Below, one piece after another: positions 1-64,000 of a stretch of 64,000 nt of DNA. Under the pieces are notes generated by a model. It was given only the letters and a program-made list of their open reading frames with translations. It was not told the origin of the DNA and did not search any database. Origin of the DNA: Modicisalibacter luteus DSM 23508 (GTDB lineage Bacteria > Pseudomonadota > Gammaproteobacteria > Pseudomonadales > Halomonadaceae); contig NZ_KB899991.1 of the NCBI RefSeq assembly GCF_000378505.1, positions 120,824 through 184,823 on the forward strand, read 5' to 3'. The translations under genes were made by a program, and so were the position numbers. Position 1 is the first letter of the stretch. Each line of letters opens with the position of its first letter.

Positions 1-539
1 AGCGTAAGGCGGAAGAAGAAGCCAAGCGTAAGGCGGAAGAAGAGGCCAAGCGTAAGGCGGAAGAAGAGGCCAAACGCAAGGCGGAAGAGGAAGCCAAGCG
101 CAAGGCGGAAGAAGAGGCCAAACGCAAGGCAGCGGAGGAAGCACGCAGAGCTGCCGAGGCCGCCCGCCAAGCGTCTGCTTCATCGCTGGATAACTTGATC
201 GATGGCGAGGCAGAGGCTATAGCCAATGCCAAGCAGGCTGCCCAGGCATCGAATGGGTTCATAAACTTGGTCAGGCGTGCAATAGAGCAGGCCTGGATAT
301 TGCCGGCAAGTGCTACCAACCAGCTCCGGGCGGTTGTGCGTATACAGCTGCTGCCGACTGGTGAACTGGTCAGCGCAAGAATCATCGAAAGCAGTGGAGA
401 TGGTGTCTTTGATCGCTCTGTGCTACAGGCCGTCGAGCGAGCTGCGCCATTCCGCGAATTAAGAGAGCTTCCTCTGGCCGCGCAGAGCCAGTTCCGTGAA
501 TTCAACCTGGACTTCAATCCCAAGGATGTACGCCGATGA
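1..539 (+). CDS. tolA: TolA, C-terminal part (5' end outside window)
   Basis: The frame is open from the window edge to a TGA at 537-539. The first ~60 codons are charged Lys/Arg/Glu/Ala repeats typical of the long periplasmic helix of TolA (domain II). From about 195 on, the product looks like the globular TolA/TonB-type C-terminal domain ([30 protein letters not shown]). TolA spans the inner membrane and links the TolQR motor to TolB and Pal at the outer membrane during division. The N-terminal membrane anchor is not in the window. The stop overlaps the tolB start by 4 bases (ATGA), and the order tolA-tolB-pal-cpoB is the usual operon, which supports the call. Confidence 0.93.
3..122 (+). 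repeat. 24-bp tandem repeat in the TolA helix
   Basis: Five in-frame 24-bp units each encode RKAEEEAK, differing only at synonymous third positions (cgt/cgc, gaa/gag, aag/aaa). A sixth unit starting at 123 is degenerate (RKAAEEAR). The array runs off the left edge, so the total copy number is unknown. The protein repeat is identical while the DNA differs silently, so it is maintained as coding sequence. Confidence 0.9.
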
Positions 540-1828
540 AACGTGTTGTTTCTGTCATGGTCGGTTTATGGTTCGCGCTTTATATCAGCTTGGCCAGTGC
601 GGATCTAACCATCGAGATCACCAAGGGCAGCGATCAGGCCATTCCCATCGCTATCGTCCCCTTTGCGACTCCAGAGCAGGGCACGCTTTCTGAAGACATT
701 GCCCAGATTGTCAGTGATGACCTTGCCCGCAGCGGCCAGTTTTCTCCGTTATCGCGAAGTTCGTTGATCGCTCAGCCCAATCGTAGTGAAGACGTCCATT
801 ACCGTGATTGGCGCGCCGTGGACAGCAACTATCTCGTTGTCGGGCAAGTGACACCGGAGGGCGATGGCTATCGTGTTCAGTTCGAATTGATGGACATATA
901 TGGCGAACGCCGCATGCTCGGTGAAGTCGTGAACGTCGGCCGTGGTCAGTTGCGCAGTGCAGCTCACTACGTCAGTGACAAGGTGTTCGAGGCTGTTACC
1001 GGTACTCGTGGTGCCTTTTCCACGCGTATCGCCTATGTCACGGCCCAGGGGGCCGCTGACAACCGTCGCTATGCACTGCATGTGGCAGATGCTGATGGTC
1101 ATAACAGCCAGCAGATCCTCTCCTCGCAACAACCCATTCTTTCACCAGCATGGGCTCCTGACGGTAACAAGCTTGCCTACGTCTCCTTTGAATCGGGCCG
1201 GTCAGCTATTTATATTCAAGATTTGGCAAGTAGTCAGCGTATCCAGGCGACATCTTTCGAAGGTATCAATGGCGCGCCTGCCTGGTCGCCGGATGGCCGC
1301 AAACTGGCTATGTCTTTATCAAAAGACGGACAACCAGAAATCTATGTCATGGATATCGCATCGCGCAGCTTCCGCCGTTTGACGGACAACTCTGCGATTG
1401 ATACCGAACCCGATTGGGCGCCTGATGGACAAAGCCTGGTTTACACTTCGGATCGTAGCGGCGGACCACAATTGTACCGCTACAATCTTGCCAATGGGCA
1501 GGCAGAAAGAATAACATTTACCGGAAGCTACAATTCACGCGGTCGCTTCTCTCCCGATGGCAAAACGCTGTTTCTTGTCCATCGAGACGATCAGGGATTC
1601 CATGTTGCCAAGAAAGACCTGGGTACCGATCGCTTGACGATTCTTACTGATTCTCAGTGGGATGAATCACCAAGCGTGGCCCCGAACGGTAGCATGGTGA
1701 TCTTCGCTACCCAGCAGGGAAATCGTGGTGTGTTGGGTGTCGTGTCGGCGGATGGTAATGCCTCTTACCGTCTGCCCTCGGCACAAGGCGATGTGCGGGA
1801 GCCCGCCTGGTCGCCTTTCATGAACTAA
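536..1828 (+). CDS. tolB: Tol-Pal system protein TolB
   Basis: This 430-residue protein begins with a signal peptide ending near ASA (residues 20-22). An N-terminal domain follows, then a beta-propeller built of repeated WxPDG-type blades ([52 protein letters not shown]). TolB is the periplasmic propeller that binds Pal and is contacted by TolA. Length matches the family (~430). The start ATG overlaps the tolA stop and has an AAGGATG ribosome site at 521-527. It sits in the tolA-tolB-pal-cpoB operon, 34 bp ahead of pal. Confidence 0.96.
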
Positions 1829-1862
1829 TACGTGTCATTCTAATTCCGAGCAAGGAGTTACC

Positions 1863-2402
1863 ATGCAATTCAAATCTTACGCCAAGTCTCTGGCTGTCGC
1901 CGTGTCCCTCGCTGTCATGGCTGGCTGTTCCAGCACTGGCGGCTCCCAGGACGGGAGCATGGATGGCACTGGCACTGCAGGAGGCGCAGCGGGTCAAGGG
2001 GTGACCAGCGGCCAGGCTAGTGGTTCCCAATTTGGCCAAGGGCAGGGGGCTGGTCAGGGCCAGGATTCACGCATTCCCGATCAGCGCACCATTTATTTCG
2101 ATTACGACCGCGATACCATTCGTACCGAGTTCGAATCCGTGCTGACCGCACATGCCCAGTATTTGCGTTCCAATTCCAACGTGTCCGTGATCCTCCAAGG
2201 GCACGCGGATGAGCGCGGTACCCGTGAGTACAACCTGGGCCTGGGTGAGCGCCGTGCGCAGTCAGTCGAGCGCTTCCTGACCGTTCAGGGCGTGTCTCCC
2301 TCTCAGCTGGAAATTGTCAGCTACGGTGAGGAGCGCCCAGCTGTTGATGGCCACTCCGAACAGTCCTATGCTCAAAACCGTCGTGTGGTCTTCGATTACT
2401 AA
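1863..2402 (+). CDS. pal: Peptidoglycan-associated lipoprotein Pal
   Basis: The 179-residue product has a lipoprotein signal peptide with lipobox MAGC, lipidated Cys at residue 22. A Gly/Ser/Gln-rich flexible linker covers roughly residues 23-70. An OmpA-like peptidoglycan-binding domain follows (TIYFDYDRDTI; LQGHADERGTREYNLGLGERRAQSV; YGEERP). Pal anchors the outer membrane to peptidoglycan and binds TolB. AAGGAG precedes the start. The linker is longer than in E. coli Pal (173 aa overall) but otherwise ordinary. Confidence 0.96.
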   Translation: MQFKSYAKSLAVAVSLAVMAGCSSTGGSQDGSMDGTGTAGGAAGQGVTSGQASGSQFGQGQGAGQGQDSRIPDQRTIYFDYDRDTIRTEFESVLTAHAQYLRSNSNVSVILQGHADERGTREYNLGLGERRAQSVERFLTVQGVSPSQLEIVSYGEERPAVDGHSEQSYAQNRRVVFDY

Positions 2403-2420
2403 GCTTCGACGGAGTCAAAC

Positions 2421-3182
2421 ATGAAACACGGTCTGAAAAGACTGTGCGGCGCGGGAGCATTGATGCTCCCGCTGTCCGTATGGGCAGCACCTGTGGTCGA
2501 AGACTTATCAGCCTCGTCCGGGTCCCGAACGTTCTATGAAAATACTCAGGCTCGTGAGCCCACGCCGGGCGCCAGTCTTCAGATACTCAACCAATTGCAG
2601 GAAAATCAGCGCCAGATTCAGGAATTGCGCGGCCAGGTCGAGGAGCTGCGTTATCAACTCGAGCAGCAGCGCAAGCTCGCGCAGGAACGCTACCTGGAAT
2701 TGGAAAAGCGCATTGCTTCTGGCTCCGCCGGGCAAATAGGGGCTGCCAGTGCCGCCCAGACCGGAGGCGATCCTGAGGCTGCCAGTGCCGTGCAGGGCAG
2801 TAGCCAGGATGGACAGCAGGCCTATCAGGCGGCTTTCCAGAAAGTACAGGCGCGTGACTTCGATGCCGCTATCGAGGCATTCAATGCCTTCGTGCAGCAG
2901 TACCCGAACTCTCCATTACGCGCAAACGCCTATTATTGGTTGGGCGAACTCTATTCCAGCCGCTCCGAGCTGGAACCCGCCGCACAGGCATTCAGCACGG
3001 TCATCAGTGACTTCCCCCAGAGTAACAAAGTGCCTGATGCGCTTTATAAGCTGGGTTTGCTGAAGGCCCGCCAAGGCCAACCGGATGCCAGCAAACAGTT
3101 GCTGACACGGGTCCGCCAGGAATATCCGGAGAGCAATGCAGCCAGTATGGCAGCAGATTTCCTCAACCAGGCCGGCCTTTGA
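2421..3182 (+). CDS. cpoB: Cell division coordinator CpoB (YbgF)
   Basis: This 253-residue periplasmic protein has a signal peptide (cleavage near WAAP), then a coiled coil at about residues 50-95 (QLQENQRQIQELRGQVEELRYQLEQ split by register), a low-complexity Ala/Gly/Gln linker, and C-terminal TPR repeats (AYQAAFQKVQARDFDAAI; NAYYWLGELY; DALYKLGLLKA). CpoB couples peptidoglycan synthesis to Tol-driven outer-membrane constriction and binds TolA. It is the last gene of the tol-pal cluster, 18 bp after pal, with GGAG before the ATG. Domain order and length fit the family. Confidence 0.94.
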   Translation: MKHGLKRLCGAGALMLPLSVWAAPVVEDLSASSGSRTFYENTQAREPTPGASLQILNQLQENQRQIQELRGQVEELRYQLEQQRKLAQERYLELEKRIASGSAGQIGAASAAQTGGDPEAASAVQGSSQDGQQAYQAAFQKVQARDFDAAIEAFNAFVQQYPNSPLRANAYYWLGELYSSRSELEPAAQAFSTVISDFPQSNKVPDALYKLGLLKARQGQPDASKQLLTRVRQEYPESNAASMAADFLNQAGL

Positions 3183-3243
3183 GAAGCGTAGCGTACGCTG
3201 AATTCCGGTGTGTCTGTCCTTCCGAAAGGCCGAGGGAGTCGTA

Positions 3244-4005
3244 ATGACCTGCAAGATCGATTACCAGGCCCCGCCAAACCTCCTCAAGGATCGGGTGATA
3301 CTGGTGACCGGTGCCGGTGATGGCATTGGCCGAGCCGCTGCGTTGGCTTATGCGCAGCACGGAGCGACGGTGGTCCTTCTTGGAAGGACTATCGCCAAGC
3401 TCGAGACGGTGTATGACGAGATCGAGGATACTGGTAGCCCACAGCCCGCCATTTACCCTCTCAATTTCGAAGGCGCCACCTTGAAGGACTATCAGGATAT
3501 GGCCGACACCCTGCATAAGGAGTTCGGCCGTCTGGATGGCGTTTTACATAATGCAGGTCTGCTTGGACGAATTACTCCATTCGAGCAATACAATCCTGAG
3601 CTCTGGGATCAGGTCATGCAGGTTAATGTCAATGGCCCAGTCTGGATGACTCAGGCGCTGCTGCCTTTGCTTAAAGCAGCCGAGCATGCCTCCGTTATAT
3701 TTACTTCATCAAGTGTAGGTCGGAAGGGACGAGCGTTCTGGGGCGCCTATGCCGTCTCCAAATTTGCAACCGAAGGGTTCGTCGAAGTACTCGCCGATGA
3801 GTTGGAAAATCTGACGAGCATTCGCGTGAATAGTATCAATCCGGGCGCGACCCGCACCCAGATGCGCAAGACGGCATTTCCAGGCGAAGATCCCAGCACG
3901 CTGCGTACTCCGCAGGAGATCATGCCTACCTATCTGTGGCTGATGGGACCAGACAGCCAAGGATGTAGCGGTGCGCGCCTTGACGCTCAACCTCCCCGCA
4001 AATGA
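3244..4005 (+). CDS. yciK: YciK-family short-chain oxidoreductase
   Basis: This 253-residue Rossmann-fold SDR shows the cofactor motif TGAGDGIG (residues 22-29), HNAG, the catalytic TSSSVG and YAVSK. It ends in the DAQP-type tail of the YciK group (E. coli YciK is 252 aa). The substrate is unknown. I chose ATG 3244, preceded by GAGGGAG, over an in-frame ATG at 3208. In Pseudomonas, as I recall, yciK lies directly downstream of ubiG-mupP on the same strand. Here it faces them across a shared terminator, so a local inversion has separated it from that operon. Confidence 0.85.
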   Translation: MTCKIDYQAPPNLLKDRVILVTGAGDGIGRAAALAYAQHGATVVLLGRTIAKLETVYDEIEDTGSPQPAIYPLNFEGATLKDYQDMADTLHKEFGRLDGVLHNAGLLGRITPFEQYNPELWDQVMQVNVNGPVWMTQALLPLLKAAEHASVIFTSSSVGRKGRAFWGAYAVSKFATEGFVEVLADELENLTSIRVNSINPGATRTQMRKTAFPGEDPSTLRTPQEIMPTYLWLMGPDSQGCSGARLDAQPPRK

Positions 4006-4030
4006 GCCATTTGCGGCGTCTCGAAGAATC

Positions 4031-4058
4031 AAAAGGGCTCCGGTACCGGAGCCCTTTT
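4031..4058. terminator. Bidirectional rho-independent terminator
   Basis: A perfect 28-bp palindrome with arms AAAAGGGCTCCGGT and ACCGGAGCCCTTTT has an A-run on one side and a T-run on the other. It can therefore stop both yciK (+) and the convergent mupP operon (-). Confidence 0.9.
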
Positions 4059-4066
4059 GACTTCTT

Positions 4067-4744
4067 TCACTCCCCGCTAGCAATCAGCGCATTGACCAGT
4101 TCAGACGGACTATCGAACCAGCAGTCGGCTTGCCAGGCCTCGCGATTCTCTCCTTCATCAATATAGCCGTAGCCCACGGCGATGGCTGTCATACCGGCAG
4201 CATGAGCCGCTTGCATATCGCGGACATGATCACCGATGTACCAGCACTGCTCGGGTCGGATATCCAGCCGGCGTGCCGCCTCCCAGAGTGGCTCGGGTGA
4301 GGGTTTCTTGACAGGAAGATCGTCTGCACAGAGCAGCACGTGCGGTGATAACGATAGGGCGTCAAGGAGAGGCTCCGTATAAACACGCGGTTTATTGGTG
4401 ACAATTCCCCAGCGCCGCGGGGGGGTTGCCCAGCGTTCCAGAAGTCGCTCCAGGCCGGAAAACACTCGGCTTTCTACTGCAACCTCCTTGCCGTAGGCAG
4501 CAAGAAGAAAGCGGCGGGCCTCGGCATGGTCGGGATGGTCATGTGATAGGCCGAGCGCTAACGTCACCAGGGCACTTCCGCCGTTGGAAACCTGGGCGCG
4601 TATGGTCTCGAACGACAAAGGGGGCAAGCCATGATGTTGACGCAGGGCATTAGTAGCTTTCGCCAGATCGGGGGCTGTGTCGATCAGCGTGCCATCCAGG
4701 TCGAACAGAAGGCATTGGGGAGATGACAGTGACTGTGGTGTCAA
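4067..4744 (-). CDS. mupP: MupP/Gph HAD-family phosphatase
   Basis: This HAD-superfamily hydrolase has motif [17 protein letters not shown] near the N-terminus, Thr in GIVTNKPR, a Lys in [10 protein letters not shown] and acidic motif [18 protein letters not shown]. The family includes phosphoglycolate phosphatase and MupP, the N-acetylmuramate-6-phosphate phosphatase of peptidoglycan recycling. The ubiG neighbourhood favours MupP. The chosen start is TTG at 4744: it overlaps the ubiG TGA by 4 bases (TTGA), has GGAGGAGG just upstream, and gives 225 residues, the usual size. An upstream ATG would give a long out-of-family extension inside ubiG. Gph remains the alternative. Confidence 0.82.
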
Positions 4745-5481
4745 AGAGCCTCCTCCATCGTGCAGTGCATCATGTAATTGACCGACACATCGCGGGGCGT
4801 CAGGCGGTAGTGCTTGGTTACTGGGTTGTAGGTCAAGCCGCACTGCTCGCGAACGCGTAGCCCTGTGCCACGGCACCAGCCTGATAACTCCGAAGGCCGT
4901 ATGAATTTACGGTAATCATGCGTTCCGCGTGGGAGAAGCCTGAGCACATACTCTGCGCCGAGAATCGCAAAGGCATAGGCCTTGGGATTACGATTGATAG
5001 TGGAGAAAAAGATGTGCCCTCCTGGCTTGGCCAGTGTCGCACATGCACGGACCACTGCCGCCGGGTCGGGGACGTGTTCGAGCATTTCCAGGCAGGTCAC
5101 GACATCAAATTCGCCGGGATGCTGATGGGCCATTTCTTCGGCGCTTGCCTGCCGGTAAGTGACGTTGACTCCACTCTCCTGTTGATGAAGGCGTGCAACG
5201 GCCAGCGGAGCTTCGCCCATGTCGATCCCCGTCACATCGGCTCCACGATGTGCCATCGCCTCGCTGAGGATGCCGCCGCCACAGCCTACATCGACGACTC
5301 GTTTTCCGGCGAGGCCAGCCCGCCCATCGATAAAGTCCAGGCGCAGCGGGTTGATGTCGTGCAGAGGCTTGAATTCACTTTCTCTATCCCACCAGCGGCT
5401 AGCCAAGGCCTCGAACTTGGCGATCTCGTTATGATCGACGTTGCCACGATGATCGTTGATTTCACGTTGCGCTTGTGTCAT
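4741..5481 (-). CDS. ubiG: UbiG, ubiquinone O-methyltransferase
   Basis: This 246-residue SAM-dependent methyltransferase has the cofactor loop [24 protein letters not shown]-like motif II and the C-terminal YMMH region of UbiG. The start region ([19 protein letters not shown]) is diagnostic. UbiG performs both O-methylations of ubiquinone synthesis. It overlaps mtaD upstream by 4 bases (ATGA) and mupP downstream by 4 (TTGA), so translation of the three is probably coupled. Confidence 0.95.
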
Positions 5482-6830
5482 GGAGCCTCTCCGGGTTGGC
5501 CTGGTAACGACATGGTCTGCTGATAGGCATGAGCCATGCGCTTGAGTTCATTTATGTCGATATCGACTAGCTGTCCTTCGTCAACGCGTAGCTTGCCGTT
5601 AATCCAGACATGGCTGACTTGCCGGCTGTGCATGGCGTAGACGATAGCCGAAGCCGGATGGTGCAGAGGCAATGTATTGATGGCATCTAAGTCGACCGCT
5701 ATCAGGTCGGCGTCAAAACCCTCCACGAGCTGACCACGACGTTGAGACATTCCCAACGCCTTCGCCCCATCCCGTGTAGCCATGGCCAGGGCTGCCATCG
5801 CCGGCAGCGCGGCGGCATCGCCACTTACTGCCTTCGCGATGAGTGCGGCGCTTTTAAGTTCGTCGAACATGTCGAGATCGTTGTTGCTTGCTGCACCATC
5901 CGTCCCCAGCGCGACATTGACTCCTGCGGATTGCAGCCGGTCAACGGGGCAAAAGCCACTTGCCAGCTTTAGGTTGGATTGGGGGCAATGTATGACGTGC
6001 GTGTCGCTATCACTCAGTATCGTCAGGTCTTCATCATCAACCTGAGTGACATGGACTGCCTGGAAGTGCGGCCCTAGAAGCCCCGCCTCGTAAAGGCGCC
6101 GGATGGGTCGCTTGCCATGTTTCGATAATGCTTGTTCGACTTCATCGGCAGTTTCGTGGACATGCATCTGTATCGGCAGGCCCAGCTGTGCGCGAGCTTC
6201 AATCAGGCGTGCCAGGCTATCGTCTCCCACCGTATAGGGTGCATGTGGGCCATACGCCAGGTTGATCATGGGATGATTGTGATACCGCCCCGATAACGCC
6301 ACGGTACGCTCTAGGCCAGCGCTAAAATCACTTGCCCACGGCGTCGGGAAGTCGATCAAAGGCGTGCAAAGCTGAGCGCGCATTCCGAACTGCTCGACTG
6401 CTACGGCGACGGGCTCGGGGGCTAGATACATATCGGAAAAAGTCGTTGTCCCCGAGAGTAGCATTTCAGCCATCGCCAAGCGCGTACCGTCAGCAACAAA
6501 GTCCGGCGTGACATGGGCCGCTTCCGCCGGCCAGATGTGCTCATTGAGCCATGTCATCAACGGCAGGTCGTCGGCATAACCGCGCATCAAACTCATGCCC
6601 GCATGGTTGTGCGCATTGATCAAACCAGGTAGTAGCGCGTGGTTTTTCAATCGCAATTTCCGCTTCGCTACGACACGCTTGTGAGCTTCATCGATAGGCC
6701 ATGGCCCGAGTAAGCGTCCGGATTCAATGGCAATGGCATGATTCTCGAGAACCGGAAGCCCCTCGTTCATTGGCAGGATCCAGCGGGCCTCGATCAATAG
6801 GTCGGCATCGAGTGGTGCGATGGGGGGCAT
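5478..6830 (-). CDS. mtaD: TRZ/ATZ amidohydrolase, MtaD-like MTA/SAH deaminase
   Basis: This 450-residue metal-dependent amidohydrolase has the zinc motif NAHNHAGM, the substrate loop [13 protein letters not shown], histidines in [10 protein letters not shown] and VHVTQVD, and the catalytic Asp in [15 protein letters not shown]. These match the 5-methylthioadenosine/S-adenosylhomocysteine deaminase group, although the wider TRZ/ATZ family handles other aminated rings. ATG 6830 is chosen because GGAGG lies just upstream; an in-frame upstream ATG has no such site. It precedes ubiG, a SAM user, so a role in clearing SAH or MTA is plausible. Confidence 0.85.
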
Positions 6831-7157
6831 CACGGACCTCCGTCGATAAGATGCACGCATTCTACTATCTCTCGACATTTTTTGCGGCCCGTTGCACTCT
6901 TCCCGGATAATGTCTGATTGGCCCTGGCATCGAAATGTCTTGCTATGTGGCGCAAGAGAGAAGGGAGTTCGACAAGCATTGCTTCACGATAAGTTGAACG
7001 ATTGCAACAGCCCATGTACGGTGATGACTCACTGTTACATTGGCGCTTCGGCACCCTGAGCCATGGATGGAAGTCAGCCAAGGTTTACATGGATCGGTGC
7101 GTATGCAAGTGAGCATGGCTCGATTTCCCTCGCGAGAGGGCTGTTGTAAGGTTGCTT

Positions 7158-7172
7158 GGTTACAACGTAACC
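7158..7172. promoter_or_regulatory. 15-bp palindrome upstream of galU
   Basis: The perfect inverted repeat GGTTAC-AAC-GTAACC lies about 45 bp before the galU start, in the 385-bp divergent gap (6831-7215) between mtaD and galU. I see no other gene in that gap. A weak -10-like CATACT follows at 7181-7186. Its position fits an operator, but the regulator is unknown. Confidence 0.4.
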
Positions 7173-7215
7173 ATTCGTGTCATACTGAAAAACATCATCA
7201 TGTTGGAGGGACCCC

Positions 7216-8106
7216 ATGATTCGTAAGGCCGTACTTCCTGTTGCTGGACTAGGCACTCGCTGCCTTCCCGCCTCGAAAGCCATTCCCAAGGAAATGATTA
7301 CCATCGTCGACAAACCGGTCATCCAGTATGTCGTCGAAGAAGCCGTGAAGGCAGGTATCAAAGAGATTGTGTTGGTTACGCATTCCAGCAAGGGAGCCAT
7401 CGAGAACCATTTCGACAAGCATTTCGAACTCGAGACCATGCTCAAGGCCAAGGGCAAGGATGAAATGCTCGAAGAAGTACGCAATATCGTACCTGACGAT
7501 GTCAGTATCATTAGCGTTCGACAGCCCGAAGCCCTGGGGCTTGGGCATGCCGTACTCTGTGCCCGTTCGGTAATTGGCGACAACGAACCTTTCGCTGTCC
7601 TGCTGCCGGACGTGCTAGTCGATGACGAAGGACGTCAGCGCAACGATCTCGCCGGCATGATCGAGGCCTATGAATCTACCGGTGATGCTCAGATCATGGT
7701 CGAAAACGTCCCCGAGGAGTTGGTGTACAAGTACGGTATCGTTGCGCTTGAAGGTGATGCGCCCGAGCCGGGAAAGAGTGCGCCGATTACAGGGATGGTG
7801 GAAAAGCCCAAGGTCGAGGATGCGCCATCGACACTGTCGGTTATCGGCCGCTATCTGCTGCCGGGCGAGATCTTCCCGGTATTGGCAGATACACCACCGG
7901 GTGCGGGTAACGAGATACAACTGACGGATGCCATCGATACCTTGCGTAAGCAGCATGGCGTAGCCGCCTTCCGTATGCAGGGAACCACATACGATTGTGG
8001 TCATCAGCTGGGCTATCTGGAGGCTACGTTATCCTTCGCCAAGCGCCATCCCAAGTTCGGCGAAGGTTTCAATGACCTTCTCAAGCGCTACGCCAACGAG
8101 GGGTAA
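7216..8106 (+). CDS. galU: GalU, UTP-glucose-1-phosphate uridylyltransferase
   Basis: This 296-residue nucleotidyltransferase opens with VLPVAGLGTRCLPASKAIPKEM, the nucleotide-binding loop of GalU. It retains QPEALGLGHAVLCA, the acidic metal site LLPDVLVDD and MVEKP. It makes UDP-glucose from UTP and glucose-1-phosphate for lipopolysaccharide and exopolysaccharide. GGAGG lies before the ATG. Only 4 bp separate its stop from the next gene, a UDP-glucose dehydrogenase homologue, so the two are an operon. Confidence 0.95.
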   Translation: MIRKAVLPVAGLGTRCLPASKAIPKEMITIVDKPVIQYVVEEAVKAGIKEIVLVTHSSKGAIENHFDKHFELETMLKAKGKDEMLEEVRNIVPDDVSIISVRQPEALGLGHAVLCARSVIGDNEPFAVLLPDVLVDDEGRQRNDLAGMIEAYESTGDAQIMVENVPEELVYKYGIVALEGDAPEPGKSAPITGMVEKPKVEDAPSTLSVIGRYLLPGEIFPVLADTPPGAGNEIQLTDAIDTLRKQHGVAAFRMQGTTYDCGHQLGYLEATLSFAKRHPKFGEGFNDLLKRYANEG

Positions 8107-8110
8107 GTCG

Positions 8111-9412
8111 ATGCGAATCATCGTCCATGGTAGCGAGCTGGCTGCGGCGACTGCAGCCGCCGCTCTCTCCTCGGTGGGCCATCAGGTCGACTGGTGGCCG
8201 CACCCGGACACGCCCTGGTCACAACTCTCGCATGCCGAGTGGTTGACGGGGGAGCCCGGCGTGATTGATCAGATCGATTTGGGGCAGCGTACCGGCTCAC
8301 TGCGATTGCTTGAAAATGGCGGCAGCAATGTCCATTTGTCGGGCGAGTATGATATCGCTTGGTTGGCCTTGGCGCCGGACCAGCGAGATGCCGCCGAACG
8401 TTTCATCGAATTGATTGCCGGACAGCAAAGCTCTCCATTGGTGCTCGTCAACAATTCGACATTTCCCGTAGGGCACACTGAAGGCCTGGAATCCCTGCTG
8501 CGCCATGCATCGCAAGTAGCGGTCGTGCTACCCGATATGCTGGAAGAAGGGCGCGCCTGGCAAGCCTTTACCCGACCCACGCGTTGGCTACTGGGTTGCG
8601 AGGATGATTGGGCTGAAGATCAGGTGCGTGAACTGCTGCGTGCCTTCAACCGCCGGGCCGAGCTCTTCCAGCGTATGCCTCGGCGGGCCGCCGAGCTGAC
8701 CAAGCTGGCCATAAACGGCATGCTAGCTACACGTATCAGCTACATGAACGAGGTGGCGGGGCTGGCGGACTCGCTTGGTGTCGACGTCGAGTATGTCCGC
8801 CAAGGTATGGGTGCAGATACGCGTATCGGATATGAATATCTTTATCCCGGATGTGGCTTTGGGGGACCGAACTTCTCCCGTGACTTGATGCGCCTTGCCG
8901 ACGTACAGCTGGCAACCGGGCGCGAGTCACAACTTCTCGAGCAGGTTCTCGATATCAACGAGAGCAAAAAGGAAACGCTTTTCCGAAAGTTGTGGGGCCA
9001 TTTTCACGGTCAGCTTGAAAATCGCACCGTGGCCATATGGGGTGCTGCATTCAAGCCTGGGACCACGCGTATCGACCATGCACCGGTGCTGACCTTGTTG
9101 CGCGCGTTGTGGGCGCAGGGCGTACACGTTCGTCTGCATGATCCTGCGGCCCTGCCCGCAGTACGAAAGGAAGTAGGCAATCATCCACTGCTGACCTTAT
9201 GTGAAGGATCCCCTTACGAAGCTTGCGAAGGGGCCGATGCACTGATTCTGGTAACAGAGTGGAAATGCTACTGGAACCCCGACTGGCGCCGGCTGGGAGA
9301 GATGCTCGGCGAGCGGCTTATCCTCGACGGGCGCAATATCTACGACCCGACTTATGTCGCTGCTCGTGGGTTGACCTACCGGGGGATAGGGCGACGTGCC
9401 GACCCTGCATAA
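8111..9412 (+). CDS. UDP-glucose 6-dehydrogenase homologue lacking the catalytic cysteine
   Basis: This 433-residue protein has the full nucleotide-sugar dehydrogenase layout: N-terminal Rossmann domain, central helix with Lys198 and Asn202 (ELTKLAINGMLAT), and a C-terminal UDP-binding domain (AIWGAAFKPGTTRIDHAP; LVTEW; DGRNIYDP). Two key sites are changed. The first dinucleotide loop reads VHGSELAAA, not GxGxxG. The position 56 residues after the Lys, where the family has Cys in GGSCFPKD, is Asn254 (GGPNFSRD). A Cys lies six residues earlier (PGCGFGG). Normal two-step oxidation to UDP-glucuronate is therefore doubtful. Start ATG 8111, chosen for its position just after galU, discards an out-of-family overlap with it. 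Confidence 0.75.
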   Translation: MRIIVHGSELAAATAAAALSSVGHQVDWWPHPDTPWSQLSHAEWLTGEPGVIDQIDLGQRTGSLRLLENGGSNVHLSGEYDIAWLALAPDQRDAAERFIELIAGQQSSPLVLVNNSTFPVGHTEGLESLLRHASQVAVVLPDMLEEGRAWQAFTRPTRWLLGCEDDWAEDQVRELLRAFNRRAELFQRMPRRAAELTKLAINGMLATRISYMNEVAGLADSLGVDVEYVRQGMGADTRIGYEYLYPGCGFGGPNFSRDLMRLADVQLATGRESQLLEQVLDINESKKETLFRKLWGHFHGQLENRTVAIWGAAFKPGTTRIDHAPVLTLLRALWAQGVHVRLHDPAALPAVRKEVGNHPLLTLCEGSPYEACEGADALILVTEWKCYWNPDWRRLGEMLGERLILDGRNIYDPTYVAARGLTYRGIGRRADPA

Positions 9413-9430
9413 AAGGCACTACATGTGAGC

Positions 9431-9463
9431 AATAAGACGCCCCGCTTCGCGGGGCGTCTTATT
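9431..9463. terminator. Bidirectional terminator between ugd-like gene and sodB
   Basis: The arms AATAAGACGCCCCG and CGGGGCGTCTTATT form a strong hairpin. T-rich sequence on either side allows it to end both convergent transcripts. Confidence 0.9.
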
Positions 9464-9502
9464 TGCTGCAATGAAGTGCTCTCGCTTGTATCGCTATCGC
9501 TA

Positions 9503-10081
9503 TCAGCTGAAATTCTGGGCTGCGAACTCCCAATTGATGACGTTCCACACAGCGTCGAGGTACTTCGGGCGTGCATTGTGATAGTCAAGGTAATAGGCAT
9601 GCTCCCATACATCGATGGTCAATAAAGGCGTCTGGTCGTGTGCGATAGGGGTATCGGCATCATCGGTATTGATGATATCCACTCCGCCATCGGTGGTTTT
9701 AATCAGCCAGGTCCAGCCGGAGCCGAAGTTGCTGACAGCCTTGGTATTGAACGTCTCCTTGAACTGGTCGAAGGATCCGAACCTGGCGTTAATGGCGTCT
9801 GCCAGAGGGCCGCTGGGCTCTCCGCCTCCGCTGGGAGACAGGCAGTGCCAGAAGAACGTGTGATTCCAGGCTTGCGCCGCTTGATTGAAAAGGGCTCCAG
9901 CGGAAGTTTTGATGATGGCCTCGAGCGACTTGCCTGCATCGGCGGTACCTTCTACCAAGTCGTTGAGCTTGGTTACGTAGGCCTGGTGGTGCTTGCCATA
10001 GTGATATTCCAAGGTCTCTGAAGATATATGCGGTTCCAGGGCATTTTTCTCGTACGGTAACGCGGGGAGTTCGAAAGTCAT
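9503..10081 (-). CDS. sodB: Iron superoxide dismutase SodB
   Basis: This 192-residue cytoplasmic superoxide dismutase has the metal-ligand segments of Fe/Mn SOD: His in [10 protein letters not shown], His in [10 protein letters not shown], and [11 protein letters not shown] with Asp and His. The Fe-type signatures [14 protein letters not shown] and AALYDYHNARP-like tail ([15 protein letters not shown]) favour SodB. Length is typical (193 aa in E. coli). AAGGAGA precedes the start. It is monocistronic, between a terminator and a divergent gene. Confidence 0.95.
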
Positions 10082-10270
10082 GGTCGTCTCCTTTTAACGG
10101 CACCGTGGAATACAGCGCTCGATAAAAAATCTTACAATACCAACCATCTGCAGGCGGTGTCGCATGAGCTTATCTTGCTAGGTTATGCTCACGAGACATG
10201 AGAACTATTTTGGAAATATAAGCGCGGTACTGCCCGCTTCGCTGTGCCAGGGAAAAGAGAGGAAGTCGAC

Positions 10271-11167
10271 ATGGTGGACCGCTCGGATGAGCCGCGCTTT
10301 AATACGCCGATCGTACCGGATCCCAGTGATGAACTGGCCGACCGACACCGTAGCGTGACGGTCTCCTCGGCACGCACGTGGCCCTTGTGGATGCTTAGCC
10401 TGCTCTTGTTGGCCGGCCTGGTGGGCATCGTCGGTGCCTACTGGTTCGATCGACAGGCTTGGCAGGCCGAGCAGCGCGAACTGCATGGGCAATTATCCAA
10501 CCTCCATGCGCGCTTCGACAGCCTGGATGATCGATATGAAATTACTGGGATGGAAGAGAAGCTGGATGCGTTGAGCTCGGCTCAAAGAAACTTGCAGGAG
10601 CGGCAGGCTGGGCTGCAATCTGCCCTACAGAAATTGGAAAACAGTAGCGCGGATGCGTCTAATATCAATGAGCTGGTTGAGCGCCTCGATGCCGGTGAGG
10701 AAGAGCGCGATACACTCGCGGCCACGCTGGATGCCATGCAACGCTCGCTGAATATCATCGAAACGAGCGGTGAGGATGCCAGAACGGCCCTGCAAGAACG
10801 CCTGCTGGGCCTGGAGAACGCTCAGGATGCTACCGAGCAGGGGCTCGCATCGCTGCGCAACACGGTCAGTGAGGCCCAAACGAACATAGCTGGCCTGCGT
10901 GAGTCGAACCAACAGCTTGGGTCGCGTGTGACAGAGCTAGACAGTGCTTATACTGAGATTGAGAGCCAAGTACAGGATATGGCTGCTCTGCAGGAACGTC
11001 TGACGGATATGGTCTCGACTATCGAGACGCTACGCTCCGATAACGAAGAACAGCAGGCTCGTTTGGATCAGCTGGCATCACGTATCGGTAGCAATCAGGC
11101 AGGTCTCATGGAGCTTCGCCAGAGCCTGCTGGCGTTGAGTGCCAGTGTGGAGAGTCTTGGTGGCTAG
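10271..11167 (+). CDS. Membrane-anchored coiled-coil protein, function unknown
   Basis: I do not recognise a family. The 298-residue product has a polar N-terminal tail of ~36 residues, one transmembrane segment (about 37-57, PLWMLSLLLLAGLVGIVGAY), then almost continuous heptad-rich helix to the end (many Leu, Glu, Gln, Asp, Ala; no Cys, almost no aromatics). By charge the tail should be cytoplasmic and the coiled coil periplasmic. ATG 10271 is chosen for its GAGGAAG site; an ATG 27 bases upstream is less well placed. It lies before tamA with a 135-bp gap, so an envelope-structural role is possible but unproven. Confidence 0.7.
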   Translation: MVDRSDEPRFNTPIVPDPSDELADRHRSVTVSSARTWPLWMLSLLLLAGLVGIVGAYWFDRQAWQAEQRELHGQLSNLHARFDSLDDRYEITGMEEKLDALSSAQRNLQERQAGLQSALQKLENSSADASNINELVERLDAGEEERDTLAATLDAMQRSLNIIETSGEDARTALQERLLGLENAQDATEQGLASLRNTVSEAQTNIAGLRESNQQLGSRVTELDSAYTEIESQVQDMAALQERLTDMVSTIETLRSDNEEQQARLDQLASRIGSNQAGLMELRQSLLALSASVESLGG

Positions 11168-11302
11168 GCAGGGGACGGTAGGCCATCTCACCGTTGGGCA
11201 CTACTCAAGGATTAGAGAACCATGAAGATGAAGGAAACCAGCCGCCATTCCATGGCCGTCATACTGTCTGCCACCGGTTATTTATTACGGCAGCGTTGAC
11301 GC

Positions 11303-13162
11303 ATGCGTACATCCCGCCACGTCGTCTTGGCTGCTGCGTTGGCCTCTGGCCTGTTCACGGCATCGTCCTTGGCGTTAGACGCCGATATTCAGGGTATTGA
11401 AGGTGAGGCTGCCGCTAACGTGGCCAATTACCTTGCCGCTTTCGATGCCAGCGAGTATGGAAAGGATAGGGTACGCTCCCAAGTGGCTAGGCGTACCCGC
11501 GAAGCGCTCAAGGCCTATGGGTATTATGAGCCTGAAATCGATATCAGCCTGATTGGAGAGAATCCCGTCGAACGGGCCCGCCTACAGATTCGGCCAGGCC
11601 CTCGTGTGACCATCACCGAGTTGGACATATCCGTCGAAGGCGATGCCCACGACGACGAAGCCTTTCAACACGTGTTGGACGACTTGCCGCTTGCAGAGGG
11701 CGAACCGCTACGTCATGCGCCCTACGAGGCGCTACGTAGCCGTTTCTCCACGCTAGCCGTTGAGCGTGGCTATTTCGATGCCAGCTTTAGTGATCGGCGC
11801 ATCGAAGTTCGGCCCTGGGAGGAAAGTGCGCGTATTTACCTGACGCTGGATAGCGGCGAACGCTACGTCTTCGGAAATATTCGTTTTGAAGGCAGCCAGA
11901 TCGAAGAGAGCAGATTGCATAACATGATGCCTTTCGAGACTGGAAGTCCCTATCTTGCTGGCTCGTTGGCCGTGTATAGCCAACGTCTCGGTGAAACCGG
12001 CTGGTTCCGCAGTGTCAGCGTGCGTCCCCGTTTGCAGGCGTCTTCAGCCTCCCTCATCCAGGCGCATCGTGGCTGGTGGGACGCTGTCGATACCGGAGTG
12101 AACAATGGTGTAGCCGTCCTCGACGAACCACCCTTGTTATCAGCCAATGCTGTCAGTGCCGCGAGTCGCCTGGGGCGGGAGCGTCCCCCCAGGGTTCCGG
12201 TCGAGGTCAACCTGATCCCCGCTGATCGTCACAAGTTCGAGGTAGGCATCGGCTATGCAACCGATGTTGGACCACGTACCCAGTTTTCCTGGGAACAACC
12301 TTGGCTGAATGAGGACGGCGACAGCCTTAGCCACGAACTTTACCTGTCCGGGCCTGAGCAGATCTTCAGCGGGACCTATACCATTCCGCTCGCCAACCCG
12401 TTGACGGATAGCTATGAACTGACGTACGGGTTAAGACATGAAGATCACGAGGATACACAAAGCCTTGAAGCGTCCGCCGAAATCGCGCGCCGCTGGTTGT
12501 TCGAGAATGGCTGGACGCAACGACTCTTCTTCCGCACGACGTATGAAGACTTCACCCAGGCGGATCAGGAAGATCAGGTGCTATTGATGTATCCCGGCAT
12601 CAGTTGGGCTCGGGTGCGTACACGTAATCCGCGTTTTCCTTCCTGGGGGGACAGGCAACGGCTTTCCCTCGCGGTCTCCAATGATGTCTGGGGCTCGGAT
12701 GCCTCGTTCGTACGCGCCACGCTGGATTCTCAGTGGATACGTATGCTGGGCGAGGACACTCGCTTTGTCGGTCGCACCGGCATAGGCACAATGCATACGG
12801 ACGATTTTGAAAAAATCCCTCCGTCATTACGCTTCTTTGCAGGCGGCGATCAGAGTGTTCGTGGCTATAGCTATGAAAGCCTGGCTCCAAAAAACGAACA
12901 AGGAGAGCTTCTTGGCGGACAACACTTGTTGACTGCCAGTCTGGAAGCGCAGCGACGCATTACCGGAGATTGGTGGGGGGCTGCGTTTGCCGATACAGGC
13001 AACGCGTTCAGTTCATGGTGGCCGGATGAATTAGCCACTGGGGCTGGCCTTGGTGTTCGCTGGGTATCTCCTGTAGGACCGGTTCGACTGGATATCGCAC
13101 ACCCCTTCGATAGTGAGGAAGATTCGTGGCGTCTGCATTTCGCCATAGGTCCCGAGTTTTGA
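11303..13162 (+). CDS. tamA: TamA, outer-membrane Omp85-family translocation subunit
   Basis: This 619-residue Omp85 protein has a signal peptide (cleavage near SLALDAD), three POTRA domains (to about residue 245; for example LEVERGYFDASF-like TLAVERGYFDASF), and a C-terminal 16-strand barrel with the VRGY motif (GGDQSVRGYSYESL) and terminal Phe (FAIGPEF). TamA works with TamB in outer-membrane protein or lipid transport. An Ala/Pro-rich linker of ~50 residues (about 245-293) between POTRA3 and the barrel is longer than in E. coli TamA (577 aa). tamB starts inside its 3' end. Confidence 0.92.
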   Translation: MRTSRHVVLAAALASGLFTASSLALDADIQGIEGEAAANVANYLAAFDASEYGKDRVRSQVARRTREALKAYGYYEPEIDISLIGENPVERARLQIRPGPRVTITELDISVEGDAHDDEAFQHVLDDLPLAEGEPLRHAPYEALRSRFSTLAVERGYFDASFSDRRIEVRPWEESARIYLTLDSGERYVFGNIRFEGSQIEESRLHNMMPFETGSPYLAGSLAVYSQRLGETGWFRSVSVRPRLQASSASLIQAHRGWWDAVDTGVNNGVAVLDEPPLLSANAVSAASRLGRERPPRVPVEVNLIPADRHKFEVGIGYATDVGPRTQFSWEQPWLNEDGDSLSHELYLSGPEQIFSGTYTIPLANPLTDSYELTYGLRHEDHEDTQSLEASAEIARRWLFENGWTQRLFFRTTYEDFTQADQEDQVLLMYPGISWARVRTRNPRFPSWGDRQRLSLAVSNDVWGSDASFVRATLDSQWIRMLGEDTRFVGRTGIGTMHTDDFEKIPPSLRFFAGGDQSVRGYSYESLAPKNEQGELLGGQHLLTASLEAQRRITGDWWGAAFADTGNAFSSWWPDELATGAGLGVRWVSPVGPVRLDIAHPFDSEEDSWRLHFAIGPEF

Positions 13163-16100
13163 TTACCGCTTTGCTCCGTTTGCTGGTTTGGTTCCCTTTA
13201 TGGCTCATCGGGTTGGTCCTGTTCCTACTGGGATTGGCGCTGTCCCCCTGGGGAACGTCTTGGCTCGTGAACCAAGGTGAAAAGCAGGGTTTCTTCTCGG
13301 TAGAAAGCGTTAGTGGGGCGCCGCTCGACGACTTGACACTGCAAGGCCTGGATATCACGGTTGGACCAGCAACCATCTGGATTGGCCGCTTGCATCTGGC
13401 GTGGGCCGAGGATTGCCTCCTCGACGGAAAATTGTGTCTGGACGCCCTGCAATTGGCAGACGTTGATGTGAGCATTCGCGAAGGTGATGCTACATCATCC
13501 CAAGCACCATCACAGGAGAGCACGGGAGGAGGTATGCCCTCGATCGCCGTGCCATTTCCTATCGAACTGCGCGATTTGGAACTACAAAACGTTGATGTCC
13601 TGTTACCAGACGGGACGCACCTTGCATTGCAGCGCTTTACATCGGGTGCTCGTATCACTGGGGACACCCTCACTCTGTTGCCGACTCGTGTGAGAGGCGG
13701 CAGGCTCGTGCTACCTGTCTCGCCTGGCCAGGCCCTGGCCATGCCTGAACGAATGAAGACTGAAGAGGACGAATCCGACAAGGGCATGGGAACGGATAGG
13801 CCATTGTTAACGCTGACGCCTGATGCCATCGATGGGGCAATTTCCGTCGCTTCCCAGCCGGAACAGGCCGTCCCCGGCAAAGAAGCGGAGGCGAATCAGG
13901 GTGAAACATTGCTGGCCAAGCGTGATCCAATTGACTTGCCTGATATCACATTGCCTTTGGCAATAAAGGTGCCCAGCCTCGTCGTCACAGATTTCGTCAT
14001 CGATGGTCCAGAGCGTCATAGCATTGATCGCCTTGCACTCAGCATGGCAGGAGAAGGGCACGATATACGTTTGCATAGCCTGGCCATTACCTCCCCAGAG
14101 GCCGGTGCCGAGCTCAGTGCAAATCTCACCATGCAGGACGATTATCCCCTGAGTGCTGAATTGAACGCGGTCATTCATCGCGCTCCTGTGGCCGGTGAAG
14201 CGCTTTCCCTAGTGGCCGAGGGTAGCTTGGGTGACTTGTCAGTGAGTCTTGAGGCCAATGGACCTCTTGCGGCTTCATTGCAGGCGCGTGCCAACGTACT
14301 GGCACCTACTGTACCGTTCGAAGCGCTGCTCGAGGCGAAGCGCTTGCAGTGGCCGCTGGAAGAAAAGCAAATTAACCCGGCTGTGGTTGATGCCGCCATC
14401 GAGGTAACTACGGGAGCAAACCCCGCAGAGAGTGAGACGAGACTCATCAGCCAGGGGCAGACGCCCTACGTCGTGAGAGACCTTACACTGCGTGCCGATG
14501 GCGATCTGGCAGGCTACAAAGTCGCGCTCTCTACTGCCGTCTCGGGAGGGGAGCTCCCTGAGGAAGTCAGTTTGGCAATGACAGGCGAAGGGAATCTGGA
14601 GCGCTTTGCCTGGACTCCTCTGGCCGTATCGGCCGATAGAGGTGCATTGATCAGCCGAGGAGCCGTACGCTGGGCGCCCCGGCTCGAGGTCGATGCCAAC
14701 TTGAATCTGGATCGCTTCTCTCTGGATGCCTTGACCGATGCTGTTCAAGGCCGATTGAGTGGTGATGCCAAAGTGCGTTTCGCCATGCGCGAGGAAGATG
14801 AGGGGTGGCAACTGGCGGTTCCTCAGCTCGACATCGAGGGGACGCTGCAGCAACGTCCGCTGTCGTTGCAAGCACAACTCAGCGGTAACAGTGATATGCG
14901 TTGGCAAATTCAGCAGTTGCGGCTGCGGCAGGGGGACAATCGTCTGACTGCGCAAGGCCACATTGCCGATTCCATGGACCTGAGCGGTGAGCTCAATGCT
15001 CCAGCGCTGGGCTCGATCCTGCCGGAACTGGGAGGGAGTGCGCAGGGACGCTTTACGGTTAGCGGTACGTTCGAAGCACCCCAGCTTGATCTTGCGCTCT
15101 CGGGTAATAACCTCCGCTATGCCGAGAATCGTCTCGACCGCCTTAGCCTGAATGCCGAGACGGACGGTTTGGAAGACCCACGCTTTGATGTAGCGCTAGA
15201 TGCTTACGGTATCGAGGTGGGCGCTCAACGTATCGAGCAAGTTGATCTCGACCTGGATGGACGTCTCTCGCAGCATCGCCTTGAACTGGCGGTCGATGCA
15301 GCCGAGACGATGCCAATGTCGACAGCATCGCTGGCGTTGAGTGGGGGGCTAAATGCGCAGCGCAATCGCTATCAAGGGCGCCTGATCTCGTTGGCAGCCG
15401 ATACCGAGCAAGCCGACCTACGCCTCGACGCTGCCGCCGGCTTCACCGTTTTCTTGCCGGAAGGGCGTTTCGAGGCTGAGCCCTTCTGTCTGGTACGCCA
15501 GGAGGGTGGCCAACTCTGTTCAGTGGAAACACTTCAAGCGTCAGCAGAGCGGGGCAGTGCCACGCTTGCCCTGCGTAACTTCCCCATGGATCTAGTGAAC
15601 TCGGCGCTCCCTGAAGCCTGGTCGTCCGACGGGGAAAGCAACGGACGCGTCAATTTCAGCTGGTCGAGTGGCGGACGCTGGGCGGCACAAGCGGACTTGC
15701 AAAGCCGTCTGGCGTTGAGCGGTGAAGATGCCTACGGTCAGCCCTGGTCGCTCCCCGATTCTCAACTGTCAGTGCAGCTCGATGCCACGCCTGCCAGAGC
15801 CACGGTCGAGTCGACCTTGTCCCTGGCCGATTCCGGAGAGCTGACGGTGGATGCCTCGATCACGGACCCCACCGGTAATGCACGGTTGGGGGGAAGCATT
15901 GCATTGAACGATATCCGCCTGTCCCCGTATCGACGCTTGGCGACAGGTCTCGAACAGCTCGAGGGATCGTTGAATGGCGAAGTCGACTTGGGGGGGGCAC
16001 TGACCGACCCCCGGCTTAATGGAAACCTCCAGCTTCGCGACTTGCAGGTTAGCGGGGGGGATATACCGGTTGCCGTTCGCGATGGCCGCCTGGATATTCA

Positions 16101-17250
16101 GCTCCAGGGCGATAACGCGACCCTGGATGGCTTCGTGGCTGCCGATGAAGGTCGCCTGGAACTACAGGGACAGGCGAGATGGCCATCACTTGGCGAATGG
16201 GTGGCCGAACTCGGCATCGAAGGAACCGAATCACCGTTCCTCGTCGAGATGCCCGAATTCGGTCGCATGCGACTTGCGCCCGATTTGGATATCAGTGTCA
16301 CCCCTGAGCTGCTCCGTATTCGGGGAGATGTGAAGGTTCCCTGGGCACGTCTGGACGTAGCCAAGTCCGATTCGCCTCCCTCGGCCGTCGCCCCGAGCTC
16401 CGATGAGGTCATCATTACTCGGGAAGATGAAGAGCGGGCGCGTGAAGCAGCACGTCAGGCATTGCAAGAAGCTACGGAAGGAGCCGATGAGGCAACGGCT
16501 CAGGCGCTGCAAGAAGCCGGTATGCGTCTCGACGTGGCTGTCGATGTCTCTCTAGGTCCCGACGTACAACTCGAAGCCTATGGTCTGGAGGCGGAGCTCC
16601 AAGGCAACCTGCAGGTTCGCCAGACCACGGGGCCCGTCCAACTCTTCGGGGAAGTCAACTTGGTCGATGGGCGCTATCAAGCCTTTGGCCAGGACCTGAT
16701 CATCCGCCGTGGGCAGGTACTGTTTAGTGGCCCGGCATCGCAGCCCCGCTTGCAGTTCGAAGCCATACGCAACCCTGAAACCACAGAGGATGAGGTAATT
16801 GCAGGCCTGCGTGTGACAGGACCAGCCTCGCAGCCCAATCTGTCCATCTTCTCTGAGCCCGCCATGGACGAAAGCCGAGCGCTATCCTATCTCCTGCGTG
16901 GACGGGCGCCGGATGATGCCGGCAATGACGGTGCGTTGACCTCGGCGCTTATCGGTCTCTCGCTGTCGCGCACCGGTGGCGCTGTGGGTCAGCTCGGCCA
17001 GGTTTTCGGTGTCGATGAGCTGAGCCTGGATACGTCAGGTAGTGGTGAAGAGAGCCAGGTCGTCGTCAGCGGCTATCTTTTCGACGACTTGAAGGTCAGC
17101 TATGGCGTGGGGATATTTTCGCCGATCGCCCAACTGACCTTACGCTACAAGCTGCTGCAGAATCTTTATGTCGAGGTGGTATCCGGTGCGGCTCAGGCCG
17201 TGGACCTGATTTATACCTTCAGTCTCGGGCGCAGCAACGCTTCGCCTTGA
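13126..17250 (+). CDS. tamB: TamB, inner-membrane AsmA-like translocation subunit
   Basis: This 1374-residue protein has an N-terminal membrane anchor (residues ~10-40) after a basic RHRSR stretch. A very long beta-rich periplasmic body with taurine-like repeats follows, ending in the conserved DUF490 domain (GEVNLVDGRYQAFGQDLIIRRGQ split by motif; GLRVTGPASQPNLSIFSEP; ALSYLLRGR). TamB bridges the envelope as a lipid-transfer groove partner of TamA. GTG 13126 is favoured by GAGGAAG at 13115-13121 and overlaps tamA by 37 bases. A TTG at 13159 overlapping the tamA stop is the alternative but would remove the basic residues before the anchor. Confidence 0.92.
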   Translation: MASAFRHRSRVLITALLRLLVWFPLWLIGLVLFLLGLALSPWGTSWLVNQGEKQGFFSVESVSGAPLDDLTLQGLDITVGPATIWIGRLHLAWAEDCLLDGKLCLDALQLADVDVSIREGDATSSQAPSQESTGGGMPSIAVPFPIELRDLELQNVDVLLPDGTHLALQRFTSGARITGDTLTLLPTRVRGGRLVLPVSPGQALAMPERMKTEEDESDKGMGTDRPLLTLTPDAIDGAISVASQPEQAVPGKEAEANQGETLLAKRDPIDLPDITLPLAIKVPSLVVTDFVIDGPERHSIDRLALSMAGEGHDIRLHSLAITSPEAGAELSANLTMQDDYPLSAELNAVIHRAPVAGEALSLVAEGSLGDLSVSLEANGPLAASLQARANVLAPTVPFEALLEAKRLQWPLEEKQINPAVVDAAIEVTTGANPAESETRLISQGQTPYVVRDLTLRADGDLAGYKVALSTAVSGGELPEEVSLAMTGEGNLERFAWTPLAVSADRGALISRGAVRWAPRLEVDANLNLDRFSLDALTDAVQGRLSGDAKVRFAMREEDEGWQLAVPQLDIEGTLQQRPLSLQAQLSGNSDMRWQIQQLRLRQGDNRLTAQGHIADSMDLSGELNAPALGSILPELGGSAQGRFTVSGTFEAPQLDLALSGNNLRYAENRLDRLSLNAETDGLEDPRFDVALDAYGIEVGAQRIEQVDLDLDGRLSQHRLELAVDAAETMPMSTASLALSGGLNAQRNRYQGRLISLAADTEQADLRLDAAAGFTVFLPEGRFEAEPFCLVRQEGGQLCSVETLQASAERGSATLALRNFPMDLVNSALPEAWSSDGESNGRVNFSWSSGGRWAAQADLQSRLALSGEDAYGQPWSLPDSQLSVQLDATPARATVESTLSLADSGELTVDASITDPTGNARLGGSIALNDIRLSPYRRLATGLEQLEGSLNGEVDLGGALTDPRLNGNLQLRDLQVSGGDIPVAVRDGRLDIQLQGDNATLDGFVAADEGRLELQGQARWPSLGEWVAELGIEGTESPFLVEMPEFGRMRLAPDLDISVTPELLRIRGDVKVPWARLDVAKSDSPPSAVAPSSDEVIITREDEERAREAARQALQEATEGADEATAQALQEAGMRLDVAVDVSLGPDVQLEAYGLEAELQGNLQVRQTTGPVQLFGEVNLVDGRYQAFGQDLIIRRGQVLFSGPASQPRLQFEAIRNPETTEDEVIAGLRVTGPASQPNLSIFSEPAMDESRALSYLLRGRAPDDAGNDGALTSALIGLSLSRTGGAVGQLGQVFGVDELSLDTSGSGEESQVVVSGYLFDDLKVSYGVGIFSPIAQLTLRYKLLQNLYVEVVSGAAQAVDLIYTFSLGRSNASP

Positions 17251-17680
17251 GACCGCTGCCGCAGGGGCAAGGGGCATTGCGTCCGATCGAGAGATGCCCC
17301 CACTCGGTGTCACCATCGACGTAGAACCATTGCTTCACAGTAGCATCGAAACGAAAACGGCTTGTCTCCCGCAGTGTAAAGAACCGACCATTCTGTCGGC
17401 CCAGGGCCTGAAAACGGACCCAGCCCTCGGGTGGTTGAACGTCACTGTTCTCGATATCCAGCCGGAGCCAGCGGGTTTGGCCATCGTCGAGTTCATGGCG
17501 GGGCGGACGGGTTTCGGGGGCCCACGTGTCGAGTAACACCTCGACATTCCCCAAGGCAAACGCTGTGAAGCGAGAGCGCATCAGTGCTTCGGGTGTGGCA
17601 GCGTGCGAGGGATCGAGATGCACCGGCTGGCAACATTGAATATAGGTGCTTTGACTGCCGCAAGGACAAGATTGAGACAT
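17219..17680 (-). CDS. ychJ: YchJ family (UPF0225) SEC-C protein
   Basis: The 153-residue product has zinc-binding SEC-C motifs at both ends: [14 protein letters not shown] (residues 3-16) and [15 protein letters not shown] near the C-terminus. Between them is an NTF2-like core ([42 protein letters not shown]). Length matches E. coli YchJ (152 aa); function is unknown. The start ATG 17680 is only 29 bp from the divergent msrA start. Its 3' end overlaps the tamB 3' end by 32 bp on the opposite strand, so the two genes share coding DNA. Confidence 0.88.
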
Positions 17681-17709
17681 ATCATTCAAAACCAAGAGGA
17701 GGCGACTCC

Positions 17710-18360
17710 ATGTGGTCACGTGACAAACAGCGTATGCCGACGGCCGAGGAAACTTTGCCGGGGCGTGATGACCCAGTGCGCATATCCGGCGAGCACCTCG
17801 TCAACGGCCACTCGATGATACCGCCTTTTCCGCCGGGCTGTGAGGAGATCGTCCTGGGACTGGGATGCTTCTGGGGTGCCGAGCGCCTGTTCTGGCAATT
17901 GCCTGGCGTATACGTCACTGCGGTCGGCTATGCTGGAGGGTTTACCCCCAATCCGGCATATGAGGAAACCTGTACCGGACGCACCGGGCATGCCGAGGTA
18001 GTACGAGTGGTATATGACCCCAGCGTGATCGGGCTCGACCGTCTATTGCAGGTTTTCTGGGAGGCTCACGACCCGACGCAGGGTATGCGTCAGGGCAACG
18101 ATATCGGTAGCCAGTATCGCTCGGCGATCTATACCACCAGCGAAGCTCAGCATAGCGAGGCCGAGTTCAGCCGCGATCGGTACCAGCAGGCACTGACGCA
18201 GGCTGGCAAAGGCACGATTACCACCGAAATCGCTCCGCTCGAGACGTTCTACTATGCGGAGGAATATCACCAACAGTATCTGGCCAAGAATCCGGGGGGC
18301 TATTGTGGTCTGCGTGGTACAGGGGTGAGCTGCCAGCTCAACCCGGCCGGTTCGTCATGA
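17710..18360 (+). CDS. msrA: Peptide methionine sulfoxide reductase MsrA
   Basis: This 216-residue enzyme carries the MsrA active site GCFWGAE with Cys53. [30 protein letters not shown] and [26 protein letters not shown] follow, holding the recycling cysteines. It reduces methionine-S-sulfoxide using thioredoxin. Length matches E. coli MsrA (212 aa). AGAGGAGGCG precedes ATG 17710. Its 3' end overlaps the convergent hydrolase gene by 23 bp. Confidence 0.94.
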
Positions 18361-19360
18361 CGTGTAATTGACGCGGCACACTGGCCCAATCCTGCAGTTG
18401 CCGGCACACGCGACGTGCCATCCACGAACCAAGACGGCCCTGCCGTGATTCGACAAAACCGACATGGCCACCATGGCTGGCGATTTCGATGCGCACGGCA
18501 TCGCTGGGCGTTGGAAGGCGCTCGAACATGTCGCCAGGCATGAACGGGTCGTCGGCAGCATGCAGGATAAGGGTCGGCAATTCGATATCGCCTACCAAGC
18601 GTCCAGCAGAGGCACGACGGTAATAATCACTGGCGGAACTGAAGCCATGAAGCGGAGCAGTTACCTCGTTGTCGTAGGCCCAGAAGCTGTCCAATCGGCC
18701 GAGCTGGTATGATGACAGGCTGAGGGGAAGCGTATCGGTGGCCATCTTTGCAATAATCTTAAGCTTGAGCGATTTCAGCAGATAACGCTGATAGTGGCGT
18801 GAAAAACCGCGATTGAGCGCATCGGCGCAGGCGGCTAGATCGAGGGGGGCACTGATTGCGATAGCGCCGGCCAGGTCGAGGCCGTCACCGCCCTGTTCAG
18901 CGACCAGCTTGAGAAGCATGTTACCACCCAGAGAAACACCCGCAGCCACCTTGATCGCCCGAGGATAACGACGGGCGAGCTGGCCAATAAACCAGTAGGC
19001 GTCTGCGGTATCACCCGAGTGGTACGCTCTCGGCAAACGATTGGGAGCCTGACCACACCCCCGAAAGTGCATCATTACTGCTCGCCAGCCCAACGCACTG
19101 GCGGCTGCCAATATCTCTCGGGCATAGGGGGAGTCGAATCCTCCCTCCAGCCCATGAAACAGCACGAAGACCGGCGCGTCTTCATGCATGGGGGCAGGAC
19201 GCACCCAAGCCAGCTCAACGAAGTCTCCGTCAGGGAGATTGAGAATCTCCGTATCGCGTGCGAGCGTCGTCAGGGGGCGAAGGCGTGGCAACAGGGTTTG
19301 GACGTGGCGGTTGCTAAGCCCCCTGGCGGGCCGGAAGTCTGCGGGGACGATGCGTGACAT
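18338..19360 (-). CDS. yheT: YheT-family alpha/beta hydrolase
   Basis: This 340-residue hydrolase begins with the family's [22 protein letters not shown] region. It has the oxyanion segment [14 protein letters not shown], nucleophile elbow GVSLGGN (Ser143), the acid in [10 protein letters not shown] and His in [11 protein letters not shown]. The family includes putative esterases of unknown substrate. ATG 19360 is chosen for a GAGGT site upstream and a family-like N-terminus; an in-frame start 63 bases earlier would add unrelated residues. Confidence 0.87.
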
Positions 19361-19440
19361 ACTGACCTCGCTGCGTATTCCTTTATCAGAATATCTTTCC
19401 CGCACCGGCTGGCAAGTAGCCAAAAGGCGACTCAGTGACC

Positions 19441-20745
19441 TTAGTCGATCCGTGTCAAGTTTTCATGGCCCTCTGCAGTAACAAGAATATTGTCTTCGAT
19501 ACGTATCCCGCCATGACCGGAAAGGGCATCCACCTGTTCCCATTCAATGTGCCGCCCGGTTGCTGTTTCACGCAATGGATCGAGTAACAGGCGAATGAAA
19601 TACAGGCCAGGTTCCACAGTAACGACCATTCCGGTTTCCAGCTCTCGCGTCAGTCGCAGGGCGGGATCGGTTTCCGGGGCCGGCAGCGGATGCCCGTCAG
19701 GCGAGACGCGTCCACCCACATCGTGCACTTGCAGCCCCAGCAGGTGACCTAACCCATGCGGACAGAAGGCACGAGTGATACCTGTGTCGACGGCGGCGTC
19801 GGCGCTGCAACGGACCAGGCCGTGTTCAGCCAGTAGCTGCCCCAAGTACTGATGCATAAGATGGTGCACGGCTACGAAGGAAACCCCAGGGCGGATATCT
19901 TCAATCAGGCGTTGCTGCATCGCCTTCAGCGAATCGATCAGAGCGTTAAATCGTGGGTCGGCATCACGGCCCGACCAGGTGCGTGTGATGTCGGAAGCAT
20001 AGCCGGACACGCTACGGCCGGCATCGACCAGCAGGCTCTTGTAGCTTGCCGGGGACCTAAGGTCATAATGCTGGTAATGGAGCACGCCAGCATGAATGTT
20101 CAAACCTACAATGTTCTGGTAGGGGACGTCGGATTCGCGTTGCCGACTCGCCCCCAGGTAAGCCAGTTGGATATCGAGTTCCGCGGCGCCAGCTACGAAA
20201 GCAGTGTATGCCGCTTGATGACCGGCCAGGGCCAGGCGGTTAGCCTCACCGATGCAGTCGATTTCATAAGCGGTCTTGCGAACTCGCAACTCATCCAGTG
20301 CCAGCACGAGTGCTGGCGGGTTGGGCTCGCCGCCTAGGCGCTGGGCAACGTGGGCGGACACATCGCCGAGTACCGCCAGCCGCCCTCCAGTAAGCGCGGG
20401 GGGCAAGGTTTCGGTTGTCAGGCGTATGTCGAAGCGAGACACCCACGGTGCGTCGGGAACCTCAGGTGATAAATGCCAAAAGTCCTCCGGCGCATGCAGC
20501 CACAATACCGGCTTCTTGCCGGGACGAATCCACAGCCAGCTGTGGCTCAGGCCTGGCAGAGGCACCCAATGCAGGAAATGCGCGTAGCTGCGGAACGTGG
20601 CGGCCTGATCATCGGCATAATGAACGCGGGGCGCACCACTATAAATGAGGATGCTGTCATAGCCATGTTTTTCGGCCAGTCTCTGATAGGCACTTTCGAG
20701 TCTATCCAAATGATCCTGATGGCTCGCTGCCCTTTCCTCGGTCAT
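19441..20745 (-). CDS. pepQ: Xaa-Pro dipeptidase PepQ
   Basis: This 434-residue M24 metallopeptidase has a creatinase-like N-terminal domain and a pita-bread C-terminal domain. The dinuclear metal ligands are visible: LLVDAGRSVSGYASDITRT (two Asp), FCPHGLGHLLGLQVHD (His), and Glu in TVEPGLYF and GGIRIEDNILV. It cleaves dipeptides with C-terminal proline and some organophosphate triesters. Its ATG overlaps the stop of the upstream LysR gene (ATGA), with AGGAG before it. The dpp peptide importer lies further upstream on the same strand, so import feeding cleavage is a reasonable inference. Confidence 0.92.
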   Translation of the reverse strand: MTEERAASHQDHLDRLESAYQRLAEKHGYDSILIYSGAPRVHYADDQAATFRSYAHFLHWVPLPGLSHSWLWIRPGKKPVLWLHAPEDFWHLSPEVPDAPWVSRFDIRLTTETLPPALTGGRLAVLGDVSAHVAQRLGGEPNPPALVLALDELRVRKTAYEIDCIGEANRLALAGHQAAYTAFVAGAAELDIQLAYLGASRQRESDVPYQNIVGLNIHAGVLHYQHYDLRSPASYKSLLVDAGRSVSGYASDITRTWSGRDADPRFNALIDSLKAMQQRLIEDIRPGVSFVAVHHLMHQYLGQLLAEHGLVRCSADAAVDTGITRAFCPHGLGHLLGLQVHDVGGRVSPDGHPLPAPETDPALRLTRELETGMVVTVEPGLYFIRLLLDPLRETATGRHIEWEQVDALSGHGGIRIEDNILVTAEGHENLTRID

Positions 20746-21653
20746 GTTGCGATCTCCTGGAGTTGTTTCCACAGGGCGTCCAGTCCCGGATGGCGGTGTT
20801 CGCGGTAGCGGTAAAGGCGCAGCTCGAGCGGTACCGCCCAGCGCTCGTCACCGGCATGCACGAGTTCGCCGCTTGCCAGGGAGCGCTGCACCGTTCGCAG
20901 CGGTAGCCAGCCGATGCCATAACCCTGGGTAACCAATTCCTTGATATTGGCCGTCTGTACATTCTCATTGAGTTTCATCAAGTGCACTTCCTGTGTGGCC
21001 TGCGCCAGCCTGGCTTCGAGGACGGCATGCAACAGCCCACGCGGATGGTAGGCAATGTAGGGCAATGGCTGGCGGCGTTGGCCGGGCAGAGCGTAGCGAG
21101 GCTTGCCAACGTCGTCCGGGGCACTGACGGGAATCAGCGTCTCGGTATCGATGCGCAGATGCTCATACGCAGACAGATCCAGGGCAAGCGGACAACGCCC
21201 CCGGGGCCAGTAGCAGAAAGCCAGGTCGCACTCGTCACGTTCCAAAGCATGAAAATAGTCGGCCAGTAGCCAACTTGTCGCACGTAGGTAAGGCTCAACG
21301 CGATCCTTGAGTTCATGCTGAGCAAGCCAGGCGGGCAACACATAGGACAACACGCTCTGGGGAGCGGCAATCACGATACGTCTAGCCTGATTGTCAGCGA
21401 TCTGATGCAAGCGCTCACGGGTCAGGCGCACCCGCTCGGTAACGTGCTCGCACAGCAACAGGAACTCTTCGCCTGCCGGAGTCAAGGACAGCGGCAGCGT
21501 CTGACGATTGACCAGGGTCAACCCCATTTCCTCCTCAAGCAGCTTGATGCGTCGCGAGAAGGTGGGCTGCGTAACATTTTGCGCTTCGGCTGCACGTGAG
21601 AAATGGCGCGTCTTGGCCAGGGCAATGAAGTCTTCCAACCAGCGAATCTCCAT
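20742..21653 (-). CDS. LysR-family regulator, HypT/YjiE-like
   Basis: This 303-residue protein has an N-terminal winged helix (WLEDFIALAKTRHFSRAAEAQNVTQPTFSRRIKLLEEEMG read in pieces) and a periplasmic-binding-like effector domain. The start MEIRWLEDF, NRQTLPLSLTPAGEEF and the VPLELRLYRYREHRHP tail recall E. coli HypT (YjiE), the hypochlorite-responsive regulator, more than typical amino-acid LysRs. Methionine-rich sensing cannot be judged from sequence alone. It overlaps pepQ by 4 bases and follows dppF by 71 bp on the same strand, so regulation of peptide import or PepQ is likely. Confidence 0.8.
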   Translation of the reverse strand: MEIRWLEDFIALAKTRHFSRAAEAQNVTQPTFSRRIKLLEEEMGLTLVNRQTLPLSLTPAGEEFLLLCEHVTERVRLTRERLHQIADNQARRIVIAAPQSVLSYVLPAWLAQHELKDRVEPYLRATSWLLADYFHALERDECDLAFCYWPRGRCPLALDLSAYEHLRIDTETLIPVSAPDDVGKPRYALPGQRRQPLPYIAYHPRGLLHAVLEARLAQATQEVHLMKLNENVQTANIKELVTQGYGIGWLPLRTVQRSLASGELVHAGDERWAVPLELRLYRYREHRHPGLDALWKQLQEIAT

Positions 21654-21724
21654 TAATTACCCCAAGCACTCTGGTGCGTTTGGACCTGAACAGCGTGACT
21701 CTGCCGATATGCCTGCGTCATTGT

Positions 21725-22789
21725 TCATGCCGTGATTCGGCCTTCTTCGACTGCGTGGCAGGCGACGCGCGTGCCACCGCTGCTCGCTATCAGTTCTGGG
21801 ATCTCCTGTCGGCAGCGCTCGTTGGCATGTGGACAACGGCCATGGAATACACAACCGGACGGCAGATTTACCGGCGTAGGCACTTCACCGGAAAGGCGGA
21901 TATGGTCGGGGCGATCGTCTTCCAAGCGAGGAATGGCCGAGAGCAACGCTTGAGTGTAGGGATGCTGTGGCGCAGCGAACAATTGGCGTGTTTCTGCGAT
22001 CTCGCACACTCTCCCCAGATACATGACCACGACACGCGTGCCGAAATGCTCGACGACGGCAAGATCATGGGTGATGAACAGGTAGGTTAAATGCCGTTCG
22101 CGCTGGGCATCCATCATCAGGTTGAGAACCTGAGCCTGGATTGACACGTCCAGGGCAGAGATAGGCTCGTCGGCCACGATGAATTCTGGATCGACTACCA
22201 AGGCACGTGCAATCGCAATACGCTGCCGCTGGCCTCCCGAGAATTCGTGTCCGAAGCGCTTGCCCCAGTCAGGATCGATCCCTACCGAGCCCATCACTTC
22301 AGTGACCTGCTGGCGAATGCGCTCACGGCTCCAATCCGGATGGTGAAAGCGCAATGGCTCTTCCAGCGTCTGCTGAATAGTCATACGCGGGTTCAGCGAA
22401 GCATAGGGATTCTGGAAGATCATCTGCATGCGGCGACGAAAGGGCAGCAGTTGGCGTGGACTAAGGTTATCGATGCGCTGGCCATCGTAATGGATTTCTC
22501 CTCGCGATGGTGACAGCAGGCCCATGACCATACGTGCCACGGTTGACTTGCCGCAGCCTGACTCGCCGACCACACATAGCGCTTCACCGCGGCGAACGTC
22601 GATGTCGACACCATTGATCGCATGGACGTAATCCTGGCGACGGACCAGCTTGCCACGCTCGAAACGCAACTGATCGAGGAAATCCCCTGACAAGGGAAAG
22701 CGCTTCTCGAGACCGCGAATCTCGAGCAGTGTCGAGGCGGCGCGCTCCGGGACCGCAGTCTCGGTGACTTGTGTAACAGCCTGGCTCAT
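21725..22789 (-). CDS. dppF: Peptide ABC transporter ATPase (DppF/OppF type)
   Basis: This 354-residue ABC ATPase has Walker A GESGCGKST, Q-loop FQNPYASLNPR, signature FSGGQRQRIAIARAL and Walker B FIVADEPISALDVS. The C-terminal oligopeptide-transporter extension carries cysteines (GCVFHGRCPHANERC) that can bind an Fe-S cluster in relatives. It pairs with DppD to drive peptide import. Its start overlaps the dppD stop by 4 bases. It is the last transporter gene in dppABCDF. Confidence 0.92.
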   Translation of the reverse strand: MSQAVTQVTETAVPERAASTLLEIRGLEKRFPLSGDFLDQLRFERGKLVRRQDYVHAINGVDIDVRRGEALCVVGESGCGKSTVARMVMGLLSPSRGEIHYDGQRIDNLSPRQLLPFRRRMQMIFQNPYASLNPRMTIQQTLEEPLRFHHPDWSRERIRQQVTEVMGSVGIDPDWGKRFGHEFSGGQRQRIAIARALVVDPEFIVADEPISALDVSIQAQVLNLMMDAQRERHLTYLFITHDLAVVEHFGTRVVVMYLGRVCEIAETRQLFAAPQHPYTQALLSAIPRLEDDRPDHIRLSGEVPTPVNLPSGCVFHGRCPHANERCRQEIPELIASSGGTRVACHAVEEGRITA

Positions 22790-23823
22790 GAAACCCCCTG
22801 AGATGCCTTGGACGGACCACTGTCGTGCGGGTCACGCTCGACCAGGTCACGCACCATGTGACAGGCAACATGACAGTTACCCGACGTGACGAAGCCAGGC
22901 ACCAGCCCACGACAATCGCGACGCGGGTTGCCCTCGTCATCCATGGAAAAACTGCAGCGCGGATGAAATGCGCAGCCGGGAGGAGTGTTAGCCAGCGAAG
23001 GCATGGCTCCGGGAATCTGATTGAGACGCTGACCGGGTGTCGCCATCTGTGGCAGGGCATTGATCAGGCCCTGGGTATATGGATGCTGGGCGTCGTTGAT
23101 GATTTCCCGGGTCGGTCCCTGCTCGATGACGCGTCCGGCATACATTACCAAGGTGCGCTGGGTGACTTGGCTGACCACGCCAAGATCGTGGGTGATCAGG
23201 ACCAAAGCCACGTTGTGCTTTTCACACAATTCCAGCAGCAGCGTCATGATTTCCGCCTGAATGGTGACGTCCAGTGCCGTCGTCGGCTCGTCTGCGATGA
23301 TGATGTCCGGATCAAGCAGTAGCGCGATGGCAATGATGATGCGCTGACGCATACCGCCTGACAGTTCATGCGGATACTGATCGAGTCGCTTTTCGGGAGA
23401 CGGAATATAGACCTGTCGGAGCTTGTTCAAGGCAATGTTGCGTGCGTCCCTGGTACTGATGCGGCGATGAGCCTTGAGACACTCGACCATCTGTTCCCCG
23501 ATTGACAGCACCGGATTGAGCGTCATCATCGGGTCCTGAAAGATCATCGAGATTTTGTTGCCGCGTATCTTCTGCAGCGCCTTGGGCTTCAGGGTGGTCA
23601 GTTCCTGGCCGTCGAAGCGGATGCTGCCGCCGGCGATGTAGCCCGGTTTGGCGATCAGATTGAGAATAGTAAAGGCAGCCACGGACTTGCCGGCGCCCGA
23701 TTCGCCCACGATGCCTAGGCGCTCGCCCCGGTCGAGCGAGAAACTGATATCGCGCAGGGCTCTAACCTCGCCTTGCCGCAATGCGAAGCGCACATCGAGA
23801 TTGGTAACTTCGAGGAGTGCCAT
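22786..23823 (-). CDS. dppD: Peptide ABC transporter ATPase (DppD/OppD type)
   Basis: This 345-residue ABC ATPase has Walker A GESGAGKS, Q-loop FQDPMMTLNPV, signature LSGGMRQRI and Walker B IIIADEPTTALDVT. The oligopeptide C-terminal extension has cysteines in PPGCAFHPRCSFSM. It forms the heterodimeric ATPase with DppF. Only 4 bp separate it from dppC, and its stop overlaps dppF. Confidence 0.92.
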   Translation of the reverse strand: MALLEVTNLDVRFALRQGEVRALRDISFSLDRGERLGIVGESGAGKSVAAFTILNLIAKPGYIAGGSIRFDGQELTTLKPKALQKIRGNKISMIFQDPMMTLNPVLSIGEQMVECLKAHRRISTRDARNIALNKLRQVYIPSPEKRLDQYPHELSGGMRQRIIIAIALLLDPDIIIADEPTTALDVTIQAEIMTLLLELCEKHNVALVLITHDLGVVSQVTQRTLVMYAGRVIEQGPTREIINDAQHPYTQGLINALPQMATPGQRLNQIPGAMPSLANTPPGCAFHPRCSFSMDDEGNPRRDCRGLVPGFVTSGNCHVACHMVRDLVERDPHDSGPSKASQGVS

Positions 23824-23827
23824 GCGA

Positions 23828-24769
23828 TCAGCCCTTGTAGAGACGGGGGTTCATGACGTCACGCAGCCAATCACCCAGGAGATTGATTACCAGCACCAGA
23901 ACGACCAGCACAGTGCCGGGAATCAGCGTGATCCACCATGAGCCGGATTGGATGTAGTCGAAACCGGACTTGATCAGCGAGCCAAGGGAAGGCTGCGTTT
24001 CCGGCATGCCCAAGCCAAGAAACGACAGTGCCGCCTCAGAAATGATGGCATTGGCGACCTGCACGGTGGAAATGACGAAAATCGGCGATAGGGTATTGGG
24101 CAGGATGTGCCGGAACATGATGCGCTTGGCCCGGAAACCCATGACCCGCGCTGCATCGACGTACTCCTTGCTGCGTTCCGCCAACACCGAGGCGCGTACC
24201 GTGCGCGCATACTGAGGCCATTCGGCCAGTCCGATGATTAGCACAAGCAACACCACGGCATATTCACTGAAGGTCTCTCCACCGAAAGTAGCCTTGAATA
24301 CGGCACCGACAATGATCGCGACCATCAAGGTGGAAAACGAAAGCTGGATGTCTGCCAAACGCATCAGGAAAGCATCGACACGACCGCCGAGGTAACCTGC
24401 CAGCAGACCGAAGGAGATACCGATCAGCGCCTGAAGGATGACAGCACCGAAGCCGATGATCAGCGATACCCGTGCCCCATAGAGTATCGTTGACAGCAGG
24501 TCGCGCCCCTGGGCATCGGTACCGAGCAGGTATGACGGATCGCTGCCCGCTATCCAGAAAGGCGGCAGTTCCGAGCTGAGGATATCAATCTGCGCCAGAT
24601 CATAGGGATTCATGGGAGCCAGCCATGGGGCCAGGAAGGCTGCCGCGACCATGGACACGAACACTAGCAGGCAAGTCTGGGCAACCAGATCGCGCTTGAA
24701 GCTATAGAGCAGATACGAGTCACGGAAGCGTGCCCAATGCGAGGGCACAGGTGGCGTTGTTGTAGTCAT
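23828..24769 (-). CDS. dppC: Peptide ABC transporter permease (DppC/OppC type)
   Basis: The 313-residue permease has an N-terminal hydrophobic segment (VAQTCLLVFVSMVAAAFLAP) and then the BPD_transp_1 region with the coupling motif EYVDAARVMGFRAKRIMFRHILPN in pieces. It ends ...LLGDWLRDVMNPRLYKG, a classic OppC tail. The loop DAQGRDLLSTILYGARVSL is the family signature. ATG 24769 overlaps the dppB stop (ATGA), which is why I reject the much longer open frame that runs back into dppB. Confidence 0.92.
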   Translation of the reverse strand: MTTTTPPVPSHWARFRDSYLLYSFKRDLVAQTCLLVFVSMVAAAFLAPWLAPMNPYDLAQIDILSSELPPFWIAGSDPSYLLGTDAQGRDLLSTILYGARVSLIIGFGAVILQALIGISFGLLAGYLGGRVDAFLMRLADIQLSFSTLMVAIIVGAVFKATFGGETFSEYAVVLLVLIIGLAEWPQYARTVRASVLAERSKEYVDAARVMGFRAKRIMFRHILPNTLSPIFVISTVQVANAIISEAALSFLGLGMPETQPSLGSLIKSGFDYIQSGSWWITLIPGTVLVVLVLVINLLGDWLRDVMNPRLYKG

Positions 24770-25815
24770 GCGGGCTTGCCTGTCAGTTTGACGGTGGGGT
24801 TCACCAACCCATAGATCAGATCGACCAGGGTATTGGTGATCACGAAGATCAGGCCAACCACCATCAGGTAAGTGATGATCAACGGAATGTCGGAGCGCTC
24901 GATGGCATCGAGAAACATCAGGCCCATACCGGGCCACTGGAAGACGGTTTCGGTAAGGATGGTGAAGGCTACCAGCGTGCCGATCTGTACGCCGCCGACA
25001 GTGATGACAGGCAGCATGGTGTTCTTGAGCGCATGCAGGAAATAGATCCGGCGCATGCTGATGCCCTTGGCCTTGGCGAACTTGACGTAATCCGATTGCA
25101 GCACTTCGAGCATTTCGGCGCGGATCAGGCGAATGAACAATGGCAGCATGATCGAGGCCAGAGAAATGGCCGGTAGCACCAGGTAGACCAGGCTGTCCCA
25201 AGAGGCATAGTTGGTATACCAGGTACCGAACACGTGGGTCAGATCGTTACCGCGGCCATAGGCCGGCATGCCGCCTTCTGTGGAGAGCAACCCATTGAGC
25301 CAACTACCCCAGCCAATGTCTTCAGGAAAAGGGGTGATACTGATGCCGATCGAGAAGATCTGAATAAGGACAATGGCAGTCAGGAAGACCGGGATCGAAA
25401 TGCCGACTATCGACACTCCCATAAAGAGTCGTGACAGCGGCGAACGTGGTTTGATCGCGCTGTAGACGCCGATAGGGACAGATAATGTGACAATGAGAAA
25501 GGTTGCGGCAGCTACGAGTTCGAGTGTGGCAGGCAGATGCCTCAGAATCACCTCGGTGGTCGGCTCGTTGAAGAAGTACGAATAGCCGAAATCGAACTGC
25601 AATGCATTCTTGGCAAAGCGAAGGTACTGTACCAGGAACGGATCGTTCAAACCGAGCTCTTCACGTAAAGTGGCGCGTTCGCTCTCGGGGACCGACTGGC
25701 CGACCATCTGTTGGATCGGATCGCCGAGGTTGTCCTGGATGGCGAAGCTGATCACGCTGATGATGAACATTACCAACAAGGCGTGAAACAGGCGTTTGAT
25801 CAGAAAGGCAATCAT
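24766..25815 (-). CDS. dppB: Peptide ABC transporter permease (DppB/OppB type)
   Basis: The 349-residue permease begins MIAFLIKRLFHALLVMFIIS, typical of DppB/OppB. It has five to six transmembrane segments and the cytoplasmic coupling loop EVLQSDYVKFAKAKG. The C-terminus GLVNPTVKLTGKPA follows LIYGLVNP, also typical. An insertion near residues 170-210 (FPEDIGWGSWLNGLL; PAYGRGNDLTHVFG) forms a larger periplasmic loop, seen in the subgroup with long DppB. ATG 25815 has AGGA upstream and starts the hydrophobic region correctly. Confidence 0.92.
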   Translation of the reverse strand: MIAFLIKRLFHALLVMFIISVISFAIQDNLGDPIQQMVGQSVPESERATLREELGLNDPFLVQYLRFAKNALQFDFGYSYFFNEPTTEVILRHLPATLELVAAATFLIVTLSVPIGVYSAIKPRSPLSRLFMGVSIVGISIPVFLTAIVLIQIFSIGISITPFPEDIGWGSWLNGLLSTEGGMPAYGRGNDLTHVFGTWYTNYASWDSLVYLVLPAISLASIMLPLFIRLIRAEMLEVLQSDYVKFAKAKGISMRRIYFLHALKNTMLPVITVGGVQIGTLVAFTILTETVFQWPGMGLMFLDAIERSDIPLIITYLMVVGLIFVITNTLVDLIYGLVNPTVKLTGKPA

Positions 25816-25899
25816 GGATTGCTGGTCCTGTCTTGGAACGAAAGGCATCACGGCGGGAAGCTGCCGCCGGGCGCTTTCATGACGTTGAGTTAAGGGAGG

Positions 25900-25926
25900 G
25901 CCACCCACCTCATCGGGGTGGGTGGC
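25900..25926 (-). terminator. Intercistronic hairpin between dppA and dppB
   Basis: The arms GCCACCCACC and GGTGGGTGGC (10 bp) enclose a 7-base loop, just after the dppA stop. No T-run follows on the minus strand. This is the usual arrangement that stabilises the binding-protein message and reduces, but does not stop, transcription into the permease genes. Confidence 0.7.
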
Positions 25927-25938
25927 ATGCGGATCGCG

Positions 25939-27513
25939 TTATTCCTGCTGGACGACGACGTCGCCCAGATACGGAAAGTTCATGACGTTGAGCACGGGCT
26001 CGATCTGAACTTCGTTCTGGGCTGCCCAGGCCAGATCCTGCCAGTGAAGCGGGATGAAGGCCGCATCGTCATAAAGCGCCTGTTCCACGAATTGGAGCAT
26101 CTGGCTGCGCTTGTCGCGATCCGTTTCCAGATTGGCTTCGGCGACGATCTTGTCGATTTCCGGGTTGCAATACATGCCTGCGTTGTATTGCCCGGCTCCG
26201 GTATCAGCATTAGGACATTCGGTCAGATACTGATAGAAGTTGGCAGAATCTTCAGTATCCGAGTGCCAGCCGATCAGCATCAGGTCGGCCGCGCGGGCGT
26301 CGTACTCGGGCCAGTACTGGGCCTTGGGTAAAGTCTTAAGATCCACTTTCACGTTGATGCGTGCCAACATCGCAGCGACTGCCTGGGCGATCTGGGCATC
26401 GTTCACGTAGCGGTTGTTGGGGGCCATCATAGTGATGCTGAAGCCATCTTCGTAGCCGGCCTCCTTCATCAACTGCTTGGCCTTCTCGAGATCATAACGC
26501 GGCTCGAGTTCTGGATTGTGTCCTGCATATCCCTCGGGTGAGAGCTGGGCAGCGGGTGTGGCGAAGCCCTTCATCAACCGGTCGGCAATCGCTTTCTGAT
26601 TGATGGTATAGGCGATAGCCTGACGTACCCGTGGATCCTTGAAAGCCTCTACGCGGTCCTGGTTCATGTGCAACAGGATAATGCGCGTGCCGGACATGGT
26701 GACCAGCTTGACGTCCTCGTCGGCGCGTACGCGCTCGAGGTCATTGGGTGGCACCGGTGCGATGAAGTCGACGTCGCCGGAGAGCAGGGCAGCCACACGT
26801 GTCGCATTTTCGCTGATCGGGGTCAGCACGATGTGATCGACGTTGCCGGGTGAGCCATCGTCCCAGTAATCCTCGAAGCGCGCGAACTCAACCTTCACAC
26901 CCTGTTGGCGTTGGGTGACCTTGAAGGGGCCCGTGCCTGATATATGAGTTGACGCATAGGAATTGCCGTTCTTGACGATCTCGCCCTTGTCCTTGCCGCT
27001 ATCGGTCTTGCCGGAGTAGAACTCGCTATCCATTGGAAAGATATACGTTGCGAGGTTCAGAAGCAGCGGGTAGGGCTCCTTGGTCTTGAATTCGACCGTG
27101 TGGTCATCGACTGCCGTGATGCTGGCCACGGGGTCGAAGATGGCCTTGAAGTCGGGGCTGCGCTTCAGGCGCTCGACCGTCCAGACCACATCCTTGGCCG
27201 TGAATGGGTTACCACTGTGGAAGGTGATGCCTTCACGCAGGGTCATCTGCATGGTGGTGTTGTCGACCTGTTCCCAATCGGTAGCCAGACGCGGCTCGAA
27301 GTCGAAGTCCTGTGTCCAACGAACCAACGGATCGAAAGTCAGGTGGGATAATTGCAGCATGCCGCCGGAGAGTTGTTCATGAATGTCCAGCGACACCGGG
27401 TCGGCATCGTAAGCAACGCGGAGGGTAATGTCATCGGTCTGTGCGCTGGCTGCCAACGGTAGGCTTAGAGTAGCGCCGATCAATGAGGCGAGCAGAGTTT
27501 TTTTGAACGTCAT
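25939..27513 (-). CDS. dppA: Peptide ABC transporter substrate-binding protein
   Basis: This 524-residue SBP family 5 protein has a signal peptide (cleavage after ASA, residue 24). The family signature covers residues ~60-110 (LQLSHLTFDPLVRWTQD; EPRLATDWEQVD; TLREGITFHSGNPFTAKDVVWT). It binds di- or oligopeptides or related solutes in the periplasm and feeds dppBCDF. Substrate cannot be told from sequence; nickel or heme binding, known in some relatives, is not excluded. Its promoter must lie in the decayed carbonic anhydrase region upstream. Confidence 0.9.
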   Translation of the reverse strand: MTFKKTLLASLIGATLSLPLAASAQTDDITLRVAYDADPVSLDIHEQLSGGMLQLSHLTFDPLVRWTQDFDFEPRLATDWEQVDNTTMQMTLREGITFHSGNPFTAKDVVWTVERLKRSPDFKAIFDPVASITAVDDHTVEFKTKEPYPLLLNLATYIFPMDSEFYSGKTDSGKDKGEIVKNGNSYASTHISGTGPFKVTQRQQGVKVEFARFEDYWDDGSPGNVDHIVLTPISENATRVAALLSGDVDFIAPVPPNDLERVRADEDVKLVTMSGTRIILLHMNQDRVEAFKDPRVRQAIAYTINQKAIADRLMKGFATPAAQLSPEGYAGHNPELEPRYDLEKAKQLMKEAGYEDGFSITMMAPNNRYVNDAQIAQAVAAMLARINVKVDLKTLPKAQYWPEYDARAADLMLIGWHSDTEDSANFYQYLTECPNADTGAGQYNAGMYCNPEIDKIVAEANLETDRDKRSQMLQFVEQALYDDAAFIPLHWQDLAWAAQNEVQIEPVLNVMNFPYLGDVVVQQE

Positions 27514-27565
27514 GTGTTAGCCCGAAATGATTGTTGGTTTTATGACTCTTGGTTCCCACTCCACC

Positions 27566-28050
27566 TTAGAGAGAGTCGACAGGCGGAACAATCGAAAAAC
27601 TGAGTTGCGTCATTCGCTGGGCGTATCAGCTAGGCATAAAAGCGGAGCCTGCGTCCTGAGGGTGGCGACTGTCCAATTCGCGCACCGAGTGCAGCCAGTA
27701 GTCAACGATGCCGCATTCAATGCCGGTAATTGCTGCACGAACGCCACCGCAGCCGTAATGCCCCACGATCATGATGTGCCTGACCTAGGGGATATCGCCC
27801 GCGAACTGAACGACGAGTAGGGCATTCATGTCATTGTGGTAAAGGATACTGGCCACGTTGCAGTGTTCGAAGACCTCGCCGGGTGGCAGATCGATGATCT
27901 AGTTGGCGGGCACACGGCTATCCGAATACCCAACCCAGAGGTGGTCGGGATTCTGCTGCCGTGAGAGTCGGGCCAAGAAATCCGGGTCGCGTTGGCTGAC
28001 GGGCCTCAGACAAGGGACGATTTTGCTCGAGTCGCTTTTCGATGCCGTTG
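27566..28050 (-). pseudogene. can: Decayed beta-carbonic anhydrase
   Basis: Reading the minus strand gives clear beta-carbonic anhydrase sequence: [98 protein letters not shown] (each read in parts). It cannot work. A one-base shift lies in the GGG run at 28001-28003, TAG codons lie at 27899-27901 and 27785-27787, and TGA at 27626-27628. The first zinc Cys is Tyr (VGYSDSR instead of IGCSDSR), and the last ~70 residues are missing. The stretch 27514-28188 holds nothing else but the dppA and gor upstream regions. Confidence 0.85.
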
Positions 28051-28188
28051 TCAGGGCAGCCTCACGATAGAGCGTTGTCGTGCATGAACTTTCACCTTTC
28101 GGAAAGAGAGATGCCAACTGCCTGCCCCCTCCCGAGGGAGCGGCATGGCTGGTATCATCGCCGCAACCAAAGACAGGAGAGTAAACTA

Positions 28189-29550
28189 GTGGCTGAGTAC
28201 GATTACGATCTTTTCGTCATCGGCGCCGGCTCTGGCGGCGTGCGTGCTGCACGTACCGCAGCGGCAACCGGGGCCCGTGTCGCTATAGCCGAGGATCGCT
28301 ACCTGGGTGGGACCTGTGTCAATGTCGGCTGCGTCCCCAAGAAACTCTATTCCTACGCGGCCCATTTTCACGAAGCCTTCGAAGACAGTGCCGGGTTTGG
28401 CTGGACCCTGCCCGAAGCGCCTCGTTTCGACTGGGCTACGCTCCGTGACAACAAGATCGAGGAAATCAAGCGTCTTAATGGTATCTATGGCCGTCTGCTG
28501 GAAAACGCCAACGTCCGCTTGATCAATGGCCGTGCACGTATCGTCGGCGAGCATAGCGTCGAGGTTAACGGTGAGACGATCCAGGCCGAGAAGATTCTTG
28601 TAGCCGTCGGTGGCTGGCCTTGGGTCCCCGACTTCCCAGGTAACGAGTACGCGCTCAACTCCAACCAGGTCTTCGATCTCGACACCTTCCCCAAGCGTTT
28701 TTTGGTGCTGGGGGGCGGTTACATCGCCGTCGAGTTCGCCAGTATCTTCAACGGGCTGGGTAGCGAGTCCCACCTGATCTATCGTGGCGAGTTGTTCCTG
28801 CGTGGTTTCGACCATGAAGTGCGCGAGTTTACCCGTGATGAGATGGCGAAGAAGGGCGTTAACCTCCACTTCGAGACAACGATAGAGAGCATCGAGAAGC
28901 TCGACGATGGGCTCAAGGTCATGTTGACCAACGGCGAAACTCTGGAAGTCGATGCGGTACTCGCCGCCACCGGCCGACGCCCCCATCTTGAGGGCTTGGG
29001 GCTCGATCAGTTCGATATCGCACTGAATCCCAACGGCACGCTGAAGGTCAATGATCTCTACGAGACATCCGTACCTTCGATCCTTGCGCTAGGCGATGTC
29101 ACTGGTGGACCCGAGTTGACTCCGGTGGCACTGGCCGAAGCCATGCATATGGTTCAGCAGCATTTCAGTGACATTCCGGCTCGCCCGCTGAACTACCAGA
29201 ACATTGCGACGGCAGTCTTCTGTCACCCCAATATTGGGACTGTGGGATTAAGCGAGGAAGAGGCGCGGGCTCAATACGATGCGGTGCGTATCTATACGGC
29301 GGATTTCCGGCCGATGAAGCACACGTTGTCAGGAAGCGACGAGCGCTGCCTGATGAAGTTGATCGTCGACGATGTCAGCGATCGAGTGCTGGGAGCCCAT
29401 ATGGTTGGCGAAGAGGCTGGGGAGGTGATCCAGGGCATTGCGATTGCCGTACGCGCCGGGCTGACCAAGGCAGACTTCGACGCCACGGTAGGAATTCATC
29501 CCACCGGAGCGGAAGAGTTCGTGACCATGCGCACCCCCAGCCGAACCTAA
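28189..29550 (+). CDS. gor: Glutathione-disulfide reductase Gor
   Basis: This 453-residue flavoprotein has the FAD loop [14 protein letters not shown], redox-active [18 protein letters not shown](P)H loop [11 protein letters not shown], second FAD motif [17 protein letters not shown] and the dimer-interface [10 protein letters not shown] with active-site His. It reduces glutathione disulfide with NADPH. GTG 28189 is the chosen start: AGGAGAG lies 6 bases upstream and the protein then begins [12 protein letters not shown] as expected; an ATG 49 codons upstream reads unrelated sequence. A terminator follows. Confidence 0.94.
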
Positions 29551-29584
29551 GTCACGCAGGCTGATATACGATACTTGCCAGAAA

Positions 29585-29608
29585 CGAGACCGCCATTCGG
29601 CGGTCTCG
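29585..29608 (+). terminator. Terminator of gor
   Basis: The 10-bp stem CGAGACCGCC/GGCGGTCTCG with an ATTC loop is followed by CTATTTAT. It isolates gor from the ect promoter. Confidence 0.88.
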
Positions 29609-29712
29609 CTATTTATGCGGCGCGCCATGGAGGATCGCCTAAACTGAAACTAGGGGAGCCTTATCTCCATAACCGTTGATTATAGTAAGGTTGGTTAACA
29701 ATAATCAGGTTT

Positions 29713-29741
29713 TTGATTTATGGCTAAGTGCCTGTTATAGT
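29713..29741 (+). promoter_or_regulatory. Sigma70-type promoter of ectABC
   Basis: TTGATT (29713-29718), exactly 17 bases, then TATAGT (29736-29741) with an extended -10 TGT before it, 32 bp from the ectA start. A second TATAGT at 29681-29686 without a good -35 could be a stationary/osmotic-type start. In H. elongata ectA is known to have two upstream promoters; here only the downstream one is convincing. Confidence 0.7.
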
Positions 29742-29773
29742 TCAATGCAAATTCGCAACAGCGAACGGTAACC

Positions 29774-31691
<1,918 letters not shown>

Positions 31692-31714
31692 ACATCAGCT
31701 ACTCTGAGTAGACA

Positions 31715-31734
31715 AGCCGGCCATGAGGCCGGCT
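31715..31734 (+). terminator. Hairpin between ectB and ectC
   Basis: The arms AGCCGGCC and GGCCGGCT enclose ATGA, followed by ATTTGATG. The T content after the stem is modest, so partial termination or message processing between ectB and ectC is more likely than a full stop. A 10-bp palindrome GACACGTGTC lies just after it at 31746-31755. Confidence 0.55.
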
Positions 31735-31776
31735 ATTTGATGTACGACACGTGTCACGAAAGCCAAGGATATCTAC

Positions 31777-32166
31777 ATGATCGTTCGTAATCTCGAGGAA
31801 GCACGCAAGACGGACCGCATGGTGACGGCTACCAAGGGCACTTGGGATAGCACACGTCTGTTGCTGGCTGATGATGGCGGTGGTTACTCGTTCCATATCA
31901 CCCGCATCTACGAAGGCACCGAAACGCATATTCATTACAAGCATCACTTCGAATCGGTGTATTGCATCGAAGGTGAAGGCGAAGTCGAGACGCTGGCCGA
32001 TGGCAAGATCTGGCCAATCAAGCCGGGCGATATCTATATTCTCGATCAGCATGACGAGCATTTGCTGCGTGCATCGAAGACCATGGTACTCGCCTGCGTC
32101 TTCACCCCAGCACTGACGGGCAAGGAAGACCATCGTCCCGACGGCTCCTACGCTCCTTCCGAGTAA
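31777..32166 (+). CDS. ectC: EctC, ectoine synthase
   Basis: The 129-residue cupin cyclises N-gamma-acetyl-DABA to ectoine. [18 protein letters not shown], the metal site region [24 protein letters not shown] and [19 protein letters not shown] are family hallmarks. AAGGATA precedes the ATG. Length matches (128-137). It completes a contiguous ectABC set, giving the cell de novo ectoine as compatible solute. Confidence 0.97.
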
Positions 32167-32202
32167 GGCTGAGTCGTTACCGACATAGCTTACGCGATGC
32201 TT

Positions 32203-32230
32203 GACACCCACCGGTTTCCCGGCGGGTGTC
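32203..32230. terminator. Hairpin between ectC and kinase gene
   Basis: GACACCC-A-CCGG, loop TTTC, CCGG-C-GGGTGTC: an 11-bp stem with one mismatch lies between two convergent genes. T-runs are weak on both sides, so strength is uncertain. Confidence 0.6.
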
Positions 32231-32235
32231 GTCGT

Positions 32236-33972
32236 TCAGGCGTTATGTAAACGCCAGGCCAGGAATGCGACAGTGATCGCCAGTAATACAGAAAGGCTTT
32301 TCCAGAAAAGCACCGGGTTGCGTTCAATAAGAGGAGGGCGGTGCTTGCTGAGCATGGTCCTGCTGGCGTGACGTAACTCATATATGAACTCGGAAAGCTC
32401 CCCGTAGCGTCGGTAGGGATCGGGGTGTACAGCCTTTCTGAGCACGTCGTCAATCCAGACTGGCACCTCGCGATGGCCGTCAAAGATCGGCATGTAATCT
32501 AGCTTGCGCTGTGCCGCTAGCGTTCGGGATTTGGCCACATTCGTGCCATAAGGCAGCTTACCCGTCAGCATTTGGTAGACGATTACCCCCAGCGAGAAGA
32601 TATCCGAACGTGTCGTTCCTTGGGCACCGAGAAAATACTCGGGAGCCATGTACTGCACCGTGCCTGGCGGGTAGGGCGTTTGTTCATTACGTGCACTTTC
32701 TTCTATGCCAGCCACGTAAGCCGACCCGAAGTCGATGATCTTCACCAAGCCCGACGCATCGATCAGGACATTCTCTGGACGCAGGTCCTGATGCAGCATT
32801 TCCAGGCGGTGAAAGGCCTGCAGGCCCTTGGCTATCTGCTCGGCAATGGAGCGCACCGTTTCCAGGTCAGGTTGTGGGTTGTCGATCATCCATTGCCTTA
32901 AGGTGCGTCCCTCGACGAATTCGGTCACGGTATAGAGATAACGGCGCTGACGGTTAGGCGAGTGTGCCTTGAGTACGTGGGGGCTATCGATACGGCGTGC
33001 AATCCATTCTTCGAGCAGAAACCTTTCCAGGTGAGCCGGGTCGCCACGCGTATCGATTGACGGCGCTTTCAATACAACAGGCTCATCAATGTTACTTTCA
33101 TCAACCGCTAGATAAACATGACTGCGATGGCTCGCGTGTAGGGTTCTCAGGATTCGATAACCATCGAAGGCGCTCCTGGGTTCGAGCACGGGAGGCAAAG
33201 GCAGTTCCGATAGTTGTCGATAAAGTATCTGACTGTTGTGATTAGGTAGGTTATCGACTCGGACGACCTGTGCCGTCAGGTTGTCATGGCTCCCTTGGGA
33301 ATAGGCGTCTTCGGCCAGCTTTTTGGCAGCGTTATTCAGGTCGTCACTGCATTTCCAGACTGTGTCACGCAGTTGGCTGGGAGAAACGTGTTCGTAGATT
33401 CCATCGGTCAGAAATAGAAAGATATCCCCGGCTTCAACCTCTAGTGCCTGGTAGTCCATTTCCAAATGCGAGTGCACGCCCAGGGCTCGGCTGAGATAGC
33501 TCTGGTGTTGAGAGACCCAAACGCGATGATCCTGAGTAAGCTGTTCCATGTCGCCTTTTCGCAGCCGATAGATTCGTGCGTCACCGACATGGAAAACGTG
33601 CGCTGTCGTCGCCTTGAGAATCATGGCGCTCAGGGTGCAGACATAGCCTCGGTTCTTGTCGTCTCGGTACTGGCTTTGCTGGGTCTGGGCATGCAGCCAT
33701 GAATTGATAGCAGACAGGACGCGCTGCGCCGCGGTCTTGACGCTCCAGGCATCCGACGTGCAGTAATAGTCCTCCAGAAATCCCCCAATCGCAGTCTGGC
33801 TGGCAATTTGGCTGACATCACTGCTGCCAATACCGTCGGCAATAGCCACCACAATGCCTTTAGTGGTCAGTTGGGGTTCTGTGGGGATGCATAGGCCGTG
33901 AAAATCCTGGTTGATATCCTTGCGGCCCCTGTTGGTGTACTGCCCAACGGTAACTTCGAGATGAGTTGTCAT
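32236..33972 (-). CDS. Fused PP2C phosphatase / Ser-Thr protein kinase
   Basis: This 578-residue protein joins an N-terminal PP2C domain (INQDFHG; VAIADGIGSSD; VGDARIYRLR; LFLTDGIYEH; GSHDNLTAQ) to a C-terminal Hanks-type kinase. The kinase has Lys in PVVLKAPS, catalytic loop HQDLRPENVL (HRD read as HQD, Asp kept), DFGSA, and APE as MAPEYFL. A last transmembrane helix (~555-573, FWKSLSVLLAITVAFLAW) puts both domains in the cytoplasm. In Pseudomonas aeruginosa, as I recall, a similar kinase sits with the assimilatory nitrate genes, and here it follows a nitrite-type channel. A terminator ends 8 bases before ATG 33972 and no Shine-Dalgarno is visible. Confidence 0.88.
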   Translation of the reverse strand: MTTHLEVTVGQYTNRGRKDINQDFHGLCIPTEPQLTTKGIVVAIADGIGSSDVSQIASQTAIGGFLEDYYCTSDAWSVKTAAQRVLSAINSWLHAQTQQSQYRDDKNRGYVCTLSAMILKATTAHVFHVGDARIYRLRKGDMEQLTQDHRVWVSQHQSYLSRALGVHSHLEMDYQALEVEAGDIFLFLTDGIYEHVSPSQLRDTVWKCSDDLNNAAKKLAEDAYSQGSHDNLTAQVVRVDNLPNHNSQILYRQLSELPLPPVLEPRSAFDGYRILRTLHASHRSHVYLAVDESNIDEPVVLKAPSIDTRGDPAHLERFLLEEWIARRIDSPHVLKAHSPNRQRRYLYTVTEFVEGRTLRQWMIDNPQPDLETVRSIAEQIAKGLQAFHRLEMLHQDLRPENVLIDASGLVKIIDFGSAYVAGIEESARNEQTPYPPGTVQYMAPEYFLGAQGTTRSDIFSLGVIVYQMLTGKLPYGTNVAKSRTLAAQRKLDYMPIFDGHREVPVWIDDVLRKAVHPDPYRRYGELSEFIYELRHASRTMLSKHRPPLIERNPVLFWKSLSVLLAITVAFLAWRLHNA

Positions 33973-33978
33973 GAATCA

Positions 33979-34007
33979 TAAAAAGCCCCGGCTCATGACC
34001 GGGGCTT
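33979..34007 (-). terminator. Terminator between FNT transporter and kinase gene
   Basis: On the minus strand, AAGCCCCGG-TCATGAG-CCGGGGCTT is followed by TTT. The T-run ends 8 bases before the kinase start, leaving no room for a ribosome site. Kinase expression would depend on readthrough or another promoter. Confidence 0.85.
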
Positions 34008-34021
34008 CCTGCTGAGGGCTA

Positions 34022-34849
34022 TTAGCCAAACGTTTTGTTCGGCACCGCCTTCTTGGGCGCCGTCTTGATGTGAGTCGTGTATAGGGTCAGGCCTGTCAAC
34101 GATAGACCGCCAACCAGATTGCCAAGGGCGGTGGGTAGTTCATTCCAGAACAAGTAGTCGCCGACCGAGAAGCCACCGCCCAGGATCATCGCTGATGGGA
34201 ACAGGAACATGTTGACCACGGAGTGCTCGAACCCCATATAGAAGAACAACATGATCGGCATCCACATGGCGATAACCTTGCCGCTGACGGAGGTAGAGAT
34301 CATGGCACCTACGACCCCCATGGAAACCATCCAGTTGCACAAGATGCCTCGAATGAAGATCGTTACCCACCCGGCAACCCCATAATCGGCATAACCCAAT
34401 GTGCGTGCTTCGCCTATGCTGGCAATCTTTTCACCGATGATGCCAGGGTCGGCATTGAAGCCATAGGTGAAGACGAAAGCCATAAGAAAGGCAACGGTCA
34501 GCGCGCCCAGGAAGTTACCGACGAAGACCAGTCCCCAGTTCTTGAGCACACCCTCGGGAGTGACCCCGGGACGCCGATCCAGAAGTGCGAGCGGTGTCAG
34601 CATGAACACACCGGTCAACAGGTCGAAGCCCATCAGGTAAAGCATGCAGAAACCGACTGGGAAAAGCACGGCGCCGAGTAGCGGCGAGCCGGTCTGTACA
34701 GTAACGGTCACAGCGAACACGGCGGATAATGCCAGGATGGCACCGGCCATATAGGCTCGAATCATCGTGTCGCGGGGCGCCATGAAAACTTTGGATTCAC
34801 CGGCGTCGACCATCTTGGTGACGAACTCTGCTGGAGCTAGATACGACAT
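34022..34849 (-). CDS. Formate/nitrite-family transporter (NirC/FocA type)
   Basis: This 275-residue FNT-family channel has six transmembrane segments and the family signature GFEHSVVNMFLFPSAM. LCNWMVSMGV, RGILCNW and MGFDLLTG-like FDLLTGVF segments are also visible. FNT proteins carry formate or nitrite across the inner membrane; specificity is not readable from sequence. Regulation tips the balance: a consensus sigma54 promoter and a leader attenuator lie upstream (35060-35075 and 34891-34944), as for nitrate-assimilation operons, so nitrite uptake is the better guess. A weak AAGAGAA lies before the ATG. Confidence 0.85.
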   Translation of the reverse strand: MSYLAPAEFVTKMVDAGESKVFMAPRDTMIRAYMAGAILALSAVFAVTVTVQTGSPLLGAVLFPVGFCMLYLMGFDLLTGVFMLTPLALLDRRPGVTPEGVLKNWGLVFVGNFLGALTVAFLMAFVFTYGFNADPGIIGEKIASIGEARTLGYADYGVAGWVTIFIRGILCNWMVSMGVVGAMISTSVSGKVIAMWMPIMLFFYMGFEHSVVNMFLFPSAMILGGGFSVGDYLFWNELPTALGNLVGGLSLTGLTLYTTHIKTAPKKAVPNKTFG

Positions 34850-34890
34850 AGTCGGTGTTCTCTTATCAGGTGATTAATGTGTGTCAGGGG

Positions 34891-34944
34891 CAAACAAAAA
34901 GGCGCCAGAGCCGCCTGATAGCAGCTCCAAGCGCCTTTGCTTGG
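34891..34944 (-). promoter_or_regulatory. Terminator/antiterminator leader of the FNT gene
   Basis: Read on the minus strand. A hairpin CCAAGC-AAAGGC-GCTTGG (34944-34927) has a 6-base loop with A at position 1 and G at position 4, the form bound by ANTAR antiterminators such as NasR/NasT. Its 3' half overlaps the arm AAAGGCGC (34938-34931) of a larger terminator. That terminator closes on GCGCCTTT (34905-34898), has an inner stem GAGCTGC/GCGGCTC, and ends in TTTTTGTTTG. The two folds exclude each other. A further hairpin lies upstream at 34984-34966 but has a 3-base loop, so the usual second ANTAR hexaloop is not evident. Confidence 0.65.
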
Positions 34945-35059
34945 TTTCTCTTCTTATCTCTCGTTACCGACGGAGTCCGACGGTGCCTGATATGTCCTTA
35001 TTGTCCGGGGTCGTCATTGACACCGGCACGAGTGCCGCTGGGCAGGCTCGTAATAGAAA

Positions 35060-35075
35060 AGCAAAGGACGTGCCA
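35060..35075 (-). promoter_or_regulatory. Sigma54 (RpoN) promoter
   Basis: On the minus strand TGGCACGTCCTTTGCT matches the sigma54 -24/-12 consensus TGGCACRNNNNTTGCW at every defined position. Transcription should begin near 35050, giving a ~200-base leader before the FNT gene that contains the attenuator. Sigma54 promoters need an enhancer-binding activator, NtrC in nitrogen control; no full NtrC palindrome was obvious upstream. Confidence 0.8.
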
Positions 35076-35271
35076 TGAATCTGGCATATTATGATATCTC
35101 GCCAGTGAAAGGCGTTAGATGGCTTCTTGAATGTCCTGGGGAGCATATAATCAGGCAAGTCGTGGCTGGGATGAGGTAACGGACAGGAAGGAGATGAACC
35201 AGAATCGTGCAACGACTTTTTGTTGGAAGCGTTATTGGTGCAGGGCTGTAAAGGGATAATCTTTGGCTTCG

Positions 35272-35287
35272 CATAATATATATTATG
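35272..35287. promoter_or_regulatory. AT-rich 16-bp palindrome before RND operon
   Basis: CATAATATATATTATG is a perfect palindrome about 150 bp upstream of the RND adaptor gene, inside the 585-bp gap 34850-35434. It contains -10-like sequence. It could be an operator for either divergent unit or simply an AT-rich promoter. The rest of the gap holds the FNT leader and no recognisable gene. Confidence 0.35.
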
Positions 35288-35434
35288 TTAAATAATGCAT
35301 GTGTTTCGCTTTGTTTCAGCCAGCACTGGTCATTCATCGGTGTTACCCGCATCATAAGCAGCTTATCTAATTTCTCTCTCCCAGGACTCATCCGTTCGGG
35401 ACCATAACGAAAACTCTGGCTGGGACCTTCAGGC

Positions 35435-36574
35435 ATGAAAACCGTTGTCCGCTTGATTGTGGTATTGATCCTGCTCGCTCTGGTACTAGGCGGCATTTTT
35501 GGCTGGAAATACATGAAAATGCAGGAAATGGCCGCTCAGCAGTCGCAGCCCCAGCCACCGGTTCCCGTCGATGCCGTACAACTCACGGCGGAAAGTTGGC
35601 GCCCCGAGCTGAAGTCGGTGGGCTCTATGCGTGCCGTAAATGGCGTCGCGGTTTCCAACGAAGTGGCCGGCCTGGTTAGCGAAATCACCTTCGAATCCGG
35701 GCAGCGCGTGAGCCAAGGCGATATTCTCGTCAAGCTCGATGACAGCGTCGATCAGGCCGCGCTGGCCGCGCTAGAGGCCCAGGCCAGATTAACCAACGAG
35801 ACATTCCGCCGTTACTCAGATCTATTGCCACGCAACGCCATCTCGCAATCCCAGTATGACGAGGCTCAGGCCAACTATCAGGCGGCGCGGGCCGACGTCG
35901 CCCAGCAACGCGCCCAGATGGAAAAGAAGACGATTCGCGCCCCATTTGATGGCGTGGTTGGGCTGCGTCAGGTCGACTTCGGTGAATATATTGCCGTAGG
36001 GACACCGATCGTCGATCTCAATATGCTCGATCCGATTTACGTGGATTACAGCATGCCTGAAAAGGAACTGGGCAATGTCCAGGCGGGACGCAGCGTTGAA
36101 GTTCGGGTTGCTGCTTATCCAGGTGAGGTATTCTCCGGCCAGATTCAGGCAATTGCGCCGGCCGTTGACGAAAGCAGCCGGACACTGGAGGTGCGTGCCA
36201 CGCTTGCCAATCCCGATCGCAAGCTGCGTCCCGGCATGTTTGCCGATGTGCGTACGCTGGCTGCCGAGTCCGAACGGGTGCTCACCCTGCCCCGCACTGC
36301 CCTCGCCTTCAATACGTATGGCGATTATGTCTTTCTGATCACCGAAAACGACCAGGCGCAGCTGATCGCCAAGCGAACCCAGGTAACGACTGGGCGTACC
36401 CGTGGCGACCAGATCGAAATCGTGGATGGATTGGAGGCTGGCGATCGTGTTGTGGCCGTAGGCCAGTTGCGTCTGCGTGATGGTCAGCCGGTATCGCTCG
36501 CCGATGATAATGGCACGGCAGCCGTTGGCGATGACCGGCAGCCGACAGAGGCCGGTCAGGAGGCGCAAGGCTAA
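35435..36574 (+). CDS. RND efflux periplasmic adaptor (MFP)
   Basis: This 379-residue membrane-fusion protein has an N-terminal anchor (residues ~5-25), a lipoyl half-motif (VAGLVSEITFESGQRVSQGDILVKLD), a helical hairpin (~95-150), the second lipoyl half (IRAPFDGVVGLRQVDFGEYI) and a beta-barrel/membrane-proximal part (LRPGMFADVRT). It links the inner-membrane pump to an outer-membrane channel. It precedes the RND pump with a 1-base overlap. No TolC-type gene and no local regulator is next to it, so the channel must be supplied elsewhere. Confidence 0.9.
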   Translation: MKTVVRLIVVLILLALVLGGIFGWKYMKMQEMAAQQSQPQPPVPVDAVQLTAESWRPELKSVGSMRAVNGVAVSNEVAGLVSEITFESGQRVSQGDILVKLDDSVDQAALAALEAQARLTNETFRRYSDLLPRNAISQSQYDEAQANYQAARADVAQQRAQMEKKTIRAPFDGVVGLRQVDFGEYIAVGTPIVDLNMLDPIYVDYSMPEKELGNVQAGRSVEVRVAAYPGEVFSGQIQAIAPAVDESSRTLEVRATLANPDRKLRPGMFADVRTLAAESERVLTLPRTALAFNTYGDYVFLITENDQAQLIAKRTQVTTGRTRGDQIEIVDGLEAGDRVVAVGQLRLRDGQPVSLADDNGTAAVGDDRQPTEAGQEAQG

Positions 36575-39500
36575 TGAAATTCACCGACATCTTCGTTCGT
36601 CGGCCAGTATTGGCGACAGTTGTCAGCCTGTTGATTCTGCTGATGGGCTTGCGCTCGACCATGGATATGGAACTGCGCCAGTATCCCGAGTTGGAAAGCA
36701 CCGTCATTACTGTAAGCACCTCGTATCCTGGTGCCAGTTCGGAATTGGTCCAGGGCTTCGTCACGACGCCGCTCCAGCAGGCGATTGCCGAAGTCAACGG
36801 CATTGATTTCATTACCTCGGAGAGTATTCAGGGGTCCTCGTCCATCGAAGTCCACATGGAGCTCAATTACGATGCCAATGCGGCACTCGCCGAGGTTCAG
36901 GCCAAAGTGGCCAGTCAGCGCAGTGTTCTCCCCGAGGCGGCGGAGAGCCCGGTCATCGAGTCGAGCACTGGCGATTCGACCGCGTTGATGTATCTGGCAT
37001 TCTACTCCCCGCAGATGCCGGTGCCCCAGATTACGGATTATTTGACCCGCGTCGTCCAGCCCAAGCTTCAGGCTCTGCCTGGGGTGGCCAAGGCTCGCAT
37101 CTTCGGACAGAGCTTCGCCATGAGGATATGGCTGGATCCGCAGCGCATGGCGGCGCTCAATGTCACGCCGCAAGAGGTTATAAGCGTTCTGCAGAACAAT
37201 AACTATCAGGCAGGCGTCGGCAAGACACGCAGTGAATTCGTGGCTATCAACCTCACCACCAACACGGATGTCAGCGACCCTGAGCAGTTCGCTGACATGG
37301 TGGTACGCAATGATGACGGCAATCTCGTGCGGCTGCGCGATATTGCCCGGACAGACCTGGGCGCCGAAAGCTACGACAGCATTGCCTGGTACAAGGGAAC
37401 GCCGGCCAGCTTCATGGCCATCGAGCAGGCCCCGGGCGCGAATCCTCTCGACGTGGCACGTGCCGTGCGTGAAACCTTGCCGGAAATTCGCAGCCAGCTC
37501 CCCACAGGCCTCAATGTCGTGTTGCCATACGATGCGTCCGAGTTTATCGAGGACTCTATCAACGAGGTAATCAAGACGCTGCTCGAAGCCCTGATTATCG
37601 TGCTGGTGGTGATTTTCCTGACCCTTGGATCGTTTCGTGCCGCCTTGGTACCGGCCGTCGCCGTTCCACTGTCCTTGATCGGTGGCGCATTCGTCATGCT
37701 CATGCTGGGGTTCTCTCTGAACCTGTTGACCCTGCTCTCCATGGTGCTAGCCATCGGCCTCGTCGTTGACGATGCCATTATCATCGTCGAGAACGTTCAC
37801 CGGCATATCGAGGAAGGCGAAAGCCGCTTCGAGGCAGCACTCAACGGTGCCCGCGAGATGGCCACGCCGATCATCGCGATGACCACGACGTTAGTGGCCG
37901 TCTATGCCCCGATCGGCTTCATGGGCGGTCTTGTGGGCTCACTGTTCACTGAATTCGCGTTTACCCTGGCCGGGGCCGTCGTCGTCTCGGGCATCATTGC
38001 TTTGACGCTGTCCCCTATGCTGTCAGGCAAAGTACTGAAACCTCATGGCAATGCGACGCGCTTCGAGCGCCTGGTTGAGAGAAGCTTCGACCGGCTAGCC
38101 AACGGCTATCGCTCGGCCCTGTCGGGGGTCCTGCAGACGGTATCCGTACCGGTGATATTCGCAGCGATTGTACTGGCCTCGATCTATTTCATGTTCGTAA
38201 CCAGTCAGAACGAACTGGCACCCACGGAGGATCAAGGCATCATTTTCTTCCAGGGTACTGCCCCTCAGACGGCAACGCTCGAGTACCTCAAGCGCTACTC
38301 CAACCAGATCCAGGCCAATATCGAACAGGTCGAAGGCTACGACGAAACGTTCATGATCCTGGGTGGCATGAGTGCCGATACCGTGTTCGGCGGGTTCAAG
38401 ATGCTGCCATGGAGCCAGCGTGACATCTCGCAGCTGACCGTGTTGCCTAATGTTCAGGCAGCCCTGTCACAAGTGACGGGACTGCAGACAGCGGCATTTC
38501 CGCGTCCTTCCCTGCCTGGCTCCAGTGGGGGCTTGCCTGTTCAGTTCGTGCTGACGACCGGCAATAGCTTCGAGGAGCTGAACGTTGCAGCGGATGAGTT
38601 ACTAGGAAAGGCCATGGCCAGTGGCAACTTCGCTTTCCTGCGCAAATCCATCGATCTGGATCGTCCGGTGACCAGCATACGTGTCGACCGGGATCGCGCC
38701 GCCGACCTGGGCCTGACCATGGCCGATGTGGGGCAAACATTATCGACCATGCTGGGTGAAGGTTTCGTCAACCGTTTCAGTATGGAGGGCCGTAGCTACA
38801 AGGTCATTCCACAAGTAGACCAGCAATACCGACTCGATGCCTCGATGATCGACAATTATTACATCGAGGCCGATTCCGGTGAGCAGGTGCCGCTCAGCAG
38901 CCTGGTCAGCTTCGAACGAAGCGTCGAGCCATCCAAACGAACCCAGTTCCAGCAGCTCAATGCTCTAATCCTGGAAGGCGTGCCGCGTCCGGGCGTCGCG
39001 CTTGGCGATGCACTGGCTTGGCTAAACCAGGCCGCGGCCGAGACTTTGCCAGCCAGCTATTCAGTGGATTACCAAGGAGCATCGCGTCAGCTCATGGATC
39101 AGGGCAGCGCCCTGATACTGACATTCTTCCTGTCGTTGATCGTCATCTATCTGGTGCTTGCCGCCCAGTTCGAAAGCTGGCGGGACCCGTTGATCATACT
39201 GGTATCGGTGCCCATGTCGGTAGCCGGTGCCATGGTGTTCATTACACTTGGGATCTCCACAGTCAATATCTATACCCAGGTGGGTCTGATCACCTTGATT
39301 GGCGTGGTTGCCAAGAACGGCATCCTCATCGTGGAGTTCGCCAACCTGCTGCAGCATGATCGCGGACTCAGTAAGCGCGACGCTGTCATCGAGGCGGCGG
39401 CCATCCGCCTGCGTCCGATTATCATGACTTCAGTCGCGCTGATAGTAGCCATGGTTCCCCTGCTGTTTGCAACGGGAGCCGGTGCAGTCAGTCGCTTCGA

Positions 39501-39636
39501 CATTGGCTTGACCATTGCTGCAGGTCTGGGGATCGGCACCCTGTTGACCCTGTTTGTACTGCCTGCTTTCTATATCCTGCTGGCACGTGATCACAATGCC
39601 GCTCGCGATGCCGATGCGTTGAACTCTCCAGCTTGA
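36574..39636 (+). CDS. RND efflux pump (AcrB/HAE1-like)
   Basis: This 1020-residue RND transporter begins MKFTDIFVRRPVLATVVSL. It has 12 transmembrane segments, two large periplasmic loops, and the proton-relay Asp pair in GLVVDDAIIIVENVHRH. The second-half relay GVVAKNGILIVEFAN holds Lys. Length is typical of the HAE1 class (~1030). Export substrate (drug, dye, solvent) cannot be deduced. Stop and start share one base with the adaptor gene (TAATG), with AGGAGG upstream, so they are coupled. A hairpin follows at 39648-39671. Confidence 0.92.
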   Translation: MKFTDIFVRRPVLATVVSLLILLMGLRSTMDMELRQYPELESTVITVSTSYPGASSELVQGFVTTPLQQAIAEVNGIDFITSESIQGSSSIEVHMELNYDANAALAEVQAKVASQRSVLPEAAESPVIESSTGDSTALMYLAFYSPQMPVPQITDYLTRVVQPKLQALPGVAKARIFGQSFAMRIWLDPQRMAALNVTPQEVISVLQNNNYQAGVGKTRSEFVAINLTTNTDVSDPEQFADMVVRNDDGNLVRLRDIARTDLGAESYDSIAWYKGTPASFMAIEQAPGANPLDVARAVRETLPEIRSQLPTGLNVVLPYDASEFIEDSINEVIKTLLEALIIVLVVIFLTLGSFRAALVPAVAVPLSLIGGAFVMLMLGFSLNLLTLLSMVLAIGLVVDDAIIIVENVHRHIEEGESRFEAALNGAREMATPIIAMTTTLVAVYAPIGFMGGLVGSLFTEFAFTLAGAVVVSGIIALTLSPMLSGKVLKPHGNATRFERLVERSFDRLANGYRSALSGVLQTVSVPVIFAAIVLASIYFMFVTSQNELAPTEDQGIIFFQGTAPQTATLEYLKRYSNQIQANIEQVEGYDETFMILGGMSADTVFGGFKMLPWSQRDISQLTVLPNVQAALSQVTGLQTAAFPRPSLPGSSGGLPVQFVLTTGNSFEELNVAADELLGKAMASGNFAFLRKSIDLDRPVTSIRVDRDRAADLGLTMADVGQTLSTMLGEGFVNRFSMEGRSYKVIPQVDQQYRLDASMIDNYYIEADSGEQVPLSSLVSFERSVEPSKRTQFQQLNALILEGVPRPGVALGDALAWLNQAAAETLPASYSVDYQGASRQLMDQGSALILTFFLSLIVIYLVLAAQFESWRDPLIILVSVPMSVAGAMVFITLGISTVNIYTQVGLITLIGVVAKNGILIVEFANLLQHDRGLSKRDAVIEAAAIRLRPIIMTSVALIVAMVPLLFATGAGAVSRFDIGLTIAAGLGIGTLLTLFVLPAFYILLARDHNAARDADALNSPA

Positions 39637-39647
39637 ACCTGTCTAAA

Positions 39648-39671
39648 GCGGGCGCGACTCGTCGCGCCCGC
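39648..39671 (+). terminator. Hairpin after RND operon
   Basis: A 10-bp GC-rich stem GCGGGCGCGA/TCGCGCCCGC with loop CTCG. No T-run follows, so termination may be rho-assisted. It separates the efflux pair from the next operon. Confidence 0.6.
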
Positions 39672-39767
39672 ACATGGACCGTTGACCATCGATTCTTTAC
39701 TATCGCGTCCTTGCGGGCATGTATGGCCCGGATCTCAACCGCATTAATGGCTGTTACTAAGGATTAC

Positions 39768-40625
39768 ATGATCATGCCGATTCGACGTGAGCTGCTGGCT
39801 GTCTCTGCTGGCTTGTTGCTCCTGGGTGGCTGTGCCCTGCAACCCCAGTCCGACGAAGACGACCGGCTCGGTGAGTTATTGACCACGTCACGTTTCGATA
39901 ATCGGATCGGGGAACTCGAAGCGACGCTCGCAACCTCTTGCCAGCTGCAGGAGACTGCTCGCCAAGGCCAGCAGGACCGGCTCGATCGTGTCGGCGCCGA
40001 TGTTCGGGAGATAGGTAGCCTGGTGAGAGCCCTGCGAGCTGATGTCGAGACGCTTCATGATGAGCCGAACATCGACATGCCCGAGTGTCCCAGCGGAGAC
40101 ATCGATGCGCTGGAGAACAAGACTTTGTTGGGCCGTACAGAGTGGGTCGGTTTTCCTAATATCGGCACCTACCTCAAGGCCCGTGTCGACTCCGGGGCCA
40201 ACACGGCATCATTATCGACCCGCGAGATTACCGAGTTCGAGCGTGAAGGCGAAGACTGGGTACGCTTTAAGCTGGCCTTGGATGAAGACGCTGTTGCCAT
40301 TAATGCCGTTAGGGATAAATGGATCGAGGCCGAGGTCGTCCGTCGGGTGCGAATCATCCAGGCCTCTGGCGAGGAAAGTCGTCCGGTGGTCAGCTTGCTG
40401 ATGGAACTGGGGCCGATCAAACAGAATGTCGAGTTTACGCTCAATAACCGTACCCACCTGGACTACCCCGTCCTGCTCGGACGGCGATTCATGATGGATA
40501 TTGCCCTGATCGACGTCGCCCAGGCCTATCTTCACGAGCGTCCTGAATATCCGGGCGGGGAGCCTGCCGAGATGGCCGCCGAAGATGAAGCAGGCGACCG
40601 CGTCGATAACGACGAAGACGAGTAA
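39768..40625 (+). CDS. Retropepsin-like aspartic protease lipoprotein
   Basis: This 285-residue protein starts with a lipoprotein signal (lipobox LGGC, Cys22). A charged helical stretch follows. From about residue 120 it has a retropepsin-like domain with catalytic motif VDSGANTASLST (Asp141), a flap region, and the hydrophobic LLGRRFMMDIALIDV end strand. A 20-residue acidic tail closes it. Relatives are described as RimK-associated ATP-dependent zinc protease/retropepsin-like proteins. AAGGA is well placed for ATG 39768 (ATG 39774 is also possible). It heads a three-gene operon with a 7TM-transglutaminase protein and an ATP-grasp ligase. Confidence 0.8.
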   Translation: MIMPIRRELLAVSAGLLLLGGCALQPQSDEDDRLGELLTTSRFDNRIGELEATLATSCQLQETARQGQQDRLDRVGADVREIGSLVRALRADVETLHDEPNIDMPECPSGDIDALENKTLLGRTEWVGFPNIGTYLKARVDSGANTASLSTREITEFEREGEDWVRFKLALDEDAVAINAVRDKWIEAEVVRRVRIIQASGEESRPVVSLLMELGPIKQNVEFTLNNRTHLDYPVLLGRRFMMDIALIDVAQAYLHERPEYPGGEPAEMAAEDEAGDRVDNDEDE

Positions 40626-40639
40626 GGACTTTTCGATCC

Positions 40640-42148
40640 ATGTCACGTGTACCCTTCTATCTGCTGGTCGGCGTCCTGATGCTGACCGGCATCGTCATGA
40701 CTGTGTATCGCCACGTCGAGTTCGATGTGCCTTGGACGCCGGGTGAGCAACGAGAAGTCTGGGAAGTCGAAGCCCAGGTGAATTTCTTTGCCAATGGTGG
40801 GCCGGTCAAGGTGAACCTCGCCCTACCCTCCCATCAGGAAAATTTCCGTGTCCTGACCGAGAATACGGCCTCTTCCGGTTATGGTCTGTCCTTCCTCGAT
40901 GATGATAGTGGTCGTCGCGCCCAGTGGGCTATCCGTGAGGCTTCCGGCGGTCAGCAACTCTATTATTCTGTGCAGTTATTGGTTGCTCCCGATGCCGAGG
41001 CGCCGGCTGTCCGGCCTCCGCAGATTCCTCAGGACATAACTTGGGAACGACCCTATGACACCGCGGCCCAAGGCATCATTGCCCGTGCGCATCAGCAGTC
41101 TGCAGATGCCTTCACCTTCGCCCGTGAGTTGATCCAGGATTTCAGCGGTGATCGTCAGGATGAAAACGCACGTTTATTGCTGACCCGCTTCGACCGCTCT
41201 CCCCTAATCGTCCGTCTCCTGAACCAAGCTGGCATTGCCGCACGCAAGGTAGATGGATTGATGCTCGAGGATGGGCGTCGCCGCCAGGCACTCTCCTCCT
41301 GGCTGCAGGTCTTCGATGAAGACGGCGACTGGGTAATTCTCAATCCGGCCACCGGCGAGCAGGGCCGGCCCGACAACCTTCTGCTCTGGGAGGCCAGTGG
41401 ACAGCCGGTACTCGAGGTGCAGGGCGGAAGCAACTCGGGGGTGAGCTTCTCGATGCTCAAGCACAACGAGCCGGCAGCCGTGGCTGTGCGCAACCAGCTG
41501 ATGAACAATACACTGCTCAACTTCTCGATTCACAGTCTGCCGTTGGAAGAGCAGTCGCTGTTCAAGACCATTTTGCTGATTCCCATCGGCGCACTGGTTG
41601 TCGTGCTTCTGCGCGTCCTGGTTGGCATCAAGACGTCGGGAACATTCATGCCGGTGCTGATAGCGCTGGCCTTCATCCAGACCTCGCTATTTACCGGTCT
41701 GGTTGGCTTCCTGCTGGTGGTAGCCGTAGGGCTGGTGATACGTAGCTATCTATCGCATCTCAACTTGCTGCTGGTGGCACGGGTATCGGCGGTGATCATC
41801 ACAGTCATAGCGATCATTTCGCTATTCTCGGTGTTGGCCTACCGGATGGGGCTCAATGCCGGCCTGACCATCACCTTCTTCCCGATGATCATTCTTAGCT
41901 GGACCATCGAGCGCATGTCGATCCTGTGGGAAGAGGAAGGCCCCAAGCAGGTCTTGATCCAAGGGGGGGGTAGCCTGGTGACTGCAGTACTGGCTTACCT
42001 GGCAATGAACAACCCTTGGATTCGCCATGTCACGTTCAATTTTCTGGGCATCCAACTGATCCTGATGGCCTTCATTCTGCTGCTGGGCAACTACACGGGT
42101 TACCGCTTGCTCGAGCTGCGTCGTTTCAAGCCGATTACGGAGGATTGA
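40640..42148 (+). CDS. Transglutaminase-fold protein fused to seven TM helices
   Basis: The 502-residue protein has an N-terminal membrane anchor (residues 4-20). A periplasmic transglutaminase-like domain follows (about 120-275, with DAFTFARELIQDFSGDR and RKVDGLMLEDGRRRQALSSWLQVFDEDGDWVILNPATG in parts). The usual active-site Cys is not evident, consistent with the inactive transglutaminase-TM family. The C-terminal third is a 7TM region (about 305-495). It lies 14 bp after the retropepsin gene and 4 bp before an ATP-grasp ligase. The membrane part may present a substrate to both; the reaction is unknown. Confidence 0.82.
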   Translation: MSRVPFYLLVGVLMLTGIVMTVYRHVEFDVPWTPGEQREVWEVEAQVNFFANGGPVKVNLALPSHQENFRVLTENTASSGYGLSFLDDDSGRRAQWAIREASGGQQLYYSVQLLVAPDAEAPAVRPPQIPQDITWERPYDTAAQGIIARAHQQSADAFTFARELIQDFSGDRQDENARLLLTRFDRSPLIVRLLNQAGIAARKVDGLMLEDGRRRQALSSWLQVFDEDGDWVILNPATGEQGRPDNLLLWEASGQPVLEVQGGSNSGVSFSMLKHNEPAAVAVRNQLMNNTLLNFSIHSLPLEEQSLFKTILLIPIGALVVVLLRVLVGIKTSGTFMPVLIALAFIQTSLFTGLVGFLLVVAVGLVIRSYLSHLNLLLVARVSAVIITVIAIISLFSVLAYRMGLNAGLTITFFPMIILSWTIERMSILWEEEGPKQVLIQGGGSLVTAVLAYLAMNNPWIRHVTFNFLGIQLILMAFILLLGNYTGYRLLELRRFKPITED

Positions 42149-42152
42149 TGCC

Positions 42153-43115
42153 ATGTGGGCCAGTCCGGGAAAACTTAAAGCCAAGGGCATCATCGGCATG
42201 AACCGGCGAAACATTCGCTATATCAGCCGGTATAACAGTCGTCATCTGTTTCCGCTGGTGGACGATAAGCTGAAAACCAAGCTGCTGGCCAAGCGATTCG
42301 GCATCACGACGCCTGACCTGATCGGTACTGTGACGACCCAGTTCGACGTCAAGCACATCACTGATATGGTCGCCGGACACGGCGGGTTCGCCATCAAGCC
42401 GGCCAAGGGCAGTGGTGGCAAGGGTATTTTGGTCATTGAGCATCAGGATGCCGACGGCTATGTGAAGCCCAGCGGGCACCGGTTGCATCGTGAAGATCTT
42501 GAACGCCACGTGTCGAATATCCTCTCCGGGCTCTATTCACTGGGTGGCGCTACGGATATTGCTCTGGTGGAGACGCTGATCACATTCGATGAGTTTCTGT
42601 CCGAGTATACCTATGAAGGTGTGCCGGATATTCGTGTCATCGTCTTCAAGGGCTATCCGGTGATGGCCATGATGCGCTTATCCACTGCGGCTTCGGACGG
42701 CAAGGCTAACCTCCACCAGGGTGCCGTTGGCGTGGGTCTCGACATTGCTACAGGCACGGCCCTACGAGGCGTACAGTTCGATAGGCCGAGGATGGATCAT
42801 CCCGATACGGGGCACGAACTCGCCAGCCTGCGTATTCCCGACTGGGAAGTCCTGCTCAAGCTGGCAGCCAGTTGCTACGAGATGACGGGGCTGGGCTATC
42901 TGGGCACCGACATGGTGCTCGATAGACGGCACGGCCCGATGCTGCTGGAGCTGAATGCCCGCCCGGGGCTAGCGATTCAAATGACAAATGGCGAAGGACT
43001 GCGTCCACGCCTCGACCTGATTGAGCGACAGCCCGACGGAGCCAACGTGGAGGCTCGTGTTGCCTTTGCCCGCCATCATTTTGCCCGGCGTGGCGAATTG
43101 CAGGTCGCTTCCTGA
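42153..43115 (+). CDS. RimK-like ATP-grasp ligase
   Basis: This 320-residue ATP-grasp protein belongs to the alpha-L-glutamate-ligase-like group. It has the glycine-rich loop FAIKPAKGSGGKGILVIE, an ATP-pocket strand VETLITFDEFL, RVIVFKGYPVMAMMRLST, and the metal-binding end motif MLLELNARPGLAIQM. ATP-grasp ligases of this type join an amino acid to a carboxyl group via an acyl phosphate; RimK adds glutamates to ribosomal protein S6. The partner genes suggest the target is envelope-linked, but nothing here identifies it. The start follows the upstream stop by 4 bases; a hairpin at 43121-43145 ends the operon. Confidence 0.85.
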   Translation: MWASPGKLKAKGIIGMNRRNIRYISRYNSRHLFPLVDDKLKTKLLAKRFGITTPDLIGTVTTQFDVKHITDMVAGHGGFAIKPAKGSGGKGILVIEHQDADGYVKPSGHRLHREDLERHVSNILSGLYSLGGATDIALVETLITFDEFLSEYTYEGVPDIRVIVFKGYPVMAMMRLSTAASDGKANLHQGAVGVGLDIATGTALRGVQFDRPRMDHPDTGHELASLRIPDWEVLLKLAASCYEMTGLGYLGTDMVLDRRHGPMLLELNARPGLAIQMTNGEGLRPRLDLIERQPDGANVEARVAFARHHFARRGELQVAS

Positions 43116-43120
43116 GCACT

Positions 43121-43145
43121 CGCCTGGCCGTTGGACGGTCAGGCG
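43121..43145 (+). terminator. Hairpin after ATP-grasp gene
   Basis: CGCCTGGCCG-TTGGA-CGGTCAGGCG forms a 10-bp stem with one G-T pair. The following sequence GCGTAAAATGCCCTTTT is only mildly T-rich. Confidence 0.6.
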
Positions 43146-43180
43146 CGTAAAATGCCCTTTTCGCCAAGCGACCGAATCGA

Positions 43181-43657
43181 ATGCCGGATACCCGACTTCT
43201 GATACAGCAGGCCGAGCGACAATGCCAGCAGCGTGGTGTTCGGTTTACGCCGATCCGCCGCCGAGTGCTGGAGATGATTTCGTCGTCTTCCGGAGGGCTC
43301 AAAGCTTATGAATTACTCGATCATTTGACCAGTGAGCACGCCGCAGCAAGGCCCCCCACAGTTTACCGGGCGCTCGATTTCTTGATCGAGCAGGGCTTGG
43401 TGCATCGCATCGAGTCTCTCAACGCCTATGTCGCCTGCCCTTGTCCCGAACATACGCATGGATTTCAGCTGCTGATTTGCCGCCATTGCGGACGGGTCGA
43501 AGAATTGCACCTTGATGATGTCAATGCGCAGCTGAGCCAGCGTGCCCAGGCCCTAGGGTTTCGGGTTGATCGGCAGACCATTGAATTGCTGGGAAGCTGT
43601 GACGCCTGCCGTGAGGGTGTCCAAGAAACCTTAACCGCCGAGAGTCAGCATGAGTGA
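43181..43657 (+). CDS. zur: Zinc uptake regulator Zur (Fur family)
   Basis: The 158-residue Fur-type repressor has a winged helix ([49 protein letters not shown], in parts). The metal region has a structural zinc site (ICRHCG and SCDACREG) and an alternative [11 protein letters not shown] in place of Fur's HHDH. These Cys-rich features and the HxH are typical of Zur. It blocks zinc-uptake genes when zinc is ample. Its stop overlaps hisI by 8 bases. No clear Zur box was found ahead of zur itself. Confidence 0.88.
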
Positions 43658-44093
43658 GCTGTTCAAGTCCCTGGAGGCTGCCCCGTTAGGCACTTGCCGC
43701 CCCGTGACGGAAGTTCTGGATGACGTGCGCTGGAATGCCGATGGCTTGATTCCAGCCATTGCCCAGCAGCACGATAGCGGTGAAGTATTGATGATGGCAT
43801 GGATGAATCGTGAATCGCTGCAGGAAACCTTGCGCACCGGCCGCGTGTGTTATTGGTCGCGTTCGCGGGGCAAGCTGTGGCGCAAGGGAGAGTCATCGGG
43901 CCAGGAGCAACACCTGAAACGAGCCCACCTGGATTGCGATGGCGATACCCTGTTGCTTAGGGTCGATCAGACTGGTCCAGCCTGCCATACGGGCAGGCGC
44001 AGTTGCTTCTATCTCGCTGTGAGTGCCGAGCAGGCCAATATCGACAGCGAGCCCATGATCGATCCGGCGGAACTGTATTCCGGCAAGCGGTAA
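43650..44093 (+). CDS. hisI: HisI, phosphoribosyl-AMP cyclohydrolase
   Basis: This 147-residue enzyme hydrolyses PR-AMP in histidine synthesis. [20 protein letters not shown], the acidic [12 protein letters not shown] and [12 protein letters not shown] contain the three cysteines that bind catalytic zinc in the family. It has no HisE fusion. It overlaps zur by 8 bases. Zur-linked extra hisI copies occur in some bacteria, as I recall from comparative work, and PR-AMP cyclohydrolase is itself a zinc enzyme, so this may be a second, zinc-responsive copy. Whether another hisI exists in this genome cannot be seen. Confidence 0.88.
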
Positions 44094-44096
44094 TCC

Positions 44097-44369
44097 ATGT
44101 TACGACGTGTCGCGAGCGCGCTTCTCATCGGCCTGATCCGGCTCTATCAGTATGCTCTTAGCCCACTGCTGGGGCCCCGCTGCCGTTTCTGGCCAAGCTG
44201 TTCCCACTATGCGATCGAGGCCGTTCGTGAGCATGGGCCGGCCCGAGGCGGCTGGCTGTCGCTGAAGCGAATTCTCAAGTGCCATCCTTGGCATCCTGGG
44301 GGGATCGACCTGGTACCGCCCCGTGATGCCGAAGCCTCAAATACGGATCAAAAGCAGCCCCCACACTGA
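44097..44369 (+). CDS. yidD: YidD, membrane protein insertion efficiency factor
   Basis: The 90-residue protein has an N-terminal amphipathic segment and the YidD core [27 protein letters not shown] with conserved cysteines, then [24 protein letters not shown]. It assists YidC-dependent insertion. YidD is normally found in the rpmH-rnpA-yidD-yidC cluster; here it follows hisI by 3 bp and ends 1 base before the convergent sufE stop. Its unusual place may reflect relocation or a second copy. Confidence 0.88.
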
Positions 44370-44370
44370 C

Positions 44371-44796
44371 TTACCCGCCGTTAGCGGTGGTTTCCTGCTC
44401 CGCGACGCTATAGATACGCTGCAGCATGGCATGCAGGCCATTTGAGCGTGTCGGCGACAGGTGCTTATCTAGTCCTAGTTCTTCAAGAAAACTGGGGGGG
44501 GTGTCGACGATCTCTTCTGGGCTTCTGTCATTGTAGATCCGCATCAGTACGGCAATCAGGCCCGAGACAATGGCAGCATCCGAGGTTGCCTGAAAATGTA
44601 CTACTTCCTCCCGTCGTTCGTGATGCATCCACACATTCGACTGACAGCCTTGGATCTTCGTTTCCGGCGTTTTCAGTTCGTCGGGAAAGTCCGGTAGTTG
44701 CTTGCCCATATCGATAATGTACTGGTATCGATCCATCCAGTTATCGAAAATGTTGAATTCCTCGATCAGCTCGGCCTGGGCGTCTTGTGCGCTCAT
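44371..44796 (-). CDS. sufE: SufE/CsdE-family sulfur acceptor
   Basis: The 141-residue protein has the SufE layout with the sulfur-accepting Cys in KIQGCQSNVWM (~51), LPDFPDELKTPE and the C-terminal ANGG tail. It takes persulfide from SufS- or CsdA-type desulfurases and passes it to the Fe-S scaffold. ATG 44796 is chosen because AAGGAGA precedes it; the earlier in-frame start lacks a site. It is convergent with yidD (1-base gap). A perfect -10 (TATAAT) lies at 44874-44869, overlapping the recombinase stop. Confidence 0.88.
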   Translation of the reverse strand: MSAQDAQAELIEEFNIFDNWMDRYQYIIDMGKQLPDFPDELKTPETKIQGCQSNVWMHHERREEVVHFQATSDAAIVSGLIAVLMRIYNDRSPEEIVDTPPSFLEELGLDKHLSPTRSNGLHAMLQRIYSVAEQETTANGG

Positions 44797-44868
44797 GTAA
44801 TCTCCTTGCGGGTCGCTTGGGGCTGCCATTGGCTAGTGCCGTTCAAGCAAGCGTTGAGTTCTAATCGC

Positions 44869-44874
44869 ATTATA
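44869..44874 (-). promoter_or_regulatory. Candidate -10 of sufE
   Basis: TATAAT on the minus strand, 73 bp before the sufE start. The -35 is weak (CGGACG at 18 bp). The element overlaps the stop codon region of the recombinase pseudogene. Confidence 0.4.
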
Positions 44875-46084
44875 ACGACTCAGCCCCGGTATCGTCCGCC
44901 CTTACGGGGATATTGAGGCGATGGGCTGCAACCTGGCGTTGCCATTCTTCGGCTTCGGCATGCAGATAGCGGGCTGTGGTATCCAGGCGTGCGTGTCGCG
45001 CGGTCCTGGCCAGGTAGCGCAGTTCGACACCGGCCTGGGCCTGATGGGTGATCGCTGTATGCCGGAGCCAGTGAGGAGATGCCTTGGCCAATTGGCGGGT
45101 CATCGCGGCTATGCCGACCTGCCCTTCCCCTGCGCCTTTCTGGGCCAGATCGTTTGCAGCCTGACAAAAGGCCTCTTTCATCAGGCGGTAGAGCTGATTA
45201 TCCGTAACTTCGGTTTTGCCATCCAAACGGCACAATAGTGGATGGTCATCGTCGCTGTCCGGCAGAGCCTCGAGCCCCCTTGCGCCTCGCCAGTCAGCAA
45301 GCAGAACCAGCATGTCGGGAGGCACGGGGATGCTTGCTAGCTTGCTGCCTTTCCCTACGACACTCCACCACCAGCGCCCCTCCCGATACTGGAAGTCACC
45401 CATGCGTGCCTGAGCCATCTCGGCAATACGTGGCGCAAGCAAGTAACCAAAACCAAACACGAACCGACGCCGATGCCAGGCCAGCTGCTGGCGACTGGTG
45501 GCTTCCTCGGGATATGGCTGATTGAGCTATTGCCATAGCCAGTCCCAGATTGGCCGCTCTAGATAGCGCTCGATATGTGTCTGGCGATTGTCCATGCGCC
45601 GCCGCTTATCTCGCATGAGCCGGAAAGGGTTGTGATTCACCCACCCCGCCTCGACCAGCCAGGCAAAAAGCCCCTGGAGGATAACCAAGCTCTGCCGCCG
45701 GCTGGCGGCAGAGAGCGGGCCTCGGAAAGGTCGCCATTGTGGGTGTGAACGAGGCCTGGGTGGGCCAATCCAGCGCTCTACAGGGTGAGGGGCGGCAAGA
45801 AATTTCTCGTAGGCTTCCAACCAGCGCCGGTCAACATCCCTCAGACCGAGCCTTTTATCGACAAGCCACAGCATGAGCCTTTCAGCTTCCTTGCGGTAGG
45901 CGCGTACCGTCTGCGGGCTGGCTGCGTATTCGGCAAGCCAGTGGCCAACGGCCTCGAAGTCATCTTGTGCCGGTATTCGCGCCGTGGCCGGTTGGGACTG
46001 GCCATAGGCAAGCACTCCTGTCTCTCGTTCGCCACGGTATGACTCGAGCGTCGACAGCAACTCGCCGTGCCATTCATCGGACAT
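44870..46084 (-). pseudogene. Tyrosine recombinase split by one amber codon
   Basis: One continuous frame of 404 codons is interrupted only by TAG at codon 186 (45529-45527). After the stop it continues in frame without a shift into LNQPYPEEATSRQQL and the catalytic domain. Before it lies a core-binding domain (VGHWLAEYAASPQTVRAYRKEAERL). The catalytic set is complete: Arg219 (LLAPRIAEM), His338/Arg341 (HWLRH), His364 and nucleophile Tyr373 (RYLH). A single CAG-to-TAG change would explain it; suppression or a real two-part protein is possible. It diverges from the KfrA-like gene, and an AGGGGCGAGG lies before the start. Confidence 0.85.
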
Positions 46085-46188
46085 GCCTCGCCCCTTCTAG
46101 CTCTGAATATGGCTATTTTCGGCTGTAAAGCACATATATTCAAGATAAGCCGCGTAATCATGAATAAATGATTTTATTTGATAGTGTA

Positions 46189-46205
46189 ATTACGTACTAC
46201 GTAAT
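46189..46205. promoter_or_regulatory. 17-bp palindrome between recombinase and KfrA-like gene
   Basis: ATTACGTACTACGTAAT is a perfect palindrome in an AT-rich 226-bp divergent gap. A half-site ATACGTTA follows directly. KfrA proteins bind inverted repeats in their own promoter, so this is a good candidate operator. Confidence 0.6.
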
Positions 46206-46310
46206 ATACGTTATTTTATTCCTCCCCCAGCTAGGCTATGCTCAAAAAATCATGGAAAAATAGATGCTTTATCTGGCCGATAACGGTGGGAACGACCCAA
46301 GGAGACAGGC

Positions 46311-47276
46311 ATGGCGCGCAGTGGCGTGCAATACGACGACGTACGTCGGGCAATTGATCGGCTGCTTCAGCAAGGTGAGCCGCCAAGTGTGCAGAAGATT
46401 CGTGAGGTGCTCGGCACTGGTAGCTTCACTACCATCAATGAGCATTTCCGGGAGTGGCGGCTACAGCGCGAGGAGAACCGCGACCAACCGCCACTTCAGG
46501 CCATTCCCGAGCCGGTAGAGGCTCTGGTCCAGGCGCTCTGGCAGCAGGCCCAGGAAAGCGCCACCGAGGGCTTGGCTCACTACCGCCAGGAAGCCGACAA
46601 ACGAGTCGAGGATGCCGAAGCTCGGTCCGAGCAGGCCCGACGTGAAGCCGAAGACGCTAGGCAACGCGAGACGGTCCTGGGCGAACAGTTGCGCCAGGCC
46701 CAGGAGCGGCTAGAGGATTACAGTGCCAGGATTGCTCGCTTGGAAGCTCAATGCGAAAGCGCTTCGCAGCGGGAGGCTCAGCAGGAGCGACAGATCAAGC
46801 AGAGTGAAGATCAGCTACAGCGCTTGCAGGCGGATAACGAGCGGCAAGGCATCGAACACCAGGCTGCCCTGACGCGCAAAAGCGAAGAGTTCCGTGCCCA
46901 GCTTAGTCAGGAAGAGCAGCGCCACGAAGCGGCTGAAGCACGTCTCATGACACTGCTTGATAATGCACGCCAGGAGCGGCAGGCGGCTGAAAAGCAGCTG
47001 AACCAGCGTCTGGAAACCATGGAAAAACGCGCCAGTGAAGTTGACGGCCGGTTGCAACAGGCCAGGCGCGAACTCAGTGAGGAGCAGGCGTCTCATCGCG
47101 AAGCGGAATGGAAGCTTCAGCAGGCCAAGGATCGATTGCACGAAGAGACACTCCGCCGCGAGCGTCTTGAGGAAGCGATTTCCGAGAAGGACGAGGCACT
47201 CAAGCAGGTTCGAGAACGTCTGCGCGATGCCGAAGCGCGGCTAGCCAAGGCCCCGCTACCTCCGTTCGTCTACTGA
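46311..47276 (+). CDS. KfrA-like DNA-binding coiled-coil protein
   Basis: This 321-residue protein has an N-terminal helix-turn-helix of the KfrA_N/plasmid-replication-region type (VQYDDVRRAIDRLLQQGEPPSVQKIREVLGTGSFTTINEHFREWR, in parts). A very long Gln/Glu/Arg/Ala coiled coil then runs from residue ~75 to the end. KfrA is a plasmid-stability regulator; chromosomal relatives are poorly known. It is divergent from a tyrosine recombinase, a pairing typical of mobile or formerly mobile DNA. AAGGAGA precedes the ATG. Confidence 0.82.
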   Translation: MARSGVQYDDVRRAIDRLLQQGEPPSVQKIREVLGTGSFTTINEHFREWRLQREENRDQPPLQAIPEPVEALVQALWQQAQESATEGLAHYRQEADKRVEDAEARSEQARREAEDARQRETVLGEQLRQAQERLEDYSARIARLEAQCESASQREAQQERQIKQSEDQLQRLQADNERQGIEHQAALTRKSEEFRAQLSQEEQRHEAAEARLMTLLDNARQERQAAEKQLNQRLETMEKRASEVDGRLQQARRELSEEQASHREAEWKLQQAKDRLHEETLRRERLEEAISEKDEALKQVRERLRDAEARLAKAPLPPFVY

Positions 47277-47302
47277 GGAGCCCCCTGTCGTCACCGCTTA
47301 AC

Positions 47303-47332
47303 GCAAAGGGCCGCCCTGGGGCGGCCCTTTGC
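47303..47332. terminator. Bidirectional terminator, KfrA-like gene and nfuA
   Basis: GCAAAGGGCCGCC-CTGG-GGCGGCCCTTTGC is a 13-bp perfect stem between convergent genes. Confidence 0.88.
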
Positions 47333-47359
47333 TGTCGCTATCGTGAAGGAGGCGATTGC

Positions 47360-47947
47360 TCAGTAGTAGGCGTTGGTCGTGTCAGTGTGGTCGGTCACGT
47401 CGCGGATGCCCTTGAGTTCGGGAATACGTTCCAGCAAGGTTCTTTCCACGCCTTCCTTGAGCGTCAGATCGACGGCCGCGCACCCTTGGCAGCCACCGCC
47501 GAACTGAAGCACGGCAATGTTCTCTTCGGCAACCTGGATGAGTTTGATCTCTCCACCATGTGCCGCCAGGCCCGGGTTGATCTCGCTGTAAAGCACGTAG
47601 TTGACACGATCTTCCAGCGGGCTATCAGCATTCACCTTGGGCATCTTGGCGTTCGGCGCCTTGATGGTCAGCTGTCCACCCATGCGGTCTGCATTGAAAT
47701 CGACGACCGCTTCGTCAAGAAACGGCAGGCTGTGCTTGTCGAGGAAAACGTTGATCTTCTCCAGCTCCAGCTTCTCATCGCTGGGCTCTTCTTCACCCGG
47801 ACGGCAGTAGGCCAGGCAGGTTTCCGCATACGGCGTGCCCGGCTGGGTAATGAAGATGCGAACGGCGATGCCTTCGACATTCTGCTTGGACAGCAGCTCG
47901 GCAAGGTAATCCTGTGCACTGTCGGTAATCTGAATAGTCTGGCTCAT
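47360..47947 (-). CDS. nfuA: Fe-S biogenesis protein NfuA
   Basis: The 195-residue protein fuses an N-terminal degenerate A-type domain ([15 protein letters not shown]) to a C-terminal NifU-like domain with the cluster-binding CxxC in [19 protein letters not shown]. It carries [4Fe-4S] clusters to target enzymes, especially under oxidative stress. Length matches E. coli NfuA (191). Its neighbour across the recombinase/KfrA insertion is sufE, also an Fe-S gene. Confidence 0.94.
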
Positions 47948-48172
47948 GAACTCGACTCATCAGGAAAATTTTGTGACATGGTAAGAAAAATCCCACGGCA
48001 ACACAATCCTGACTTAAATACTAGGTCTTTCCCGACCGCCCCGCGACAGATGCTTTTCTGGTAGCATAATTACCCATAAGGCTGGCCCGCAGGGCCTCGA
48101 TCGGCCATTTCCCGATTACCATGAAATGTGCCCGAGCCAAATCGATTTTGTCGTTGGAGATGATCGCTGACC

Positions 48173-51100
48173 ATGGCTGTTGACACACAACTCCCCTCTT
48201 CGCTGAAGTGCGTTCCCCTGCCCGAAAATCTAAAGGAGTCGCTTGCTCGCCGGATCCTGGTCCTGGACGGCGGCATGGGGACCATGCTGCAGAATGCCAG
48301 GCTGAGCGAAGAGGAGTTTCGTGGCGAGCGGTTTAGTGACTGGCCTTCGCAGCTTCAGGGCAACAACGACCTGCTGGCATTGACCCAGCCCGACCTGGTA
48401 CGCCGAATTCATCGGGATTATCTCATTGCCGGTGCGGATATCGTCGAGACCAATACATTCAACAGCACGCGTTTGTCGCAGTCCGATTATGGCATGGAAA
48501 GCCTGGTCGTCGAGCTCAATCGTGAATCGGCCCGCCTGGCGCGTGAGGTCTGCGACGAAGTGGCCGATGAAACAGGCGTGCCCCGTTATGTGGCCGGTGT
48601 GCTCGGGCCAACCAGTCGCACGGCGTCGTTGTCTCCTGACGTGAACGACCCTGCCAAGCGTAATGTGACCTTCGATGCCCTGCGTGAAAACTACTACGAG
48701 GCCGCTGAGGCATTGATCGAGGGTGGCGCCGATTTCATTCTGATCGAAACCATCTTCGATACTCTGAACGCCAAGGCGGCTATCTACGCCCTCGAAGAAC
48801 TTTTCACGGCGCGCGGAACACGCCTGCCGGTGATGATCTCGGGTACGATTACCGACGCCTCGGGACGCACCCTGTCCGGCCAGACTACTGAAGCGTTCTG
48901 GAACTCGGTGCGCCACGCTCAACCGATGTCGGTCGGTCTCAACTGTGCCCTCGGTGCCGAGGAACTGCGTCCTTATCTGGAAGAGCTGGCGGCCAAGGCG
49001 GATACGTTCGTATCGGCCCACCCCAACGCCGGGCTGCCCAATGAATTCGGTGAGTATGATCAGAGCCCCGAGGAAATGGCGGCTATCGTACGCGATTTCG
49101 CCCAGAGCGGGCTGTTCAACATCATTGGCGGCTGCTGCGGTACGACGCCCGAACACATTGCCGCGATTCGCGATGCCGTCGATGGCATCGCCCCGCGCTC
49201 GATCCCAGAGCGTCCGCGTGCCTGTCGCCTGTCCGGACTGGAGCCGTTCAATATCGGTGTCGACTCGTTGTTCGTCAACGTCGGTGAACGTACCAACGTA
49301 ACCGGCTCTGCACGCTTCAAGCGACTGATCAAGGACGAGGACTTCACTACAGCGCTGGAGGTGGCGCTGGAGCAGGTCGAGAACGGCGCCCAGGTCATCG
49401 ACATCAACATGGACGAAGGGATGCTCGACTCTCAGGAGGCGATGGTCCACTTTCTCAACCTGGTCGCCTCGGAGCCGGACATCTGCCGCGTGCCGATCAT
49501 GGTCGACTCGTCAAAATGGGAGATTCTCGAGGCCGGCCTGAAGTGCATCCAAGGCAAGGCAGTCGTGAACTCGATCTCGCTAAAGGAAGGGGAAGACGCC
49601 TTTCGTAAGCAGGCCATAGCCTGTCGCCGGTTCGGTGCTGCGATTGTGGTCATGGCATTCGACGAGGCCGGCCAGGCCGACACATTCGCCCGCAAGACCG
49701 AGATTTGTGAACGCGCCTACCGTCTGCTGGTCGACGAGATCGGCTTCCCGGCCGAGGACATCATTTTCGACCCCAACATTTTCGCCATTGCTACCGGCAT
49801 CGAGGAACACAACAACTACGCCGTCGACTTCATCGAGGCGACCCAATGGATTCGTGAACATCTCCCGCATGCCATGGTGTCGGGGGGTGTTTCAAACGTG
49901 TCGTTCTCGTTCCGTGGTAATAACACGGTACGCGAGGCGATTCATTCGGTGTTCCTCTATCACGCCATCAAGGCCGGACTGAGCATGGGCATCGTCAATG
50001 CGGGCCAGTTGGCAGTCTACGATGATCTGCCCGGTGAACTGCGTGACGCCGTCGAGGATGTTGTCCTTAATCGTCGAGAGGACGGCACTGAACGACTGCT
50101 CGACCTTGCCGAAAAGTACAAAAGCGACGGCAGCGGCGTGGCTAAGAAAGAAGACCTCGAGTGGCGCAGTTGGCCGGTCGAGAAGCGCATCGAACATGCG
50201 CTGGTCAAGGGTGTTACCAGCTTCATCGAGGAAGATACCGAAGAGGCCCGGCAGCGGGCCCAGCGGCCCATCGAGGTTATCGAAGGCCCGCTCATGGATG
50301 GCATGAACGTGGTTGGCGACCTGTTCGGAGCCGGCAAGATGTTCTTGCCCCAGGTGGTCAAATCGGCACGCGTCATGAAGCAGGCCGTGGCCTACCTGAT
50401 TCCCTACATCGAGGCCGAGAAAAGCGAGGATTCCAAAGCCAAAGGCCGAATTGTGATGGCGACCGTCAAGGGCGATGTTCATGATATCGGCAAGAACATC
50501 GTTGGCGTGGTCCTGCAGTGCAACAACTATGATGTCATCGACCTTGGCGTCATGGTGCCGGCTGAGAAGATCCTGCAGACTGCTCGAGAAGAGAAGGCCG
50601 ACATCATCGGCCTGTCAGGGTTGATCACACCATCGCTGGACGAAATGGTCCATGTCGCCAAGGAGATGAAGCGACAGGGCTTCGATATCCCCCTGCTCAT
50701 CGGCGGTGCCACAACGTCCAAGGCGCACACAGCGGTCAAGATCGAACCACAGTACGACCATCCCGTGATCTACGTCACCGACGCTTCGCGTGCGGTCGGC
50801 GTTGCCGGCCGTCTGCTGTCGCCCGGCCTCAAGGAAGCATACGTTGCCGAGATCCGCGATGAGTACGTCAAGGTACGCGAGCGTAACGCCAAGCGCCGTC
50901 CCAAGGCAGCCGATGTAAGCTATGCCGAGGCTCGCGAACGGCGCTTCGATCCCGGTTGGTCGGACTATACACCTCCCGTCCCGCAATTTACGGGCATCAA
51001 GGTATTCGACGACTACGATCTCGACGAACTCGTCGAACGCATCGACTGGACGCCCTTCTTCATGAGTTGGCAGTTGGCCGGCAAATACCCAAAGATCCTT

Positions 51101-51901
51101 GATGACGAGGTCGTTGGCGAGGCGGCACGCAACCTGTTCGAGGATGCCCAGGCCATGCTGCGCAAGCTGATCGACGAGAAGCACATCACCGCACGTGGCG
51201 TCATCGGCATGTGGCCGGCCAATTGTGTCGACGATGATGTCATTGAGGTATACGCCGACGATAGCCGCGAAACGGTCGTCGAGCGACTCCATCACATCCG
51301 CCAGCAGACCTCCAGGAATCGCGATGGTATCTGCTACAGTCTGGCCGACTTCGTTGCACCCAAGACAAGTGGCAAGGCGGACTGGATAGGTGCCTTTGCA
51401 GTCACTACCGGCCATGGGGCGGACGAACTTGCCAAGCGCTATGAAGCGGCCGGCGACGATTACAACGCGATCATGGTCAAGGCATTGGCCGATCGACTGG
51501 CTGAAGCCTTCGCGGAGCGCATGCACGAGCGAGTACGTAAGGAGTATTGGGGATACGTACCCGACGAGGCATTGGATAACGTCGAGCTGATTGCTGAGAA
51601 GTATCAGGGGATACGCCCGGCACCTGGCTATCCGGCTTGCCCGGACCATACCGAGAAAGCCGCCCTTTTCCGCATGCTGCAGGCGGAGGATAATGCCGGG
51701 ATGACATTGACCGACAGCTTCGCCATGTGGCCGGCCGCTGCGGTGTCGGGCTGGTACTTCTCCCATCCGCAATCGAAATACTTCTCTACCGGGAAAATCA
51801 CTCGTGACCAGGTCGAAGTGCTAGCCGATCGCAAGCGGATGAGCATCGCGGAACTGGAACGCTGGTTATCGCCGGTGCTGTCTTACGATCCTGACCAGTA
51901 A
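48173..51901 (+). CDS. metH: MetH, cobalamin-dependent methionine synthase
   Basis: The 1242-residue enzyme has all four modules. The homocysteine domain holds zinc Cys in GLNCALG (~257) and [11 protein letters not shown] (~320). A pterin-binding domain follows ([16 protein letters not shown]). The B12 domain has the cofactor His in [15 protein letters not shown] (~768). The AdoMet reactivation domain carries [15 protein letters not shown] (~1148). It methylates homocysteine using methyltetrahydrofolate. Start ATG 48173 has GGAG 13 bases upstream, rather far; an earlier ATG is out of frame. No cobalamin riboswitch is visible in the 225-bp leader. Confidence 0.96.
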
Positions 51902-51944
51902 TCCGTTGGACCACGGCAACTATCCATACTTGTCGTCCCTGTAA

Positions 51945-51969
51945 GTTGGCCCGCTCAGGCCGGGCCAAC
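51945..51969 (+). terminator. Hairpin after metH
   Basis: GTTGGCCCG-CTCAGGC-CGGGCCAAC forms a 9-bp stem 44 bases after metH. It ends 14 bases before the MATE start. No T-run follows, so readthrough is likely. Confidence 0.5.
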
Positions 51970-51983
51970 CGCTGAGATCACGC

Positions 51984-53309
51984 ATGCTTTCGGGAAGTTC
52001 ACGCAGTCAGACCATTCTCAAGCTGGCTCTGCCGATCATTGGCGCCATGCTTTCCCAGAGTCTGATCAACCTTATCGACGCCGCACTGGTCGGGGCCTTG
52101 GGCGAAGTAGCCCTCGCCGGTGTCGGCCTCGGCGGTTATATGATGTTTTTGGCGACCGCCCTGGTATTTGGCCTGTCGTCCAGCGTCCAGGCACAAACGG
52201 CCCGTCGGCATGGTGAGGACAACCCGGAACAGCGTGCCATTGCGCTCCATGCCGGCTTGCTGATCGCCCTGTTCGTGGCGCTGCCCTTGACGATGCTATG
52301 CCTGTGGCAGGCGCCCCGCCTGTTGGAGCTGATAACTCAACAGGCCAATGTCCAGGCTATTGCCGTCGACTATTTTCGCTGGCGAGTCATCGGGCTAGTG
52401 TCTATCGCCATGATTTTCTGCTTTCGGGGATTCTGGAACGGTATCCAGCGTACCGGCATATACCTGCGCATTATCCTGACCACGCATGCCATCAACGTAG
52501 TGACCAGTGTCTGTCTGATCTATGGGATTGGCCTGCCCCGCCTGGGAGCGCCCGGAGCCGGAGCCGGCACCGCATTCGCCCTGTTCTGCGGGTTGGCAAT
52601 GTGGGCGTTTTATAGCCGCTGTTATATCGGTCCCGGTGCAGATGCCTGGCAATGGCCGACTCGCAAGGGACTGCTCACGACGTTACGCCTGGCGATTCCC
52701 CACTCGATGCAACAGGTGTGGTTTGCTGGGGGGTATGCCGTGCTGTTCTGGATCCTTGGGCTGATCGGTACCGCTAGCGTGGCGGTGGGACACGTGCTGG
52801 TCAACCTGTCGCTGTTGCTTATCCTGCCTGGCGTCGGCCTAGGGCTCGCGGCGATGAGCCTGGTAGGCCAGGCCCTGGGGCGGGAGACGCCAGAGGATGC
52901 CCATCGCTGGGGGTGGGACGTGGTTCATGTCGCATGGGCTTGCCTGGCCCTGCTGGCATTGCCGATGTTGCTGTTTCCTGACGCCATTCTTCAATTGTTT
53001 CTGCACGATGCCGATCTGCTGGCTATCGGACGGCTGCCCCTGCAACTGACGGCAATCATGATCGTGCTGGATGCGGCCGCCATTGTGCTGGGGCAGGCAT
53101 TGCTCGGTGCCGGCGCCAACCGCACGGTCATGGCGGTTACCCTATGTTCCCAATGGCTGATTTTCCTGCCCCTGGCCTGGTGGATCGGGGCGGTACAAGA
53201 TTACGGCCTTATCGGGGTCTGGTGGGTCCAGCTGGGTTACCGCTGCCTGAACTCGCTGTGGTTCGTACTCATCTGGCAGCGTCGCCGTTGGCAGATGGTA
53301 AGCCTCTAG
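51984..53309 (+). CDS. MATE-family efflux transporter
   Basis: The 441-residue protein has 12 hydrophobic segments and MATE hallmarks: LALPIIGAMLSQSLINLIDAALVGALG at the start, FRGFWNGIQRTGIYL, and LGAPGAGAGTAFALFCG. MATE pumps export organic cations, toxins or drugs with Na+ or H+ exchange. It is closer to the DinF/plant-like branch than to NorM by its GxGxGTA-type loop, but this is a light call. It follows metH by 82 bp across a weak hairpin. Confidence 0.87.
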   Translation: MLSGSSRSQTILKLALPIIGAMLSQSLINLIDAALVGALGEVALAGVGLGGYMMFLATALVFGLSSSVQAQTARRHGEDNPEQRAIALHAGLLIALFVALPLTMLCLWQAPRLLELITQQANVQAIAVDYFRWRVIGLVSIAMIFCFRGFWNGIQRTGIYLRIILTTHAINVVTSVCLIYGIGLPRLGAPGAGAGTAFALFCGLAMWAFYSRCYIGPGADAWQWPTRKGLLTTLRLAIPHSMQQVWFAGGYAVLFWILGLIGTASVAVGHVLVNLSLLLILPGVGLGLAAMSLVGQALGRETPEDAHRWGWDVVHVAWACLALLALPMLLFPDAILQLFLHDADLLAIGRLPLQLTAIMIVLDAAAIVLGQALLGAGANRTVMAVTLCSQWLIFLPLAWWIGAVQDYGLIGVWWVQLGYRCLNSLWFVLIWQRRRWQMVSL

Positions 53310-53524
53310 CCACATGAAACGCATATTCTATGCACCATATTTAGCCCCCTCAGTGCAGCCATCTGGAGGGCCTACCTGTCATTCGCGTCATTCGGTATCA
53401 TTAGCGACTATCTGTAAGCTCGGTTTCTCGTGCTTGCCCTCTATCGGTTCCATACCGAATTGGATATGCCGGACCATGAACAGCCGAGCCTGTAATAACG
53501 TTAATGTTAAAAACTATGCCTATT

Positions 53525-53541
53525 TATTCTTTCATAGAATA
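53525..53541. promoter_or_regulatory. LysR-type box upstream of cysI
   Basis: TATTCT-TTCAT-AGAATA is a 17-bp inverted repeat of the T-N11-A kind (ATTC-N7-GAAT) about 70 bp before cysI. CysB-type regulators use such sites. It lies in the 301-bp gap 53310-53610, which holds AT-rich promoter-like sequence and no recognisable gene. Confidence 0.4.
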
Positions 53542-53610
53542 AACGAAACGGAGTATGGTCTGTGCCACGGCATAGATCCCATTTCGCCCTGACTAGCAGG
53601 ACACGCCTGT

Positions 53611-55263
53611 ATGTATCGGTACGACACCTACGATCAGACGCTCGTAGACGAACGCGTCGCACAATTCCGTGACCAGATGGACCGCTACCTGGCGGGACGG
53701 CTGAGCGAAGAAGAATTCCGCCCCTTGCGCCTGCAGAATGGCCTGTACATCCAGCGTCATGCTCCCATGCTGCGTATCGCCATTCCCTACGGCATGTTAT
53801 CCAGCAAGCAGCTACGCACGCTGGCTGACGTCACTCGGCGTTATGACCGTGGCTACGGTCATTTCACGACGCGTCAGAACCTGCAGCTCAACTGGCCGAA
53901 GCTCGAGGATGTCCCTGAGATTCTGGCCGAACTGGCCAAGGTGCAGATGCATGCCATCCAGACCAGTGGTAACTGCATTCGTAACACCACGAGCGATCAA
54001 TTCGCCGGTATCGCCAAGGATGAGGTAGAGGATCCTCGCCCGTGGTGCGAACTGATTCGCCAGTGGTCTACCCTACACCCAGAGTTTGCCTACCTCCCGC
54101 GCAAGTTCAAGATTGCCGTCACTGGTGCGGATCACGACCGGGCCGCGATACAAGTGCACGATATCGGTGTACGCCTGTGGCATAACGACAAGGGGGAACT
54201 GCGCGCGCGCGTTCTGGCCGGCGGCGGCCTGGGCCGTACCCCCATGATCGGTGACGTGGTGCGTGAGGATCTGCCCTGGCAGCACCTGCTGACCTATCTC
54301 GAGGCCTGTGTCCGCGTTTATAACCAGTTCGGCCGTCGCGACAACAAGTTCAAGGCGCGTATCAAGATTCTGGTCAAGGCGCTGGGCATCGAGGAGTATC
54401 GTCGTCGTGTCGAGGAAGAATGGTCGCATCTCAAGGATGGACCTCAGACCCTGACCCAGGCGGCAGTCGAGGCTGCCAAGGCTCACTTCCCGGAGCCGAA
54501 CCGTCGCGAAGTCAGCGAGGCAGCCATCGCAGCGTACGAGCAACTGCGTCAGAACGATCGCGCTTTCGCGCGCTTCGTGACCAATAACGTTACCGATCAT
54601 GTGGTGCCCGGCTATAAAGCCGTCACGCTTTCCCTCAAGCGACGCGAACATGCCCCAGGCGACGTTACGGCCGATCAGATGGATGCCATCGCCGATTTGG
54701 CGGACGTGTTCAGCTTCGGCGAGATGCGTGTAACACATGAGCAGAACCTTGTGCTTTCCGATGTGCCCGTCGACGAGATCCAGGCGCTGTGGGACAAGCT
54801 GCAGGAACTGGGCATGGCCAACCCCACGGTAGGTACGCTCAGCGATATAATCTGCTGCCCCGGTGGCGACTACTGCTCGCTGGCAAATGCTGTGTCGATC
54901 CCCATTGCCCAAGCCATTCAGGAGCGTTTTGAGGACCTGGATTTCCTTTACGATCTTGGCCCTCTGGATCTCAATATCTCTGGGTGCATGAATGCCTGCG
55001 GCCATCACCACGTGGGTAATATCGGTATTCTGGGTGTCGACAAGAAGGGCGAGGAGTATTACCAGGTATCTCTGGGCGGCAACTCTCGAGATGATGCGTC
55101 GCTAGGCAAGATTCTTGGTCCCTCCTTCTATCGTGAGGATGTACCTACCGTCATCGACAAGGTACTCCAAGTCTACGTCGAGCAGCGCCATGACGATGAA
55201 CACTTCCTCGACACCTATCGCCGCATCGGGATCAAGCCCTTCAAGGAGCGGGTGTATGCATAA
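53611..55263 (+). CDS. cysI: CysI-type nitrite/sulfite reductase
   Basis: The 550-residue siroheme protein has the two ferredoxin-like/siroheme repeats and the cluster cysteines in IICCPGGDYC and SGCMNACGHHHVGNIG. It reduces sulfite to sulfide with electrons from ferredoxin. The GHFTTRQNLQLNWPKLEDVPEIL region is typical of the one-protein CysI found in Pseudomonas and relatives rather than the E. coli CysIJ pair. Its 3' end overlaps the DUF934 gene by 8 bases, the same pairing as in Pseudomonas as I recall. Confidence 0.92.
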   Translation: MYRYDTYDQTLVDERVAQFRDQMDRYLAGRLSEEEFRPLRLQNGLYIQRHAPMLRIAIPYGMLSSKQLRTLADVTRRYDRGYGHFTTRQNLQLNWPKLEDVPEILAELAKVQMHAIQTSGNCIRNTTSDQFAGIAKDEVEDPRPWCELIRQWSTLHPEFAYLPRKFKIAVTGADHDRAAIQVHDIGVRLWHNDKGELRARVLAGGGLGRTPMIGDVVREDLPWQHLLTYLEACVRVYNQFGRRDNKFKARIKILVKALGIEEYRRRVEEEWSHLKDGPQTLTQAAVEAAKAHFPEPNRREVSEAAIAAYEQLRQNDRAFARFVTNNVTDHVVPGYKAVTLSLKRREHAPGDVTADQMDAIADLADVFSFGEMRVTHEQNLVLSDVPVDEIQALWDKLQELGMANPTVGTLSDIICCPGGDYCSLANAVSIPIAQAIQERFEDLDFLYDLGPLDLNISGCMNACGHHHVGNIGILGVDKKGEEYYQVSLGGNSRDDASLGKILGPSFYREDVPTVIDKVLQVYVEQRHDDEHFLDTYRRIGIKPFKERVYA

Positions 55264-55762
55264 CGGCCAACCGGAAACCACGCTGATCAAGCTGGGTCAG
55301 CCTGAAAAGGATACCTGGAGCTTGTGCCGCGACGAGGACGGGCTCCCCGAGGTGCGTCCAGCCATCGTTCCGCTATCGGTATGGCAGCAGCATATTGACG
55401 AAACGGATCTTGCCCCGTGGCTCCCTAGCGATACCGAGTTGAGCCCGGCCTTGGCCGAGGAACTCACCAAGGCTCCACTCGTTGCCATCGACTTTCCCGC
55501 ATTCACGGACGGGCGCGGGTATACCCTGGCCCGCCTGCTGCGTGAGCGGTATGGCTTTACGAGCGAGATCCGTGCGATTGGCGACGTCCTGGTCGACCAG
55601 TTGTTCTACATGACGCGCTGTGGTTTCGATGCGCTGGCGTTACGTGAAGATCAGCACCTGGACGATGCCCTGCGTGCCCTCGGGGCATTCAGCGTCAGTT
55701 ATCAGCCTGGTGTCGACATCAAGGAAGCGATGTTTGAGCGTCGCCTGCGTGAAGCGACCTGA
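55256..55762 (+). CDS. DUF934 protein, CysI partner
   Basis: The 168-residue protein belongs to the DUF934 family found directly after cysI-type reductase genes. DFPAFTDGRGYTLARLLRERYGFTSEIRAIGDVLVDQLFYMTRCGFDAL (in parts) is the conserved core; function is unknown but sulfite reduction-linked. AAGGAG lies before ATG 55256, which overlaps the cysI stop. Start and spacing indicate translational coupling. Confidence 0.88.
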   Translation: MHNGQPETTLIKLGQPEKDTWSLCRDEDGLPEVRPAIVPLSVWQQHIDETDLAPWLPSDTELSPALAEELTKAPLVAIDFPAFTDGRGYTLARLLRERYGFTSEIRAIGDVLVDQLFYMTRCGFDALALREDQHLDDALRALGAFSVSYQPGVDIKEAMFERRLREAT

Positions 55763-55790
55763 GCAAGCCTAGCGACAGGCTGAACAAGTG

Positions 55791-55818
55791 ACAGCGCCGC
55801 CCATTCGGGCGGCGCTGT
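55791..55818. terminator. Bidirectional terminator, DUF934 and smr genes
   Basis: ACAGCGCCGCCC-ATTC-GGGCGGCGCTGT is a 12-bp perfect stem between convergent genes. Confidence 0.88.
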
Positions 55819-55834
55819 TGCATTACCGTTCCAT

Positions 55835-56431
55835 TCAACCGCGTCGCTTTTGTTGAACCTCCCGGTTACGCGCCCTTGCCCGCTCCGACTTGCGTAGCAT
55901 GACGTAAGTTGCACCAATTCCACCGTGGGCCGGTTGTGCCGATGCATAAGCCTGCACTTCCTCGAACTGCATCAGCCATTTGGCGACATAGGAACGCACT
56001 ACGTTGGCATGACTGTCCACGGCCTTACCCCGCCCATGCACGACGAGCAGGCTGCGTAAGTCGTGCGCGATAGCGTCCTGAATGAAGGAGAACAGTTCGC
56101 TACGGCAAGTCCGTACGGGCTGCTTGAGTAGGTGCAAGCGTGCCTCGGGAGGGTAGCCACCTTGGCGCAGGCGGTCGAGAACGCCGGTTTGTATACCGTT
56201 GCGTCGAAACTCGATGGGATCATGCTCGGGTAACAGATCCACAAACTCGTCACTGAGAAAGTTACTTGAGGAAGTTTCCTCTTCGGCGCTGGCGCGGCGG
56301 GCCAGTTGCGCTTCACTCGGCGAGCGGGGCGTCGCGGTGATATCGGCCTTGTCGCGCCCCTTGGATAGGGGTTTGACGTCGTTTCCCATCAGGCTGCCAA
56401 AATCGAGGTTCTGTTCCAGGCATTGGTTCAT
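55835..56431 (-). CDS. smrA: Smr-domain protein (SmrA/YdaL type)
   Basis: The 198-residue protein has a charged, disordered first half and a C-terminal Smr domain. Motifs are LHLLKQPV-type first helix, LLVVHGRGKAVDSHANVVRSYVAKWL and HGGIGATYVMLRKS. Smr domains of MutS2 and YdaL type have nicking or RNA-cleaving activity. The role here is unassigned. Conserved His in HGRG and the GGxGATYV loop are present. Confidence 0.85.
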   Translation of the reverse strand: MNQCLEQNLDFGSLMGNDVKPLSKGRDKADITATPRSPSEAQLARRASAEEETSSSNFLSDEFVDLLPEHDPIEFRRNGIQTGVLDRLRQGGYPPEARLHLLKQPVRTCRSELFSFIQDAIAHDLRSLLVVHGRGKAVDSHANVVRSYVAKWLMQFEEVQAYASAQPAHGGIGATYVMLRKSERARARNREVQQKRRG

Positions 56432-56616
56432 GCAGCGCCCTCCCGCAGATGTCTAAGTACTACACACTATCAGGCGCGATGATAATTCACTCAAGCTTTA
56501 ACCCGTCGCGCACTCGTGGCTATGAGACAGCCGTTGCGTTGTGGAGTGCCATCGTATCGGCTTAGAATGTTTGCAATCATCTGAAAAAACGATACTTTCC
56601 TAAGGACATCGGTGGC

Positions 56617-58001
<1,385 letters not shown>

Positions 58002-58005
<4 letters not shown>

Positions 58006-59258
58006 GGTATTCAAGCGCCCTTATTCTCTCCATGCTGGTACTCAGCGTTGCCAGCAATCTGTTGGGGTGGCCGATGTGGCCGGCTGCAGTGCTGAGCTGG
58101 CTCGCCACCTTGCGGTTGGGGCGGCAACTACCCCGCACTTCACGGCGCCAAGCCCTGTTGCTGGGTGGGGCAGGCGTTCTTTTCTGGGTAGTGGCGCTGG
58201 TTCGCGATACGCCGAACCCGCTCGTTTCCGCGATCGTGATCAACCAACCATTACTGATGATGTTTGCCGGGGTCAGCTTCCTCTCGCTGGCGACACCCAG
58301 CGAAAAGGCAACGTCTACTCAACAACAGCAAGGTAGCCTGCTGGGTACCTTGTTTGGGGTTCATTTCTTCGGTGCGGTCATCAATCTATCGGCACTGTTC
58401 CTGTTCGGCGATCGCATGCAGCGTCGCGGCCAACTCAACAAACAGCAGATGATCGTATTGGGACGAGCCTTTCCCGCCGCGGCGGCTTGGTCGCCGTTCT
58501 TCGTCGCCATGGGGGTAGCGCTGACTTATGCGCCGGGGCTTGATTTCCTGTCGCTACTGCCTTGGGGACTGACTGCTGCCGCCTTGTTGCTGGGCCTGGT
58601 CGCGCTGGATGCCTATCGGGTCGGCGAAGAATTCATTGGTTACCCGCTCAACGCGAATGCATTGATCTTGCCTTGCACTCTCGCCCTTTCGGTCGTTCTG
58701 ATTCATCATTGGTGGCCCGATCTAACGATCCCGCTGATTATCAGCATCGTCTCGCCCATCTCCGCCATCCTGCTCATGTCGAATGCAGACCGTATTGGCC
58801 GTTTACTTCATCAATGCAATGACGGCTTGCCAAGGTTAGCTCCTCAGTTCGCGCTGTTCCTGGCTGCCGGCGTACTATCCAGTGGGCTGGCAGCCATGTT
58901 GGCAAGCTGGCCGGGTGGTCCGGTCCTGCCGTTTTCCGAGTTCGGAGAATGGCATGCCTGGGTTTTGCTGGGCGTCATCGTAGTGCTGGCGTTTGTCGGT
59001 ATTCATCCACTGGTTGGCGTCACTACGCTTGCCCCCCTGTTGGCGCCGCTGTCCCCCGACCCGACACTGCTTGGCATGATGTTTCTTATGGGTTGGGCGC
59101 TGGGGACCGGCAGCAGCCCGTTATCCGGTAGCAACCTGGCGCTAAGCGTACGTTATAACGTCAAGGCCAAGGACATTATGCGTTGGAACCTGCCCTATGC
59201 CGTGTCCGGCTGGTTGCTCTGCGGCGCGGTGTTTGCCGCACATGATTGGCTGGCATGA
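58002..59258 (+). CDS. Polytopic membrane protein, possible ion-transporter type
   Basis: I do not recognise a named family. The 418-residue product has ten or more hydrophobic segments. The GWALGTGSSPLSGSNLALSVRYNV re-entrant-like stretch and FVGIHPLVGVTTLAPLLAPL resemble the ion-transporter superfamily (arsenite, anion or Na+ carriers). GTG 58002 overlaps the DUF2069 stop by 4 bases, which supports the start. Substrate is unknown. A 59-bp gap and a new start separate it from azlC. Confidence 0.65.
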
Positions 59259-59350
59259 ACCGCCCGGGACGATGAAATCCCTGCCTCAACGACAGCATTA
59301 ACGCATATTCGTTTATCATGGACGCTTGCCAGGTAATCAGGAAAGCGCTC

Positions 59351-60052
59351 GTGTCTTTACGTGTCAGAGACTGGCGGGACGCCATGCTACAGACCGTCCC
59401 GGTCATGTTCGGCTATCTACCCTTGGGAGCTGCGTTCGGCATCCTTTTCATGCAATTGGGCCATCCCTGGTGGGGTGCCCTACTGATGTCGCTTTTCATC
59501 TATGCAGGCGCCGGGCAGTTTCTTGCCGTCACGTTGCTGGCCAATCATGCCGGGTTACTGGAAGTTGCCGTAGCCACGTTCATGCTCAATTCACGGCACC
59601 TTTTTTATGGGCTTTCCCTGATCAAGCGCTTCCAGGGAGCCGGGTGGCGCAAGCCTTACTTGATCTTCGCGCTGACCGACGAGACCTATTCACTATTGAC
59701 CAGTCAGCAGCAAACGGACCCGAGCCATCACGACCACGCCACAGCCTGGCGCATCAGTGCATTGAACCAACTGTGGTGGGTACTTGGCACGATCGCCGGT
59801 GCGCTGGCCGGCGCTACATTGGAATTCGATAGTCGAGGCATCGAGTTTGCGCTGACGGCACTCTTCATCGTGCTGACTCTGGAACAAGCCCGGCGCCTGC
59901 GCAGAGCCCTACCCTTTCTCATTGCGCTGGTCGTCGGCCTGGCGGCCATTGTGTTGCTTCCCGATCGTCACTTGCTGCTAGGTGCAATTGGCGCCACAAG
60001 CCTGATACTGCTCGCGCATTACTATGGATTGGTCAGGGGAGGCCGGGTATGA
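59351..60052 (+). CDS. azlC: AzlC-family branched-chain amino acid exporter subunit
   Basis: The 233-residue protein has AzlC markers: VPVMFGYLPLGAAFGIL, SLFIYAGAGQFLAVTLL, FMLNSRHLFYGLSL and FALTDETYSLL. With AzlD it exports branched-chain amino acids. GTG 59351 is chosen: AGGAAAG at 59338-59344 is well spaced and the protein then starts with a family-like MSLRVRDWRDAML. ATG 59318 has no ribosome site. It overlaps azlD by 4 bases. Confidence 0.87.
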   Translation: MSLRVRDWRDAMLQTVPVMFGYLPLGAAFGILFMQLGHPWWGALLMSLFIYAGAGQFLAVTLLANHAGLLEVAVATFMLNSRHLFYGLSLIKRFQGAGWRKPYLIFALTDETYSLLTSQQQTDPSHHDHATAWRISALNQLWWVLGTIAGALAGATLEFDSRGIEFALTALFIVLTLEQARRLRRALPFLIALVVGLAAIVLLPDRHLLLGAIGATSLILLAHYYGLVRGGRV

Positions 60053-60402
60053 GTGAGACTATGCTGTTGCTAACCATCGTGGTGTGTGCCTTGGCAACAT
60101 TTGCGACACGCGTCCTGCCGTTCGTGGCCCTGTCACGACATGCCGAGCATCCATTGATTCTGCATCTTGGGCGGTATTTGCCTCCGGCGGTCATGCTTAT
60201 CCTGGTGCTTTATGCGCTGCGAGATTTTCGCCCGCTGGCAGACGGAAGCCTGAACGGAGGAGAAAATGGCTTTCCGCTGGTTGTTGCGTCTATCACCGTG
60301 GCGGTCTTGCACCTCTGGCGACGCAATGCCCTGCTTTCGATCATCGGTGGGACCGGGCTCTACATGGCAATGATCCAGTTGGGTTGGCTCGTGCCAAGCT
60401 GA
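60049..60402 (+). CDS. azlD: AzlD-family exporter subunit
   Basis: The 117-residue protein has three to four hydrophobic segments and AzlD features ATFATRVLPFVAL and LGRYLPPAVMLILVLYALRD. It is the small partner of AzlC, with overlapping ATGA. Branched-chain amino acid export is the family function; other substrates are possible. Confidence 0.87.
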   Translation: MSETMLLLTIVVCALATFATRVLPFVALSRHAEHPLILHLGRYLPPAVMLILVLYALRDFRPLADGSLNGGENGFPLVVASITVAVLHLWRRNALLSIIGGTGLYMAMIQLGWLVPS

Positions 60403-60474
60403 ACCGAATATACAATCATCTTGAGCCCAACGCCGACAGCGGCGAAGATGAAGGGAAAACGTCAGGAGAGCGCC

Positions 60475-61119
60475 ATGATTCACGACATTGCCGATGTCCG
60501 ACGCAATTACACAGGGGATAGCCTGGATACGTCGACATCCCCCGAGACACCGCTGCCGCTGTTTCAGGATTGGCTGGCACGCGCTCTGGAAACGGAGCCT
60601 TATGATGCCAATGCCATGACGCTGGCTACCGTCGATAGCCAAGGGCTACCACATGCCAGAGTCGTGCTGCTCAAAGGGCTCGATGACGAAGGCTTCGTAT
60701 TCTATACCAACTACCAAAGCCATAAAGGTAGCGAACTGGCTAACGTGCCGCACGCTGCCCTGGTGTTCTGGTGGCCCACCGTCCAGCGCCAAGTACGCAT
60801 CGAAGGCCGGGTACGGCAGATCGAAGCCCAAGAGTCGGAAGACTACTTCCACAGCCGCCCACGCAACAGTCAGTTAAGTGCCTGGATCTCGCAGCAAAGC
60901 GTGGAGATTCCCGACCGGAGCTGGCTGGAAGAGCGAAAGCATCGCTTCGAGCAGGTTTACGATGGTCAGCCGGTCAAACGCCCGAACCACTGGGGGGGAT
61001 ATCGCATCGAACCGACGATGATCGAGTTCTGGCAAGGCCAGGAGGACCGGCTGCACGATCGACTTCGTTACAGCCGTCATGAAGGTCATGGCTGGTTGAA
61101 GGTGCGTCTGGCCCCTTGA
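60475..61119 (+). CDS. pdxH: PdxH, pyridoxamine 5'-phosphate oxidase
   Basis: The 214-residue FMN enzyme has RRNYTGDSLDTS at the start, DANAMTLATVDSQGLPHARVVLLKGLDDEGFVFYTNY (in parts), RQVRIEGRV, SRPRNSQLSAWISQQS and NHWGGYRIEPTMIEFWQG, and ends WLKVRLAP, all PdxH signatures. It makes pyridoxal phosphate. ATG 60475 with AGGAGAG is chosen over an earlier in-frame ATG. Length matches E. coli PdxH (218). Confidence 0.96.
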   Translation: MIHDIADVRRNYTGDSLDTSTSPETPLPLFQDWLARALETEPYDANAMTLATVDSQGLPHARVVLLKGLDDEGFVFYTNYQSHKGSELANVPHAALVFWWPTVQRQVRIEGRVRQIEAQESEDYFHSRPRNSQLSAWISQQSVEIPDRSWLEERKHRFEQVYDGQPVKRPNHWGGYRIEPTMIEFWQGQEDRLHDRLRYSRHEGHGWLKVRLAP

Positions 61120-61144
61120 TGCCTAGCAGTACCGCCAACGAAGA

Positions 61145-61168
61145 ACGCCCGACCTGATGGCCGGGCGT
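61145..61168. terminator. Hairpin between pdxH and proX
   Basis: ACGCCCG-10-base loop-CGGGCGT gives a 7-bp stem between two convergent genes. It is a modest terminator. Confidence 0.55.
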
Positions 61169-61198
61169 AGCTTACTCGTTTAGCCAAAAGGAAGCGGG

Positions 61199-62077
61199 TT
61201 ATTCCCCGAGCCATCCGGACACGATGTCCTGATTCTCTTTAACCCACTGTTTGGCGTTTTCGTAGGGATCGCTTCCCTCTTCCTGATTCATCAGCATGAC
61301 CTCCCCCATCTGCTCGGGCGTCCAGGAGAAGTTATCCAGGAGAGCATACACTTCCGGCATGTCTTCCTTGAGTCCCTGGCGAGCGATGGTATTGATCTGC
61401 TCGGCACCACCATAGACGTTCTTGGGGTCGTCGAGATACTTCAGATCCCAACGAGCGAACATCCAATGCGGCGTCCAGCCGGCCACGACGACATCTTCCT
61501 CGTTATTGATAGCGGCTTGTAAGGCAGCGGTCATCGTCGCTCCGCTGCCTGACTGCAACTCAATAGCGTCTTGCAGGCCATATTCGTCTATCACTTCTTC
61601 GGTCAGCCCCATTAGGCCAGCGCCGGGATCGATGCCGATAATTTCGCCGTTGATGGTATCGGCTTTGTCATCCAGCTGATCAATGGAAGTGATATCGGTG
61701 TAGGCGGGTACCACGAGACCGAGCTTGGTGCCATCCAAGTTTGGCCCCAGGTCGGTCACCTGATCCTTGGTCTGTTCATAGTAGTTTTCGTGTGTAGTCG
61801 GCAGCCATGCCGCCACCATGGCGTCGGCATCACCGTAAGCCACCGCCTGCCACATTGCAGCGGCAGACAGAGAAGACATGTCCACCTCGTAGCCCATCTG
61901 CTCAAGGACAGCGCGAACCACATTGGTTGAGGCCACTTCGGAAGCCCACTCCACGTAAGCCAGCTCGACCGTTCCCTTGTCCTGTGCCTGAGCCGTACCG
62001 GCGGCGAAACCGATGCCGGCTACCATCAAGACAGAGCCGTAGCGAACGGCGCGAGATAGAGCGTTTATCGTTTTCAT
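61199..62077 (-). CDS. proX: Glycine betaine-type ABC substrate-binding protein
   Basis: The 292-residue OpuAC-family protein has a signal peptide (cleavage near AQAQDK), then VELAYVEWASEVASTNVVRAVLEQMGYEV, DADAMVAAWLPTTHENYYEQ and VVAGWTPHWMFARWDLKYLDDP, with Trp residues for the betaine aromatic cage. It captures glycine betaine or a similar osmolyte for ProWV. ATG 62077 with AGGGGAAA is chosen; a GTG directly before is possible. It is the third gene of proV-proW-proX on the minus strand. Confidence 0.9.
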   Translation of the reverse strand: MKTINALSRAVRYGSVLMVAGIGFAAGTAQAQDKGTVELAYVEWASEVASTNVVRAVLEQMGYEVDMSSLSAAAMWQAVAYGDADAMVAAWLPTTHENYYEQTKDQVTDLGPNLDGTKLGLVVPAYTDITSIDQLDDKADTINGEIIGIDPGAGLMGLTEEVIDEYGLQDAIELQSGSGATMTAALQAAINNEEDVVVAGWTPHWMFARWDLKYLDDPKNVYGGAEQINTIARQGLKEDMPEVYALLDNFSWTPEQMGEVMLMNQEEGSDPYENAKQWVKENQDIVSGWLGE

Positions 62078-62142
62078 CACTTTCCCCTTCTGGATGACAT
62101 TGGTCGAGTCACCGGCCGACAGGCGACCGACACCCGCGTATA

Positions 62143-62162
62143 CCGGCCTGAAAGCAGGCCGG
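62143..62162 (-). terminator. Hairpin between proW and proX
   Basis: CCGGCCTG-AAAG-CAGGCCGG is a perfect 8-bp stem with tetraloop in the 102-base gap between proW and proX. Without a T-run it more likely stabilises or processes the message than ends it. Confidence 0.6.
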
Positions 62163-62179
62163 GCCTGACAGGCGTTGTT

Positions 62180-63022
62180 TTATTTCGCCCTTTTGGTCTT
62201 GCGTAGAGCCTGGGTCAGGCGGTCCAGGATCATGGCCAAGATCACTACTGCAATCCCGGCCTCGAAGCCATCACCCGGGCGCAGGCGCTGGATAGCTTTC
62301 CAGACCTCGTTGCCGAGCCCGTCGGCACCGATCATGGCAGCTATGACGACCATTGACAGGGCCAGCATGATGGTCTGGTTGATGCCAGCCATGATGGTCG
62401 GCAATGAGAGCGGCAGCTGAACCTTGATCAGCTTCTGGCTACGTGTCGAGCCAAAGGCATCCGCCGCTTCGACCAAATCCTTGGGAACCTGGCGAATGCC
62501 CAGTGTCGTGAAACGTATTGCCGGCGGCATGGAAAAGATAACCGTGGCAAAAATGGCCGAGACGGAACCGATACCGAAAAAAGGAATCGCCGGGATCAGG
62601 TAGACGAAGGCCGGCATGGTCTGCATGAAATCGAGTACCGGCATGATCAGGCTGTAGAACCGGTCGGACACTGCAGCGAGAATCCCGAGCGGTAACGCGA
62701 TGACCACTGCGACGATCGTAGCGATCACGACCAGAGTCAGCGACTCGATCATCGGATCCCAAAGCCCCAGATTCCAGATCAGCAGCAGGCCGAGCACCGA
62801 GCCGATGGCCAGGCGAGCGCCTGACAGCCTCCAGCATAACAGGGCGACCAGCGCCATGAGTGCCCATTCGGGCAACCACATTAGGGCATCGTTCAAGGCA
62901 TTGATGCCAGTCTGAGTGAAACGTGAGATACCACGTGTCACTATCGAATATTCAGAGGTGAGAAAGTCGAGCCCGCCTTCGATCCAGTCGCCCAGCGGAA
63001 TACGAGGAATATCTATAGCCAT
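62180..63022 (-). CDS. proW: Glycine betaine ABC permease ProW
   Basis: The 280-residue permease has about six hydrophobic segments and the coupling loop EAADAFGSTRSQKLIKVQLPLSLPTIMAGINQTIM (in parts). GVLAAVSDRFYSLIMPVLDFMQTMPAFVYLIPAIPFFGIG is also typical of ProW/OpuAB. Its ATG shares one base with the proV stop (TGATG), so they are translationally coupled. The long N-terminal proW tail of E. coli is absent, making it OpuAB-like. Confidence 0.93.
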   Translation of the reverse strand: MAIDIPRIPLGDWIEGGLDFLTSEYSIVTRGISRFTQTGINALNDALMWLPEWALMALVALLCWRLSGARLAIGSVLGLLLIWNLGLWDPMIESLTLVVIATIVAVVIALPLGILAAVSDRFYSLIMPVLDFMQTMPAFVYLIPAIPFFGIGSVSAIFATVIFSMPPAIRFTTLGIRQVPKDLVEAADAFGSTRSQKLIKVQLPLSLPTIMAGINQTIMLALSMVVIAAMIGADGLGNEVWKAIQRLRPGDGFEAGIAVVILAMILDRLTQALRKTKRAK

Positions 63023-64000
63023 CAGTGTTCTCCTGCTTCAGCCAGTTCCGCCAGTACGGCACCCTTAACCACAACGCCGAGCAATCTCTGATCCTCATCG
63101 ACGACAGCGATCGGAAAGCTTTTCTCGGTGAACATAGCGAACAGGTTGTGTAGCGGCTCGTCCGGGCCGACGCGTGGGAAGTCGTCGCTGATCAGGCCCT
63201 CCATTGTATTCTTGCCTTCGCGCGCTGCGCGATTGGCGACCTCGGCTTCGATCAGGCCGACCAGTTTGCGCTCGCGACTTGTGACATAGATGGAATCAAG
63301 ACTGTTCTCGCTGAGCTTGTGCAGCACAGTCCTGGGGCCGTCATCGATCTTGGCCGTTGCCCGCACTGGGCGCATGGCATGAGCTGCGGTCAGCACGCGT
63401 GACATGTCAACGCCTTCGATGAAGCGTGCAACGTAGTCATCGGCGGGTTGGGTCAGGATCTCCTCAGGCGTACCGATCTGCACGATCTCGCCATCCTTGA
63501 GAAGGATGATGCGATCACCGATATTGAGCGCTTCATCCAGGTCATGCGTGATGAAAATGGTAGTCTTCTTCATGCGATGCTGGAGTTCGAGCAGCTCCTG
63601 CTGCATATCCTTGCGGATGAGTGGATCGAGTGCCGAAAATGCCTCGTCCATGAGCAGAACGGTCGAGTCATTGGCCAAGGCGCGAGCCAGGCCGACACGC
63701 TGCTGCATACCCCCCGAAAGCTGGCTGGGGTAAGCGTCTTCCCACCCATCCAGACCGACCTGCTTGAGTGCGGCAGCTGCCTTCTGAGCACGCTCGGCCT
63801 TGTCGACTCCCCGGATTTCCAGGCCATACTCGGCGTTTAGCTGTACGGTTCGGTGCGGGAACAACGCAAAATGCTGAAAGACCATCGAGAAGTGACGACG
63901 ACGACATTCAAGCAGTTCCTTGTCACTGAGCTTGGGAATGTTTTCGCCACCGATGATGATATCCCCTTCGGTCGGCTCGATAAGCCGGTTAAGGCAGCGG
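63022..64000 (-). CDS. proV: Glycine betaine ABC ATPase ProV (N-terminus outside window)
   Basis: The frame is open through the window edge, so the true start and Walker A lie outside. Visible parts are RCLNRLIEPTEGDIIIGGENI, Q-loop MVFQHFALFPHRTV, signature LSGGMQQRVGLARAL and Walker B LLMDEAFSALDPLI. Two CBS domains follow (residues from RVLTAAHAMRPVRAT and from GLISDDFPRV). The CBS pair is the ionic-strength sensor in OpuA-type transporters. The product powers betaine import together with ProW and ProX. Confidence 0.93.
   Translation of the reverse strand, partial: RCLNRLIEPTEGDIIIGGENIPKLSDKELLECRRRHFSMVFQHFALFPHRTVQLNAEYGLEIRGVDKAERAQKAAAALKQVGLDGWEDAYPSQLSGGMQQRVGLARALANDSTVLLMDEAFSALDPLIRKDMQQELLELQHRMKKTTIFITHDLDEALNIGDRIILLKDGEIVQIGTPEEILTQPADDYVARFIEGVDMSRVLTAAHAMRPVRATAKIDDGPRTVLHKLSENSLDSIYVTSRERKLVGLIEAEVANRAAREGKNTMEGLISDDFPRVGPDEPLHNLFAMFTEKSFPIAVVDEDQRLLGVVVKGAVLAELAEAGEH

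Follow-up and report, generated by a model that had tools for sequence, protein, structure and literature searches.

A halomonad relative of the rloABC locus: candidate machinery to make, export and cut an acidic peptide chain

The window, i.e., the whole 64,000-nt stretch of Modicisalibacter luteus DSM 23508 DNA analysed here, carries three same-strand ORFs separated by intergenic gaps of 14 and 4 bases (Table 1), which agrees with the three tightly spaced genes of an earlier note on this DNA. Their protein families follow each other in the order known from rloABC, and we use these gene names in the following. Both sides of the trio show a hairpin, where the fold of positions 39640-39680 yields -26.1 kcal/mol and that of 43112-43150 yields -21.8 kcal/mol. 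Since neither hairpin was called by the terminator scan and the promoter scan at the trio found no sigma-70 site, we consider a single transcript of rloA, rloB and rloC as only probable.

Table 1. Features of the rlo-like locus (positions within the window).
Feature	Position	Strand	Length	Matches and description
Hairpin	39648..39671	+		separates rloA from the RND pump gene upstream; may terminate the upstream genes
RloA-like retropepsin lipoprotein	39768..40625	+	285 aa	PF05618 (121.1 bits)
RloB	40640..42148	+	502 aa	PF14400 (192 bits), PF14402 (367.5 bits); N-terminal TM helix, periplasmic transglutaminase fold (~37-278), C-terminal TM domain (~302-486)
RloC, RimK-like ATP-grasp ligase	42153..43115	+	320 aa	TIGR02291 (447.4 bits, cut-off 314.2)
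Hairpin	43118..43148	+		directly 3' of rloC; possible transcript end

With regard to the start of rloA, the longest reading begins at TTG 39633, and in-frame ATGs are found upstream of 39768, e.g., at 39747. An AAGGA motif precedes the ATG at 39768 by four bases, and this start gives the N-terminus MIMPIRRELLAVSAGLLLLGGC with a lipobox (Cys22). Counted from there, the active-site aspartate is residue 141 (DSGA). Together with the PF05618 match, this bears out the aspartic protease-like lipoprotein with Asp141 that had been proposed earlier; lipobox and active site were read directly from the sequence. Residues ~23-115 form a spacer, probably helical, between lipobox and protease domain.

We also aligned the protease domain with the published RloA (numbering of PMC12239564). 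The residues that hold poly-Glu pseudosymmetrically (K46, R92, R114, R137) correspond to R139, R192, R205 and R228 of the window, i.e., all four are basic (Arg), and the catalytic D48 corresponds to D141. Of the less conserved flap and asymmetric poly-Glu contacts, K97, R99 and K109 are not retained (I, A and a gap). An RloA from the window's taxonomic order (L146) has all residues numbered in that paper. Cysteines are absent from the protease domain of the window and of all 78 scored among the best 80 of 572 confirmed loci, whereas 25 of 32 RloA relatives outside the window's clade have exactly two; these Cys counts and those of lipoboxes are patterns on uncurated ORF starts. Periplasmic RloA orthologues are likewise reported with two Cys in this domain (PMC12239564). 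The window's clade is a derived one, in which RloA usually shows a lipobox, a spacer of >100 residues and a Cys-free protease domain. Degenerate active sites are found in two RloA relatives that adjoin RloB (L111, L016).

The AlphaFold model of RloB (pLDDT 79.4) shows one N-terminal helix and a C-terminal domain, which we read as six TM passes. Its transglutaminase part compares to 3isr with Z 13.2 (model comparison). The transglutaminase Cys and His are missing in all 29 non-redundant RloB rows, the window among them, where the triad columns hold a gap (Cys), Ser (His) and Asn (Asp). Triad states were read in 72 RloB rows, with 12 of the 58 PF14402 places of one listing chosen mostly for divergence. 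Judged from its residues, the fold is catalytically dead in the window. That is, the transglutaminase-fold domain on seven TM helices described before stands with regard to families and fold, and is to be completed by the loss of its catalytic residues.

The TM domain is more conserved than RloB as a whole. Mean column identity is 81% for the TM domain vs. 66% for the whole protein, based on 44 rows each (alignments A2 and A3, i.e., the window plus 43 of the 80 named loci, leaving out L068, whose reading contains stops), and a G-x-F-x-P motif is present in 49/49 rows of the TM domain. An internal repeat of this domain finds no support (half vs. half probability 0.5%). A likeness of the 7TM domain to CapC/PgsC was first noticed by eye. 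In profile comparisons (hhalign), the TM domain reaches probabilities of 0.3-1.2% against CapC (7 of 10 loci past the motif filter) and reversed controls 0.1-0.6%. True CapC relatives score 72.3 and 74.4% but 1.9% in one pairing, which limits the sensitivity of this test; no CapC relatives were found in the PDB by sequence. Against Rnf/Nqr profiles (rows from 19 of 30 loci), no similarity is found (0.2%). A transporter role of RloB would thus be a prediction that finds no sequence support in these comparisons.

In structural comparisons, the TM-only model aligns to RnfA, NqrD and NqrE with Z 6.2-8.0 over 123-152 residues and the full model to RnfA with Z 8.2 over 128 residues, both within the common-arrangement range of the tool, while Foldseek gives E 3.1 for the TM domain vs. 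RnfA. An RnfA/NqrD-like fold is only suggestive, and we claim no shared function.

For RloC, the TIGR02291 score supports the RimK-like ATP-grasp ligase of the earlier note. The protein also matches PF14397 with 311.1 bits, a family named 'sugar-transfer associated ATP-grasp'. By eye, RloC aligns with the RimK encoded in the same genome and keeps its motifs DIR, NLH, D and E-x-N; the genome has a separate rimBK-like pair (L004). RimB-RimK, known from poly-glutamylation of ribosomal protein S6, combines a retropepsin with an ATP-grasp ligase of the same motifs, but is cytosolic and works without RloB. For this system, free poly-alpha-L-glutamate of up to 28 units, modification of the protein RpsF by RimK and stimulation of the ligase by the retropepsin have been described (PMC11957791). 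PgsBCA/CapBCA, i.e., poly-gamma-glutamate synthase, would resemble the trio in its general plan, with a ligase, a small membrane protein and a hydrolase. Its ligase is Mur-like, unlike the RimK-like RloC. A paper on pseudomurein (PMC11915815), considered for ATP-grasp and transglutaminase, has no bearing on the trio.

The closest published system is rloABC of P. aeruginosa (RloA/A2/A3, RloB, RloC). It shares with the window gene order, the three domain families, the dead transglutaminase fold, the ATP-grasp RloC and the four pseudosymmetric poly-Glu positions of RloA (K46 as Arg). In contrast, the window's RloA is a lipoprotein with long spacer, DSG and Cys-free protease domain, whereas the published one has a signal peptide, DTG and a disulfide. 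RloA and RloB remain far below the NCBIfam cut-offs (best match RloA3 with 108.8 bits vs. 210; RloB with 368.3 vs. 900), and we therefore classify the trio as a relative of rloABC rather than as equivalogs of the proteins from P. aeruginosa. Related trios had been noted before as predictions of comparative genomics. The system has since gone beyond that stage, with genetics published for rloABC: a triple rloA mutant regains growth in low salt when rloB or rloC is deleted, while other phenotypes are reported as only partly rescued and both deletions show mild defects of their own (PMC12239564). According to the same source, RloA cleaves Glu runs of 8 or 10 residues but not of 6 or fewer, and the rlo genes, and with them the question of their substrate, are linked to low-salt survival, cell shape, biofilm and beta-lactam sensitivity. 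Furthermore, disruption of a Shewanella vesiculosa gene annotated as inactive transglutaminase with seven TM helices is reported to alter vesicle output and size (PMC12096838).

The three genes are co-conserved; the earlier note had named the opposite as evidence against its reading. All of the 80 named loci, i.e., the best 80 of 572 confirmed ones, keep the order of the trio. Genomes with an over-cut-off RloC always encode RloB (46/46), directly adjacent in 45 of them, and a PF05618 protein (46/46 vs. 129/274 overall, as raw counts that ignore relatedness). RloA is adjacent at at least 40 of the 58 PF14402 places. A conserved fourth partner, for which the earlier note had suggested a search, was not found in the window's neighbourhood class: the top non-trio family covers 32 of the 80 named loci, and non-trio neighbours of these best 80 are lineage-specific only. 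Neighbour families stem from crude ORF picking, where the three largest ones (the trio itself) held only 69-72 of the 80 loci.

Partners beyond the trio do occur in distant relatives. Where the transglutaminase triad is intact, a large gene directly follows the ligase (10/10; both of those run against Pfam are TPR), and a homologous barrel-like protein comes next in 8 of 10 cases. RloB and RloC with intact triad, TPR-type gene and barrel-like protein are new here, as is the fusion of both relatives in a single 838-aa ORF of one genome (L137/L163). These partners might be part of a chain-secretion machine. They all fall into a single clade, distant from the window, in a 72-row RloB tree (quick, SH-aLRT support only, root chosen on L153/L154, with a long-branch warning above all for L137) and thus bear on the window by analogy only.

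Taken together, we read the trio as a halomonad rloABC in which RloC would build an acidic chain, RloB export it and RloA cut it, and assign this joint reading a probability of about 0.5. It is favoured by the partners and the fusion in distant relatives, the poly-Glu arginines of RloA and the ligase motifs kept in RloC. Points against it are the absent sequence support for transport by RloB, the three poly-Glu contacts that RloA does not retain, the partial rescue and mild defects of rloB and rloC deletions in P. aeruginosa, the degenerate active sites of two RloA relatives and the patchy distribution of the system. The cytosolic, RimK-kind RloC would link acidic amino acids, most likely alpha-linked L-Glu, to a chain that is either free or on an acceptor. 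RloB may carry or extrude this chain across the inner membrane via its TM domain, while its dead transglutaminase domain may bind it in the periplasm. The retropepsin RloA (its crystallised relatives are dimers), lipid-tethered with a long spacer, probably to the outer membrane, would cut the emerging chain; without this cutting, the product of RloB and RloC would harm the envelope in low-salt medium. Here, we infer the chain chemistry, the export by RloB and the membrane holding the RloA anchor. The earlier idea of making and trimming a conjugate at the envelope, with ligase inside, relay in the membrane and protease outside, fits the rloABC genetics (PMC12239564) and the conserved residues, but relay and product stay predictions. 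Nothing in the present analysis points to an unrelated cytosolic substrate of the ligase, which had been named as evidence against that idea.

It is possible, though on the unlikely side, that no free chain is made, i.e., that an envelope carrier (lipid-linked precursor, peptidoglycan stem or membrane protein) receives Glu or a short peptide from RloC, is presented or flipped by RloB and has its tag taken off by RloA. The P. aeruginosa phenotypes in cell shape, beta-lactam response and low salt point to the cell wall (PMC12239564), RimK acts on a protein (PMC11957791), the S. vesiculosa vesicle effect fits a general envelope role (PMC12096838) and the PF14397 family name of RloC refers to sugar transfer. 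However, given the reported cutting preference of RloA, a short tag would stay uncut (PMC12239564), and the TPR/barrel-like partners of distant relatives suggest material leaving the cell.

We consider it improbable that RloB is a sensor or scaffold whose dead transglutaminase domain senses envelope material and sets the activity of RloC, with the substrate (osmolyte peptide or protein) staying cytosolic and RloA tuning RloB by cutting RloB or its ligand. The dead fold, the lack of support for transport homology of the TM domain in hhalign and the retropepsin-stimulated ligase of the rim system (PMC11957791) are in line with this, but the high identity and invariant motif of the TM domain suit a function within the membrane over a mere tether, and the RloB-RloC fusion also argues against it. 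That the proteins are ordinary neighbours from unrelated pathways is already contradicted by co-conservation and by the rescue genetics in P. aeruginosa (PMC12239564), even if each domain family is also found elsewhere and the genome holds two further PF05618 genes.

Under the favoured reading of chain synthesis, export and cutting, the comparative data lead to a concrete expectation, namely that rloA-deleted cells would show an acidic peptide chain beyond the inner membrane. More tentatively, and with considerable doubt, RloB and RloC could be the central part of a machine for poly-amino-acid synthesis and export (probably poly-alpha-L-glutamate) that is widespread among Gram-negative bacteria and has at least three set-ups. 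A periplasmic or outer-membrane-tethered retropepsin would cut the chain in rloABC and the window, elsewhere its processing and secretion may fall to an active transglutaminase-fold domain together with a TPR protein and an outer-membrane barrel, and some proteobacteria would pair a short RloB with a different barrel-like protein. With the death of the transglutaminase domain, the retropepsin would then have taken the place of an in-cis enzyme of the cysteine type, or the reverse. If the TPR/barrel relatives are a true secretion machine, they would form an envelope polymer system of a kind for which we found no report in the open-licence literature, where the genes lack names to search.

The distribution of the system is patchy: even within the family to which the window belongs, two genomes (G272, G567) lack PF14402. 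RloB was not found in viral contigs, and the plasmid collection holds two records with it, one of which is a chromosome-sized Aeromonas record.

The earlier note had described a retropepsin lipoprotein with Asp141, a transglutaminase-fold protein with seven transmembrane (TM) helices and an ATP-grasp ligase, and in the details that we checked (ORF spacing, lipoprotein with Asp141, PF05618, PF14400 plus PF14402, TIGR02291) this description is accurate. The three ORFs lie on the same strand with gaps of 14 and 4 bases, and profile matches show them flanked by an RND pump operon on one side and by a Fur/Zur-family gene on the other. The respective NCBIfam family names are RloA, RloB and RimK-related ligase, with the RloA and RloB matches below their cut-offs. 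By sequence search, the window's RloB is 71-79% identical to RloB of Halomonadaceae, which makes a halomonad the very likely host. The 4.5 Mb host genome also contains a separate rimBK-like pair (locus L004) and a prophage retropepsin (locus L198), and we thus assign the trio to the rlo rather than the rim system.

Coordinates of the features discussed (L, fetched locus; TG, transglutaminase-fold domain)
Feature	Location	Strand	Description
ORF1 (RloA)	window 39768-40625, from ATG 39768	+	285-aa lipoprotein, PF05618 retropepsin domain, DSGA aspartate = residue 141
ORF2 (RloB)	window 40640-42148	+	PF14400 + PF14402 (Pfam)
ORF3 (RloC)	window 42153-43115	+	ATP-grasp ligase, TIGR02291 447.4 bits
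Presumed recombinase-like gene	window 44870-46084	complement	about 404 codons, with a single in-frame stop codon among them
Second retropepsin of the genome	L198:15104-15703 (contig C20)	complement	signal-peptide-like start, DTGA, two protease-domain Cys
RloB-RloC fusion	L163:3976-6492 (genome G181)		838-aa single ORF: active transglutaminase + 7TM + ATP-grasp ligase; then 809-aa TPR gene
Intact-triad loci	L148-L152, L160-L163, L167		proteobacterial; TG-7TM / ATP-grasp / large (TPR) gene / barrel-like protein

The second retropepsin directly precedes endolysin and Rz-like spanin genes, and its stretch also holds terminase, portal, head protease and major head protein genes. With tblastn, it finds weak relatives only, in three uncultured phage records of more than 630 kb (27-31% identity). 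As for the gene downstream of the trio, which from its look we take to be recombinase-like, a family of about 402 aa that looks similar by eye follows rlo downstream at 29 loci among the best 80 of 572.

The earlier note had named a lack of co-conservation as evidence against a common system; the three genes are in fact co-conserved, both in loci chosen by similarity and in 274 gammaproteobacterial genomes drawn evenly. Among the best 80 of 572 loci (chosen by similarity), all 80 show the order A-B-C on one strand. Within the draw, PF14402 is found in 57 genomes at 58 places, one of which (in G077) is below the cut-off and inside an apparent other transporter. TIGR02291 matches just downstream at 51/58 places, PF05618 just upstream at at least 40/58, and both at at least 38/58. 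Each of the 46 genomes whose RloC exceeds the cut-off also encodes RloB, adjacent in 45 cases and on another contig in one. PF05618 is present in 46/46 of them vs. 129/274 overall, counts that ignore the kinship of the genomes. A more sensitive inspection of loci L005-L034 yields an RloA-type ORF in 29/30. PF14402 is absent from two genomes that belong to the same family as the window, i.e., the system is not universal.

With regard to catalytic residues, we used as alignment reference the RloA of L146, a locus from the window's taxonomic order, in which all residues of the PMC12239564 numbering are present. The window's RloA keeps the pseudosymmetric poly-glutamate-binding positions (aligned residues R139, D141, R192, R205, R228); K97, R99 and K109, contacts of lower conservation, are absent from it. 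RloC carries the RimK ligase motifs (by-eye alignment). RloB has lost two residues of the transglutaminase triad, Cys and His, as have all 29 non-redundant RloB rows aligned.

According to excerpts of PMC12239564, purified Pseudomonas aeruginosa RloA cuts reporters with 8 or 10 glutamates and leaves those with up to 6 uncut. P. aeruginosa without all three RloA proteases does not grow without salt; deletion of rloB or rloC fully restores saltless growth of this triple mutant and partly its other traits, and the rloB and rloC deletions by themselves cause mild defects (same excerpts). The cytosolic RimB-RimK pair produces poly-alpha-L-glutamate in free form, up to 28 units long (PMC11957791, in part). 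We assign a probability of about one half to a reading in which RloC would synthesise an acidic peptide chain that RloB would move outward and RloA would cut. The genetics and enzyme data behind it are those of the published authors (PMC12239564, excerpts); relationship, conservation and alternative architectures come from our analysis, and chain chemistry and export we infer. Modification of an envelope carrier is a less likely alternative. In Shewanella vesiculosa, disruption of a gene annotated as inactive transglutaminase with seven TM helices altered vesicle output (PMC12096838, in part).

An AlphaFold model of full RloB (pLDDT 79.4) matches in its periplasmic part the putative cysteine protease 3isr with Z 13.2 (rmsd 3.8 over 213 residues) and the TgpA periplasmic domain (Z 6.1); its TM part matches RnfA with Z 8.2, above AcrB rows of about 6. 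For a TM-only model (pLDDT 73.6), RnfA, NqrD, an Mtr subunit and NqrE are among the top rows of 81 chains (Z 6.2-8.0), which possibly reflects common arrangements, and a plant anion channel (Z 6.8) partly ties with them. Foldseek returns no significant match for the TM-only model. By eye, the GTFMP and FP motifs look like repeats of the poly-gamma-glutamate exporter subunit CapC, a relationship of the TM domain that profile comparison does not support. A sensing role of RloB is unlikely.

In a quick tree of 72 RloB TM domains, the window's RloB falls into a 26-row set (SH-aLRT 99) that also holds Halomonadaceae, Vibrionaceae, Aeromonadaceae, Shewanellaceae, Methylophaga and others. Among the best 80 of 572 loci, RloA shows a lipobox-like pattern in 76, a distance of 101-143 residues from lipobox Cys to catalytic Asp where measurable, and no protease-domain Cys in any of the 78 scored. 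Asp after the lipid Cys is the inner-membrane retention signal; since none of the 76 lipobox-bearing RloA has it, these proteins are likely sorted to the outer membrane. At least one clade member (L099) lacks a lipobox under a stricter reading. If helical, a spacer this long could span a large part of the periplasm. By comparison, 25 of 32 RloA relatives outside the set have exactly two protease-domain Cys, as published, and 2/32 a lipobox-like Cys. In contrast to the published P. aeruginosa RloA, that of the window's clade is usually a lipoprotein with spacer and without disulfide cysteines, i.e., a variant within a trio of an already known kind. RloA relatives adjoining rloB in L111 and L016 have a degenerate DTG/DSG site (DDE, DPG); judged from sequence, some may have lost protease activity.

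Alignment columns reveal an intact Cys-His-Asp triad in RloB of ten loci, with active Transglut_core scoring 60.9 and 62.7 bits in the two tested (Pfam). They form a single clade (SH-aLRT 95, one change, the very long branch of L137, the same locus as L163, included), which argues for one event, not ten. Downstream of RloB, each of the ten has an ATP-grasp RloC relative (fused to RloB in L163) and then a large gene, which Pfam identifies as TPR in both cases tested. Next comes in 8/10 a mutually homologous protein of about 395 aa; of the other two loci, one ends with its contig and one lacks this gene next door. From its start, sequence pattern and aromatic last residue (5/8), we read this protein as a putative outer-membrane barrel; two tested have no Pfam family. 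A retropepsin is found in 0/10 within the fetched stretch, and PF05618 is absent genome-wide in G071 and G197 (99% complete), two of five intact-triad genomes searched. The combination of RloB/RloC relatives and TPR plus barrel-like proteins is apparently new: it was not found in open-licence literature, outside of which the amidoligase survey of Iyer et al. 2009 may include some of it. L153 and L154 encode a short RloB without TG domain, another barrel-like protein upstream, with weak similarity in a single pairing (E 0.0003), and RloC downstream. L138-L140 (wider stretches L164-L166) lack the triad Cys and have no RloC within the stretch.

Some further loci were noted. A complete rlo trio resides on a 54-kb record labelled plasmid of Legionella adelaidensis (L035, NZ_LR134414.1), which may be a chromosomal piece since rnr, rlmB, pepP and a gene for ZapA lie on it as well. 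A MAG labelled Azoarcus (L059) carries an RloB that shares 72% identity with that of the window and clusters among halomonad sequences in the tree, either by transfer or because the contig is mis-binned. Read by coordinates, the rloB match of Vreelandella azerica (L068) contains five stop codons and may thus be a defective gene or an assembly error. L119, L120 and L121 hold frames of about 1080 aa with two tandem CapC domains rather than a single small CapC, and similar frames occur in further genomes.
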